DNA of 44,725 nucleotides, taken from positions 1-44,725 of the forward strand of contig DAHVOJ010000011.1 in the NCBI GenBank assembly GCA_027318865.1, given 5' to 3'. The position numbers and the translations under genes were made by a program. Below the pieces are notes generated by a model that worked only from the letters and a program-made list of their open reading frames with translations, did no database searches and was not told the origin of the DNA. Every line of letters starts with the position of its first letter. Position 1 is the stretch's first letter. This DNA comes from a bacterium. GTDB lineage: Bacteria; SZUA-79; Acidulodesulfobacterales; Acidulodesulfobacteraceae. Below are positions 1 to 44,725 of this stretch, one piece after another.

Positions 1-28
1 TATTTTTGCATTTCTTATAGAAATCTAC

Positions 29-559
29 ATGGTTAGAGGCGGGGGAGATATTACCCTCCCTGAACTCGTTATACAGGTTAAGGCTAAGGGCAGAATCGAA
101 AGATTATTTAAAACGTTTCAGGACAGGCTCGTTAAAGAATTAAAATTAAAAAAAATAAAAACTATGGAAGAAGCCAATACATATATAGAAAAGATATTTC
201 TTCCGCATTATAACGATAAGTTTAAAAAAGAACCGCTGTCGCCGGATTCTTTTTTTTCCAAAACACTGCTTGATTTGGAAAGCATATTCTGCGTAAAGGA
301 AGAAAGAACGGTAGATAATGCAAACTGCGTAAGATGGAACGGCAAAGTGCTTCAAATAGAAAGGCAGGATTTCAGATATTCCTTTGCCAAATGCAAAGTT
401 ATTGTAAATACCCATATAGACGGCAGGATATCAATATCCTACGGCTATAAAACGATAGGCGTTTACGATAAAACAGGAAAACATATTAACCCCCTGCCCC
501 TTAAACATAAAATAAAACGGCAACAAAGCAAGGCTCAAGGGTTGGCGGCAATATGCTGA
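29..559 (+). pseudogene. C-terminal remnant of an ISNCY/IS1202-type transposase
   Basis: This is the C-terminal part of a DDE transposase/integrase of the ISNCY (IS1202-like) group. The run AKGRIERLFKTFQDRLVKEL (residues about 19-38) is the family's hallmark around the last catalytic Glu. It is followed by the conserved block LDLESIFCVKEERTVDNANC (about 82-101) and a small beta-rich C-terminal domain. Full-length members are about 400 aa, so the N-terminal HTH and the first two catalytic Asp residues are missing. The first ~18 residues do not resemble the family, so the frame upstream of codon ~18 is probably disrupted or chimeric; the open frame continues to the window edge and the true start is not visible. 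The IS end lies just downstream at 701-750. The family is recognised by eye. Confidence 0.82.
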
Positions 560-595
560 TTGAAATATACAGCTCAAGCCGCCCTTGAACCTTGC
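528..595 (+). terminator. imperfect inverted repeat at the transposase 3' end
   Basis: GCAAGGCTCAAGGG at 528-541 pairs with the segment ending CCCTTGAACCTTGC at 582-595, with one mismatch, and the outer GGCGG/CCGCC parts can also pair. It straddles the transposase stop codon. It could be a terminator or part of the IS subterminal structure; there is no clear U-tract, so its function is uncertain. Confidence 0.35.
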
Positions 596-977
596 GGCTT
601 GCCGTTTATAATATCAGAAAGGGGCAAAGGGGGTGATGAAGGTTGATTGCGATTATTAATAAAACGTATTAAAAGGCAAAATAATAATACAAAGGATATT
701 ATGACAAATTAAAAGTTAAATTCAATAGACAAATTAAAAGTTGACAACATAAAAATACTTTAGCCTTTATTTTATGGCATAAATGCCGACGCCTTTTCAT
801 GATTTTGTCTAAACAATGTAAATGAATATTTTATTGTCGTTTATGAAAGATTTATTCTTGATTAACATTTATGGATTATAATTATTTTATAAATAATTTT
901 AGCTTGTGAAAACATAGTTCGCTAAAATTAGTCAATTAAATTTAATTTAACTTAATTTAATTAAAAGGAGATTTAAC
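560..977. other. non-coding stretch between the transposase remnant and the Spy-like gene
   Basis: No open frame of interest. It holds one arm of the inverted repeat at the transposase end, the IS terminal repeats at 701-750, then AT-rich sequence that must contain the promoter of the Spy-like gene. No confident -35/-10 pair was identified. An AAAAGGAG ribosome binding site sits about 8 nt before the ATG at 978. Confidence 0.6.
701..750. repeat. IS end with two internal GACAAATTAAAAGTT copies
   Basis: The 15-mer GACAAATTAAAAGTT occurs at 703-717 and again at 728-742, 25 nt apart, followed by GACAACAT. An inverted, imperfect copy of the whole arrangement lies at 44648-44697. Together with the transposase fragment just upstream, this is read as the terminal inverted repeat of the ISNCY-type element, with the IS interior to the left. 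Confidence 0.7.
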
Positions 978-1520
978 ATGAAAAAGTTTAAAATTTTTTT
1001 CTTATTTCTGTTTTTGTTAGCATTTGTTTTTGCCGGAACGTATTTTGCAGGCAAAGTTTCCGCATTTCAAACTATGCAGAAACATAATATCATGCGGCAT
1101 AACTTTATGCGCTGCCGTAAAACGAAAATGGATATGGGAATGTTCAATATTTTTATGCTTAAAAAGAAATTGCATTTGACTAAAAATCAGTTTCATCAAA
1201 TTAGGATAATTAAGCGGCAGGAATTTACGGCTTTTAAGTCAAATATGAGGAACTTTAGAAATCCGCTGCTTTCGGCGATGAAATCGGGAACGTTTAACAA
1301 AAACGTTTTTGTAGCAAATATTACGAATAAAGTTAAAAATATGGCTGAAATCAGGGCGAACTTTCTTGAAAAATTCTCCAACGTTTTGACGCCTGCGCAG
1401 AGAAGCAGGTTTGTATTTCTTATGAAGAAAAAGATTCATAACAGGATTAAACGCCTTGAGTTTATGAAAAAAATGTTAAACAAAAGAATCAAAATGATGA
1501 AAGAAAATTTATCCGAATAA
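978..1520 (+). CDS. Spy/CpxP-family (LTXXQ motif) exported protein
   Basis: A 180-aa basic, Met-rich protein with an N-terminal hydrophobic signal (residues 7-24) and a plausible cleavage site after AGKVSA (~29). The mature part contains two LTXXQ-type motifs, LTKNQ at 67-71 and LTPAQ at 137-141, the signature of the Spy/CpxP periplasmic chaperone and stress-sensor family, which are all-helical dimers that bind unfolded proteins or damp a sensor kinase. Met and His residues at 33-60 could bind metal, which is inference. A strong AAAAGGAG ribosome site precedes the ATG. It is followed by a response regulator on the same strand, matching the frequent pairing of CpxP-like proteins with OmpR-type systems. 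Family call good, exact role unknown. Confidence 0.75.
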   Translation: MKKFKIFFLFLFLLAFVFAGTYFAGKVSAFQTMQKHNIMRHNFMRCRKTKMDMGMFNIFMLKKKLHLTKNQFHQIRIIKRQEFTAFKSNMRNFRNPLLSAMKSGTFNKNVFVANITNKVKNMAEIRANFLEKFSNVLTPAQRSRFVFLMKKKIHNRIKRLEFMKKMLNKRIKMMKENLSE

Positions 1521-1553
1521 TATTTATCGCTATCGCGGTTTAATTTAAATTTT

Positions 1554-1594
1554 GCCGAAGCAGACGAACTATTTTTTAATGCGGCTGCTTCGGC
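1554..1594 (+). terminator. 10-bp inverted repeat between the Spy-like gene and the response regulator
   Basis: GCCGAAGCAG at 1554-1563 pairs perfectly with CTGCTTCGGC at 1585-1594, followed by a T-rich stretch. The 21-nt loop is long for an intrinsic terminator, but it is the only GC-rich hairpin after the gene. Confidence 0.45.
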
Positions 1595-1622
1595 TATTGC
1601 ATTTATTTAATTAATATTTTGA

Positions 1623-1628
1623 TATAAT
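1623..1628 (+). promoter_or_regulatory. -10 box (TATAAT) close to the response-regulator start
   Basis: A consensus TATAAT ends 15 nt before the ATG at 1644 and no Shine-Dalgarno is present between them. A TTGCAT at 1597-1602 is a possible -35 but the spacer would be 20 nt, so the -35 is uncertain. The 5' leader would be only about 9 nt. Confidence 0.4.
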
Positions 1629-1643
1629 GTGCTTTAAACTATT

Positions 1644-2321
1644 ATGACAAAAGTTATAATGATCGAAGACGATAAAGAAATTGCCGGACTCTTAAGAGAA
1701 TATCTTTATAAATTCAATATAGACCTTATAAATTTTGAAAACGCAAACGAAGGACTTAATGCTTTAAAAGAAGACGCTAACAGCTTTGACCTTTTAATTT
1801 TAGATCTGACTTTACCCGAAGCCGACGGATTAGAAATATGTAAATTGGTATCGCAAAAGTATCGCCTGCCTATAATTATTTCTTCGGCGAGAGGCGACTA
1901 TTCCGATATAGTTACCGGCCTTGAAATCGGGGCAGACGATTACGTCGCAAAACCGTACAACCCCAGAGAACTCGTCGCCAGAATAAGAGCCGTAATCAGA
2001 AGAAAAGCGCTGGCAAATAATGACGATTACGGTTTTGAAATAGACGAAAGCAAAATGCTCGTAAAAAAAGACGGCAAAGCCTTAGATTTAACGTCTGCGG
2101 AATACGAACTTTTTTCAATTTTATATAAAAACAGGGGCAACGTTATTACAAGGGACTATATTCTCGAAAATATAAAAACTATGAGTTATGAAAGCATCGA
2201 CAGGACCGTCGACGTTTTAATAGGAAGGATCAGAAAAAAAATAGGGGACGACCCAAGAAATCCCAAATATATTAAATCCATAAGGGGTTACGGATATAAA
2301 TTTTATGAAGATGAAAATTAA
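1644..2321 (+). CDS. OmpR/PhoB-family response regulator
   Basis: A 225-aa two-domain regulator. The receiver domain (1-120) has the acidic pair D9/D10, phospho-acceptor D54 in ILDLTLP, S81 at the Thr/Ser switch and K103 in the AKP motif. The C-terminal winged helix (about 130-223) ends with the typical SIRGYGYKF signature. It binds DNA and activates or represses transcription when phosphorylated. The upstream Spy/CpxP-like gene is the likely target or co-functioning gene, as in Cpx systems. An overlapping ATG at 2311 starts what looks like the partner kinase, but that frame dies after 17 codons. The regulator therefore appears to be an orphan here, depending on another kinase or a small phosphodonor. 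Confidence 0.93.
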   Translation: MTKVIMIEDDKEIAGLLREYLYKFNIDLINFENANEGLNALKEDANSFDLLILDLTLPEADGLEICKLVSQKYRLPIIISSARGDYSDIVTGLEIGADDYVAKPYNPRELVARIRAVIRRKALANNDDYGFEIDESKMLVKKDGKALDLTSAEYELFSILYKNRGNVITRDYILENIKTMSYESIDRTVDVLIGRIRKKIGDDPRNPKYIKSIRGYGYKFYEDEN

Positions 2322-2364
2322 CAGGCGCTCTGTTATGAATTTAATTTTATTATTTTATTTTTAA
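2311..2364 (+). pseudogene. N-terminal stump of a histidine kinase
   Basis: An ATG overlaps the last codons of the response regulator by 11 nt in another frame, the usual translational coupling of a sensor kinase. It encodes 17 residues, MKINRRSVMNLILLFYF: a short basic head, then the beginning of a transmembrane helix, then a stop. A one-base shift at the T-run would extend the hydrophobic stretch as LTIVVCI before another stop. No HisKA or ATPase domain follows; the toxin gene starts on the opposite strand 41 nt later. Read as a decayed or truncated kinase, inferred from position and hydrophobicity only. Confidence 0.45.
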
Positions 2365-2404
2365 CCATCGTTGTCTGTATATAACCTATTTATATTATTA
2401 CAAT

Positions 2405-2878
2405 TTATAACAATTTTTCAAAAACTTCTTCCGGCGTCATTAATGCTGCAAATAAATTGAGTTTACCGGCATCAAAATGGGCATGATGTTTCAAAATAAC
2501 AACCGCTTTTGCTTTTGATGATTTACCGACTTCAATAAACTTTAAAAAACGACAGCCGTCTAACTTTAAACTTTCTGCAATTTTTATTTTCTCGGCGGTA
2601 ACAAATTTGCCTTTTTCTTTTAAAAATTTTAACAGGCAGTCAATACTCTTTTTTTCTAAACCCAATTTATTTAATTTATCGAGATAATCTAAATAAATTC
2701 TATCGTCTACAGCAATATCGAATCTTTCGTCGAATAAATAATCTATAAGCCTTCCGCAGCAACTTTCCGCGTTAACGAGTCCTTCTATAAATACGTCGGA
2801 TTCAATCACGAGCGTAAGGCTATGACTGTTTTCTTTTATTTTCTTATAAAAGAAAGGTAAATCATTCTTTAGCATCAC
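2405..2878 (-). CDS. PIN-domain toxin of a type II toxin-antitoxin pair
   Basis: A 157-aa protein with a PIN-like fold pattern: an N-terminal VIESDVFIEGL strand-helix (24-34) where PIN nucleases have a DTNVF-like motif, a central helical part, a KLDGCRFLKF segment matching the second acidic site, and a C-terminal MTPEEVFEKLL tail typical of this toxin group. PIN toxins are Mg-dependent RNases. The first catalytic Asp appears as Glu26, and the usual GD of the third site looks like KH (near LKHHAHF), so activity may be weakened. It overlaps the upstream Phd/YefM antitoxin gene by 17 nt, the standard coupling of such modules. The context supports the call more than the motif does. Confidence 0.68.
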   Translation of the reverse strand: MMLKNDLPFFYKKIKENSHSLTLVIESDVFIEGLVNAESCCGRLIDYLFDERFDIAVDDRIYLDYLDKLNKLGLEKKSIDCLLKFLKEKGKFVTAEKIKIAESLKLDGCRFLKFIEVGKSSKAKAVVILKHHAHFDAGKLNLFAALMTPEEVFEKLL

Positions 2879-3107
2879 TAATTTTCGTCCCCTTATTTAT
2901 AAACGATTCCCTTAAATTCCTCACGGTATCTTTTAATTTTATTAATTTCCATGAATTAAGCGTTTCGTTTAGAATGCTTTCGTCAATCGGTATCATTAAA
3001 GCAACAGGCTGACCGTTCTGAGTTACGACGATTTCGCCTTCTTTTTTTAGATCCTCAAACACTTTGTTAGTATGTAGCCTGAGGTCGCGTGAAGGAACGA
3101 ATTTCAT
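2862..3107 (-). CDS. Phd/YefM-family antitoxin
   Basis: An 81-aa protein with the Phd/YefM N-terminal DNA-binding fold: FVPSRDLR at 3-10, then GEIVVTQNGQPVALMIP (about 24-40), which is almost diagnostic. The C-terminal half is charged and helical and would wrap the toxin. It precedes and overlaps the PIN-toxin gene, forming a two-gene operon. Such antitoxins repress their own promoter alone and more tightly with toxin. A phased array of TGTTAMA-like heptamers lies 70-130 bp upstream and is a possible operator. A TCTCCTC on the plus strand (GAGGAGA on the coding strand) just upstream of the ATG is a good ribosome site. Confidence 0.88.
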   Translation of the reverse strand: MKFVPSRDLRLHTNKVFEDLKKEGEIVVTQNGQPVALMIPIDESILNETLNSWKLIKLKDTVRNLRESFINKGTKISDAKE

Positions 3108-3178
3108 TAATTATCTCCTCTTGCAAAAAACTCATAGACAGCCTTGAATATTATATATTATTTAATATAACAAACTAA

Positions 3179-3239
3179 TGTTACAATTTTATTACATTTA
3201 TGTTAAATTTATGTTAAATTTTGTTACAGAATTGTTACA
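3179..3239. promoter_or_regulatory. six heptamers phased at one helical turn
   Basis: TGTTACA at 3179, TATTACA at 3190, TGTTAAA at 3201, TGTTAAA at 3212, TGTTACA at 3222 and TGTTACA at 3233: starts 11, 11, 11, 10 and 11 bp apart, so all lie on one face of the helix. The array sits between the divergent antitoxin (start 3107, minus) and fxsA (start 3344, plus). It resembles an operator for cooperative binding; the bound protein is unknown. The spacing is seen directly, the function is inferred. Confidence 0.5.
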
Positions 3240-3308
3240 CTTTTTGAATTTATTCCTATGCCTCGTTCTTTATAATCTTTATAATTTACATTTAAATAGA
3301 ATAATATT

Positions 3309-3337
3309 TTGATTATTCTATGAAATCGTTGTATATT
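3309..3337 (+). promoter_or_regulatory. sigma70-type promoter of fxsA
   Basis: TTGATT at 3309-3314, a 17-nt spacer, then TATATT at 3332-3337. The ATG of fxsA begins only 6 nt later and no Shine-Dalgarno is present, so the transcript would start at or next to the start codon (leaderless). Confidence 0.6.
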
Positions 3338-3343
3338 AAATAA

Positions 3344-3838
3344 ATGGGGTTGCTTGGAAAAATTTTTTTTGCGGTCGTCGCAGATATATTACTAGAAATT
3401 TACGTATTCGTAGAAATAGCGGAAAGACTCGGTTATCTCGCTACCGCGGGACTTTTGATTTTCTTCAGTATCGTCGGTTACATAATAACAAAAAAAATTA
3501 AATATATCGCTTTTCAAAATGCGGTCGCCGATATTTCTAACGGAAAAATTTTAAACAAGAATCTAATCAAATCGATAGCTTATTTTATAGCGGGAATGCT
3601 TTTTTTTATTCCGGGATTTATTACCGATTTCATTGCCGCGCTTTTTTTAATTCCATTTTTAAATTATTATCTAATATATTGGATATTTAAATATTTTAAA
3701 AATAAAATAAAAGGCAATTTTTCAGCTTCTTATTATAATTTCGATAATAATACGACATACGGATATAAAACGGGAGACGAAGACGCCAGCGAAAAACATC
3801 CCGAATTAGAGGACAAATCCGGTTTTAATAAAAATTAG
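3344..3838 (+). CDS. fxsA: FxsA-family inner-membrane protein
   Basis: A 164-aa membrane protein with three or four hydrophobic segments (about 5-28, 32-48, 79-97 and 99-118). Family features include ADILLEIYVFVEIAERLG near the N-terminus with its buried Glu, a GYIITKK turn and the PGFITD motif (~92-97). FxsA overproduction in E. coli relieves exclusion of phage T7 by F plasmid PifA; its normal role is unknown. The last ~40 residues are polar and probably cytoplasmic. It converges on rph, with stop codons 8 nt apart. The start is chosen because it follows directly on a good promoter and because family members begin at the first helix. Confidence 0.85.
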   Translation: MGLLGKIFFAVVADILLEIYVFVEIAERLGYLATAGLLIFFSIVGYIITKKIKYIAFQNAVADISNGKILNKNLIKSIAYFIAGMLFFIPGFITDFIAALFLIPFLNYYLIYWIFKYFKNKIKGNFSASYYNFDNNTTYGYKTGDEDASEKHPELEDKSGFNKN

Positions 3839-3846
3839 CTTATAAC

Positions 3847-4563
3847 TTAGGAAATTGCTTTATTCTGTAGTTCCGTAATTTTTGCAACGGAGGTTTTTGA
3901 AAGTTCGTAAAGTTTTCTAAGGATATCGAATTCTATCGGGGTTTTTTCTGCGCATCCCTGAATTTCTATAATTTTTTGGGAACCGGTAAGTATGAAATTA
4001 AAATCCAATTCTGCCGTCGAATCTTCGGAATAATCGAGATCGACCAAAATTTCTCCGTTTACTATACCGATGCTTATAGCGGCGACGGAATCGTAAAACG
4101 GCATTTTTTCTATTTTTTCCTGTTTAATAATCTTTAAAAATGCAAGATAAGCGGCGACATAAGCCCCCGTTATAGAAGCCGTTCTCGTGCCGCCGTCGGC
4201 GTTTATCACGTCGCAGTCTATAAGAATCGTTATTCCGGGGAAATAGGAAAAATTAATTACCGACCTTAGCGACCTGCCGATTAACCTCTGTATCTCCTGC
4301 GCCCTTCCGTTTACTTTTCCTTTCGACGAATCCCTCGGCATCCTGCTTTGCGCAGACCTCGGAAGCATTGAATATTCGGCGGTAAGCCACCCTTCTTGCT
4401 TGTCTTTCAAAAACGGCGGTACTTTATAATCGACGGAAGCGGTACATATTACCTTAGTATCGCCTGCTTCGACAAGACACGAACCCTCGGCGTATTTCAT
4501 ATAGCCCGGGATAATATTAACAGGTCTCATTTCGTCTGCCGCTCTATTATTATTCCTAATCAT
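3847..4563 (-). CDS. rph: ribonuclease PH
   Basis: A 238-aa phosphate-dependent 3'-5' exoribonuclease that trims tRNA 3' ends, normal length for the family. Visible signatures: RAADEMRPV near the start (residues 7-15), the Arg-rich RNA/phosphate region RAQEIQRLIGRSLR (87-100), GGTRTASITGAYVA (124-137) that binds phosphate, and the acidic DLDYSEDSTAELDFN block carrying catalytic carboxylates. It forms a hexameric ring. It is the last gene of the nusB-tusA-rph segment; its ATG lies 7 nt after the stop of the UGA-containing tusA frame, whose end supplies the AAAGGG ribosome site. Co-transcription is therefore very likely. Confidence 0.96.
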   Translation of the reverse strand: MIRNNNRAADEMRPVNIIPGYMKYAEGSCLVEAGDTKVICTASVDYKVPPFLKDKQEGWLTAEYSMLPRSAQSRMPRDSSKGKVNGRAQEIQRLIGRSLRSVINFSYFPGITILIDCDVINADGGTRTASITGAYVAAYLAFLKIIKQEKIEKMPFYDSVAAISIGIVNGEILVDLDYSEDSTAELDFNFILTGSQKIIEIQGCAEKTPIEFDILRKLYELSKTSVAKITELQNKAIS

Positions 4564-4570
4564 TTTCCCT

Positions 4571-4831
4571 TTATTTTTTCCAATCTTTATTTTTGATAAA
4601 AAATATGTAAAGGTCTTTTAATCTGGCCGCGTTTAGCAATTGCACGCTTATTAAAGAGCATAAAGCGGGTATATCGTTTAACAGAGAATCTTTGTCCGAT
4701 ATAACCGTTAAAACGTCATCCTGCTTCAAAGTTTTAAGTTTATGGACGACCGCCCATACCGGAGGGCCTCAGCAAAGCCCCCTGATGTCGAGTACGTTAA
4801 CGCCGTAATTTAATAGTTGTTTGTTCTCCAT
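4571..4831 (-). CDS. TusA-family sulfur carrier, probable selenoprotein (UGA = Sec21)
   Basis: Reading the UGA at 4769-4771 as selenocysteine gives an 86-aa protein. Residues 14-24 read LDIRGLCUGPP, aligning with the TusA/SirA signature LDxRGLxCPxP so that Sec21 replaces the catalytic Cys, with Cys20 beside it. Downstream LKTLKQDDVLTVISD (32-46), NDIP (52-55) and YIFFIKNK near the end match the rest of the TusA fold, including the hallmark DIP. An AAGGAG ribosome site lies 6 nt before the ATG. The reading frame stays open on both sides of the UGA and ends 7 nt before rph. A SECIS-like hairpin follows the UGA (4741-4758). TusA proteins pass persulfide sulfur; a Sec variant might carry sulfur or selenium or act as a redox protein. 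The alternative is a nonsense mutation, but the conserved 3' part and hairpin argue against it. Confidence 0.8.
4741..4758 (-). promoter_or_regulatory. bacterial SECIS-like hairpin after the tusA UGA
   Basis: On the coding strand UAUGGGC (4758-4752) pairs with GUCCAUA (4747-4741), seven pairs including one G-U, closing a GGUC loop (4751-4748). The loop starts 17 nt after the UGA, and its leading GG-U resembles the SelB-binding loop of E. coli fdhF (GGUCU). Position, stem length and loop G all fit the usual rules for bacterial SECIS elements. Pairing was worked out by hand. Confidence 0.75.
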
Positions 4832-4886
4832 TTTTTACTCCTTCTTAGCTTTTGTTATTTTAAGTTTTTATCTGCCGGATTATAAC

Positions 4887-5348
4887 TTATTTAACCTTTA
4901 CCGCCGCATCTAAAATACCGTTAATAAAAGCCGGGGATTCGTCATTCCCGAATTTTTTCGCAATTTCTATCGCTTCATTCATAACGACGTTTCTTGGGGT
5001 TTCCGGAACAAATAAAATTTCATAAATAGAAAGCCTCAATAAATTTCTATCGACCCGCGACATTCTTTCGAGACTCCAATTTTTCGACACATTTTTTATA
5101 ATGCCGTCTATCTTATCCAAATTAAGTAAAGCGCCTCTAACGATAGAGGAAAAAAAAACGAATATCTGGGCAACGTCCTTCTTTTTGTTTAAATCTTCTT
5201 TCGTTTTTATGAATCCGTCTCTCATAAGACTTTCCGAAGCAAAATCATTATAAAATCTGTTTATTTTATAATCCATATTGCTTATATCCCCGTCTTCCTC
5301 GTATAAAAACTGCAATGCAAGTTCTCTTGCCTTTCTTCTTTTAGTCAT
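4887..5348 (-). CDS. nusB: transcription antitermination factor NusB
   Basis: A 153-aa all-helical RNA-binding protein that joins NusE (S10) on boxA RNA for rRNA antitermination. Seen: the basic N-terminus KRRKARELALQFLYE (residues 3-17) and the conserved C-terminal half with RMSRVDRNLLRLSIYEILF (about 95-113), PRNVVMNEAIEIAKKFG and FINGILDAAVK. Length is slightly above the usual 130-145 because of a longer loop at about 35-60. It sits directly after ribH, as in many proteobacteria, with the UGA-containing tusA gene following after 55 nt. Confidence 0.95.
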   Translation of the reverse strand: MTKRRKARELALQFLYEEDGDISNMDYKINRFYNDFASESLMRDGFIKTKEDLNKKKDVAQIFVFFSSIVRGALLNLDKIDGIIKNVSKNWSLERMSRVDRNLLRLSIYEILFVPETPRNVVMNEAIEIAKKFGNDESPAFINGILDAAVKVK

Positions 5349-5383
5349 ATAGCGTATCGTGCATAGTAAATTAATAGTTTAAT

Positions 5384-5863
5384 TCAACTCTTCTTAATTT
5401 TTGCGTAAAGGCTTGCCATTTCTACGGCGGACATTGCCGCATCGAAACCTTTATTCCCCATTTTAGTGCCGGCGCGCGATATCGCCTGTTCGATAGATTC
5501 TGCCGTTATAATCCCGTAACTTACCGGAACGTTATAATGAATCGAAAGTTCGGAAATTAATTTCGTGACTTGATTAGACAACAGGTCAAAATGGGAGGTT
5601 TCGCCCCTTATCAGCGTCCCGAGACAGATTACCGCATCGTATTTTTTTGTTTCCAACAGCATTTTCACCGCCATTGGAAGTTCAAACGCTCCCGGAACTT
5701 TTACGACCGATACGTTATCCTCGACAGCCCCCGCCCTCTTCAAGTAATCCAATGCGCCGTCCAGCAGTTTGCCGTTAATAAAATCGTTAAATCTCGATAT
5801 AACTATGCCGAATCTAAAACCGGCGGCTTTAAGCTCGCCTTCTATTAAATTAAAATTACCCAT
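5384..5863 (-). CDS. ribH: 6,7-dimethyl-8-ribityllumazine synthase
   Basis: A 159-aa lumazine synthase, which condenses 5-amino-6-ribitylaminouracil with 3,4-dihydroxybutanone 4-phosphate in the penultimate riboflavin step. Motifs: SRFN at 23-26, VPGAFELP at 57-64, GTLIRGETSHFD at 82-93 with catalytic His91, and the final KGFDAAMSAVEMA helix. Length is normal. Expected to form pentamers or 60-mer shells. It lies between ribBA and nusB in the continuous riboflavin gene run; the 35-nt gap to nusB suggests one transcript. Confidence 0.97.
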   Translation of the reverse strand: MGNFNLIEGELKAAGFRFGIVISRFNDFINGKLLDGALDYLKRAGAVEDNVSVVKVPGAFELPMAVKMLLETKKYDAVICLGTLIRGETSHFDLLSNQVTKLISELSIHYNVPVSYGIITAESIEQAISRAGTKMGNKGFDAAMSAVEMASLYAKIKKS

Positions 5864-5901
5864 TTCACGCTCCCGCTAATTTAATTTTAATTTTTATTTT
5901 A

Positions 5902-7107
5902 CTATTTCATTTTTAATATGTGGCCTAATTTTTCTTTTTTCGTTTTTAAATAGTGTTTATTGGCCTCATTCGGACATATCTCGACGGGGACTCTTTCGAC
6001 CACGCTCAGCCCGTATCCTTCGAGCCCGATTATTTTTTTCGGATTATTGGTCATAAGCCGCATTTTCCCGACGCCCAGATCCACTAAAATTTGGGCGCCT
6101 ACCCCGTATTCCCTTAAATCGGGTTTAAACCCCAATTTTTCGTTTGCTTCCACGGTATCGTAGCCTTCGTCCTGAAGATTATATGCTTTTAATTTATTTA
6201 CGAGACCGATGCCTCTGCCTTCCTGCATTAAATAAAGTATAACGCCTCTGCCTTCCCTGTCTATCATCTCCATAGCTGTCGTCAACTGGTCTCCGCAATC
6301 GCATCTCATAGACCCGAAAATATCTCCCGTAAGACACTGGGAATGGACCCTGACGAGAACCGGCTCGTCCTTCTTAATTTCTCCTTTTACGAGGGCTATA
6401 TGTTCCTTGAAATCTATATCGTTAGAATATACTATAATTTTAAAATCTCCCGCAAATTCCGTGGGTATTTTAGATTCGACAAGCCGTTCGACGTGTTTTT
6501 CGTGTTTAAGCCTGTAATTTATCAAATCTTTAATAGTCAGAATTTTTATGCCGAATTTTTTTGAAAATTTTATTAAATCCGGCATTCTCGCCATAGTTCC
6601 GTCGTCATGCATTATTTCGCATATGACGCCGTAAGGTTTTAACCCTGCAATGCGGGCTATATCTATCGAACCTTCGGTCTGACCCGTCCTTGTCAATACT
6701 CCCCCGTTTTTGCCTCTTAAAGGAAAAATATGCCCGGGTCTGACTAAGTCCGACGGTTTTGCGTCGTCCCTGATTGCCGTTAATATGGTTCTTGCTCTGT
6801 CGTGAGCCGATATGCCCGTCGTAACGCCTTCTTTTGCCTCTATCGACACCGTAAACGCGGTGGTGAACTTAGACTCGTTATTGAAAACCATAGGCGGAAG
6901 GTCTAAACTGTCGGCTTTTTCTTCCGTCAACGTTAAACATATCAAACCTCTGGCATATTTCGTCATAAAGTTTATAATTTCGGGGGTCGTATGCTCCGCC
7001 GCAACTACTAAATCTCCCTCGTTTTCCCTGTCCTCGTCATCGACGAGAATAATCATTTTCCCGTTTTTTATATCGAGCGCAGCCTCTTCTATGGTTGCTA
7101 AACTCAT
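5902..7107 (-). CDS. ribBA: bifunctional DHBP synthase / GTP cyclohydrolase II
   Basis: A 401-aa fusion. Residues 1-200 are 3,4-dihydroxy-2-butanone-4-phosphate synthase: [12 protein letters not shown] at 23-34, RPGHIFPLR at 123-131 and [11 protein letters not shown] at 164-174. Residues 205-398 are GTP cyclohydrolase II: the zinc motif [15 protein letters not shown] (Cys near 258, 269, 271) and [10 protein letters not shown]. Together they make both riboflavin precursors. In the first domain the usual RxGHTE reads RTGQTEG, so the metal-ligand His is Gln143; this may be a lineage variant. Strong GGAG ribosome site. Operon: ribD-ribE-ribBA-ribH. Confidence 0.96.
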
Positions 7108-7175
7108 AAACAGTCATCTCCTTTTTCTTAAATAGAACTTATATCCGCACCCATTATACATGATTATGCGTAATT

Positions 7176-7877
7176 TTAGATAAAGCCGTTTTCGGCTAAA
7201 AATTTCATTGTCAAACCCCTGCGGTTATTATTTGCGCTTTCTTTTTTAATTATAAGCCTTGCCGAAACGGGGTCGGATTCACCCGCTGTTAAATCGTTTA
7301 AACGGTTGACGACCGTTCTTTCTATTATATCGGATTCAAGATTTACATAATCGCCGGTTGTTTTAAACTTAAGATTAGTTTCTTCGTATGTAAAAGGAAT
7401 TATGCTTACGAAGAAAATACCGTTTTTAATTTCGTTTACCGTCAAACTGATGCCGTCTATAGATATGGAACCTTTGCATATTATATAATTTTCGATATTT
7501 TCGTCTATAGAATCTATTATTTTTATACCTATTATTATGGAATTTCCCGTTCTTTTTTTACCCGCTATTCTTCCTATGCCGTCCGCGTGTCCAAGCACGA
7601 AATGTCCCGAAATATCGGAGTTAACGGAAAGCGCAGGCTCTATATTAACGTTTTCGCTTATTTTTAAATATTTTAACGCCGAAGCGCTTAGAGTAGCCGG
7701 CGTATAATCGAAAAATAAAACGGGATAGCTTATCTTTTTTACTGTAAGACAGACGCCGTTAATAGAAATGCTCTGTCCTATATATGCATTCTTTCCGGCG
7801 TCTTTTACCGCTACGGATAAAATGCCGTTGTTTATAGATTTAACGATTCCCCGTTCTTTTATTATGCCGGTAAACAT
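7176..7877 (-). CDS. ribE: riboflavin synthase, alpha chain
   Basis: A 233-aa enzyme that dismutates two lumazines to riboflavin. It starts with the family hallmark MFTGII and has the two repeated beta-barrels: the first with SINGVCLTV (38-46, Cys43) and GHFVLGHADGIG (91-102), the second with SIDGISLTVN (139-148) and the terminal DIIERTVVNRL. About 30 residues beyond the usual ~200-aa end form a basic extension (SARLIIKKESANNNRRG) of unknown role. It follows ribD by 17 nt and precedes ribBA. Confidence 0.96.
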   Translation of the reverse strand: MFTGIIKERGIVKSINNGILSVAVKDAGKNAYIGQSISINGVCLTVKKISYPVLFFDYTPATLSASALKYLKISENVNIEPALSVNSDISGHFVLGHADGIGRIAGKKRTGNSIIIGIKIIDSIDENIENYIICKGSISIDGISLTVNEIKNGIFFVSIIPFTYEETNLKFKTTGDYVNLESDIIERTVVNRLNDLTAGESDPVSARLIIKKESANNNRRGLTMKFLAENGFI

Positions 7878-7894
7878 AAACTAAATACTCCGAC

Positions 7895-9061
7895 TTACAT
7901 GATGATTTTTCGCTCAAACTCGGGATAATACGACAAAAATATGTCATTACCGATTTTTTTAACGGCTAAGCCGCCGAAGATAATTTTTTCTTTATATTTC
8001 AAATTTAACAATCCGAATAAATCAAGTCCATTTTTTCTTCCAAAAATATAAGGCGTTACGTTAAAAATTAATTTATCGCAAAATTTTTCTCTAATCAAAG
8101 AACTAAAAAGCGCAGGGCCGGCTTCCACAAGTATGCCGGTTATTTTAAATTCACCGCACTTTTTAAATATCGATTCCAAATTTAATAATTTTTTACCTTC
8201 TATAATATTATAATATACATCGCTTATAATTGCACCTCTTTCTTTTAAAAGCTTTTTTTTCTGAACTTTTACTTTGTCGTAATCGTTTGAAGTAAATATT
8301 GCCACGTCTCCGTAACTTTTAAAAATTTTTGAACTTGACGGCGTATTTAAATCCGGATCTAAAATTATTTTTGTCCATTTTTTTGTTAAAAATTTTTCTT
8401 TTATGTCTGACTTATTTATGCGGACGTCTAACATAGGGTCGTCTTTTATTAGGGTATTCGCCGAAATCATTATTGCATCGTTGATAAACCTTAAGTAGTG
8501 GGTATATTCAAGCGATTTATCCGAAGATATATAAGTTCCTTCTTTTATTTCCTTATAGCCTATATTTCCGTCTAAAGTCAGCGCCTCTTTAACCGTTATA
8601 AAAGGCATACCGGTAGTTATATATTTAAAAAAAATTTCATTGATTTTTTGCGCTTCGGTCGAAAAAATTCCGTATTTTGTTTCAATCCCGTTGTTTCTTA
8701 AATATTCGAACCCTTTGCCCGATACTAAAGGATTGGGGTCTTTAACCGCCGCCACGACTCTTTTTATGCCGGATTCTTTAATTTTATAAACGCACGGCGG
8801 GGTTTTTCCGAAATGGCTGCAAGGTTCTAAACTTACATATAACGTGGCGCCTTTTGCGCTTTCTCCGGCATTGTTTAAAGCGATAACTTCCGCATGGGGT
8901 TTTCCGGCTTTTTCATGAAATCCTTCTCCTACTATCGCTCCGTTTTTAACGACGACCGCTCCGACCATAGGGTTGGGAGACGTCAAACCTTCGGCCTTTT
9001 TTGCCAGTTTTAAAGCTCTCGACAAAAAATATTCGTCGGCATTACCGGCTTTTTTATTCAT
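7895..9061 (-). CDS. ribD: bifunctional pyrimidine deaminase/reductase RibD
   Basis: A 388-aa two-domain riboflavin enzyme. The N-terminal deaminase (1-145) has the zinc site PHAEV (55-59) and SLEPCSHFGKTPPC (78-90 or so; Cys81 and Cys90) with the NPMVGAVVV substrate motif (30-38). The C-terminal reductase (about 150-385) begins with PFITVKEALTLDGNIG and contains TGILVEAGPALFSSLI, an NADPH-binding segment. It deaminates and then reduces the ring-opened pyrimidine made by RibA. It lies 24 nt after nrdR and starts the rib gene group; no FMN riboswitch is visible upstream. Confidence 0.96.
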   Translation of the reverse strand: MNKKAGNADEYFLSRALKLAKKAEGLTSPNPMVGAVVVKNGAIVGEGFHEKAGKPHAEVIALNNAGESAKGATLYVSLEPCSHFGKTPPCVYKIKESGIKRVVAAVKDPNPLVSGKGFEYLRNNGIETKYGIFSTEAQKINEIFFKYITTGMPFITVKEALTLDGNIGYKEIKEGTYISSDKSLEYTHYLRFINDAIMISANTLIKDDPMLDVRINKSDIKEKFLTKKWTKIILDPDLNTPSSSKIFKSYGDVAIFTSNDYDKVKVQKKKLLKERGAIISDVYYNIIEGKKLLNLESIFKKCGEFKITGILVEAGPALFSSLIREKFCDKLIFNVTPYIFGRKNGLDLFGLLNLKYKEKIIFGGLAVKKIGNDIFLSYYPEFERKIIM

Positions 9062-9085
9062 ATATAAATATAAATTATATAAAAA

Positions 9086-9544
9086 TTAAGACTGTTTTTT
9101 AATGAGCTCGGAAACATTTTCGTAAAGTTCGTTTATATCCTTAAAAGAAAGATAAACGGAGGCAAAACGGACATAACTTATTGCATCGAGGTTTTTTAAT
9201 TTATCGAGGACGTGTTTCCCTATTTCTTCACTTTTTATTTCTTTTAAATTTGTTTCTTCGATCCACTTTTCTACAGAAAGGACAATTTCTTCGATATTCC
9301 GATAAGGGACGGGTCTTTTTTCGCATGCTTTTATAAGGCCGTTAAGAAGTTTTTGTTTATCGAACGACTCTCTTCTTCCGTCTTTTTTAATTATCAAAGG
9401 AGATGCCGAAATAATAGTTTCTAAAGTAGTAAACCTTTTTCCGCAAACATTGCACTGCCTTTTCCGCTTCGTCGATCTCCCGTCTTTCGATATTCTCGAA
9501 TCGACGACTTTGTCGTCGTCGTTAAAACAAAAAGGGCACTTCAT
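9086..9544 (-). CDS. nrdR: transcriptional repressor NrdR
   Basis: A 152-aa repressor of ribonucleotide reductase genes. It has an N-terminal zinc ribbon (Cys3, Cys6, Cys31, Cys34, with CPFC and CNVCGKRFTT) and an ATP-cone domain (about 49-139) beginning PLIIKKDGRRESFDKQKL. It binds NrdR boxes when loaded with dATP. The position between glyA and ribD is conserved in many proteobacteria. Length and motifs are normal. Confidence 0.97.
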   Translation of the reverse strand: MKCPFCFNDDDKVVDSRISKDGRSTKRKRQCNVCGKRFTTLETIISASPLIIKKDGRRESFDKQKLLNGLIKACEKRPVPYRNIEEIVLSVEKWIEETNLKEIKSEEIGKHVLDKLKNLDAISYVRFASVYLSFKDINELYENVSELIKKQS

Positions 9545-9568
9545 AAAAATAAAACAACCGGTAAAACA

Positions 9569-10816
9569 CTATATATTTTCATATAACGGAAATTTAGAAC
9601 ATAAAATCTGTACTTCTTTTTTAATGTTATTTTTTAGCGCTTCATCGTCCGGATTTTTTAAAACCTCGACGATAAGCTCGCCTATTTTTACCATTTCGCC
9701 TTCTTTCATCCCTCTTGTCGTAACCGCAGGAGTTCCGAGCCTTATTCCGCTTGTAACGAAAGGAGACCTTTCGTCGAAAGGAACCTTATTTTTGTTTACG
9801 GTTATGCCTACTTCGTCTAATAACGCTTCCGCCTGTTTGCCCGTCATTTCTGATTTTCTGAAATCGACAAGCATAAGGTGATTGTCGGTGCCTCCGGATA
9901 TTAACGAAAAACCGTTGTTTTGAAGAGTATTTGCAAGCGCGGCGGCGTTAAAAACAACCTGCCTCTGATAATTTTTAAAATTTTCGCTTAACGCTTCCTT
10001 AAAAGCAACGGCTTTTGCGGCTATTATATGTTCGAGAGGCCCTCCTTGAATTCCGGGAAATATAGCAGAATTCAATTCTTTTTCGTATTTCGCCTTTGCC
10101 AGAATAATCCCGCCTCTCGGCCCCCTCAGCGTCTTATGGGTCGTCGTAGTAACAAAATCCGCGTAAGGAACGGGGCTCGGATGAAGGTCCGCCGCAACTA
10201 ATCCTGCAATATGCGCCATGTCCACCATAAGATAACATCCGGCTTCGTCTGCGATATTCCTGAATTTTTTAAAATCTATAATTCTCGGATAGGCGCTTGC
10301 TCCGGCTATTATCATTTTAGGTTTATTATGCAGGGCTGTTTTTCTTAACCCGTCGTAATCGATAGTCTCGGTTGATTTATTTACTCCGTAAGGAACGATA
10401 TTGAAATATTTCCCTGAGAAATTTACCGGACTTCCGTGAGTTAAATGACCCCCGTGCGATAAATCCATGCCGAGAACGGTATCGCCGGGCTTTAAAAAAG
10501 CGTAAAATACAGCCATATTCGCCTGCGACCCGGAATGAGGCTGGACGTTGGCATATTCGGCTTTAAATATTTTTTTTATTCTATCTATCGCCAGCTGTTC
10601 TATATCGTCTATAAAACCGCACCCTCCGTAATATCGTTTTTTAGGATATCCTTCGGCATATTTATTTGTCAGAACGGAACCCTGCGCCTGCATAACCGCT
10701 TTTGATACAAAATTTTCCGAAGCTATAAGTTCTAACGAATTTCTCTGCCTGTTAATCTCTTTTTCTATAAACTCGTAAACGGAGGCGTCCGTTTCTTTCA
10801 GTTCTTTAAAATCCAA
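9569..10816 (-). CDS. glyA: serine hydroxymethyltransferase
   Basis: A 415-aa PLP enzyme that converts serine and tetrahydrofolate to glycine and 5,10-methylene-THF, the main one-carbon source. Motifs: LIASENF (30-36), [15 protein letters not shown] (51-65), the cofactor-binding VDMAHIAGL and the PLP lysine K228 in [14 protein letters not shown]. Full length. The coding strand carries AAAGGTG before the ATG. It is placed between rpiB and nrdR in the fab-rib cluster. Confidence 0.98.
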
Positions 10817-10850
10817 TTTATTTTCACCTTTTTATTTATTTGGAATTTAT

Positions 10851-11300
10851 CTATATATTTAATTTTTCGATAGAATTGATTTTAGAAATTCTATTTTCAT
10901 GCCTGCCGCCTTCATATTTTGCAGACATAAACCTGTCTATATACCTTAAGGCTTCCGTCGGCGTCGTTGTTCTTCCGCCCATAGTTATAATATTCGCATT
11001 ATTATGCTCTTTTGCAACCTCTGCGGTATATTCGTCGTAAATTAAAGCCGCCCTTATACCGTCAACTTTATTTGCCGTTATTTCCATTCCTATTCCGGTT
11101 CCGCATACAAGTATGCCGAAAGAATCTTCGTCTTCGTCTTCCTTGACTTTCTCCGCTACCTTTAAAGCATAATCCGGATAGTCCACGCTTTTTAAAGAAT
11201 CGGTGCCAATGTCAATATATTTTAAGCCTTTTTTTGAAATATTTTCTTTTATGGATTCCTTCAATTCAAAACCGGCGTGATCGGAACCTAAATATATCAT
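10851..11300 (-). CDS. rpiB: ribose-5-phosphate isomerase B
   Basis: A 149-aa RpiB/LacAB-family isomerase of the pentose phosphate pathway. Seen: MIYLGSDHAGFELK at the start (GSDHAG phosphate/substrate motif), SVDYPDYA, catalytic Cys in VCGTGIGMEI (65-74), IRAALIYDEYTAEVAKEHNNANIITMGGR and the closing FMSAKYEGGRHENRI. Length normal. It lies 7 nt after fabF and 34 nt before glyA. This cluster order (fabF-rpiB-glyA-nrdR) recurs in deltaproteobacteria-like genomes. Confidence 0.96.
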   Translation of the reverse strand: MIYLGSDHAGFELKESIKENISKKGLKYIDIGTDSLKSVDYPDYALKVAEKVKEDEDEDSFGILVCGTGIGMEITANKVDGIRAALIYDEYTAEVAKEHNNANIITMGGRTTTPTEALRYIDRFMSAKYEGGRHENRISKINSIEKLNI

Positions 11301-11307
11301 ATATATA

Positions 11308-12564
11308 TTAACCCTCCCATTTTTTAAAAACTAAAGTGGCATTAGTTCCGCCGAAACCGAAAGAATTAGATATTGCATATTTTATGCCGCCTTTTTGCGC
11401 GGCATTCGGAACGTAATCCAGATCGCATTCGGGATCCGGTTCTTCCAGATTAATAGTCGGGGGTATAATGCCGGTATTAACGGTCAGAATGGTTGCAACG
11501 GCTTCTATGCCGCCGGCGGCTCCAAGAGCATGCCCGAGCATAGATTTAATGGAACTTATTTTAAGTTTATAAGCTTTTTCTTTGAAAAGCTGTTTTATAG
11601 CCTTAGTTTCATTCAAATCGTTATAATACGTTGACGTCCCGTGAGCATTGACGTAATCTATGTCGTCCGGCGTTAAACCGCCGTCCTCGATCGCGTTTTT
11701 CATGCTGTAATATGCTCCGGTAGCTTCCGGATCCGGAGTGGACAAATGATAGGCATCCGAAGATACGCCGTATCCGACTATTTCGGCATATATCTTTGCA
11801 CCCCTTTTAAGTGCGGCGTCCATTTCTTCTAAAATTAATATGCCTGCGCCTTCGCCGACCACAAAACCGTCCCTGTTTTTATCGAAAGGTCTCGAAGCCT
11901 TAGCCGGTTCGTCGTTTCTGGTAGAAAGCGCCTTCATGGCGTTAAAACCGGAAATACACAACGGGGATACGGTAGCTTCCGCCCCTCCTGCTATCATAGC
12001 GTCGGCATCTCCCCTGGCGATAATTTTATAAGCGTCTCCTATGGAATTAGTGCCTGTGGAACAGGCGGAAACGGTGCTGGCATTAGGACCTTTCGCTCCG
12101 GTCATTATCGAAACCTGTCCGGGCGCAAGATTTATCAAGAGCATAGGTATAAAAAAAGGCGAAATTTTCTTGGGCCCTCCTTCTATAAGCATAGTATGGT
12201 ATTTTTCGATGGTCATAAGTCCGCCTATACCCGCACCTATCCATACGCCGACTCTGTGAGCGTTGGCATCGGTAATTTGAAGCCCCGACATATCTAAAGC
12301 CATTTTAGACGAAGCTACGGCATAGTGTATGAATTGATCCATTTTTTTAACTTCTTTTTTTTCGATAAATTCCTCCGGATCAAATCCTTTAACTTCACCC
12401 GCTATCTTTGTGGCATAGCCTTCGGTATCGAACCTCGTAATAAGACCTATGCCGCTTTCACCCTTTACCAGCCTTTCCCATGAAGTTCCGGCATCGTTGC
12501 CGAGCGCCGTGATCATAGAGTATCCGGTTACCGCTACTCTTCTTTTGCAATTAATCTTTTCCAT
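11308..12564 (-). CDS. fabF: beta-ketoacyl-ACP synthase II
   Basis: A 418-aa thiolase-fold condensing enzyme that elongates acyl-ACP with malonyl-ACP. Catalytic triad: Cys168 in VSACSTGTNSIG, His308 in NAHGTSTYYND and His345 in KSMLGHALGAAGG; the C-terminal SNSFGFGGTNATLVF is typical. Length normal for FabF. It follows acpP by 27 nt and precedes rpiB by 7 nt, so it belongs to the fatty-acid run starting at rpmF/plsX. Confidence 0.98.
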   Translation of the reverse strand: MEKINCKRRVAVTGYSMITALGNDAGTSWERLVKGESGIGLITRFDTEGYATKIAGEVKGFDPEEFIEKKEVKKMDQFIHYAVASSKMALDMSGLQITDANAHRVGVWIGAGIGGLMTIEKYHTMLIEGGPKKISPFFIPMLLINLAPGQVSIMTGAKGPNASTVSACSTGTNSIGDAYKIIARGDADAMIAGGAEATVSPLCISGFNAMKALSTRNDEPAKASRPFDKNRDGFVVGEGAGILILEEMDAALKRGAKIYAEIVGYGVSSDAYHLSTPDPEATGAYYSMKNAIEDGGLTPDDIDYVNAHGTSTYYNDLNETKAIKQLFKEKAYKLKISSIKSMLGHALGAAGGIEAVATILTVNTGIIPPTINLEEPDPECDLDYVPNAAQKGGIKYAISNSFGFGGTNATLVFKKWEG

Positions 12565-12591
12565 AATATAAAAACATAATATAAAAATAAA

Positions 12592-12825
12592 TTATTTTGT
12601 ATGTTCGTCGATATATGAAACGGCATCTTGAACCGTTTTAATTTTTTCGGCGTCTTCATCGGATATTTCTATTCCGAATTCCTCTTCGAATGCCATAACT
12701 AATTCAACGGTATCTAAAGAATCCGCTCCGAGATCTTCCACGAATGAAGCATCGTTTGTAACTTCATCCGGCGTAACTCCCAACTGTTCGACGATTATTT
12801 CTTTTACTTTGTTTTCTACGGACAT
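12592..12825 (-). CDS. acpP: acyl carrier protein
   Basis: A 77-aa acidic four-helix carrier. Ser36 in [11 protein letters not shown] (31-41) receives 4'-phosphopantetheine and carries the growing acyl chain between the Fab enzymes encoded on both sides. Sequence and length are canonical. A strong GGAGGGGG ribosome site precedes the ATG on the coding strand, consistent with high expression. Confidence 0.99.
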
Positions 12826-12870
12826 TTAATTTCACCCCCTCCTTATTTAATTTAAAAATTTGTTATAATG

Positions 12871-13623
12871 TTACATATACATTCCGCCGTTTACGTTTAA
12901 AACCGAACCGGTAATATAGGCGGAAAGTTCCGAACAGAGAAAGAGAACGGCATTGGCTATCTCCTCAGGTTCGGCTATTTTATTTAGCGGAATACTTTTT
13001 TTAATCGCTTCTTTTACGTCGTCAGGCAGTTTATCGGTCATTACGGTTCTGATAAATCCGGGCGCCACCGCATTTGCAAGTATTCCTCTTGCCGCATATT
13101 CTTTTGCTATGGATTTCGTAAGGGCAATTATGCCGGCTTTAGACGCGGCATAATTTGCCTGACCCATATTTCCTATTTCGCCTATTACCGAAGCTATGCT
13201 TATTATTCTGCCCGACTTTGCTTTAACCATATGTTTTAAAACATTTTTCGTAATATAAAACATTCCGTTCAGGTTAACGTCGATAACGTCCAACCAATCT
13301 TCGTCGCTCATTCTTATCAACAAGCCGTCTTTAACTATGCCGGCATTATTGACGAGAATATCTATTTTAGATTCTTTAGATATCATTACTTGAACGGTTT
13401 CCGAAATTTTTTCCGAATTTTTGATATCGGCGGAATAAAAATCAAACTCCGCCGATATTTTCTTGATTTCGTCTTTAACCGTCTCGAACCTCTTGTCGTC
13501 TATGTCGATTATTATAACTCTTGCGCCGGCGTTAAGCAAAACCTTAGATATAGAAAGCCCTATACCCGAAGAACCGCCTGTAACTACAGCCGTTTTACCG
13601 GCAAGTTCAATGCAAATAGACAT
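12871..13623 (-). CDS. fabG: 3-oxoacyl-ACP reductase
   Basis: A 250-aa short-chain dehydrogenase that reduces beta-ketoacyl-ACP with NADPH. Rossmann motif GGSSGIG at 16-22, NNAG at 92-95, and catalytic Ser145, Tyr158 and Lys162 (YAASKAG). The C-terminal GSVLNVNGGMYM closes the family pattern. It sits between fabD and acpP, the classic order, with a GGGGGAGG ribosome site. Confidence 0.97.
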   Translation of the reverse strand: MSICIELAGKTAVVTGGSSGIGLSISKVLLNAGARVIIIDIDDKRFETVKDEIKKISAEFDFYSADIKNSEKISETVQVMISKESKIDILVNNAGIVKDGLLIRMSDEDWLDVIDVNLNGMFYITKNVLKHMVKAKSGRIISIASVIGEIGNMGQANYAASKAGIIALTKSIAKEYAARGILANAVAPGFIRTVMTDKLPDDVKEAIKKSIPLNKIAEPEEIANAVLFLCSELSAYITGSVLNVNGGMYM

Positions 13624-13640
13624 AAACCTCCCCCTTTTTA

Positions 13641-14609
13641 TTAAATCATCAAACTTTCTAATTCCTTAACAGCCGAAACGGAATTTACGGACAGAACATC
13701 CGCATTTTTATCTATTCTTTTGATTAATCCGCTTAAAACATTGGATGGTCCAATTTCGATAAATTTTGAAACTCCTGATATTTTTTCCATATTCACAATT
13801 AAGTCTTTCCACATAACGGGCGAAGTTATCTGTTCTAAAAGAAACCTGACGGCATCGTCTTTTTTAGAATAACCAATGGACGCGGCATTGGAAAATATTT
13901 CGCAACCTGCATCTCTGAACCGACTCACGTCTATAAATGACGCAAGGTTTTCTTTCGCCTTTTGCATAAACGGCGTATGAAAAGGGGCGCTGACCGGCAG
14001 AACGACTATTTTTTTGGCTCCGCGCTCTTTAAGCAGTAAACATGCTTCATCTACGAACGATGAAATACCCGATATCACGGTTTGAATTGCGGAATTAATA
14101 TTAGCTATAAAAACTCCCTCTTTATTTTTTGAAATATTTACCTCGTCGAGCGCCATTTTTATTATATTTTCGCCAAGCCCTATAACCGCCGCCATTTTGC
14201 CGAAACCTACCGGACAAGCCGTCTGCATAAACAATCCTCTCTTTTTAACTATTAAAAGAGCGTCGTTAAAATCTACCGTGCCGGCTGAAACATTGGCGGT
14301 GTATTCTCCCAAACTGTGCCCCGAAACGCAAACAGGTTTTAAACCCGATTCTTTTTCTATAACTCTAAGTATAGCAATGCTGACGGTCAAAAGAGCGGGT
14401 TGAGTATTTTCGGTTAGATTAAGCGCCGCTTCGTCGTCTCCTAAAATCAAATTTTTCATATCGAGCCCTAAAACGTCGGAAGATTCTTCCAAAACATATC
14501 GTGCTTCGCTGAAATCTTCAAAAATATCTTTACCCATTCCGATATGTTGAGAACCCTGCCCGGGAAAAACAAAAGCGATATTGGGATTTGACGATTTTTC
14601 CATTTCCAT
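13641..14609 (-). CDS. fabD: malonyl-CoA:ACP transacylase
   Basis: A 322-aa acyltransferase that loads malonate onto ACP. Motifs: FVFPGQGSQHIGMG (13-26), nucleophile Ser99 in GHSLGEY, the malonate-binding Arg in VKKRGLFMQ, and catalytic His in SAPFHTPFM (about 205-213). Slightly longer than E. coli FabD (309). It is 4 nt downstream of fabK and 17 nt before fabG, so it is co-transcribed. Confidence 0.97.
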   Translation of the reverse strand: MEMEKSSNPNIAFVFPGQGSQHIGMGKDIFEDFSEARYVLEESSDVLGLDMKNLILGDDEAALNLTENTQPALLTVSIAILRVIEKESGLKPVCVSGHSLGEYTANVSAGTVDFNDALLIVKKRGLFMQTACPVGFGKMAAVIGLGENIIKMALDEVNISKNKEGVFIANINSAIQTVISGISSFVDEACLLLKERGAKKIVVLPVSAPFHTPFMQKAKENLASFIDVSRFRDAGCEIFSNAASIGYSKKDDAVRFLLEQITSPVMWKDLIVNMEKISGVSKFIEIGPSNVLSGLIKRIDKNADVLSVNSVSAVKELESLMI

Positions 14610-14613
14610 ATGT

Positions 14614-15561
14614 TTAACTTTTTATAAACCTGCCGATATTTTTCAAGAAGTCCTCCGTCTGCGAAACGATTTCCTCTATGACTTCTTTTGCCGTTTTTTC
14701 TTCTTTTATAAGCCCGGCAATCTGACCGCTCATTAAAGAACCCATTTCGACGTCTCCGTCAACCGAAGCGGCTTTTAATTTTCCGGTTCCGAGTATTTCG
14801 TATTCCGAAACCGGAGCGCATCTTTCTTCGAGTTCGAGAAACATTCTGGCAAGCCTGTTTTTTAAAACCCTTACCGGATGTCCGGTCGGTCTTCCCGTAA
14901 CTACGGTATCCCTGTCGGATGCTTTTACCACCGAATCTTTCCAGTTTTGATGCACATGGCACTCTTTTGTCGCAAGAAACCTCGTTCCCATTTGAATACC
15001 GCTTGCGCCGAGACATAATGCCGCGGCAAAACCTCTGTAATCCGCAATACCGCCCGCCGCGACAACCGGAATATTAACGGCGTCGGCAACCTGCGGAATT
15101 ATTGCCATAGTAGTAATTTCGCCTATATGGCCGCCGGATTCCGTCCCTTCGGCAATTACGGCGTCGGCTCCGGCTTTTTCCATCCTTTTTGCCAAAGCCG
15201 TAGAAGGAATAACCGGTATAACCTTTATGCCTGCATCGTGAAATTTTTTTATGTAAGGACCTGCATTGCCGGCGCCGGTAGTAACTACGGTAACTTTTTC
15301 CTTTATAACGGCATCTACAAGTTCCTCTATATAGCTTAAATATAATATAAGGTTAACCCCGAAAGGCTTATCGGTATTTTCTTTTGCTTTCCTTATTTCT
15401 TGAACGAGAAGTTCCGGCGGCATCTGTCCGGCGCCTATAATCCCTAAACCTCCCGCGTTAGAAACGGCGCCGGCAAGTTTATGGTTAGACGCCCATGCCA
15501 TACCGCCTTGAAAAACCGGATATTTTATTCCGAGCATATCGCAAATCGGAGATTTTATCAT
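14614..15561 (-). CDS. fabK: FMN-dependent enoyl-ACP reductase II
   Basis: A 315-aa TIM-barrel flavoprotein of the FabK / nitronate monooxygenase family, which in a fab cluster carries out the last reduction of each elongation cycle. Seen: GIKYPVFQGGMAWAS (11-25), the Gly-rich FMN sites GAGNAGP and GTESGGHIG, and VPVVAAGGIADYRG followed by GASGIQMGTRFLAT. No fabI homologue is present in this cluster, so this is probably the cell's enoyl reductase, which would imply resistance to FabI inhibitors such as triclosan (inference). It sits between fabH (6 nt) and fabD (4 nt). Confidence 0.92.
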   Translation of the reverse strand: MIKSPICDMLGIKYPVFQGGMAWASNHKLAGAVSNAGGLGIIGAGQMPPELLVQEIRKAKENTDKPFGVNLILYLSYIEELVDAVIKEKVTVVTTGAGNAGPYIKKFHDAGIKVIPVIPSTALAKRMEKAGADAVIAEGTESGGHIGEITTMAIIPQVADAVNIPVVAAGGIADYRGFAAALCLGASGIQMGTRFLATKECHVHQNWKDSVVKASDRDTVVTGRPTGHPVRVLKNRLARMFLELEERCAPVSEYEILGTGKLKAASVDGDVEMGSLMSGQIAGLIKEEKTAKEVIEEIVSQTEDFLKNIGRFIKS

Positions 15562-15567
15562 TTTAGG

Positions 15568-16551
15568 CTACCACCTTATTATAGAAGACGCCCATGTTAA
15601 ACCTGCTCCTATGGCATCTATCAATACGACGCTACTTTCTTTAATGCGGCCGGACGAATAAGCTTCGTCGAGCGCTATAGGTATGGAGCCGCTTGAAGTA
15701 TTGCCGTATTTTTCCACGTTTACGAAAACTTTTTTCATAGGAAACCGCAATTTTTTTGCAGTCGCTTCAATAATTCTGACATTTGCCTGATGCGGGACGA
15801 ATAAATCAATGTCTTCAGGCTTAAAATTGTTGGATTCCATAGCTTCTTCGGCTACATCCCTAAGATAATTTACCGCATATTTGAATAACTCGGCGCCTTT
15901 CATTTTGATATAATGCTCGCCGTTATTAACGCTTATTATGCTTGCAGGCATTAAGGAGCCTCCAGCCTTTAACATAAGAGTCTCGTTATGCCCTCCTTCG
16001 GAATGCATATGCGTGGATAAAATACCGCGGTTATTTTCGGCATTTGCCGTCAATACCACCGCTCCGCCGCCGTCTCCGAATAAAACGCAGGTTGACCTGT
16101 CTGCATAATCCGTAATTCTGGAAAGCAAATCCGCTCCTATAACCAAAACATTCTTATATTTGCCTGATTTAATAAAACTGTCTGCCACGGATAATGAATA
16201 TATAAAACCGCTGCATCCCGCGCTGATATCAAAAGCCGCCGCATTCTTGAGCCCTAATTTATTCTGCACTATACAGGAGGTTGACGGAAAAATCATATCG
16301 GGAGTAACTGTTCCCACCAATATCAGTTCGATGTCCTGCGGATTTAACCCTGAAATCTTAATTGCTTTTTTTGCCGCGGCCGCCGCTATGTCCGACGTCG
16401 TCAAACCGTCTTCCGCGATCCGTCTTTCTTTTATACCCGTCCTCGAAGTAATCCATTCATCGGACGTATCGACGATATTGCATAGTTCTTCGTTTGTAAG
16501 GATTTTTTCCGGAACGAAAGAACCTATTCCGACGACTTTAGAATATATCAA
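15568..16551 (-). CDS. fabH: beta-ketoacyl-ACP synthase III
   Basis: A 327-aa initiating condensing enzyme that joins acetyl-CoA (or another primer) with malonyl-ACP. Catalytic Cys113 in DISAGCSGFIYSL, His254 in VPHQANVRI and Asn284 in KYGNTSSGS; N-terminal TSDEWITSRTGIKERR is typical. Full length. It is downstream of plsX by 22 nt, and this plsX-fabH pairing is almost universal. Confidence 0.98.
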   Translation of the reverse strand: MIYSKVVGIGSFVPEKILTNEELCNIVDTSDEWITSRTGIKERRIAEDGLTTSDIAAAAAKKAIKISGLNPQDIELILVGTVTPDMIFPSTSCIVQNKLGLKNAAAFDISAGCSGFIYSLSVADSFIKSGKYKNVLVIGADLLSRITDYADRSTCVLFGDGGGAVVLTANAENNRGILSTHMHSEGGHNETLMLKAGGSLMPASIISVNNGEHYIKMKGAELFKYAVNYLRDVAEEAMESNNFKPEDIDLFVPHQANVRIIEATAKKLRFPMKKVFVNVEKYGNTSSGSIPIALDEAYSSGRIKESSVVLIDAIGAGLTWASSIIRW

Positions 16552-16573
16552 TTTAAATTAAACTCCGTTAACG

Positions 16574-17587
16574 TTAGCCTATTATATTTTTTGCGTTTGA
16601 TTCTATCTTATTACTGATATTAAGTATTATACCCTTTTCTACAAAATGTTTTGCTACCAATATTGCGCTGGTTAAAGCCTTTGCGTTTGCTCCTCCGTGC
16701 GCTATAAAAGCCGCTCCGTTAACTCCTAATAACGGCGCGCCACCGTATTCATTATGGTCCACGAGCTTTTTAAATTTTTTTAACGATTTTCTAGCCATAA
16801 AAAAACCGCACTTAGCGGTAAAGCTTTTATTTATTTCTTCCCTCAGAAGATTAAATATAGTTTCCGCCAGAGTTTCCGCCGCTTTCAGTATAACATTTCC
16901 CGTAAATCCGTCGCAAACTACGACATCGACCTTTCCGTTAAACACTTCCCTGCCTTCTACATATCCGTAAAAATTTAGGTCCGTGTTTTTAATTATAGCG
17001 AAAGCTTCTCTCGTAAGGTCGTTCCCTTTAGATGCTTCTTCGCCGTTGCTTAATAATCCTACCTTTGGATTATCGATGCCTTTCATAAACGATGCATATT
17101 CCGACCCCATTATTGCAAATTCCGCAAGATGATAAGGTTTAACATCGACATTGGCGCCGGCGTCTATTAAAACCGTATATCCGCCTACGGCAGGCATAAT
17201 AGTCGCTATTGCCGGTCTGTCTATCCCTTTAATTCTTTTAAAAACAAACATGGCGATAGCTAAAGATGCGCCGCTGTTTCCTGCGCTTATAATTGCATCG
17301 GCTTCGTTCTTTTTAACAAGTTCGTAAGCTACCCGCATAGACGAATTTTTTTTATTCCTTACTATGGCGGAAGGAGAATCGTCCATTGTTATACGTTCAG
17401 GCGCATGAACTATTTTAATTCTTGAACCGTTATAATTGTTTTTTTGAACAGTGCTTTTTAAAACGGTTTCGTCTCCCGTTATCGTTATTTCTAAATCCTT
17501 ATTGGATTCAACGGCGGCTACGGCTCCCATAACTTCGGGTTCCGGGGCTTTATCCGAACCGAAACCGTCTAAAGCTATTCTAATCAT
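16574..17587 (-). CDS. plsX: phosphate acyltransferase PlsX
   Basis: A 337-aa enzyme that makes acyl-phosphate from acyl-ACP, the first step toward phosphatidic acid with PlsY. Seen: MIRIALDGFGSDKAPEPEV at the start, SPSAIVRNKKNSSMRVA (71-87), DAIISAGNSGASLAIA (96-111) and the C-terminal GAPLLGVNGAAFIAHGGANA segment. Peripheral membrane, normal length. It follows rpmF, the standard rpmF-plsX-fabH order. Confidence 0.97.
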   Translation of the reverse strand: MIRIALDGFGSDKAPEPEVMGAVAAVESNKDLEITITGDETVLKSTVQKNNYNGSRIKIVHAPERITMDDSPSAIVRNKKNSSMRVAYELVKKNEADAIISAGNSGASLAIAMFVFKRIKGIDRPAIATIMPAVGGYTVLIDAGANVDVKPYHLAEFAIMGSEYASFMKGIDNPKVGLLSNGEEASKGNDLTREAFAIIKNTDLNFYGYVEGREVFNGKVDVVVCDGFTGNVILKAAETLAETIFNLLREEINKSFTAKCGFFMARKSLKKFKKLVDHNEYGGAPLLGVNGAAFIAHGGANAKALTSAILVAKHFVEKGIILNISNKIESNAKNIIG

Positions 17588-17632
17588 TAACGGTCTCCCT
17601 GTTTTCGCATAATTGACGGGATATATAATGAA

Positions 17633-17824
17633 TTAAGACTTCTCCTGCGCTTTTTCTGCTACGATTTTTCTGCCTTTGTAAGTTTTACAGTTAGGACACA
17701 TTCTGTGCGGAAGAACCGGTTCGCCGCAATTAGGGCATTTTGAATAATTCGCCGGCGTAAGACTGTCGTGCGTCCTTCTTTTATCCCTTCTGCACTTGGA
17801 ATGTCTTTTCTTTGGATTTGCCAT
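17633..17824 (-). CDS. rpmF: 50S ribosomal protein L32
   Basis: A 63-aa basic ribosomal protein starting MANPKKRHSKCRRDKRRTHD, with a four-Cys zinc ribbon CPNCGEPVLPHRMCPNC (30-46). The family is normally 56-65 aa. The DUF177/YceD gene that often precedes rpmF is absent; valS lies upstream instead, 73 nt away. A GGGAGATCTT-type ribosome site precedes the ATG. Confidence 0.97.
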   Translation of the reverse strand: MANPKKRHSKCRRDKRRTHDSLTPANYSKCPNCGEPVLPHRMCPNCKTYKGRKIVAEKAQEKS

Positions 17825-17897
17825 TTAAGATCTCCCTATTTATCTTTATATAAAAATATATGCTATATTATTAAATTAAAATCGTAAAATGTCAATT

Positions 17898-20399
17898 TCA
17901 TTTTTCTAACGATATGAAAATGCTTTCGTCCGCAGTCTTAAAGTCCGCCTTATCCGAAAATATCATTCGTTCGGCTCTTACCGCAGACCTTATATCTGCG
18001 GATATATCGTTAATGGCATCGATATAATCTTGATTAAGCGTTTGAATTAAAATTTTGCTTACCTTATGATTCTGGTGAAGGTTTAAATTGGTGCGCAATT
18101 TTCTTGCCGCTTCAAGAATATTCAGCAATATTCCGGAAATTTTTACGGAACCGCCGAAAATTAATTCGTTTCTAAATTCCGGCCATGACGATAAATGAAT
18201 GCTTTTGTCTTTTTCATACCTTTTATAAAAAGTCAGGTAAAGTTCTTCCGTTATAAAAGGCATAAACGGCGCGAAAATTTTTATAGAGTTTAAAGAAACA
18301 AAATACATAACGTTTAATACGGATTTTTTCCTTCCCGTATTTTCTTCGCTTTCATCCCAGAATACGTTTTTAATTATTTCCAAATAATTATCGCAATAGG
18401 AATTGTAAAAAAAATCCTGCAAAGTTCTTAAACATAAAGAATAGTCGTAAGATTCCATATAATTTCCGCAAGCTTTTAAAGTATTTTCTAATTCCGTCAA
18501 TATCCATTCGTCTATACGGCTAAGTTCCAGCTCGGTTATATTATGTTCATAGGGATTAAATTCCGGTTCTACGTTTGTTATTAAAAACCTTACCGCATTC
18601 CATATTTTAATAGACAGCCTTCTTCCGTTGGCAACGTCTTCTTCATTGAAACGAAGGTCCTGCCCAAGGTTTGCTTTAGACGCCCAGTACCTGAGAGCAT
18701 CGGCGGAGTACTTGGCGGTTATTTCTTCGGGACTCACAAAATTTCCGAGGCTTTTGGACATCTTTCTGCCGTTTTTGTCGAGGCCCCATCCGCTTATCAT
18801 CACGTCCTTAAAAGGTATTTTCCCGGTGTGATAAATCGATTTGACCACGGTATAAAACAGCCATGTGCGGATTATTTCCTGAGCCTGCGGACGCAAGCCC
18901 ATAGGATAAATAGTATTATAAAGTTCTTTGCTTTCCGCGTCCTCGTATACCCATAAGGAATTTATAAGCGGCGTCATGGAAGACGTCATCCATGTATCCA
19001 TAACATCGGTTTCCGGCTCAAATTTATTTCCGCCGCATTTTGGACATTTCCCTATTTTAGGCGAATTTACGACCGGGTCCACGGGCAGTTCGTTTTCCGA
19101 AGCGGTAATTACTTCGCCGCATTCGGAACAATACCAGACCGGAAAAGGAACGCCGTAAAATCTCTGCCTCGAAATATTCCAGTCCCATTTAAGATTGCTT
19201 ATCCATTCGTCATAGCGGGCTTTCATAAACTCCGGATGCCATGTCATTTGACTGCCGGCGTCGATAAACTTGTCTTTGCCGTCTAGAATTTTTATAAACC
19301 ACTGTTCTGCAAGAATAAATTCGACGGGAGCCGTACATCTGTCATGAACGCCGACGTTATGGTTGAGAGGTTTTTCCGCTTTTATAGCGGAAATTTTTCT
19401 TAAATCTTCTACGATACTTTTTTTAGCATCCTTGACGTTTAATCCCGCGTAGTTTCCCGATAACTCGTTTAATCTTCCCGCCCTGTCTATTATTATTGCG
19501 GTGTCTAAATTATGCTCCTTCCATTTCTTAACGTCTTCGGCATCGCCCCAGGTACAAACCATCATAAGCCCGGTCCCGTAAGACATATCCACCGACTCGT
19601 CGTATTTGACCGGAACGTTTTCATTATACAGAGGGGTTTTAACGCTTTGCCCTTCCAAAAAACGATATCTTTCGTCGGCCGGATTGGCGTAAACGGCAAC
19701 GCATCCTCCCAGCAGTTCGGGACGCGTCGTAGATATTATAAGACTTTTACCTTCGGCAGATTTAAATTCTATATCGTACAGAACGCCGCCGAATTCTTCG
19801 AGAATAACGTCGGCTTGAGCAAGAGAGGTTCTGCACTGCGGACACCAGAGTATAGGTTCGTTGCGCCGTTCTATAAGGCCCTTGCCGTAAAGGTCCAGAA
19901 ACGATTTTTGGGCTGTTTTTCTGCATCTTTCGTCTATCGTAGAATACGATAATCCGTAATCGGCGCTTATTCCGACAGATTTCCATAAAGATTTATATAT
20001 TTCTATACCCGCCTTAGTCTCTTTCAGGCATAAGTCTATAAATTCCTGCCTCGTGATTTTAGATTTATTGATTTTATATTTTTTTTCAACATAGCGCTCC
20101 GTCGGAAGACCGTTATCGTCGAAACCCATTGGATAAAAAACGTTAAAACCCTTCATTCTTTTATACCTGATAATAAATTCGGCTTGGGAATAACTCATAA
20201 CGTGTCCGACATGAAGATGAGCGGACGAAACATAAGGCGGGGGCGTATCGACGGAATAAACGCCCTTCAATCCGTCTTTGGAGGAAAATTTGTAAATATC
20301 GTTATCTTCCCAGTATTTAGATATTTTCTCCTCTGCCGTCCGGTAATCGTAATTTTTCGGGAAATCCTTAAAATCGATAAAATTATCCTTTTCTTGCAT
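17898..20399 (-). CDS. valS: valyl-tRNA synthetase, archaeal/rickettsial-type
   Basis: An 833-aa class I synthetase charging tRNA-Val. HVGH at 63-66 is the HIGH box and KMSKSLGN the second ATP site. The signature PMGFDDNGLPTERYVEKK (about 91-108) differs from the GTDHAGIATQ of ordinary bacterial ValRS and matches the archaeal/rickettsial-type group. CPQC in the editing-domain area and CSECG...CPKCGG pairs suggest zinc knuckles. The C-terminal coiled-coil arm of ordinary bacterial ValRS is not evident. It has its own promoter (20409-20437), divergent from dnaX, with the ATG 9 nt after the -10. Confidence 0.94.
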   Translation of the reverse strand: MQEKDNFIDFKDFPKNYDYRTAEEKISKYWEDNDIYKFSSKDGLKGVYSVDTPPPYVSSAHLHVGHVMSYSQAEFIIRYKRMKGFNVFYPMGFDDNGLPTERYVEKKYKINKSKITRQEFIDLCLKETKAGIEIYKSLWKSVGISADYGLSYSTIDERCRKTAQKSFLDLYGKGLIERRNEPILWCPQCRTSLAQADVILEEFGGVLYDIEFKSAEGKSLIISTTRPELLGGCVAVYANPADERYRFLEGQSVKTPLYNENVPVKYDESVDMSYGTGLMMVCTWGDAEDVKKWKEHNLDTAIIIDRAGRLNELSGNYAGLNVKDAKKSIVEDLRKISAIKAEKPLNHNVGVHDRCTAPVEFILAEQWFIKILDGKDKFIDAGSQMTWHPEFMKARYDEWISNLKWDWNISRQRFYGVPFPVWYCSECGEVITASENELPVDPVVNSPKIGKCPKCGGNKFEPETDVMDTWMTSSMTPLINSLWVYEDAESKELYNTIYPMGLRPQAQEIIRTWLFYTVVKSIYHTGKIPFKDVMISGWGLDKNGRKMSKSLGNFVSPEEITAKYSADALRYWASKANLGQDLRFNEEDVANGRRLSIKIWNAVRFLITNVEPEFNPYEHNITELELSRIDEWILTELENTLKACGNYMESYDYSLCLRTLQDFFYNSYCDNYLEIIKNVFWDESEENTGRKKSVLNVMYFVSLNSIKIFAPFMPFITEELYLTFYKRYEKDKSIHLSSWPEFRNELIFGGSVKISGILLNILEAARKLRTNLNLHQNHKVSKILIQTLNQDYIDAINDISADIRSAVRAERMIFSDKADFKTADESIFISLEK

Positions 20400-20408
20400 A
20401 GTTTTTCA

Positions 20409-20437
20409 AGTTTAGCAATTTTTTATTAAAAAATCAA
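20409..20437 (-). promoter_or_regulatory. valS promoter
   Basis: On the minus strand TTGATT (20437-20432), a 17-nt spacer, then TAAACT (20414-20409). The valS ATG begins 9 nt further and lacks a Shine-Dalgarno, so the leader is 0-3 nt. The divergent dnaX promoter lies in the same 72-nt intergenic region. Confidence 0.5.
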
Positions 20438-20458
20438 CTTTAGAAAACAAAAATATGG

Positions 20459-20464
20459 TATAAT
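20459..20464 (+). promoter_or_regulatory. dnaX -10 box, leaderless start
   Basis: A perfect TATAAT lies 7 nt before the dnaX ATG and no ribosome binding site can fit between them. The -35 is weak (CAACTT around 20435-20440). Transcription would start at the A of the ATG, give or take a base. Confidence 0.5.
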
Positions 20465-20471
20465 ACATAAA

Positions 20472-21974
20472 ATGTACCAGGTACTTGCAAGAAAATACAG
20501 ACCAAGAATTTTCGACGAGATAATAGGACAGGATGCAATCGTCCAGACCCTCAAAAATGCGGTGAACAACGACAGGATTTCTCATGCATACATATTTACC
20601 GGAACAAGAGGCGTAGGCAAAACATCCATTGCAAGAATACTCGCCAAATCTATAAACTGCGTAAACGGTCCAACCGTTAACCCATGCGGCGTCTGCTCCG
20701 CCTGCGTTCAGATTCAGAACGGCAATTCCGTCGACGTAATAGAAATAGACGGGGCATCAAATACCGGAGTTGATTCCATAAGGGATTTAAAAGAAAGTAT
20801 AATATATTCTCCGCAAAGTTTCAGGTTTAAAATTTATATAATAGACGAAGTGCATATGCTTTCGAACAGCGCATTCAACGCTCTGCTAAAAACGCTGGAA
20901 GAACCTCCCGCTCACGCAAAATTTATCTTTGCCACTACGGAAATTCATAAAATTCCGGAAACTATCCTCTCTAGATGCCAGCGGTTTAACTTTAAGAGAA
21001 TACCTACTAAAATTATATTCGAAAAATTAAAAGAAATTGCCGCCGCAGAGGGTATCTCCGCAACGGAAGAAAATCTTATGATTATATCGTCGCTTGCCGA
21101 CGGTTCCCTAAGGGATTCGCTGTCCATTTTCGATACCGCCATATCTTATTTCGGAAACGATATAAAAGAAGACGTTTCTGCGGTGCTTGGACTTACGCCT
21201 AAATCTATAATATTTAATCTTATAACAGCAATATTCGCAAAAGACCACGAAAGTTCTATAAAAGCCGCAAGAGAAATATACGAATCAGGAGCCGACGTAA
21301 GACAGTTTATGAAACAGGCGGCATTCTATATCAGAAACATTATAGTAGTAAAATTAAATTATAGGGACCTGATTTACGATTTAACGGATGAAGAAATTAA
21401 ATCGCTTACGCCGTTTGCGGAGCAGAGAACGCTTGAAGAACTTTTGGATATGCTCGATATTATAATCAATGCGGATGTAAAGTTTCAGAGAATTTCTTCG
21501 CCTCTGCTTATGCTGGAATTAACAATTTTCAGACTTTTTAACGTTCCGCTGAAAAAAGACGTAACTGAACTTATTTCTAAAATAGACGGATTAGCGGAAT
21601 TAAGCGTAAAAGTTTTAGAAACGCCCGCTGAACACGGCGAACCGAAAAACAGCCTTGAATCGCACAAAAGCAATGAAATAACGTTTTCTGAACATATAGT
21701 TTTAACGGGCGGCAATCCGAATAATGTCCCGCAATATAACCCTGCGTATAAGCAAAATAACAAACAGCCTTTAGAACACGAAAAATTATTCGAACATTTT
21801 TCTAAAATGGACGAAAAATTAAACGAACGCGAAAAACAAACAAAACTTGACGGAATTAAACAACCGAACGACCGGCAGGAAATTTTTCATGAAATAAAAA
21901 AAAAGGAAGACTTAATCATAGAAAACATTAAAGAAATATTCGGGGACAGCATTGAAAGAATAGATAAAAATTAA
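20472..21974 (+). CDS. dnaX: DNA polymerase III subunit gamma/tau
   Basis: A 500-aa clamp-loader ATPase. It has MYQVLARKYRP at the start, Walker A GTRGVGKTS (44-52), a zinc knuckle with four Cys between about 65 and 80 (CGVCSAC), Walker B IIDEVHM, sensor ATTEIHKIPETILSRCQRFNF, and a short tau-like C-terminal third rich in Lys/Glu. Its start coincides with a promoter lacking a leader. ybaB and recR follow, the standard replication/repair trio. A run of nine A at 21896-21904 close to the 3' end could allow slippage, but it lies too late to give a normal gamma form. Confidence 0.96.
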   Translation: MYQVLARKYRPRIFDEIIGQDAIVQTLKNAVNNDRISHAYIFTGTRGVGKTSIARILAKSINCVNGPTVNPCGVCSACVQIQNGNSVDVIEIDGASNTGVDSIRDLKESIIYSPQSFRFKIYIIDEVHMLSNSAFNALLKTLEEPPAHAKFIFATTEIHKIPETILSRCQRFNFKRIPTKIIFEKLKEIAAAEGISATEENLMIISSLADGSLRDSLSIFDTAISYFGNDIKEDVSAVLGLTPKSIIFNLITAIFAKDHESSIKAAREIYESGADVRQFMKQAAFYIRNIIVVKLNYRDLIYDLTDEEIKSLTPFAEQRTLEELLDMLDIIINADVKFQRISSPLLMLELTIFRLFNVPLKKDVTELISKIDGLAELSVKVLETPAEHGEPKNSLESHKSNEITFSEHIVLTGGNPNNVPQYNPAYKQNNKQPLEHEKLFEHFSKMDEKLNEREKQTKLDGIKQPNDRQEIFHEIKKKEDLIIENIKEIFGDSIERIDKN

Positions 21975-22059
21975 ACATAATTTGCAAAAAAACAAAAAAT
22001 TAAATAAAATATATTAAATTATTTTTTAAAAAAATTGAAAAATTGGAGGACTAAATTAA

Positions 22060-22374
22060 ATGTCTAAAAATATCGCCGGAATGTTAAAACAGGCGCAAAA
22101 ACTTCAATCGGACATGCTTAAAATGCAGGAAGAGTTAGGTTCGAAAATGGTTGAAGCAAGCGCCGGCGGAGGAATGGTTACGGCAAAAGTAAACGGAAAA
22201 CAGGAACTGCTCGAAATTAATATAGATAAAACCGTAGTAAACCCCGACGACGTCGAAATGCTTCAGGATCTTATAGTGGCTTCAATAAACGAAGCCCTTA
22301 ATAAGTCTAAGGATATGGTAACGGGCGAAATGTCTAAATTAACCGGCGGGCTTAATATACCCGGTCTTTTTTAA
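22060..22374 (+). CDS. ybaB: nucleoid-associated protein, YbaB/EbfC family
   Basis: A 104-aa small DNA-binding dimer that coats the nucleoid. The typical KNIAGMLKQAQKLQSDMLKMQEELGS helix, split by the conserved VEASAGGGMVTAKVNGKQEL strand pair (residues 31-50), then LLEINID and VNPDDVEMLQDLIVASINEALNK. Strong TTGGAGGA ribosome site. Between dnaX and recR, as in most bacteria. Confidence 0.96.
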   Translation: MSKNIAGMLKQAQKLQSDMLKMQEELGSKMVEASAGGGMVTAKVNGKQELLEINIDKTVVNPDDVEMLQDLIVASINEALNKSKDMVTGEMSKLTGGLNIPGLF

Positions 22375-22385
22375 CCGCCCGGCAT

Positions 22386-22991
22386 ATGTCTTTAAATCAT
22401 TCGGATTACGTCAAAGATATAGTATTTGCATTCAAAAAACTGCCCGGAATAGGAGAAAGGTCGGCAAGAAGACTTGCTTTTTACTTATTGTCCCAGAATG
22501 AATCCGTAGCTTACGACCTTGCCGATGCAATAAAAAATGCAAAACAGAATATAAAATTATGCAAAAATTGCTTTAATCTCAGCTCGGACGATGTTTGCCA
22601 TATTTGCAATAATCCGTCAAGAAACCATAAACAGCTTTGCGTGGTTGAAAACCCCGAGATAATATACGTATTCGAAAAAAGCGGAAATTACAACGGCTAT
22701 TATCATGTTCTGCATGGTTTAATCAACCCTCTGGAAGGCATTGCTCCGTCAGACCTCAGGCTTAGAGAACTTACCGGCAGAGTAGAAACCGGCGGTTTCG
22801 AAGAAATAATCCTTGCGCTGAATCCTAATTCTAACGGAGAAGCGACTTCGATATACATACAAAAAATTTTATCCCCTTATAACGTTCGTATGTCGATACT
22901 CGCACGAGGAATCCCTATAGGTTCCGACCTCGAATACGTGGACAAAGATACTCTGTCCGAAGCCATTAACTATAGAAAAAAATTCGACTAG
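22386..22991 (+). CDS. recR: recombination mediator RecR
   Basis: A 201-aa repair protein of the RecFOR pathway. N-terminal helix-hairpin-helix (KKLPGIGERSARRLAFYLL, 16-34), a zinc finger CKNCFNLSSDDVCHICNN (about 57-74), a Toprim domain (VVENPEIIYVFEKSG...) and the C-terminal ILARGIPIGSDLEYVDKDTL Walker-B-like motif. Only 11 nt from ybaB. Full length. Confidence 0.97.
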   Translation: MSLNHSDYVKDIVFAFKKLPGIGERSARRLAFYLLSQNESVAYDLADAIKNAKQNIKLCKNCFNLSSDDVCHICNNPSRNHKQLCVVENPEIIYVFEKSGNYNGYYHVLHGLINPLEGIAPSDLRLRELTGRVETGGFEEIILALNPNSNGEATSIYIQKILSPYNVRMSILARGIPIGSDLEYVDKDTLSEAINYRKKFD

Positions 22992-23051
22992 TTTTATTTT
23001 TATTCAATTATTTACATCAACGCCAATTATAAATTATATCTATGTCTTAAG

Positions 23052-23207
23052 ATGTCTAAAAACAAAGTTTTGCTTATTTCCATAGACAATCTGAGATACG
23101 ACTGCGTAAGCTATATTGAAGCGATTCCGGCAAAACGATTCGGCAAAGCGATCCCAAAATTGCCGATAGAAAATTATTTTTCTGGATTCCTGCTTACGCA
23201 GGAATGA
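23052..23207 (+). pseudogene. 5' fragment of a sulfatase/phosphatase-superfamily gene
   Basis: ATG at 23052 opens a 51-codon frame whose first ~21 residues, MSKNKVLLISIDNLRYDCVS, look like the N-terminus of sulfatase / alkaline-phosphatase-superfamily proteins: a beta strand followed by the metal-binding Asp in ISID and an LRYD motif. From about residue 22 the translation runs into the nested palindromic element and is no longer protein-like, stopping at 23207. No continuation was found on the other side. It is read as a gene stump left by an insertion or deletion at the element; the sulfatase assignment rests on a short segment. Confidence 0.45.
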
Positions 23208-23318
23208 CTTCGCAGGTTTTAAGGTCTTCACCCAACGGGTGTCATTCCCGCGTAGGCGGGAATCCAGTATTTATTTAACTTTAAAGCCATTTTAATGGTT
23301 TCTATCGGCAATTTTGGG
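23153..23318. repeat. nested-palindrome element, copy 1
   Basis: Outer arms CCCAAAATTGCCGATAGAAA (23153-23172) and its exact reverse complement (23299-23318) enclose an 86-nt inner unit (23182-23267). The inner unit has two hairpin arms, CTGGATTCCTGCTTACGCAGGA and its GC-rich partner ending GGCGGGAATCCAG, plus the box CACCCAACGGGTG. CGATTCGGCA also occurs as a direct repeat just outside (23136-23145 and 23320-23329). The second copy at 36999-37162 has the same architecture in reverse orientation. It is probably a non-autonomous mobile or REP/MITE-type element and fills most of the 432-nt recR-ffh gap; nothing else is evident there beyond the sulfatase-like stump. Confidence 0.75.
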
Positions 23319-23423
23319 GCGATTCGGCATATTGACATATTTGCAAAAAACTAATAAAATATAAGTTTTCAATTATAAAATCTTTATTAATTATTAAGCG
23401 GGTCATTTAATCTATCTAATTTA

Positions 23424-24800
23424 ATGTTTGACGGACTAAGCTCGAAACTCGAAAGAGTTTTTAAAAATCTTAAAGGCTACGGAAAGCTGTCGGAAAAAAA
23501 TATAGAGGACAGCCTTAAGGAAGTTAGGCTTTCTTTGCTTGAAGCCGACGTAAACTACCTTATAGTAAAAGAATTTATAGAATCCGTAAAAAATAAAGCT
23601 ATAGGCGAAAAAGTAGCCGAAAGCCTTACCCCTGCCCAGCAAATTATTAAAATAATACGGGGTGAATTAGTAGAATTGTTGGGAAACAACGAACCTTTAA
23701 ACATTAAGGCAAAGCCGCCCGTCATTATTATGCTTATAGGGCTTCAGGGCTCAGGCAAAACCACCACGGCAGGCAAACTTGCGCTGTATCTTCACAGAAT
23801 AAGACGCAGGGTTTATCTTGTTCCGGCAGACGTTTACAGGCCTGCGGCAATACTTCAGTTAAAAAAAATCGGCTCGAGCATCAATATTCCCGTTTACGAA
23901 ACCCCCGAAGAAAACGGAAAGGTTCTGCAAAAACCCGACGAGATACTAAAAAACGCTATCGGCATTGCCGAAAAACAGGCATACGACACGATAATCGTCG
24001 ATACGGCAGGACGGCTTGAAATAGACGAACCTTTAATGGATGAGCTTAAACTTCTTAAAAATAAATTTAACCCCAACGAAATCCTATTCGTGGCAGACTC
24101 TATGCTGGGACAGAGCGCCGTAACGGTTGCCAAAACTTTTAACGATGCTCTTGATATATCGGGTGTCGTCCTTACTAAAGTTGACGGCGACGCAAGGGGC
24201 GGCGCGGCTCTTTCCATTAAAAAAACCGTTGATAAACCGATAAAATTCATCGGCGTCGGCGAAAAATTGAGCGATTTCGAAGTCTTTTACGGCGACAGAA
24301 TAGCCGACAGGATACTCGGAATGGGCGACATATTAAGCCTTATAGAAAAGGCCCAGGATTCCATCGACGAAAAATCTGCAAAATCCATCGAAGATTCTCT
24401 TAATAAAAAGGATTTTACCGTAAAAGACTTTGCGGAACAGCTTAAAATGATGTCTAAAATAGGCGGCATTACCCAGATAGCCGGTATGATTCCGGGCTTT
24501 TCGAAAATTAAAGATAAATTTAACCCCGAAGCGGCGGAAAAAGAAATTGTCAAGATTAAAGCTATCATCGACTCTATGACCGAAAAAGAACGGATTAATC
24601 CGGATATTCTTAACGGCGGAAGACGCAAAAGAATATCTCTCGGAAGCGGCACGACCGTTAACGACGTGAATATCTTTATAAATAAATTCGAAGAAATAAA
24701 AAAAATTATGAAGTCTTTTAAAAAGAACAAAACGGGTTCTTTAAAAAATATAAATAATATTAAAAACATGTTTAACAAAGGAGATTTCAAGTGGCGGTAA
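23424..24800 (+). CDS. ffh: signal recognition particle protein Ffh
   Basis: A 458-aa SRP54 GTPase that targets nascent membrane proteins. N domain (1-90), G domain with G1 GLQGSGKTTTAGKLA (about 106-120), DTAGRL (189-194), TKVDGDARGGAALS (about 251-264) and GVGEKLSDFEVF, then the Met-rich M domain (GMIPGFSKI, RRKRISLGSGTTVNDVN). Length normal. rpsP starts 10 nt before its stop, so the downstream ribosomal genes are translationally coupled. Confidence 0.97.
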   Translation: MFDGLSSKLERVFKNLKGYGKLSEKNIEDSLKEVRLSLLEADVNYLIVKEFIESVKNKAIGEKVAESLTPAQQIIKIIRGELVELLGNNEPLNIKAKPPVIIMLIGLQGSGKTTTAGKLALYLHRIRRRVYLVPADVYRPAAILQLKKIGSSINIPVYETPEENGKVLQKPDEILKNAIGIAEKQAYDTIIVDTAGRLEIDEPLMDELKLLKNKFNPNEILFVADSMLGQSAVTVAKTFNDALDISGVVLTKVDGDARGGAALSIKKTVDKPIKFIGVGEKLSDFEVFYGDRIADRILGMGDILSLIEKAQDSIDEKSAKSIEDSLNKKDFTVKDFAEQLKMMSKIGGITQIAGMIPGFSKIKDKFNPEAAEKEIVKIKAIIDSMTEKERINPDILNGGRRKRISLGSGTTVNDVNIFINKFEEIKKIMKSFKKNKTGSLKNINNIKNMFNKGDFKWR

Positions 24801-25033
24801 AAATCAGACTTGCAAGAATCGGTTCTCACAAAAAACCTTTTTACAGAATAGTGGCGGCTTCAGGCGAAAAAGCCGTGCAGAAAAAATTCATCGAGATATT
24901 GGGGACTTATAATCCCTCTTCTAATACGGGCAGTCAGTTTAATATCGACAAGGACAAATTCGATAAGTGGATAAGCTTAGGCGCTAAACCGAGCGATACG
25001 GTTATGTCTTTGGTTAAAAAACAGGGTAAATGA
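24791..25033 (+). CDS. rpsP: 30S ribosomal protein S16
   Basis: An 80-aa basic ribosomal protein starting VKIRLARIGSHKKPFYRIVAA, the family hallmark. The GTG start at 24791 is chosen because AAAGGAG lies 7 nt upstream and the sequence matches the conserved N-terminus. It overlaps the end of ffh by 10 nt and overlaps rimM (ATGA, 25030-25033). The KH-domain gene often found between rpsP and rimM is missing. Confidence 0.97.
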   Translation: MAVKIRLARIGSHKKPFYRIVAASGEKAVQKKFIEILGTYNPSSNTGSQFNIDKDKFDKWISLGAKPSDTVMSLVKKQGK

Positions 25034-25530
25034 ACGACTGCATCTGCATAGGGGAATTTATAAAACCCCACGGTATTTGCGGAGAGCTTTTATTTGCAAC
25101 GTATAATCCCTTATCGGATGCGCTTGATTCTAACATTCCACTGTTTGTCGAGAAAAATTACGAACTTGAGCCGCTTGAAATCGAAAAAATAAGGCGGGTA
25201 AACAAGGGGTATCTAGTTAAGCTTTGCGGCGTTGATTCTATCGAATCGGCCGAAAATTTTAGAAAGGTTCCCGTATATATTAAAAAAACCGATATAAATT
25301 TAAACCTTGGCGAATATTTGGTTTCGGATTTAATAGGCTTAAACTGTTTTAACGATAATAACCGAAAAATAGGAACGGTTTCGGAAATTTATCCGGGAGA
25401 AGCGGATATAATAGAAATAAAATCAAACGAAGCAACTTATTTAATCCCTATGACCGAAGGCAATATTTCATCTATAGATATTAAAAATTCAAAAATAGCG
25501 GTAAAAAACGAAGAAAATTATAAAATATGA
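25030..25530 (+). CDS. rimM: 16S rRNA processing/maturation factor RimM
   Basis: A 166-aa two-domain assembly factor for the 30S head; partner is S19. N-terminal RimM barrel with GEFIKPHGICGELLF (8-22), a hinge, then the C-terminal PRC barrel with GEYLVSDLIGL (95-105) and the final YLIPMTEGNISSIDIKNSKI. Overlaps rpsP and trmD by 4 nt each, so translation is coupled across the set. Confidence 0.95.
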   Translation: MNDCICIGEFIKPHGICGELLFATYNPLSDALDSNIPLFVEKNYELEPLEIEKIRRVNKGYLVKLCGVDSIESAENFRKVPVYIKKTDINLNLGEYLVSDLIGLNCFNDNNRKIGTVSEIYPGEADIIEIKSNEATYLIPMTEGNISSIDIKNSKIAVKNEENYKI

Positions 25531-26270
25531 TTCATCAAATCGACGAAAATAAAAAAGTTATAGACGTCATTTCGATAATGCCCGAATATTTCGAGTCTTT
25601 CCTTAAAACGGGACTCATCGGCAGAGCCTTAAAAACCGGACTTATAGAAATAAATATAATTAACCCAAGAGATTTTTCCAAGGATAAACATAAAAGGGTG
25701 GACGATAAGATTTACGGCGGCGGAGCCGGTCAGCTTTTAATGGCGGAGCCTATTCTTAAAGCCTACGAATATTCTTTAACCAATTATGCATACAAAAATA
25801 AGAAACATATTACGGCAATAATGTCGGCATCCGGGAAATTGCTTGATTCAAGCATAGCCGAAGATATGTCCGGCTATAACCATATAATCATAATTTGCGG
25901 AAGATACGAAGGAATAGACGCCAGAGTACCGGATATTACCGGCGGGATTGAAATATCGATTGGAAATTATATATTGTCCGGCGGAGAAATAGCCGCCGTC
26001 GTCTTCATAGAAACCGTCGGCAGATATTTTAAGGGATTCCTCGGAAACCCAAATTCCCTTAAAGAAGAAAGCCTTTCCGGCGATTTCGGCAAAATACTCG
26101 AATATCCGCAATATACAAAACCAAAGGTATTGAAAGGCAAACCGGTTCCGGATATTCTGCTCGGCGGCAACCATAAGCTGATAAACGAGTGGAGAACGGA
26201 AAAAGCACTAAAAAAGACGGCGGAAAACAGGGGCGGCCTCCTTAACGAAAATAGCGGAAAGATCGAATAA
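25527..26270 (+). CDS. trmD: tRNA (guanine37-N1)-methyltransferase
   Basis: A 247-aa SPOUT methyltransferase that makes m1G37, preventing frameshifts. Seen: DVISIMPEYFESFLKTGLIGRAL (13-35), RVDDKIYGGGAGQLL, IICGRYEGIDARVPD and the knot motif ISIGNYILSGGEIAAVVFIETVGRY. Full length. The start includes a short extra N-terminus (MIHQIDENKK) but is fixed by the 4-nt overlap with rimM. Followed by rplS. Confidence 0.97.
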   Translation: MIHQIDENKKVIDVISIMPEYFESFLKTGLIGRALKTGLIEINIINPRDFSKDKHKRVDDKIYGGGAGQLLMAEPILKAYEYSLTNYAYKNKKHITAIMSASGKLLDSSIAEDMSGYNHIIIICGRYEGIDARVPDITGGIEISIGNYILSGGEIAAVVFIETVGRYFKGFLGNPNSLKEESLSGDFGKILEYPQYTKPKVLKGKPVPDILLGGNHKLINEWRTEKALKKTAENRGGLLNENSGKIE

Positions 26271-26318
26271 AATTTCTAAATATATAAAATTTCAACTAAA
26301 AAAATAAAGGAGATTCTA

Positions 26319-26675
26319 ATGAATATCATCGAAAAGATCGAAAAATCGTCTTTGAAAACCGATACGCCCAGATTTAAATCGGGAGATACGGTTAAGGTGC
26401 ACCAAAAGATAAAAGAAGGTGATAAAGAAAGGATCCAGGTTTATGAAGGGGTCGTCATAGCAAGAAAGGGAAGCGGCTTGCGGTCCGCATTTACCGTCAG
26501 AAAAAATTCTTACGGCGTAGGAGTAGAAAAAACTTTTTTAGTAAATTCCCCTCTAATCGATAAAATCGAACTGCTGTATCAAGGGAAAGTCAGGAGGGCA
26601 AAGTTATACTATTTAAGAAAGAAAAAAGGCAAAGAAGCTAAAATAGAAAGGCTCGATATGGTTCAACAGCAGTAA
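26319..26675 (+). CDS. rplS: 50S ribosomal protein L19
   Basis: A 118-aa ribosomal protein at the 30S-50S interface. Signature [26 protein letters not shown] (20-45), VIARKGSG (47-54), [16 protein letters not shown] and the basic tail [19 protein letters not shown]. Strong AAAGGAG ribosome site. Last of the ffh-rpsP-rimM-trmD-rplS group, so its expression is tied to ribosome output. Confidence 0.98.
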
Positions 26676-26725
26676 ATATAAAAATACGATATTTTAATCG
26701 ATTCTTTTATAAATATTAGTGATAT

Positions 26726-26744
26726 ACTTATATTATATATAAGT
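26726..26744. promoter_or_regulatory. palindrome in the phasin-like gene promoter region
   Basis: ACTTATAT, three bases, then ATATAAGT: a perfect 8+3+8 inverted repeat 30 nt before the ATG at 26774, overlapping candidate -10 sequences. Could be an operator; AT-rich composition makes chance palindromes plausible. Confidence 0.3.
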
Positions 26745-26773
26745 TAGTTAATATTAAATAAAGGAGGTTTTGT

Positions 26774-27133
26774 ATGGAGAATTCAAAAACGCCGCTCGAT
26801 AAGTTTACCGAATTTATCGGCACCGTTCTTACCGCAACGGAGGACAGATTTCAAAAAATTCTCGATGAATTTATCGTAACTCAGGATTTTGGAAAAAAAG
26901 AGGCCGAGGATTTTTCTAAAAAAATGAAAAATATATATGGTTCCAACAAAACTAAGTTAATGTCTTTAATAGACGAATCGGTGAAAAAAACCCTCAGTAA
27001 AGCCGATATAGCGCGAGGTTCGGAAATTAAAGAACTGGAAGAAAAAATAAAAACGCTGGAAGAAAAAGTTAATAAACAGGCTCACCACCATACGGCAAGC
27101 GAAAATCACCGCCATACGCATCGTACCGAATAA
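26774..27133 (+). CDS. phasin-like coiled-coil protein with His-rich tail
   Basis: A 119-aa helical protein. The first half (FTEFIGTVLTATEDRFQKIL, GKKEAEDFSKKMKNIYG) resembles phasins/PHA-granule-associated small proteins, and residues 78-98 (SEIKELEEKIKTLEEKVNK) form a clear heptad coiled coil. The end is His-rich (HHHTASENHRHTHRTE), which may bind metal. It has one of the best ribosome sites of the window, AAAGGAGGT, and its own promoter region. Phasins coat polyhydroxyalkanoate granules; no PHA synthase is in the window, so the role is a guess from weak similarity. Confidence 0.55.
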   Translation: MENSKTPLDKFTEFIGTVLTATEDRFQKILDEFIVTQDFGKKEAEDFSKKMKNIYGSNKTKLMSLIDESVKKTLSKADIARGSEIKELEEKIKTLEEKVNKQAHHHTASENHRHTHRTE

Positions 27134-27169
27134 TGAATAACAATAAATAAAAGCATTTTAGTTTTAATT

Positions 27170-27448
27170 ATGGCGTTAAAATCTTACAGAGTTATAATTA
27201 AAGGGATAGTGCAGGGCGTAAACTTCCGAAATTTCACAAAACTCGAAGCCGAAAGAATAGGCATAAAGGGTTACGTTATGAATACCCATGACGGTCACGT
27301 CGAAGCATTTTTCGAGGGGGACGAAGAAAGCATAAAAGAAATGATTGCTTCTGTTCATGTCGGTCCTCCTTCCTCGAGAGTAAAAGAAGTTAAGCTTTAC
27401 GAACAGGACGGCATATCTAATTTCAAGGATTTTAAAATCTTAAGGTGA
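27170..27448 (+). CDS. acyP: acylphosphatase
   Basis: A 92-aa alpha/beta enzyme hydrolysing acyl phosphates. The signature IKGIVQGVNFRNFTKLEAERIGIKGYV (9-35) contains the catalytic Arg (in NFR), and the catalytic Asn lies in GYVMNTHDGHVEA. The usual GVGFR reads GVNFR here. The last 17 nt overlap rsmI, which is transcribed from the other side, so the two genes converge. Confidence 0.93.
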   Translation: MALKSYRVIIKGIVQGVNFRNFTKLEAERIGIKGYVMNTHDGHVEAFFEGDEESIKEMIASVHVGPPSSRVKEVKLYEQDGISNFKDFKILR

Positions 27449-28139
27449 AATCGGAATCGGAAATAGGCGACGGATCCACTATAAGAGTTATTTCGCCTTT
27501 AGTTAATTCGGGTCTGTTTTTAATTTCTTCCGTTATCGTCTTTATATCTTTTGTTTCTATAAATTCATAAATTTTGGTAAGTTCCTTAGCATAACAGATT
27601 TTAACGTTTCCAAAAATTTCGTTTATATCGGCAAACAGCTTTTCTATGCTTCTTCCCGGCTCGAACAATATAAAAACTCTTTTTTCTTCCTTCAGTTTCA
27701 CAAGAAGTTTTTTTCTCTTTCCTCCTTTTTTCGGCAAGAAACCTATAAAAGTGAATTCGGAAGTATCTAGTCCGGATGCGGAAAGAGCGGTTAATAAGCT
27801 TGAAGGACCGGGAATCGGAACTACTTTTATCCCCTTTTCAATGCATAACCTTACCAGATATGAACCGGGGTCGGATATCATGGGCGTTCCGGCTTCGCTG
27901 ACGAGAACGATGTTTTTATCTTTTATTATGCTGCTTACTATGCCGTCCGCAGCCGATTTTTTATTATATTCATGATAAGGAATTAAACGGGTTTTTATAT
28001 GATATTTAGACGTTAATATTCTTGTTTTTCTTGTGTCTTCGCAGGCTATAAAATCCGCCTGCCTCATTACCTTCAGCGCTCTTATCGTAATATCATCGAG
28101 GTTTCCTATCGGCGTAGCGACGACGTATAATGCGCCCAT
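27432..28139 (-). CDS. rsmI: 16S rRNA 2'-O-methyltransferase RsmI
   Basis: A 235-aa tetrapyrrole-methylase-fold enzyme that modifies C1402 of 16S rRNA. Seen: YVVATPIGNLDDITIRAL (5-22), ACEDTRKTRILTSKY (33-47), VSEAGTPMISDPG (79-91) and PIPGPSSLLTALSASGL (98-114), all canonical. Slightly shorter than E. coli (286) since the C-terminal extension is missing. 5 nt after nadE, so in the same transcript. Confidence 0.96.
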   Translation of the reverse strand: MGALYVVATPIGNLDDITIRALKVMRQADFIACEDTRKTRILTSKYHIKTRLIPYHEYNKKSAADGIVSSIIKDKNIVLVSEAGTPMISDPGSYLVRLCIEKGIKVVPIPGPSSLLTALSASGLDTSEFTFIGFLPKKGGKRKKLLVKLKEEKRVFILFEPGRSIEKLFADINEIFGNVKICYAKELTKIYEFIETKDIKTITEEIKNRPELTKGEITLIVDPSPISDSDFTLRF

Positions 28140-28144
28140 AACGA

Positions 28145-28999
28145 TTACGCCCAGTCCCTTAAATATCTGAAATCTATATTTATCGTCCGTTCGGAAATCT
28201 TTGCTATTAAGGGCATCCGCCTCTTATACTGCGATTTTTTTATTTTGTCGTATATTTCGTTTACAAGAACTTCGTCATACCCTAAAGATGCGACAACCTC
28301 AGGTTTATACATTTTATCTATCAAAAGATACATTATGCCGTCTGCGGTTTCATAAGTAAAACCGAGTTCGGTCTCATCGGACTGCCCTTCCCATAAGTCA
28401 GCCGACGGAGGCTTCGTTATTATGCTTTTCGGAATGCCGAGATGCTCTGCAAGCTGATATATCTGAGTTTTATAAATATCTCCTATGGGGTTTAATGCCG
28501 AAGCCATGTCTCCGAAAAGCGTTCCGTAACCTAAAAGAAGTTCGGATTTATTGCTCGTTCCTAAAACTAAAGAATTCAATTTATACGAATAATCGTATAA
28601 AATAGACATTCTCTCTCTTGCCATTTTATTGCCTTTTCTGACTTTTATTCCGATGTTATCATTCGCCGCCGTCTCATTTTTAAAATATTCGTTTATCTGT
28701 TTCGATATATCTACAATATAACGGGAAATGCCGAGCATATTTACGACTTTTAAAGCATCTTCCATACTTGATTCGGAACTGCTTTTATAAGGCATTATCA
28801 GGGCGGTTACGTTATTTTTTCCAAGGGCGTTTACCGCTAAAAAGCATGCCGCTGCCGAATCTATCCCGCCGGATAAGCCTAATACTACGCTATTTACTCC
28901 AGCCTTTAAAACTTCTATTTTAATAAAATTGGAAAGGTGTTTATAAATGAGGGGAAAATTATATTCGTCAATTTTGGGAAGCTGAATTTTATGTTTCAT
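28145..28999 (-). CDS. nadE: NAD+ synthetase (ammonia-dependent form or split synthetase domain)
   Basis: A 284-aa N-type ATP pyrophosphatase that adenylates and amidates nicotinic acid adenine dinucleotide. P-loop SGGIDS at 43-48, the substrate segment LGTSNKSELLLGYGTLFGDMA, and KPPSADLWEGQSDETELGF near residue 195-215. No glutaminase domain is fused; a separate nitrilase-family gene lies 170 nt upstream on the same strand in the same order as the domains of fused enzymes, and a repeat lies in that gap. It may use ammonia directly or receive it from the neighbour. Confidence 0.94.
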   Translation of the reverse strand: MKHKIQLPKIDEYNFPLIYKHLSNFIKIEVLKAGVNSVVLGLSGGIDSAAACFLAVNALGKNNVTALIMPYKSSSESSMEDALKVVNMLGISRYIVDISKQINEYFKNETAANDNIGIKVRKGNKMARERMSILYDYSYKLNSLVLGTSNKSELLLGYGTLFGDMASALNPIGDIYKTQIYQLAEHLGIPKSIITKPPSADLWEGQSDETELGFTYETADGIMYLLIDKMYKPEVVASLGYDEVLVNEIYDKIKKSQYKRRMPLIAKISERTINIDFRYLRDWA

Positions 29000-29040
29000 A
29001 ACTTTTATTTTTCAATAATAACAAAAGATTGGTGAGCTAC

Positions 29041-29112
29041 GCTGGAATTAGCACAAACGACGCGCGTTTGTATGCTGGACTCCGTCCGTCCGCAAAGCGA
29101 CGAAGCAATCTC
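29041..29112. repeat. dispersed repeat with hairpin in the nadE-nitrilase gap
   Basis: Contains ACAAACG (29053-29059) pairing with CGTTTGT (29065-29071) and ends in CGAAGCAATCTC (29101-29112), which recurs in the ileS upstream region (42475-42486). Looks like an extragenic repeat family of moderate GC, unlike the surroundings. Only partial copies are visible. Confidence 0.45.
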
Positions 29113-29169
29113 ATAACACATTATATATGGTAAATGCCAGGCATTGCATTGTAAAGTGCATAATTCCGT

Positions 29170-30048
29170 TTATTTATGGTTATTTATAATATTTTCCAGT
29201 TCTTTAACAGTCAAATTTAAATTTTCGTCTCTTATAAGAGGAGTTTTAAATCTTTCGTTGTTCAGCAGATTCAAATTTACATCGGCTAAAATTTCTCCTT
29301 CTTCAAGATAATCAAGTTTGCTTTCCATGCCTCCGGAAGGATTGAATACGCACGAACCTCCCGAAAATCCTATTCCGTCTTCAAAGCCTACCCTGTTGAC
29401 GTATATCACGTAACTCTTATAATAAAAGGCGATAACGGAAAGCAGTTCCTCCCACATATTCATAGAATTAAATTTATTAAGACCGGCGGTAATGCCTCTT
29501 GCCGGAGATGCAGAATTAACTATAATTATATGCGCTCCTTTATTTACGGCAATATAAGACGCCGAAAGATGCCATGCGTCTTCACAGGTTAAAACGGAAA
29601 CTTTAACGCCGTTTAAATCGAAAACGCCGAATCCGTCTCCCGGTTTAAAATATCTCAACTCTTCGAACATTCCGTACGTCGGCAGATAAACTTTTCTATG
29701 AACGTTGAGCAACATCCCCTTAGAAATACAGCAGGAAGAATTATAAAAATTAAAATCCGCATCTTTTTCTACAAAACCTGCGATAACGGCAATATCCAAA
29801 TCTTTGGTTTTTTCATAAATATCGGTTAAAACTTCCGATTCGTCGGTATTAATATTTATACCTAAATCGTAAACACTGTCTTTTAAAAAATATCCTGTTA
29901 AAGAAAGCTCGGGGAAAACCACAAGATTCGCCCCCTGAACCTTTGCCCCTGAAATAATTTCAACATGGTTTTCGATATTTTTCTTTAAATCCCCGACCTT
30001 TGGATTTGTCTGCGCAAGGCAGATTTTAATCGAATTATTTTTTTTCAT
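29170..30048 (-). CDS. nitrilase-family amidohydrolase, probable glutaminase partner of NadE
   Basis: A 292-aa carbon-nitrogen hydrolase. Catalytic triad Glu47 (VVFPELSLTGY), Lys119 (HRKVYLPTYG) and Cys155 (LTCEDAWH). It resembles the N-terminal glutaminase domain of glutamine-dependent NAD synthetase and starts with the same KICLAQTNPKVGDL motif. Its position immediately upstream of nadE suggests it provides ammonia, although free-standing relatives also hydrolyse other amides. Length is normal for a single domain. 14 nt downstream of yraN. Confidence 0.85.
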   Translation of the reverse strand: MKKNNSIKICLAQTNPKVGDLKKNIENHVEIISGAKVQGANLVVFPELSLTGYFLKDSVYDLGININTDESEVLTDIYEKTKDLDIAVIAGFVEKDADFNFYNSSCCISKGMLLNVHRKVYLPTYGMFEELRYFKPGDGFGVFDLNGVKVSVLTCEDAWHLSASYIAVNKGAHIIIVNSASPARGITAGLNKFNSMNMWEELLSVIAFYYKSYVIYVNRVGFEDGIGFSGGSCVFNPSGGMESKLDYLEEGEILADVNLNLLNNERFKTPLIRDENLNLTVKELENIINNHK

Positions 30049-30062
30049 TTCGTTTATTTATT

Positions 30063-30461
30063 TTAATCAAGAATATTTTCGAAAAAAATTAATTTAATCG
30101 AACTTCGCTCTATATATTCAATCGAAACAATTCCGTAATTTATAAAACTTTTTTCTCTGTCTATATCGGAATTCATTAAAAAAAAATTCGATACGTCTAT
30201 TATTTTTTTTAACTTCTTTTTATCCACCGCTTCATAAGGCTTTCCAAACTTGCTTTCAAACCTTGTTTTTACTTCTATAAAATTTAAAATCCCGCTTTCG
30301 CTTTCCGCAATAATATCTATCTCGTTTCGTCCCTTTCTGAATTTTGTTTTAATAATTTTATAACCTATTTTTTCTAAAAACTCTGCGGCAACGGTTTCTC
30401 CTTCGTCTCCTTTTGCTTTATTCAACGATTTGCCGTTCATTATTTTATTATTCATATTCAT
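30063..30461 (-). CDS. yraN: YraN/UPF0102 family predicted endonuclease
   Basis: A 132-aa small protein with the PD-(D/E)XK nuclease-like core: GDEGETVAAEFLEKIGYKII (18-37), NEIDIIAE (46-53) and NFIEVKTR (60-67), carrying the expected Glu/Asp-Asp-Glu-x-Lys set. Function in vivo unknown; related proteins are often encoded next to rnhB, as here (35-nt gap). No strong ribosome site; two nearby alternative ATG codons exist at the N-terminus. Confidence 0.9.
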   Translation of the reverse strand: MNMNNKIMNGKSLNKAKGDEGETVAAEFLEKIGYKIIKTKFRKGRNEIDIIAESESGILNFIEVKTRFESKFGKPYEAVDKKKLKKIIDVSNFFLMNSDIDREKSFINYGIVSIEYIERSSIKLIFFENILD

Positions 30462-30496
30462 TTTATATTGTATATCATTTATCTGTATTAGTTAAA

Positions 30497-31060
30497 TCAA
30501 AACTTAAAAGTTTTTCTGTGGATCTCTGTTAATCCGTATTTTTTAATGTTGTTTTTATGCTTTACGGTAGCATAGCCTTTGTGTTGTTTAAAGCCGTATT
30601 CCGGATATTTCTCGTCCAGTCGAACCATCAACCCGTCTCTGAATACTTTTGCGACTACCGAAGCGCAAGAAACGACTTTCACCCTGTCGTCGCCTTTAAT
30701 TACAGGTATCACTTTTAATCCGGAAATATCCGATAAACCGTCTGGAACGTCAGGACCGTCTATAATTACGACGTCCGGTTTGACCGATAAACCGTCGAAA
30801 GCCCTTTTCATGGAAAGCATGGCCGCTTTCAGGATATTAATTTTATCGATTTCGATATGAGACGCGGCGCCTATGGAATAAGAAAGCGCCGAAGAGACGA
30901 TAATTTTATAATACTCGTTTCTTTTTGCTTCCGTTAATTGCTTAGAATCCTTAATGCCGGAAGGAATTTTATTTTTATCTATTATCACCGCCGCCGATAC
31001 TACCGGACCCGCAAGGCATCCCCTGCCGGCTTCGTCTATTCCGCATATTTTTAACGGCAT
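30497..31060 (-). CDS. rnhB: ribonuclease HII
   Basis: A 187-aa RNase H2 enzyme that removes ribonucleotides from DNA. Conserved GIDEAGRGCLAGPVVSAAVI (7-26) with catalytic Asp9 and Glu10, a third Asp in VVIIDGPDVP, and SCASVVAKVFRD with the fourth acidic residue; the C-terminal HKGYATVKH motif is present. Length slightly short of the usual 200. 27 nt after gltX. Confidence 0.96.
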   Translation of the reverse strand: MPLKICGIDEAGRGCLAGPVVSAAVIIDKNKIPSGIKDSKQLTEAKRNEYYKIIVSSALSYSIGAASHIEIDKINILKAAMLSMKRAFDGLSVKPDVVIIDGPDVPDGLSDISGLKVIPVIKGDDRVKVVSCASVVAKVFRDGLMVRLDEKYPEYGFKQHKGYATVKHKNNIKKYGLTEIHRKTFKF

Positions 31061-31087
31061 AAATATAATAAATTTTAAATTAAATAA

Positions 31088-32569
31088 TTAAAATTTGGAA
31101 TTATAAATTTTTATACTTGAAAGATAGCCGGAAAACAGCTCTATTCTTTTAACGCATCTTTCTTTTCCAAGCGCAAATATAATCTCGTATATAGGGGGGC
31201 TGACTTTTTCTCCGGCAAAAGCAAGCCTTATGAGCATAGCTTTTTCTTTCATAGTCCAGCCTTTTTTCGACAGAAAATCGTTAAACTCGTTTTTTATCGA
31301 CTCGATAGACACTTTAAGGCTTTCAAGCGCATTTTCCTTGATAAAAATTTTATCGTCCAATCCGAGTATAAACTCTTTAAAGGATTTTAAAAAGACAAGG
31401 TCGTTTTCGTTAAAATTAAATTCGTTCATAACCTGAGGCTTATATTCTATAGTTTCGTTTACGAAAAAATCTAATTTTTGCCTCAATTCGACGAGAGTTT
31501 TGGAACGGGATTTAAGCGAATCTACTATAGCGGCGGTTTTTATATCGACGTTCAGCCTGCTTTGCGAATCATCCGTTATATCGTTTATAAGTCCGATTAG
31601 GATAAACGGGTCTTTCGATTTTATATAGTGGGAATTCAGCCAGAGCAATTTTTCCGTATTGAATATAGCGGCGGATTTGCTTATATTTTTTAAATCGAAA
31701 TATTTTATTATTTCTTCCATAGAAAGTATTTCGTCGTTTCCGTGGGACCAGCCAAGCCGAATAAGGTAATTGACTAACGCTTCAGGTAAAAAACCTTCTT
31801 TTTTATACTGATTGACCGACGTTGCCCCGTGTCTTTTAGAAAGCCTCTTGCCGTCTTGCCCCAGTATCATGGATACATGCGCAAATTCAGGCGCGTTAAA
31901 ACCAAGGGCATTATAGAGCATTATCTGCTTCGGGGTATTGCTGACATGGTCGTCCCCCCTTATGACGCAAGTTATTCCGGATAGAGCATCGTCTATTACC
32001 ACGGCAAAATTATAGGTCGGAATACCGTCTTCCCGGACGAGCACGAAATCGTCTATTTCTTTGTTATCTACGCTTATCAGCTGATTTCTTATCAAGTCTT
32101 TAAAAACGGTCGATGCGCTGGAATCCCTATTTACTTTAAATCTAATAACGTGCGGAGTTTTTAAAAGTTCTTCGCCAGGTTTTAACTCGCGGCATCTTCC
32201 GGCATACATCGGTTTTTTGTTTTCGGCAATAAGCCTGTTTCTGTCTTCTTCAAGAAGCTCTTTCGAACAAAAGCAGTAATAAGCTTTGCCTTCTTTTAGA
32301 AGTTTGTCTATGTAAGAGCCGTAAATTTCGAGGCGATTAGACTGGCGTATAATTTCTTCGTCGGATATAATAGACAGCCACTTGAGGCTTTCTATTATAT
32401 CTTCTTCGAAAATCTTTTCGGAGCGTTCTAAATCGGTATCTTCAATTCTTAAAACAAACTTTCCGCCGTTATGTTTTGCGTAAACATAGTTAAAAAGAGC
32501 CGTCCTTGCCCCTCCGATATGCAGATAGCCGGTGGGACTCGGAGCAAATCTCGTTTTTATGTTATTCAT
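31088..32569 (-). CDS. gltX: glutamyl-tRNA synthetase
   Basis: A 493-aa class I synthetase charging tRNA-Glu (and possibly tRNA-Gln if an amidotransferase exists). HIGG at 17-20 in APSPTGYLHIGGARTALFN, the editing/connective segment with FVLRIEDTD, CVIRGDDHVSNTPKQI, and KRLSKRHGA as KMSKS-like box. Full length for bacterial GluRS. Followed by rnhB and preceded by amrB with 10 nt between. Confidence 0.97.
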   Translation of the reverse strand: MNNIKTRFAPSPTGYLHIGGARTALFNYVYAKHNGGKFVLRIEDTDLERSEKIFEEDIIESLKWLSIISDEEIIRQSNRLEIYGSYIDKLLKEGKAYYCFCSKELLEEDRNRLIAENKKPMYAGRCRELKPGEELLKTPHVIRFKVNRDSSASTVFKDLIRNQLISVDNKEIDDFVLVREDGIPTYNFAVVIDDALSGITCVIRGDDHVSNTPKQIMLYNALGFNAPEFAHVSMILGQDGKRLSKRHGATSVNQYKKEGFLPEALVNYLIRLGWSHGNDEILSMEEIIKYFDLKNISKSAAIFNTEKLLWLNSHYIKSKDPFILIGLINDITDDSQSRLNVDIKTAAIVDSLKSRSKTLVELRQKLDFFVNETIEYKPQVMNEFNFNENDLVFLKSFKEFILGLDDKIFIKENALESLKVSIESIKNEFNDFLSKKGWTMKEKAMLIRLAFAGEKVSPPIYEIIFALGKERCVKRIELFSGYLSSIKIYNSKF

Positions 32570-32579
32570 TATAATTTTC

Positions 32580-33395
32580 TTAATATATAACTATAGAAGA
32601 ATACCCTACAACACTGGAATAGTCGCCGGTAACTTCTCCCGAATTAGTATAACCTATCAGTTTTGCCTTTGTATGTCCGGCCATTTTGGCTACGTTAAGC
32701 ATTATTGAGGCTGGAATAAAACCGCACATGGTAATATCGTTTAACCCGACTTTTTCGTATAAGCCGCGGGGATTTAAATCAAGTATCTCTTTAATGGCGA
32801 TATCGTCTTTTAATCTGGCGGATTCCGCCGGTTCATAATGCGTCATATCCGAACTTGCGACTATTAAAACATCATCAAGCAGATTCAATTTCCTTAAGGC
32901 GTTAAATATCGCCTTCGAAGCATTTAATACGTCGTTATACCTTATAAAAGAAACAACTATTGGAACAATACTAAAATCTTTCTTAAAATTATATATGAGC
33001 GGTATCTGAACTTCTATGGAATGTTCTTTCAAATGCGCCTGTTCGTCGGCGCTAAACGGACTGTCCGCATCTTTTATTATGGCATCGGCAAGTTCGGCAT
33101 TAATAGCAACGGAAAAATCTTTAAAATCGTATTTGCCGTTATCCATCACGGAATAACCGGCTCCCATACCGGTATGGTTCGGACCTATAATAATAATATT
33201 ATTTTTTATATTAATGCTTGAAAATCCGGCATATGCGGTCTTTCCCGAATATACATAACCTGCATGAGGCGATACAATGCCGAAAGCGTTTATTCTTTCT
33301 TTCGGAGGAACGATGCCGAAGGAATCTATTAAATTATTTATATTATTCAGCCCTTCGGGATAAAAATAACCCATTGCGGCTGGTTTTCTAATCAA
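32580..33395 (-). CDS. amrB: MEMO1/AmmeMemoRadiSam system protein B
   Basis: A 271-aa member of the Memo family. Seen: the conserved N-terminal RKPAAMGYFYPEG, the metal-ligand His in GIVSPHAGYVYSGKTA (~42-57), IIGPNHTGMG, the acid/His cluster EHSIEVQIPL and SSDMTHYEPA. These match the dioxygenase-like metal site of Memo proteins. The biochemical role is unknown in bacteria; the family is often found with a radical-SAM and an AMMECR1 gene, neither of which is in this window. 10 nt before gltX. Confidence 0.88.
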   Translation of the reverse strand: MIRKPAAMGYFYPEGLNNINNLIDSFGIVPPKERINAFGIVSPHAGYVYSGKTAYAGFSSINIKNNIIIIGPNHTGMGAGYSVMDNGKYDFKDFSVAINAELADAIIKDADSPFSADEQAHLKEHSIEVQIPLIYNFKKDFSIVPIVVSFIRYNDVLNASKAIFNALRKLNLLDDVLIVASSDMTHYEPAESARLKDDIAIKEILDLNPRGLYEKVGLNDITMCGFIPASIMLNVAKMAGHTKAKLIGYTNSGEVTGDYSSVVGYSSIVIY

Positions 33396-33429
33396 TCAAC
33401 TCACCTTTTTAATAAATTATATCACAAAA

Positions 33430-35343
33430 TCACGCATTGCAAACCTCGACGTAAATCAGAGTTTCGTCCGGATTTACGCTGTCCCCTTCTTTTATGTAAA
33501 TTTCTTTAATAATGCCGTCTATAGGCGTATGTATCTCGTTTTCCATCTTCATTGCTTCTACTATTAAAACGGTATCGCCCGCTTTTACCGGACTGCCTTC
33601 TTTAACCATTATTTTAGAAATTCTTCCCGGCATCGGAGCATAAACATCTCCTTCCCGTTTAGGAGACGGTCTTTTTGACCTTGCAATATTTTCTCCTACA
33701 ATTTCGCCTCCCGCGCTGGGAACAATTTCCGTAAGAGATTCTATGACGACTTCCTCCATAACTCCGTCCACATTTAAGAAAAACGGTCTTTTTTGATCGG
33801 ATTTATGGCCTACGCCTGCAATTTTAATTTTATAACTTTCGCCGTGAACGGTAACGTTAAACTCGCTCGGGGCAAGTCCGCCGTCCCTTCCGATATTATC
33901 AACGTCGAATTCATCCGGCGTTTTTGATGTTTCGGTTTGCAGAACCGCGTTTAAATCGGTTTCACTCTCGATATTCGAATAATCGGGAAGTTTCCCGTCT
34001 TTTCTGTCTTTAAAAAAATCTTCCGCAATTTTCGGAAATAAAACATATGTTAATAAATCTTCGTCCGATAAAATATATTCCTTAATTCCGCCGTAATCCT
34101 TATTAAGCTCCGGCTCAAGCAAATCCGCTGGTCTGACGGTTATAACCTCTTCATCGCCAAGAACCTTTTTCTGAACTTCCTTGTTTACTTCCGACGGCGA
34201 TTTTCCGTAATAACCTTTTAAATAATTTTTCGTCTCGCTTGTAATGACTTTATATTTCTCTCCCGTTATCACGTTAAGCGCCGCCTGCGTTCCGACAATC
34301 TGCGACGAAGGCGTTACAAGCGGAGGAAAACCGAAATCTTCCCTGACCTGCGGCACTTCGTAAAGCACCTCCTCCATTTTGTCTAAGGCATTTTGTTCCT
34401 TAAGCTGGCTTGCGAGGTTCGACATCATGCCGCCCGGCACCTGCGTAACAATCATATCGGTATTAATACTTGTATATTCGCTTTCGAAAGCGGCATATTT
34501 TTTTCGCGCTTTTCTGAAATAATCCGCAACTTCCTTTAATTTTTCGAGGTCAAGGTTTATATCATAGCCCATTTCCTGAAGCGTAAAAACGATTGACTCC
34601 GTCGGCGGATGCGAAGTGCCGCTGGCTAAAGACGATATCGCCGTATCTATAATATCCGCTCCGGCCTCAACCGCTTTTAACAGCGACATAGACGCAAAGC
34701 CGCAAGTAGAATGGGAATGAATATGAATGGGAATGCCGACCTTTTTCTTTATCATAGCCACAAGTTCATAAGCGTTGGCAGGCGACAAAAGTCCTGCCAT
34801 ATCCTTTATCGCAATAGTATCCGAACCCATTTCTTCAAGTTCGACCGCCATATTTACGAATAATTCGTTAGTGTGCACCGGACTTGTGGTATAACATATC
34901 GTGCCTTCCACCGTTTTTTTCTTCTTTTTTGCCGTAAGGACAGCTTTTTTAATGTTTCTGAAATCGTTTAAAGAATCGAATATCCTGAAAACGTCTATGC
35001 CGTTATCGGCGCTTAAAGATACAAATTTTTCTACCGTGTCGTCTGCGTAATGCCGATATCCGACCAAGTTTTGACCCCTTAGAAGCATCTGAAGTCTTGA
35101 GTTTTTATAAGCCTTCCTTATTCTTCTCAGTCTCTCCCATGGATCCTCTCTTAAAAATCTTAAACAGGAATCAAAAGTAGCGCCGCCCCAAACCTCTAAA
35201 GACCAAAATCCGATATTGTCTAAAACATTAGATATTCCAAGTATATCGGGCGTGGTCATTCTGGTAGCCAGAAGAGACTGGTGAGCATCTCTTAATGCCG
35301 TCTCCATAACGCCTATTTTTCTAATGTAGGTTTTCTCTTCCAT
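33430..35343 (-). CDS. pycB: pyruvate carboxylase subunit B (biotin/carboxyltransferase)
   Basis: A 637-aa protein: carboxyltransferase TIM barrel (about 8-300; METALRDAHQSLLATRM), a PYC/OADA conserved region (about 300-480), a linker and a C-terminal biotinyl domain with EAMKMENE near residue 597. It carries the carboxyl group from biotin to pyruvate. The adjacent biotin carboxylase gene gives a two-subunit pyruvate carboxylase, supplying oxaloacetate. It could instead be oxaloacetate decarboxylase alpha, but no membrane OadB/OadG subunit is present and the carboxylase is next door. Confidence 0.9.
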   Translation of the reverse strand: MEEKTYIRKIGVMETALRDAHQSLLATRMTTPDILGISNVLDNIGFWSLEVWGGATFDSCLRFLREDPWERLRRIRKAYKNSRLQMLLRGQNLVGYRHYADDTVEKFVSLSADNGIDVFRIFDSLNDFRNIKKAVLTAKKKKKTVEGTICYTTSPVHTNELFVNMAVELEEMGSDTIAIKDMAGLLSPANAYELVAMIKKKVGIPIHIHSHSTCGFASMSLLKAVEAGADIIDTAISSLASGTSHPPTESIVFTLQEMGYDINLDLEKLKEVADYFRKARKKYAAFESEYTSINTDMIVTQVPGGMMSNLASQLKEQNALDKMEEVLYEVPQVREDFGFPPLVTPSSQIVGTQAALNVITGEKYKVITSETKNYLKGYYGKSPSEVNKEVQKKVLGDEEVITVRPADLLEPELNKDYGGIKEYILSDEDLLTYVLFPKIAEDFFKDRKDGKLPDYSNIESETDLNAVLQTETSKTPDEFDVDNIGRDGGLAPSEFNVTVHGESYKIKIAGVGHKSDQKRPFFLNVDGVMEEVVIESLTEIVPSAGGEIVGENIARSKRPSPKREGDVYAPMPGRISKIMVKEGSPVKAGDTVLIVEAMKMENEIHTPIDGIIKEIYIKEGDSVNPDETLIYVEVCNA

Positions 35344-35407
35344 ACGTATATACCTCTTTCAATTTATATAACTTGATATAACTTGCTTTATAACTACCCG
35401 CTTAACG

Positions 35408-36832
35408 TCAAATCCCGTAATAGGCAGAAATGGCAGCTGAAATAGCCAGAATTCTGTCGAACGGGTCTCTTTGGGGTTTATAGTCTTTAAGGTCGGGTCT
35501 TTCTTCTATAAAATTAGTATCGAAATTCCCCTTTATAAACTCTTTATCCTGAACTATTTTAAGCTGAAAAGGAATCGTCGTTCTTACGCCTTTTATTACG
35601 AACTCGTCTAACGCCCTCTGCGCGCGCCTGACCGTTTCCTCCCATGTACGCCCGCCCACAGTAAGCTTTGCAATCATCGAATCGTAAAAAGGCTGAATCG
35701 TATAATCTTTATAAACAGCTCCGTCAATCCTGACTCCTATTCCTCCCGGAGAGTAATAAGCCGTAATTTTACCCGTGCTCGGAGCAAAATCTTTTCTTGG
35801 GTTTTCCGCGTTAATCCTGCACTCTAAGGCATAACCTCTCATCGATACGTCTTCCTGCTTAATGTCAAGCTCCTTTCCCATGGCAATTTGAATCTGCTCC
35901 CCGACGATATCTATGCCTGTTACGATTTCGGTAACCGAGTGTTCTACCTGTATGCGCGTATTCATCTCCATAAAATAATAATTTCCGCTTCTATCGACTA
36001 TATATTCGATTGTTCCCGCATTTCTATAATCGCAGGCTTTAGCGGCTTTTATGGACGACTCGCCCATTTTTTGTCTCATTTCTTCGGTAAGTATCAATGA
36101 CGGCGCTATTTCTATTAATTTTTGATGCCTCCTCTGGATAGAGCAGTCCCTTTCTCCCAGATGAACAATATTCCCGTAATTATCCGCAAGTATTTGAAAT
36201 TCGATGTGGTGGGGCTTCTCGATATACTTTTCTATGAACACTTCAGGATTTCCAAATGCCTTTTCGGCTTCGGAACGGGATAACGATAAATTCTTTATAA
36301 GTTCCGCATCGTTATAACAAATTCTAATCCCTTTACCGCCGCCGCCCGCCGAAGCCTTTATCATAACCGGATACTTTATTTTATTTGCAATATCGATTGC
36401 TTCTTCCTCGGATGAAACTCCGCCTTCGGAACCTTCGACTACCGGAACGCCTACCGAACGCATAAGTCTTTTAGACTCAATTTTATCTCCCATCATAGCA
36501 ATCGATTTTGATGACGGTCCGATAAAAACAACCCCTCTTTTTTCGCAGACTTCAGGAAGTTTAGGATTTTCGGATAAAAAACCGTAACCGGGATGAATTG
36601 CATCTGCGCCGGTGTTGACGGCGAGATCTACTATTCTATTAATATTGAGGTAGCCGGAGATTGGACCCGGTCCGACAAGATATGCTTCATCCGCTTTTTT
36701 AACGTGCAGGGCATAAGCATCCGCTTCGGCATAAATGGCTACGGTTTTAATACCGAGCTCCTTGCATGCCCTAATCACCCTCGAAGCAATTTCTCCCCTG
36801 TTGGCTATTAATACTTTTTTAAATTGTTTCAT
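35408..36832 (-). CDS. pycA: biotin carboxylase, pyruvate carboxylase subunit A
   Basis: A 474-aa ATP-grasp biotin carboxylase. Starts KKVLIANRGEIASRVIRACKELG (5-27), with YADADA-like YAEADAYALHV, HPGYGFLSEN (about 79-88), the Gly-rich loop KASAGGGGKGIRI (about 158-170), and FMEMNTRIQVEHSVTE (about 277-292) with the catalytic Glu and Arg. Pairs with pycB 64 nt downstream. The same enzyme could also serve acetyl-CoA carboxylase in some bacteria. The region upstream has a possible TTGACT / 17 nt / TTAAAA promoter. Confidence 0.92.
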   Translation of the reverse strand: MKQFKKVLIANRGEIASRVIRACKELGIKTVAIYAEADAYALHVKKADEAYLVGPGPISGYLNINRIVDLAVNTGADAIHPGYGFLSENPKLPEVCEKRGVVFIGPSSKSIAMMGDKIESKRLMRSVGVPVVEGSEGGVSSEEEAIDIANKIKYPVMIKASAGGGGKGIRICYNDAELIKNLSLSRSEAEKAFGNPEVFIEKYIEKPHHIEFQILADNYGNIVHLGERDCSIQRRHQKLIEIAPSLILTEEMRQKMGESSIKAAKACDYRNAGTIEYIVDRSGNYYFMEMNTRIQVEHSVTEIVTGIDIVGEQIQIAMGKELDIKQEDVSMRGYALECRINAENPRKDFAPSTGKITAYYSPGGIGVRIDGAVYKDYTIQPFYDSMIAKLTVGGRTWEETVRRAQRALDEFVIKGVRTTIPFQLKIVQDKEFIKGNFDTNFIEERPDLKDYKPQRDPFDRILAISAAISAYYGI

Positions 36833-36998
36833 AAAATTTAAAATAAAAAGTTGATAAAATATCGGTTAAAGTGTTTTGTAGTAAAGAGTCTGAACAATAA
36901 GAAACGGCGGTTAAATTTTTACAAACAGCGGTTGATGATTAATTTTAAACCATTATTTTAAAAAAGTCAATAAAATATCGACACATAAAATATCGACA

Positions 36999-37162
36999 CC
37001 CAAATCCCGATTTAGAAAAATATTTATATATTCCAATGTTAAGTAAATCTGGATTCCTGCTTACGCAGGAATGACACCCGTTGGGTGAAAAGTTAAATTC
37101 CTTAATTGTCATTCCCGCGCAGGCGGGAATCCAGAAAATAAATTTCTAAATCGGGATTTGGG
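36999..37162. repeat. nested-palindrome element, copy 2 (reverse orientation)
   Basis: Outer arms CCCAAATCCCGATTTAGAAA (36999-37018) and its exact reverse complement (37143-37162) flank an 86-nt inner unit (37049-37134). Read on the minus strand it matches copy 1 part for part: outer arm, 8-nt gap, hairpin arm, 20-nt spacer, CACCCAACGGGTG, hairpin arm, 30-nt gap, outer arm. It lies 7 nt after the hisS stop and may act as its terminator. Just outside, a 15-nt tandem duplication (TAAAATATCGACACM, 36971-37000) abuts it. The remainder of the 337-nt hisS-pycA gap is AT-rich with no gene. Confidence 0.75.
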
Positions 37163-37169
37163 CGACATA

Positions 37170-38513
37170 TCATTTGATTGATTCGGCGGCTTCTTCGGCG
37201 GAAATGAATATTTCTTTTCTCGTTTTAAGGTTTTTTAAGGTGAGCTTTTTTTCGGAGGCTTCCCTTCCGCCTATTACGGCAATATACTCTATTCCTTTTT
37301 TATCGGCATATTTTATCTCTTTTCCGATATTAGGCCCTTCCGAAACGGATAATTCGGCATTAATTCCTTTCAGGCGGAAAAATTTTGCGGTTTTTAAGGC
37401 GGATGTTCTTTCGCTTTCGCTTAGATAAACGATATAAAGCCTTACCGGCGAAGAAAGGGATTTAAATATATCTTTATCCCTTTCAGTAACGATATCTATT
37501 ATTCTTTCGACGCCGAAGGATATTCCGCAGGCGCCTTCGGGACGGCTTCCGTAAAGTTCGACCAAGTTATCGTATCTTCCCCCGGCGGCAAAACTTCCTA
37601 TGGAGATGTCCTTAGATTTTATCTCGAAAATAGGTCCGGTATAATAACCTAACCCTCTTACCAAAAGCGGGTCGAATTTTATAACGTTCAAGCCTTCGCA
37701 AGCTCCGGCTTTTCGCTCATTTTCTATTATGAATGAAAGCTCTTCTATGCCTTCGTTTGTTTTATTTTTAATAGATTCGTCTTTTACATATTCGTTAATT
37801 CGCTCTTTTAATGCCGTAAGTTTCTTTGCATCGTCCAGCCCGGGGTCTAAATCTATGAGCCGCATAAACGAACGGTAGTTTCCTTCTCCGATGCCGTTTT
37901 CGTTAAATTCTTTAATTACTCCGGCTTCTCCGATTTTTGCAGTTTTATCGAGCGCCCTTAGCGCGGCGTCTTTTTTGCTTTCGTCTATGCCTGCGGCGTT
38001 AATTATGCCGTCGAGTATTTTCCTGTCGTTGATAACTATTTCATAATTTCCCATACTTAGTTTTTCTAGGGTAAAAACCGCAAGGTCGAGCAGTTCGAGC
38101 TCGACGTTCATTGAATAAGAACCGATTATATCCGCATCCGCCTGATAAAACTCCCTGTATCTTCCCGCCTGCGTATTTTCGTACCTGTAAACTTTGCCTA
38201 TTATGTATCTTTTAAACGGTTTGGTAAGTTTTTCGGCGTTGGTAGCGTAATAACGCCCTAAAGGAGACGTAAATTCGAACCTCAAACCGAGTTTGCGTTT
38301 TGCTTTATCCTCGAAAACATATATCTCTTTTTCTATTTCGCTTCCGCATTTTCTCGAAAGAAGCTCGAAATATTCGAAAACGGGGGAATCTATTTCGACG
38401 AAGCCGTAAAGAGCAAAGGATTCCCGTATGGTTTCCATAACCTTTCTTCTTAAAACCATCTCTTCGGGAAGGAAATCCCTCGTCCCTTTCGGCGGCTGTA
38501 TAAGTTTGCTCAT
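37170..38513 (-). CDS. hisS: histidyl-tRNA synthetase
   Basis: A 447-aa class II synthetase. Motif 2 KVYRYENTQAGRYREFYQADADIIG, histidine-A-box-like GLGYYTGPIFE, motif 3 GACGISFGVERII, and the C-terminal anticodon-binding domain (about 350-440). Length slightly above typical (420-430). Preceded by a DsrE-like gene, only 1 nt away, and tpiA/ileS upstream, so it is operon-linked. An element copy lies directly behind it. Confidence 0.96.
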   Translation of the reverse strand: MSKLIQPPKGTRDFLPEEMVLRRKVMETIRESFALYGFVEIDSPVFEYFELLSRKCGSEIEKEIYVFEDKAKRKLGLRFEFTSPLGRYYATNAEKLTKPFKRYIIGKVYRYENTQAGRYREFYQADADIIGSYSMNVELELLDLAVFTLEKLSMGNYEIVINDRKILDGIINAAGIDESKKDAALRALDKTAKIGEAGVIKEFNENGIGEGNYRSFMRLIDLDPGLDDAKKLTALKERINEYVKDESIKNKTNEGIEELSFIIENERKAGACEGLNVIKFDPLLVRGLGYYTGPIFEIKSKDISIGSFAAGGRYDNLVELYGSRPEGACGISFGVERIIDIVTERDKDIFKSLSSPVRLYIVYLSESERTSALKTAKFFRLKGINAELSVSEGPNIGKEIKYADKKGIEYIAVIGGREASEKKLTLKNLKTRKEIFISAEEAAESIK

Positions 38514-38514
38514 A

Positions 38515-38844
38515 TTACAGCGCTATATAGGCGCAACCTTCTTTTGAAAGTTTGGCAATCTTTTCTACGCCGGCCGGAACTATCTTAGCGTAATCGGGGA
38601 TATCGCCGTCTTTAAGTTCGAACATGTTCATCGCATTGCGGCAGACGAAAATATTTACTTTTTCGTTAAGAACGGTCCTTAACTGTTCTTTAAGCTGGGA
38701 ATGGTGCAGCAGGGAAACCACGGCAGGACCGAATACCACTACGTTTATTTCTTCGGTTTCGCTTATTGCGCTAATATTTTTAATCACGCTCATTAAAAGA
38801 CCCGGGTTAATAGTTCCGTTTGACGTCTGGATAACGTATTTCAT
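38515..38844 (-). CDS. DsrE/DsrF-like small sulfur-relay-type protein
   Basis: A 109-aa protein of the intracellular sulfur oxidation DsrE/DsrF-like fold: VIQTSNGTINPGLLMSVIKNI at the start, INVVVFGPAVVSLL (33-46), Cys68 in VNIFVCRNAMNMF at the position of the persulfide-carrying Cys of this family, and Cys104 near the end. Such proteins accept sulfur from TusA-like carriers in sulfur oxidisers and reducers. It sits between tpiA (4-nt overlap) and hisS, which gives no functional hint; the link to the UGA-containing TusA at 4571-4831 is only a suggestion. Confidence 0.78.
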   Translation of the reverse strand: MKYVIQTSNGTINPGLLMSVIKNISAISETEEINVVVFGPAVVSLLHHSQLKEQLRTVLNEKVNIFVCRNAMNMFELKDGDIPDYAKIVPAGVEKIAKLSKEGCAYIAL

Positions 38845-39632
38845 AATCTTCCTCCTTTTTTAAATATATTATAAAAACTTTGGGGATCTAAACTTGCTCC
38901 GCCGACCAAAACGCCGTCTATATGAGGCTTGCCCATAAGCTCTTCGATATTTGCTTCCGTTACGCTTCCGCCGTATATAACCCTTAATTCGCCTATAGAA
39001 AAACCTGATTTGATATAATCGTAAATAAAACCGTGCATGGCTTCTCCGTCATCCGCTTTTATCGGCATTCCCGTGCCGATAGCCCATACCGGTTCATAAG
39101 CGACTATTAAAGAAGACACGCTCTTCCCTTTAACCGAGTTGAGTCCGACGGCAAGCTGATTTTCGACAAATTTTTCCTGACCGTTTCGTTTTCTTATCTC
39201 CAAATTTTCTCCGACGCATAATATAGGAATTATTCTGCCGTCGTTATAAACCGCCCCTATTTTTTTACCTATAAGTTCGTCGCTTTCCCTAAATATATTC
39301 CTCCGTTCGCTATGCCCTATTATAGCGTAATCGCAGCCGCATGATTTAATCATATCGATGGAAACTTCGCCGGTATGGGCGCCGCTTTTTTCGAAATAAA
39401 CATTCTGCGAAGATAATTTTATGAAATCAAGATAAGGTTCGATTATATTAAGGGTTTCGCAGAGCGAAGTAAACGGCGGCGCAAATATAAGCTCTGAATC
39501 TAAATCGGAATCGCCTGCGCTAATTTTATCTTTTAAGCCGTTGATAAGGTCTAAAAAAACGGCGAAATATTTCCTTATGTCTTCATTTGTCTTGTTCATT
39601 TTAAAATTTGCGGCAATTATCTTTTTTTTCAT
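38841..39632 (-). CDS. tpiA: triosephosphate isomerase
   Basis: A 263-aa TIM-barrel glycolytic enzyme. Seen: AANFKMNKT (7-15) with substrate-binding Asn/Lys, catalytic His in AIIGHSERRNIF (~108-119), catalytic Glu in VAYEPVWAIGTGMPI (~178-192) and the phosphate loop RVIYGGSV...VLVGGASLDPQSF. Slightly longer than usual (250). 13 nt after ileS and overlapping the DsrE-like gene by 4 nt (ATGA). Confidence 0.97.
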   Translation of the reverse strand: MKKKIIAANFKMNKTNEDIRKYFAVFLDLINGLKDKISAGDSDLDSELIFAPPFTSLCETLNIIEPYLDFIKLSSQNVYFEKSGAHTGEVSIDMIKSCGCDYAIIGHSERRNIFRESDELIGKKIGAVYNDGRIIPILCVGENLEIRKRNGQEKFVENQLAVGLNSVKGKSVSSLIVAYEPVWAIGTGMPIKADDGEAMHGFIYDYIKSGFSIGELRVIYGGSVTEANIEELMGKPHIDGVLVGGASLDPQSFYNIFKKGGRL

Positions 39633-39645
39633 AAAATGTAAAGGG

Positions 39646-42438
39646 TTAAATCTGCGAAACTACCGAATGACATCTTCCGCAAATATCCGGATATTCTTCG
39701 TATGTTCCTACGGTAACGTCGTATTTCCAGCATCTTGCGCATTTCTTTCCGCCTTTTTTTTCGACTTCCGCTTCCGTTATATCGCTTGCCGATTTATCTT
39801 TCTTTTTTAGAACAATTCCGGATACTATAAACAGGTCTTTTAATTCATCGGCGTCTATTTTACTTAACAACTCGTAATCTTCGCTGCTTGCATTTAAAAT
39901 AATTTTTGCCTCAAGTGAACTTCCAATGAATTTTTTAGCCTTTGCTTTTTCTAAAGCCGATAAAACAATGCTTCTTATTTCTATTAATTTATCGAATTTC
40001 TCTTCTATTTCAAAATTTTCGAAAGTTTCGTCCGGTTCGTCAAATTTTTCAAAAAAAATGCTTTCCGGCTTTAAAGTCTTTTTAAAATACCCCCAGGTTT
40101 CCGAAGCGGTAAAAGGAATAACAGGAGAAAGAAATTTTATAAATACGTTTAGCGCATAATTAAATACCGTCTGCACGGCCCTCCTTTTAACGGAATTTCT
40201 TCCTTCCGCGTAAAGCGCGTCTTTGGCTATATCTAAATAAAAAGAAGAAAATTCAATTAAAAATTTATAAATTCCCTGATAAACAAGATGAAAATCGAAA
40301 TTTTCGTAATACCTGAAAATATCCTGCGAAATAAGGGTAATTCGATGCAATGCATATTTGTCCAATGCGGATAAATCTTCGTATTTTATCGAATCGACGG
40401 TTTCATCGAAATCATATAAATTGCCAAGCATAAAACGCAGGGTATTCCTTATCTTCCTGTATCCTTCCGAAAGCCTTAGTATTATTTCCTGCGATATTCT
40501 CATATCGTTTTTGTAGTCTTCGGAGGCCGCCCACAATCTTAAAATATCGGCGCCGTATTTATTGATTATTTCGTCTGGACTTATAACGTTGCCAAGAGAT
40601 TTAGACATTTTTTTACCCGAACTGTCAACGACGAAACCATGCGTTAAAACGGTCTTATAAGGCGCTCCGTCATCCGTCCCGACGCCTATTAAAAGGCTCG
40701 AATGAAACCATCCCCTGTGCTGGTCGGAGCCTTCAAGGTATAAATCTGCAGGAAAACCGGCGGATTTAATCTCTTCGTCGTTTTTAAGAACGCAGTAATA
40801 GCTTACCCCGCTGTCAAACCAAACGTCGAGTATATCTTCCTCTTTTTCAAATTCTTTGGAATCGCATTTTTCGCATTTAACTTCTTTTTTGCTTAAATTT
40901 ATAAAATATTCCGCGGGCTTGTCGAACCAGATGTCCGCCCCGTATTTTTGGAATTCGTCTGCTATCTTAAGCGTAAGGTCGTAATCTATATATGCTTCGC
41001 CGCATTTTTTGCAGTAAAATGCCGTTATAGGAACGCCCCACGACCTCTGTCTCGAAACGCACCAGTCGGGTCTCGTTTCAAGCATACCGGAAATCCTGTC
41101 TATGCCCCATCCGGGTATCCATTTTACTTTTTCGAGTTCGTCTAAGGATTTATTCCGCAAATTATTTATTCCCATAGAAATAAACCACTGCTTTGTGGAC
41201 CTTAAAATTACCGGATGTTTGCATCTCCAGCAGTGGGGATAGGAATGGTCTATTTTTTCTTCCAGAACTAACGCTCCGGCCTCTTTAAGTTTTTCTATTA
41301 CATACGGATTAGATTCAAAAACATGCATTCCCGCAAACGTATCGATGTCCTTTAAAAACCTGCCTTCGTTATTTATGGGAGCATAAGCGGGAAGATTATA
41401 TTTAAGTCCTACGGCATAATCGTCGTCGCCGTGACCCGGTGCGGTATGGACGAGTCCGGTTCCGGCATCTTTTTTTACATGGGAACCGAGTATAAGCAAT
41501 GAATCCCTGTTTATAAAAGGATGGCGCGCTTTCTTATTTTCAAGATTTTTGCCGTTTGTTTTAGCAATAACTTTAAACTCGGCATAACCGAATTTTTTCA
41601 TCAATTCTTCGGCGAGGCTTTCTTCGAGGATAAAAATTTCGCTTCCGTTATCTACAAAAGAATACTCGAAGTCGGGGTGTAAAGATATAGCAAGATTGGA
41701 CGGAATAGTCCACGGCGTAGTGGTCCATATTAAGGCAAAAACGTCTTTGCCTCCGGTTTTAGAATCATCGATAATATCCGTAAGGTCGGAGTTTATCCTG
41801 AACTTTACGAAAATAGACGGCGAGGATTTTTCGGCGTATTCGACCTCGGCTTCGGCAAGCGCCGTTTTGCACGACGAACACCAGTATATCGGTTTATTCG
41901 CCCTGTAAAGTCCTCCGTTTTTTATAAAATCGGCAAGTTTCCTTACCGTATTGGCTTCATAGGCATAATTCATGGTAAGATAAGGGTTATCGTATCTGCC
42001 TATACTTCCAAGCCTTTTAAATTCCTGCCTCTGAATATCTACAAACCTGCCGGCATATTCCCTGCATAACTTTCTTTTTTCGCTTTTTAAAATCGAGTCT
42101 TTAGACTTTAAAGTTTTATCTACGTTATGTTCGATAGGAAGTCCGTGGCAGTCCCACCCGGGAATAAAAGGCGCGTAATATCCGGACATCAGCTTAAACC
42201 TGATTATAATATCCTTTAATATTTTATTTAAAGCGGTTCCAAGATGGATGTGCCCGTTTGCGTAAGGCGGACCGTCGTGAAGAATAAAAGTTTTGCGCCT
42301 GCTTTTTGCCTTTTCTATTATATTTTTATAAAGACCGCTTTCCTCCCATTCTTTAAGAAATTTTTCTTCCGTAGCCTTTAAATTTGCCTTCATCGGAAAA
42401 TCTGTTTTCGGCAGGTTCAAAGTGTCTTTATAATCCAT
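39646..42438 (-). CDS. ileS: isoleucyl-tRNA synthetase
   Basis: A 930-aa class I synthetase. HLGT box (PPYANGHIHLGTALNK, 57-72), editing domain with TTPWTIPSNLAI and GTGLVHTAPGHGDDDY, WFDSGVSYYCVL, KMSKSLGN (about 606-613) and a C-terminal four-Cys zinc site CARCWKYDVTVG...CGRCHSVV. The length and C-terminal zinc finger mark the bacterial E. coli-like type. AAAGGA ribosome site; a dispersed repeat lies just upstream (42461-42486). Confidence 0.97.
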   Translation of the reverse strand: MDYKDTLNLPKTDFPMKANLKATEEKFLKEWEESGLYKNIIEKAKSRRKTFILHDGPPYANGHIHLGTALNKILKDIIIRFKLMSGYYAPFIPGWDCHGLPIEHNVDKTLKSKDSILKSEKRKLCREYAGRFVDIQRQEFKRLGSIGRYDNPYLTMNYAYEANTVRKLADFIKNGGLYRANKPIYWCSSCKTALAEAEVEYAEKSSPSIFVKFRINSDLTDIIDDSKTGGKDVFALIWTTTPWTIPSNLAISLHPDFEYSFVDNGSEIFILEESLAEELMKKFGYAEFKVIAKTNGKNLENKKARHPFINRDSLLILGSHVKKDAGTGLVHTAPGHGDDDYAVGLKYNLPAYAPINNEGRFLKDIDTFAGMHVFESNPYVIEKLKEAGALVLEEKIDHSYPHCWRCKHPVILRSTKQWFISMGINNLRNKSLDELEKVKWIPGWGIDRISGMLETRPDWCVSRQRSWGVPITAFYCKKCGEAYIDYDLTLKIADEFQKYGADIWFDKPAEYFINLSKKEVKCEKCDSKEFEKEEDILDVWFDSGVSYYCVLKNDEEIKSAGFPADLYLEGSDQHRGWFHSSLLIGVGTDDGAPYKTVLTHGFVVDSSGKKMSKSLGNVISPDEIINKYGADILRLWAASEDYKNDMRISQEIILRLSEGYRKIRNTLRFMLGNLYDFDETVDSIKYEDLSALDKYALHRITLISQDIFRYYENFDFHLVYQGIYKFLIEFSSFYLDIAKDALYAEGRNSVKRRAVQTVFNYALNVFIKFLSPVIPFTASETWGYFKKTLKPESIFFEKFDEPDETFENFEIEEKFDKLIEIRSIVLSALEKAKAKKFIGSSLEAKIILNASSEDYELLSKIDADELKDLFIVSGIVLKKKDKSASDITEAEVEKKGGKKCARCWKYDVTVGTYEEYPDICGRCHSVVSQI

Positions 42439-42460
42439 AATAGTCCTTTATTGCTTTGTA

Positions 42461-42486
42461 ATTGCGAGCGTTAGCGAAGCAATCTC
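42461..42486. repeat. dispersed repeat ATTGCGAGCGTTAGCGAAGC-AATCTC
   Basis: A short palindromic-looking repeat between ileS and the dehydrogenase gene; the CGAAGCAATCTC end is shared with 29101-29112. Possibly a remnant of an extragenic repeat family. Confidence 0.4.
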
Positions 42487-42499
42487 CTTTATTAAATTT

Positions 42500-43477
42500 C
42501 TAAATTAAATCCTCATTTACGCAGTTCGTTAAATCCCCGTTATCTATCCAGCCGTTTATATTTTCGGCGCATATGCGGGAAATATCCGCAATAGATTCAT
42601 ATGTAGCGCCGCCTATGTGCGGAGTAGCTACAACGTTAAAATGAAATATATCGTCGCTTATATGAACGGGTTCTTCCCAGAACACGTCAAGACCCGCTCC
42701 TTTAATTTTTCCGCTTTTTAATCCTTTTAAAAGAGAATCTTTATCGATTAATCCTGCCCTTCCTACGTTTATTACGCATACGCCGGATTTCATCAAACCT
42801 ACAGTTTCGTCGTTAATTAAATTTTCGGTATTTTTTTCTAATGGAACGGCAAGTACGATATAATCTACCGACGGCAAAATTTTTTTAAAATCGTCGTCAA
42901 CCGTTCCGGCGAACTTAATTCCAAGCTTTTCGGCATAACCGGCCCCAGGCTTGCCGTGTTTCAAGCCGTAAATTTCGGGCTTAAACGGCTTCAAAATTTT
43001 TATTAATTCCTGCCCTATGCCGCCGAGTCCGACAATCCCGATTTTTTTTTCCGAAATGCTGTGTCCTATAGGCTGATTAGCGACGCCGTGATTTATAGAG
43101 TTAACGCATCCGTTATAATCTCTTGCAAGCGCTAAAATAAAAAACAGGGACAATTCGGCAACCGAAACTGCGTTATAAGTACCCGCCGTAGGCGCATTAA
43201 ATACCAAAACGTCCTTTTTCGATGCATAACCCATATCGACGTTTTCGTAACCTATGCCAAACTGCTGTATAGCTTTGACGTTGGGCAAAGACAAAATATC
43301 TTCCCCTATCGGAATTCCGGCATTGACTATTAAAACTAAATTTTCTGAATTTTTAATATTATCGGTTTCGTTTAAAAAATCCTCTTTATTTGAATAATGC
43401 CTAACATTATGACCGTCAAGAAAAGGTTTTAATATATTATACATTTCTCTCGATCTTAATATCGCGACAATATTCAT
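42500..43477 (-). CDS. D-isomer-specific 2-hydroxyacid dehydrogenase
   Basis: A 325-aa NAD-dependent dehydrogenase of the phosphoglycerate/hydroxyacid family. Rossmann motif GIVGLGGIGQEL (about 148-159), catalytic Arg in INVGRAGLIDKDSL, Glu in LDVFWEEP and His in VVATPHIGGATYE. The substrate (phosphoglycerate, glyoxylate, D-lactate or other) cannot be told from sequence; no ACT domain, so not a typical SerA. It follows the exported repeat protein gene by 27 nt on the same strand, so may be co-transcribed. Confidence 0.88.
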   Translation of the reverse strand: MNIVAILRSREMYNILKPFLDGHNVRHYSNKEDFLNETDNIKNSENLVLIVNAGIPIGEDILSLPNVKAIQQFGIGYENVDMGYASKKDVLVFNAPTAGTYNAVSVAELSLFFILALARDYNGCVNSINHGVANQPIGHSISEKKIGIVGLGGIGQELIKILKPFKPEIYGLKHGKPGAGYAEKLGIKFAGTVDDDFKKILPSVDYIVLAVPLEKNTENLINDETVGLMKSGVCVINVGRAGLIDKDSLLKGLKSGKIKGAGLDVFWEEPVHISDDIFHFNVVATPHIGGATYESIADISRICAENINGWIDNGDLTNCVNEDLI

Positions 43478-43504
43478 AATAATTTGTAGATTTTGTTTAT
43501 TTTG

Positions 43505-43891
43505 TTATTTTTTTGCAGATTTTACCGCTTTTTTCATGGATTTTTTTGAAACTTTTTCTGCCACTATTATAGTTTTAACGCTCGGCTGTGCCGTGCTGCC
43601 TTTTAAAGATCCCTCGCCGGTGCAGAGCTGGATTTTTTTATCGTATGTATATTTATCGGGACAGATATAGATATGATTTTTACCTTTAAATTTATTCACT
43701 TTAGTCTGCGGCAAAGCATCATATCCCTTTAAACTGCCTTTACCGACGCAAAGCTGTATTTTAGGATTATACGAATATCCTAACGGACAATAAAACCTGG
43801 CATAAGATATTGCCGAAAAAATAGATACCGATGCAATAACGGCTAAAACCGAAAATAATGCCGAAACCGCTAATGATTTAAAGCTTTTCAT
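43505..43891 (-). CDS. small exported protein with duplicated Cys motif
   Basis: A 128-aa protein of unknown function. Residues 1-31 look like a signal peptide or anchor (hydrophobic 8-28). It contains two copies of CPxxYxYxxKIQLC-x-G-x-GSLKG, at 35-56 and 77-98, spaced exactly 42 residues apart, so two likely disulfide-bonded units. The last 20 residues are Lys/Ser-rich and basic. Its promoter is excellent (43925-43953). No family recognised. Confidence 0.72.
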   Translation of the reverse strand: MKSFKSLAVSALFSVLAVIASVSIFSAISYARFYCPLGYSYNPKIQLCVGKGSLKGYDALPQTKVNKFKGKNHIYICPDKYTYDKKIQLCTGEGSLKGSTAQPSVKTIIVAEKVSKKSMKKAVKSAKK

Positions 43892-43924
43892 AGATTAAAC
43901 CCCCGTTTAAATTTAATTTAAATT

Positions 43925-43953
43925 ATTATAACATTAAAGGCATAGTTTGTGAA
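43925..43953 (-). promoter_or_regulatory. promoter of the exported duplicated-Cys protein
   Basis: On the minus strand TTCACA (43953-43948), exactly 17 nt, then TATAAT (43930-43925). The ATG at 43891 is 33 nt further with a G-rich site (ACGGGGGT) about 8 nt before it. Three ATAAGGCT copies (43961, 43973, 43989) lie just upstream and could be activator sites. Confidence 0.65.
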
Positions 43954-43994
43954 TATTTTTATAAGGCTTTTTATAAGGCTTTGTTTTCATAAGG

Positions 43995-44606
43995 CTACAT
44001 TAGAGAACCGTCGTAACTTACGAGACCCGTAACCGGATAAATATAAAAGGTCAGCTGGGACGGCGAAGCGCCGAAGGATAAAGATATCGGCGTGGAGGCG
44101 TTATTGCCGTACGGCTGAAAAACGGCGCCGCCTGTAGATGGACAAGGATTGCCGTTGCTTTGAAACGTTCCGGGCGCGCCCTGCGAATTAAAGGCGATAT
44201 AGTCTGCCGTGAACCCCTGCCCCTGCACGCCGTAACTTATGCCGTAATTCATAGTTACGTAAAAATTATCGGCGGTTTGCGCTAACGGATTTACAAGCGG
44301 CTGAAGAGAAGAATTAATTGAAGTACCGTTGCAGGCGCACACCGCGTAACCCGAATAAGCCGTGCCGCTGCTCCCCAGAGTGCACGAAGGATTTGAGCCG
44401 GTTGCAGAAAACGCTACCGCCGTATATGTAAAATGGCTCATAGCATAATTTTGGGCATATCTTAACGCAGATTGAATCTGCCTTTCGTACATTCCCCTGT
44501 CGCTCGAAACCGCCGAATTCAACCCGATAGTCCCGATAATCCCCAGAACGCCTAGCAAAATTATTACCATCATTATTTCTACTAAAGTGAAACCCTTTCT
44601 ATTCAT
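43995..44606 (-). CDS. type IV pilin-like / GspH-FimT pseudopilin
   Basis: A 203-aa prepilin. It starts MNRKGFTLVEIMMVIILLGVL: a short basic leader cut by prepilin peptidase after Gly5, then Phe+1 and Glu+5, and an N-terminal helix that embeds in the fibre. The rest is beta-rich and Gly/Ser/Asn-rich with a few Cys (CACN at ~88-91), like minor pseudopilins. Probably a minor subunit of a type IV pilus or type II secretion-like machine; no assembly genes are visible before the window ends. The ATG sits 9 nt after a TATAAT (44616-44621) with no Shine-Dalgarno. Confidence 0.85.
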   Translation of the reverse strand: MNRKGFTLVEIMMVIILLGVLGIIGTIGLNSAVSSDRGMYERQIQSALRYAQNYAMSHFTYTAVAFSATGSNPSCTLGSSGTAYSGYAVCACNGTSINSSLQPLVNPLAQTADNFYVTMNYGISYGVQGQGFTADYIAFNSQGAPGTFQSNGNPCPSTGGAVFQPYGNNASTPISLSFGASPSQLTFYIYPVTGLVSYDGSLM

Positions 44607-44615
44607 AGTATTTAA

Positions 44616-44621
44616 ATTATA
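44616..44621 (-). promoter_or_regulatory. -10 box of the pilin gene
   Basis: TATAAT on the minus strand ends 9 nt before the pilin ATG. No Shine-Dalgarno and no clear -35 are visible. The predicted leader is 1-3 nt. Confidence 0.4.
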
Positions 44622-44647
44622 TCATTATTGCGGTATTTTTTTTAAAT

Positions 44648-44697
44648 ATGTTAATAACTTTTAAAATGTCTATATATAAATAACTTTTAATTTGTCT
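44648..44697. repeat. IS end, inverted relative to 701-750
   Basis: ATGTTAATAACTTTTAAAA at 44648-44666 then AACTTTTAATTTGTC at 44682-44696 mirror the two repeats at 703-742 (reverse complement), with the same ~26-nt spacing. One 15-mer is exact; the other has two changes. Read as the terminal repeat of a second IS copy whose body lies to the right of the window. Confidence 0.65.
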
Positions 44698-44725
44698 ATT
44701 CCTTAACTAAAAATAATAATAAAAT

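Follow-up and report, generated by a model that had tools for sequence, protein, structure and literature searches.

A predicted TusA-superfamily selenoprotein with a vicinal Cys-Sec pair in Ca. Acidulodesulfobacterales

Within a window of 44,725 nt, by which we mean the whole stretch of DNA that was analysed, the minus strand carries the gene string ribD-ribE-ribBA-ribH-nusB-[Sec-TusA]-rph, in which the bracketed gene is the subject of this report. A first-pass annotation had described an apparent gap of 324 nt between the upstream neighbour nusB (4887–5348, minus strand) and the downstream neighbour rph, which encodes RNase PH (3847–4563, minus strand); the gap is there, at 4564–4886, with a length of 323 nt. 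It contains, as that annotation had proposed, an 86-codon frame on the minus strand (4571–4831, Sec codon included), running from an ATG at 4831–4829 to a TAA at 4573–4571 that lies 7 nt before the start of rph, and the sequence offers a good ribosome-binding site, AAGGAG (4838–4843, minus strand), 6 nt 5′ of the ATG. Checked base for base, the frame has a sole interruption, a UGA at codon 21 (4769–4771, minus strand), and with this codon read as selenocysteine the translation is MENKQLLNYGVNVLDIRGLCUGPPVWAVVHKLKTLKQDDVLTVISDKDSLLNDIPALCSLISVQLLNAARLKDLYIFFIKNKDWKK*. Standard gene finding returned no intact frame here, in keeping with the earlier claim that gene callers overlook the locus. The order of the gene string is kept in the relatives examined, with rdgB next in one of them (G019). 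One genome (G020, L193) reads nusB-[Sec-TusA]-rdgB, rph having gone from between Sec-TusA and rdgB, and its Sec-TusA seems to start with TTG and has a hairpin stem that is paired throughout (CTGGC-GGTC-GCCAG). The gene is flanked by translation/RNA and riboflavin genes instead of sulfur genes, and these neighbours give no functional hint. Elsewhere in the window, an open frame of 157 codons (2405–2878, minus strand) has no Pfam match at E ≤ 1e-5.

With Cys written for Sec, the protein matches the Pfam TusA model (PF01206) at 37.8 bits (E = 1.8e-9; gathering cut-off 28.6), and a profile alignment places Sec21 on Cys19, the catalytic residue of E. coli TusA, which bears out the initial recognition of a TusA signature with U at the active Cys and Cys20 beside it. 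Against the NCBIfam TusA equivalog (NF001423) the score is 43.5 bits, below the curated cut-off of 78; the protein is a member of the TusA superfamily and not a TusA equivalog. Its AlphaFold model has the TusA fold (beta-alpha-beta-alpha-beta-beta; pLDDT 83.9), and the best PDB match of the model is E. coli TusA in the IscS-TusA complex (TMq 0.79). Fold and length are shared with TusA (1DCJ, 3LVJ), as are an active residue that precedes helix 1, the DIP loop and Cys58 (..DIPGFC.. in E. coli). Sec-TusA differs from TusA in having Sec for the catalytic Cys, a vicinal Cys20 (codon TGC, 4772–4774, minus strand; invariant within the sub-branch in our alignments) and UGPP for CPxP, such that, apart from the exchange of Cys for Sec, the first Pro is replaced by Gly while the second is kept.

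This active site is not confined to the Sec forms. The sub-branch as a whole has C-[U/C]-[G/S/A]-x-P as against x-C-P-x-P, with Cys-type cousins that read CCSVP, CCSAP or CCAQP, and further relatives have the canonical CPxP. In a tree that calls for caution, being built on few columns with long branches, the Sec and CC forms are set apart from the CPxP TusAs (support 97/84), whereas the Sec forms come together at only 89/49. The CC-type Cys homologues (L109–L111, L155) have C-C-[S/A]-x-P at the equivalent place and share the SDK and NDIP motifs and Cys58 with Sec-TusA. In genome G022, a CC-type Cys TusA lies beside another copy that has changed and whose active site is scrambled, DLCSSCCLGV (L111; 886–1143 and 1492–1722), and the pair is followed by an apparent TetR-type regulator. 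The host genome of the window has seven further TusA-domain loci.

That genome is a 1.46-Mb, 87%-complete assembly of 121 contigs. The named genomes closest to it are MAGs, Ca. Acididesulfobacter diazotrophicus AP1 and SZUA-79 among them, and it belongs to the acid-mine-drainage lineage Ca. Acidulodesulfobacterales (PMC6776010). Across a lineage set of 30 genomes (a phylum group comprising one family and six genera), Sec-TusA orthologues were found in 27, at 56–88% identity to the window protein, and none was found in the other three (completeness 81, 84 and 92%). Every one of the 27 has a single UGA in frame at the equivalent codon, with a sense codon there in 0/27, and none has a second in-frame stop, leaving intact a reading that had been staked on relatives free of a non-Cys sense codon and of further stops or frameshifts. 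An alternation of U and C at residue 21, which was also to be looked for, is absent from the orthologues, which all have UGA, but does appear among more distant homologues, which have Cys. Changes 3′ of the UGA fall mostly at third codon positions, and dN/dS past the UGA, where reliably computable, is ~0.05–0.17 against the window gene, which indicates strong purifying selection on this stretch. Conservation of the UGA settles that the observation is real and, together with coding kept beyond it, supports the identification as a selenoprotein.

One more gene with UGA at the codon-21 position occurs in a Nitrospirota genome (L097). We considered a mis-binned contig of Ca. Acidulodesulfobacterales, which is disfavoured by the different gene neighbourhood and by the presence of selA in the assigned genome; a genuine Nitrospirota occurrence is more likely, on a contig that is short and of low coverage. 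Two distant members of the Nitrospirota group (L184 in genome G082 and L185 in G063), which read LCUGDP and are 37% and 32% identical to the window protein, respectively, likewise have UGA at the active-site position. In both, Sec-TusA adjoins an apparent OmpR-type response regulator gene, with an overlap in L185. The latter (557–874, G063) also contains an in-frame insert reading about DENPPLDRRDACPTSRSGVSPDRFSG that is missing from its sister L184 and looks like a repeat inserted into coding sequence.

Beginning 10 nt past the UGA is the 7-bp hairpin that had been noted on first inspection, TATGGGC-GGTC-GTCCATA (4741–4758, minus strand; stem UAUGGGC/GUCCAUA, apical loop GGUC). The loop starts 17 nt past the UGA in all 28 close sequences (the 27 orthologues and L097), on a stem of 4–7 contiguous pairs. 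Across 24 distinct sequences, standard pairs fill 95.2% of the pair cells, and three pairs have double-sided changes; the covariation score was reached by 0/500 shuffles, and slid controls of the alignment were only 29–52% paired. Codons 6–8 past the UGA are GCG GTC GTC at silent sites in 28/28, in a window where GTC makes up 22% of Val codons and GCG 26% of Ala codons, and the two members with one amino-acid change within these codons both keep the pairing. In L184 and L185, the GGUC loop and the 17-nt spacing are kept on a wholly different 7-bp stem. The CC-type homologues, in contrast to Sec-TusA, have TGC or TGT at the active-site codon and no stem longer than 4 bp behind it.

Published criteria for bacterial SECIS elements are a loop of 3–9 nt, a stem of 4–16 bp, a G within the first two loop positions, a distance of 16–37 nt from the UGA and an MFE ≤ −7.5 kcal/mol (PMC13188914). 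With GGUC, 7 bp, a spacing of 17 and a consensus fold of −8.14 kcal/mol, the hairpin lies within all of these, and the SECIS prediction recommended by the first-pass annotation thus came out positive. Single-sequence folds prefer a competing pairing in many members, and support for the element therefore rests on its covariation. Nor is the hairpin significant by itself: a GG-loop hairpin of at least 7 bp at 16–37 nt lies behind just one of the 886 TGA triplets on both strands of the window, the UGA of codon 21, but shuffles lead one to expect ~1.1 such sites per window. What is significant is that the hairpin lands on this UGA, and not that it exists.

The host genome contains selB, with a score above the curated cut-off, and selD (G000:C37:894–1820, L123), which itself has a UGA (MTSAHGUGCKIGPEDL). 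SelD is a selenoprotein across the lineage, with UGA in 30/30 genomes and HGUGCK in the host. The selA gene is present in 29 of the 30 genomes and was not found in the 87%-complete host assembly; since it lies ~4 kb upstream of selD in relatives such as G015, and the host contig with selD begins only 893 nt upstream of that gene, the host selA is most likely in an assembly gap. A tRNA-Sec with the TCA (UCA) anticodon was found in 25 of 29 relatives. It was not found in the host assembly with Rfam or BLAST, the BLAST search having no positive control among the searched genomes, nor in G002, G007, G015 and G024, all of which have selA and a UGA-bearing selD; either an assembly gap or a divergent tRNA would account for these four. 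G015 is rated 100% complete, and a residual gap in the argument for Sec decoding therefore remains. Among the holders of other Sec-TusAs, selA is present in G061 and G063 and was not found in G082. Of the sel genes to be looked for, then, selB and selD turned up in the host, whereas selA and selC did not.

Codon 21 is almost certainly read as selenocysteine by way of SelB and tRNA-Sec, under the direction of the SECIS hairpin. The initial proposal of a selenoprotein stands on the invariant UGA, the Cys homologues, the covarying SECIS and the presence of selB and a Sec-type selD in the genome. It is highly likely that Sec-TusA is a TusA-superfamily selenoprotein; a selenium-based site for carrying sulfane sulfur, with Cys20 as the resolving residue, is proposed for it. 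Our confidence is high in the reality of the protein and moderate in its function. The role first suggested for it, that of a sulfur or redox carrier, is plausible, and a sulfur role would fit both the family and the physiology: related genomes have dsr genes and Dsr sulfur metabolism (PMC6776010), and an acidophile TusA is reported to react with tetrathionate (PMC4175335).

The chemistry that we favour, and to which we give an even chance, is one in which Sec21 accepts sulfane sulfur, Cys20 resolves and a thiol re-reduces the pair. At its position directly preceding helix 1, the site of the persulfide in TusA, Sec21 would take up the sulfane sulfur as Se-bound sulfur, the donor being a partner protein (a desulfurase, a rhodanese or one of DsrE type), polythionates or polysulfide. 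Attack by Cys20 would release the sulfur and leave a vicinal selenenylsulfide, which a cellular thiol or thioredoxin would then reduce. Expression is probably constitutive because the gene is embedded in the housekeeping rib-nusB-rph string. More tentatively, C-[C/U]-[G/S/A]-x-P may define an unrecognised sub-branch of TusA in which a single-thiol carrier has become a two-centre site, the vicinal Cys resolving Sec-bound sulfur via a strained selenenylsulfide.

With the first proline of the CPxP motif gone, sulfur transfer need not have been retained, and it is possible, though less likely, that Cys20-Sec21 in this selenoprotein instead does thiol-disulfide redox chemistry or binds metals or metalloids. 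Loss of that proline and presence of a vicinal Cys extend through the whole sub-branch, in Sec and Cys forms alike, the habitat is metal-rich, and CU-motif selenoproteins in a 2026 catalogue include CopZ-like, MerB-like and metal-binding families (PMC13188914). Against this, the TusA fold, the second Pro and the Cys58 common to E. coli TusA are all kept, and no metal or redox gene directly adjoins Sec-TusA in the lineage. We consider it unlikely that the protein is a carrier delivering selenium to SelD or to the synthesis of selenouridine, one whose own Sec would let it respond to the selenium supply. This idea draws on YedF, another TusA-domain protein, which is selD-linked and has a DsrE-like domain (PMC5322559); Sec-TusA shares a TusA-type domain and a selenium connection with these YedF/SirA-like selenium metabolism proteins (TIGR03527) and shows weak similarity to YedF models. 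Unlike YedF, however, it contains Sec itself and consists of a TusA domain only, 86 residues long, without the DsrE-like C-terminal domain, and in the genomes examined its gene lies between nusB and rph/rdgB rather than beside selA, selB or selD.

Alternatives to selenocysteine at the UGA fare far worse. Decoding as another residue, through a change of code or readthrough by a near-cognate tRNA, might be prompted by the missing host tRNA-Sec but is highly improbable: UGA ends 5 of the 18 window genes examined and the orthologues L018, L026 and L032, from which we conclude that it is not reassigned in the lineage, and the covarying hairpin, selB and Sec-type selD complete the grounds on which this explanation was rejected. 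A true stop, which would make the gene a pseudogene or the source of a regulatory leader peptide of 20 residues, would agree with the failure of standard gene finding to return an intact frame but is scarcely credible and was rejected, given that the part past the UGA keeps its protein sequence across 27 genomes, shows low dN/dS and contains no further stop.

The reading that we prefer is that of a putative selenium-based sulfur carrier. Bacterial Sec decoding and the placing of Sec at a reactive Cys site are already known; what is new is the TusA variant. Sec-TusA is very probably a real and apparently undescribed selenoprotein, with a vicinal Cys-Sec pair and Gly for the first Pro. Neither TusA, SirA nor PF01206 is among the 119 families of prokaryotic selenoproteins catalogued in May 2026 (PMC13188914), NCBIfam 20.0 has no model for Sec-TusA, and full-text searches of openly available literature found no description of it. 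Sec rhodanese-like and DsrE-like proteins (PMC13188914) resemble it as predicted bacterial selenoproteins of sulfur-transfer families with Sec at the reactive Cys, but belong to protein families other than TusA. Since it falls outside the models that NCBI now uses, the gene has probably been overlooked or broken into two throughout the genomes of this group.

With Sec-TusA, which comes from a lineage not yet cultivated, the known selenoproteins would come to include a family at the heart of sulfur trafficking, and selenium would stand in the exact place of the sulfur-carrying atom of TusA. Why selenium should be used for handling sulfur thereby becomes a question that can be tested on a protein of 86 residues. 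If the two-centre site is real, Sec-TusA would be a self-discharging sulfur carrier, and also a reductase, used by sulfur-cycling acidophiles.
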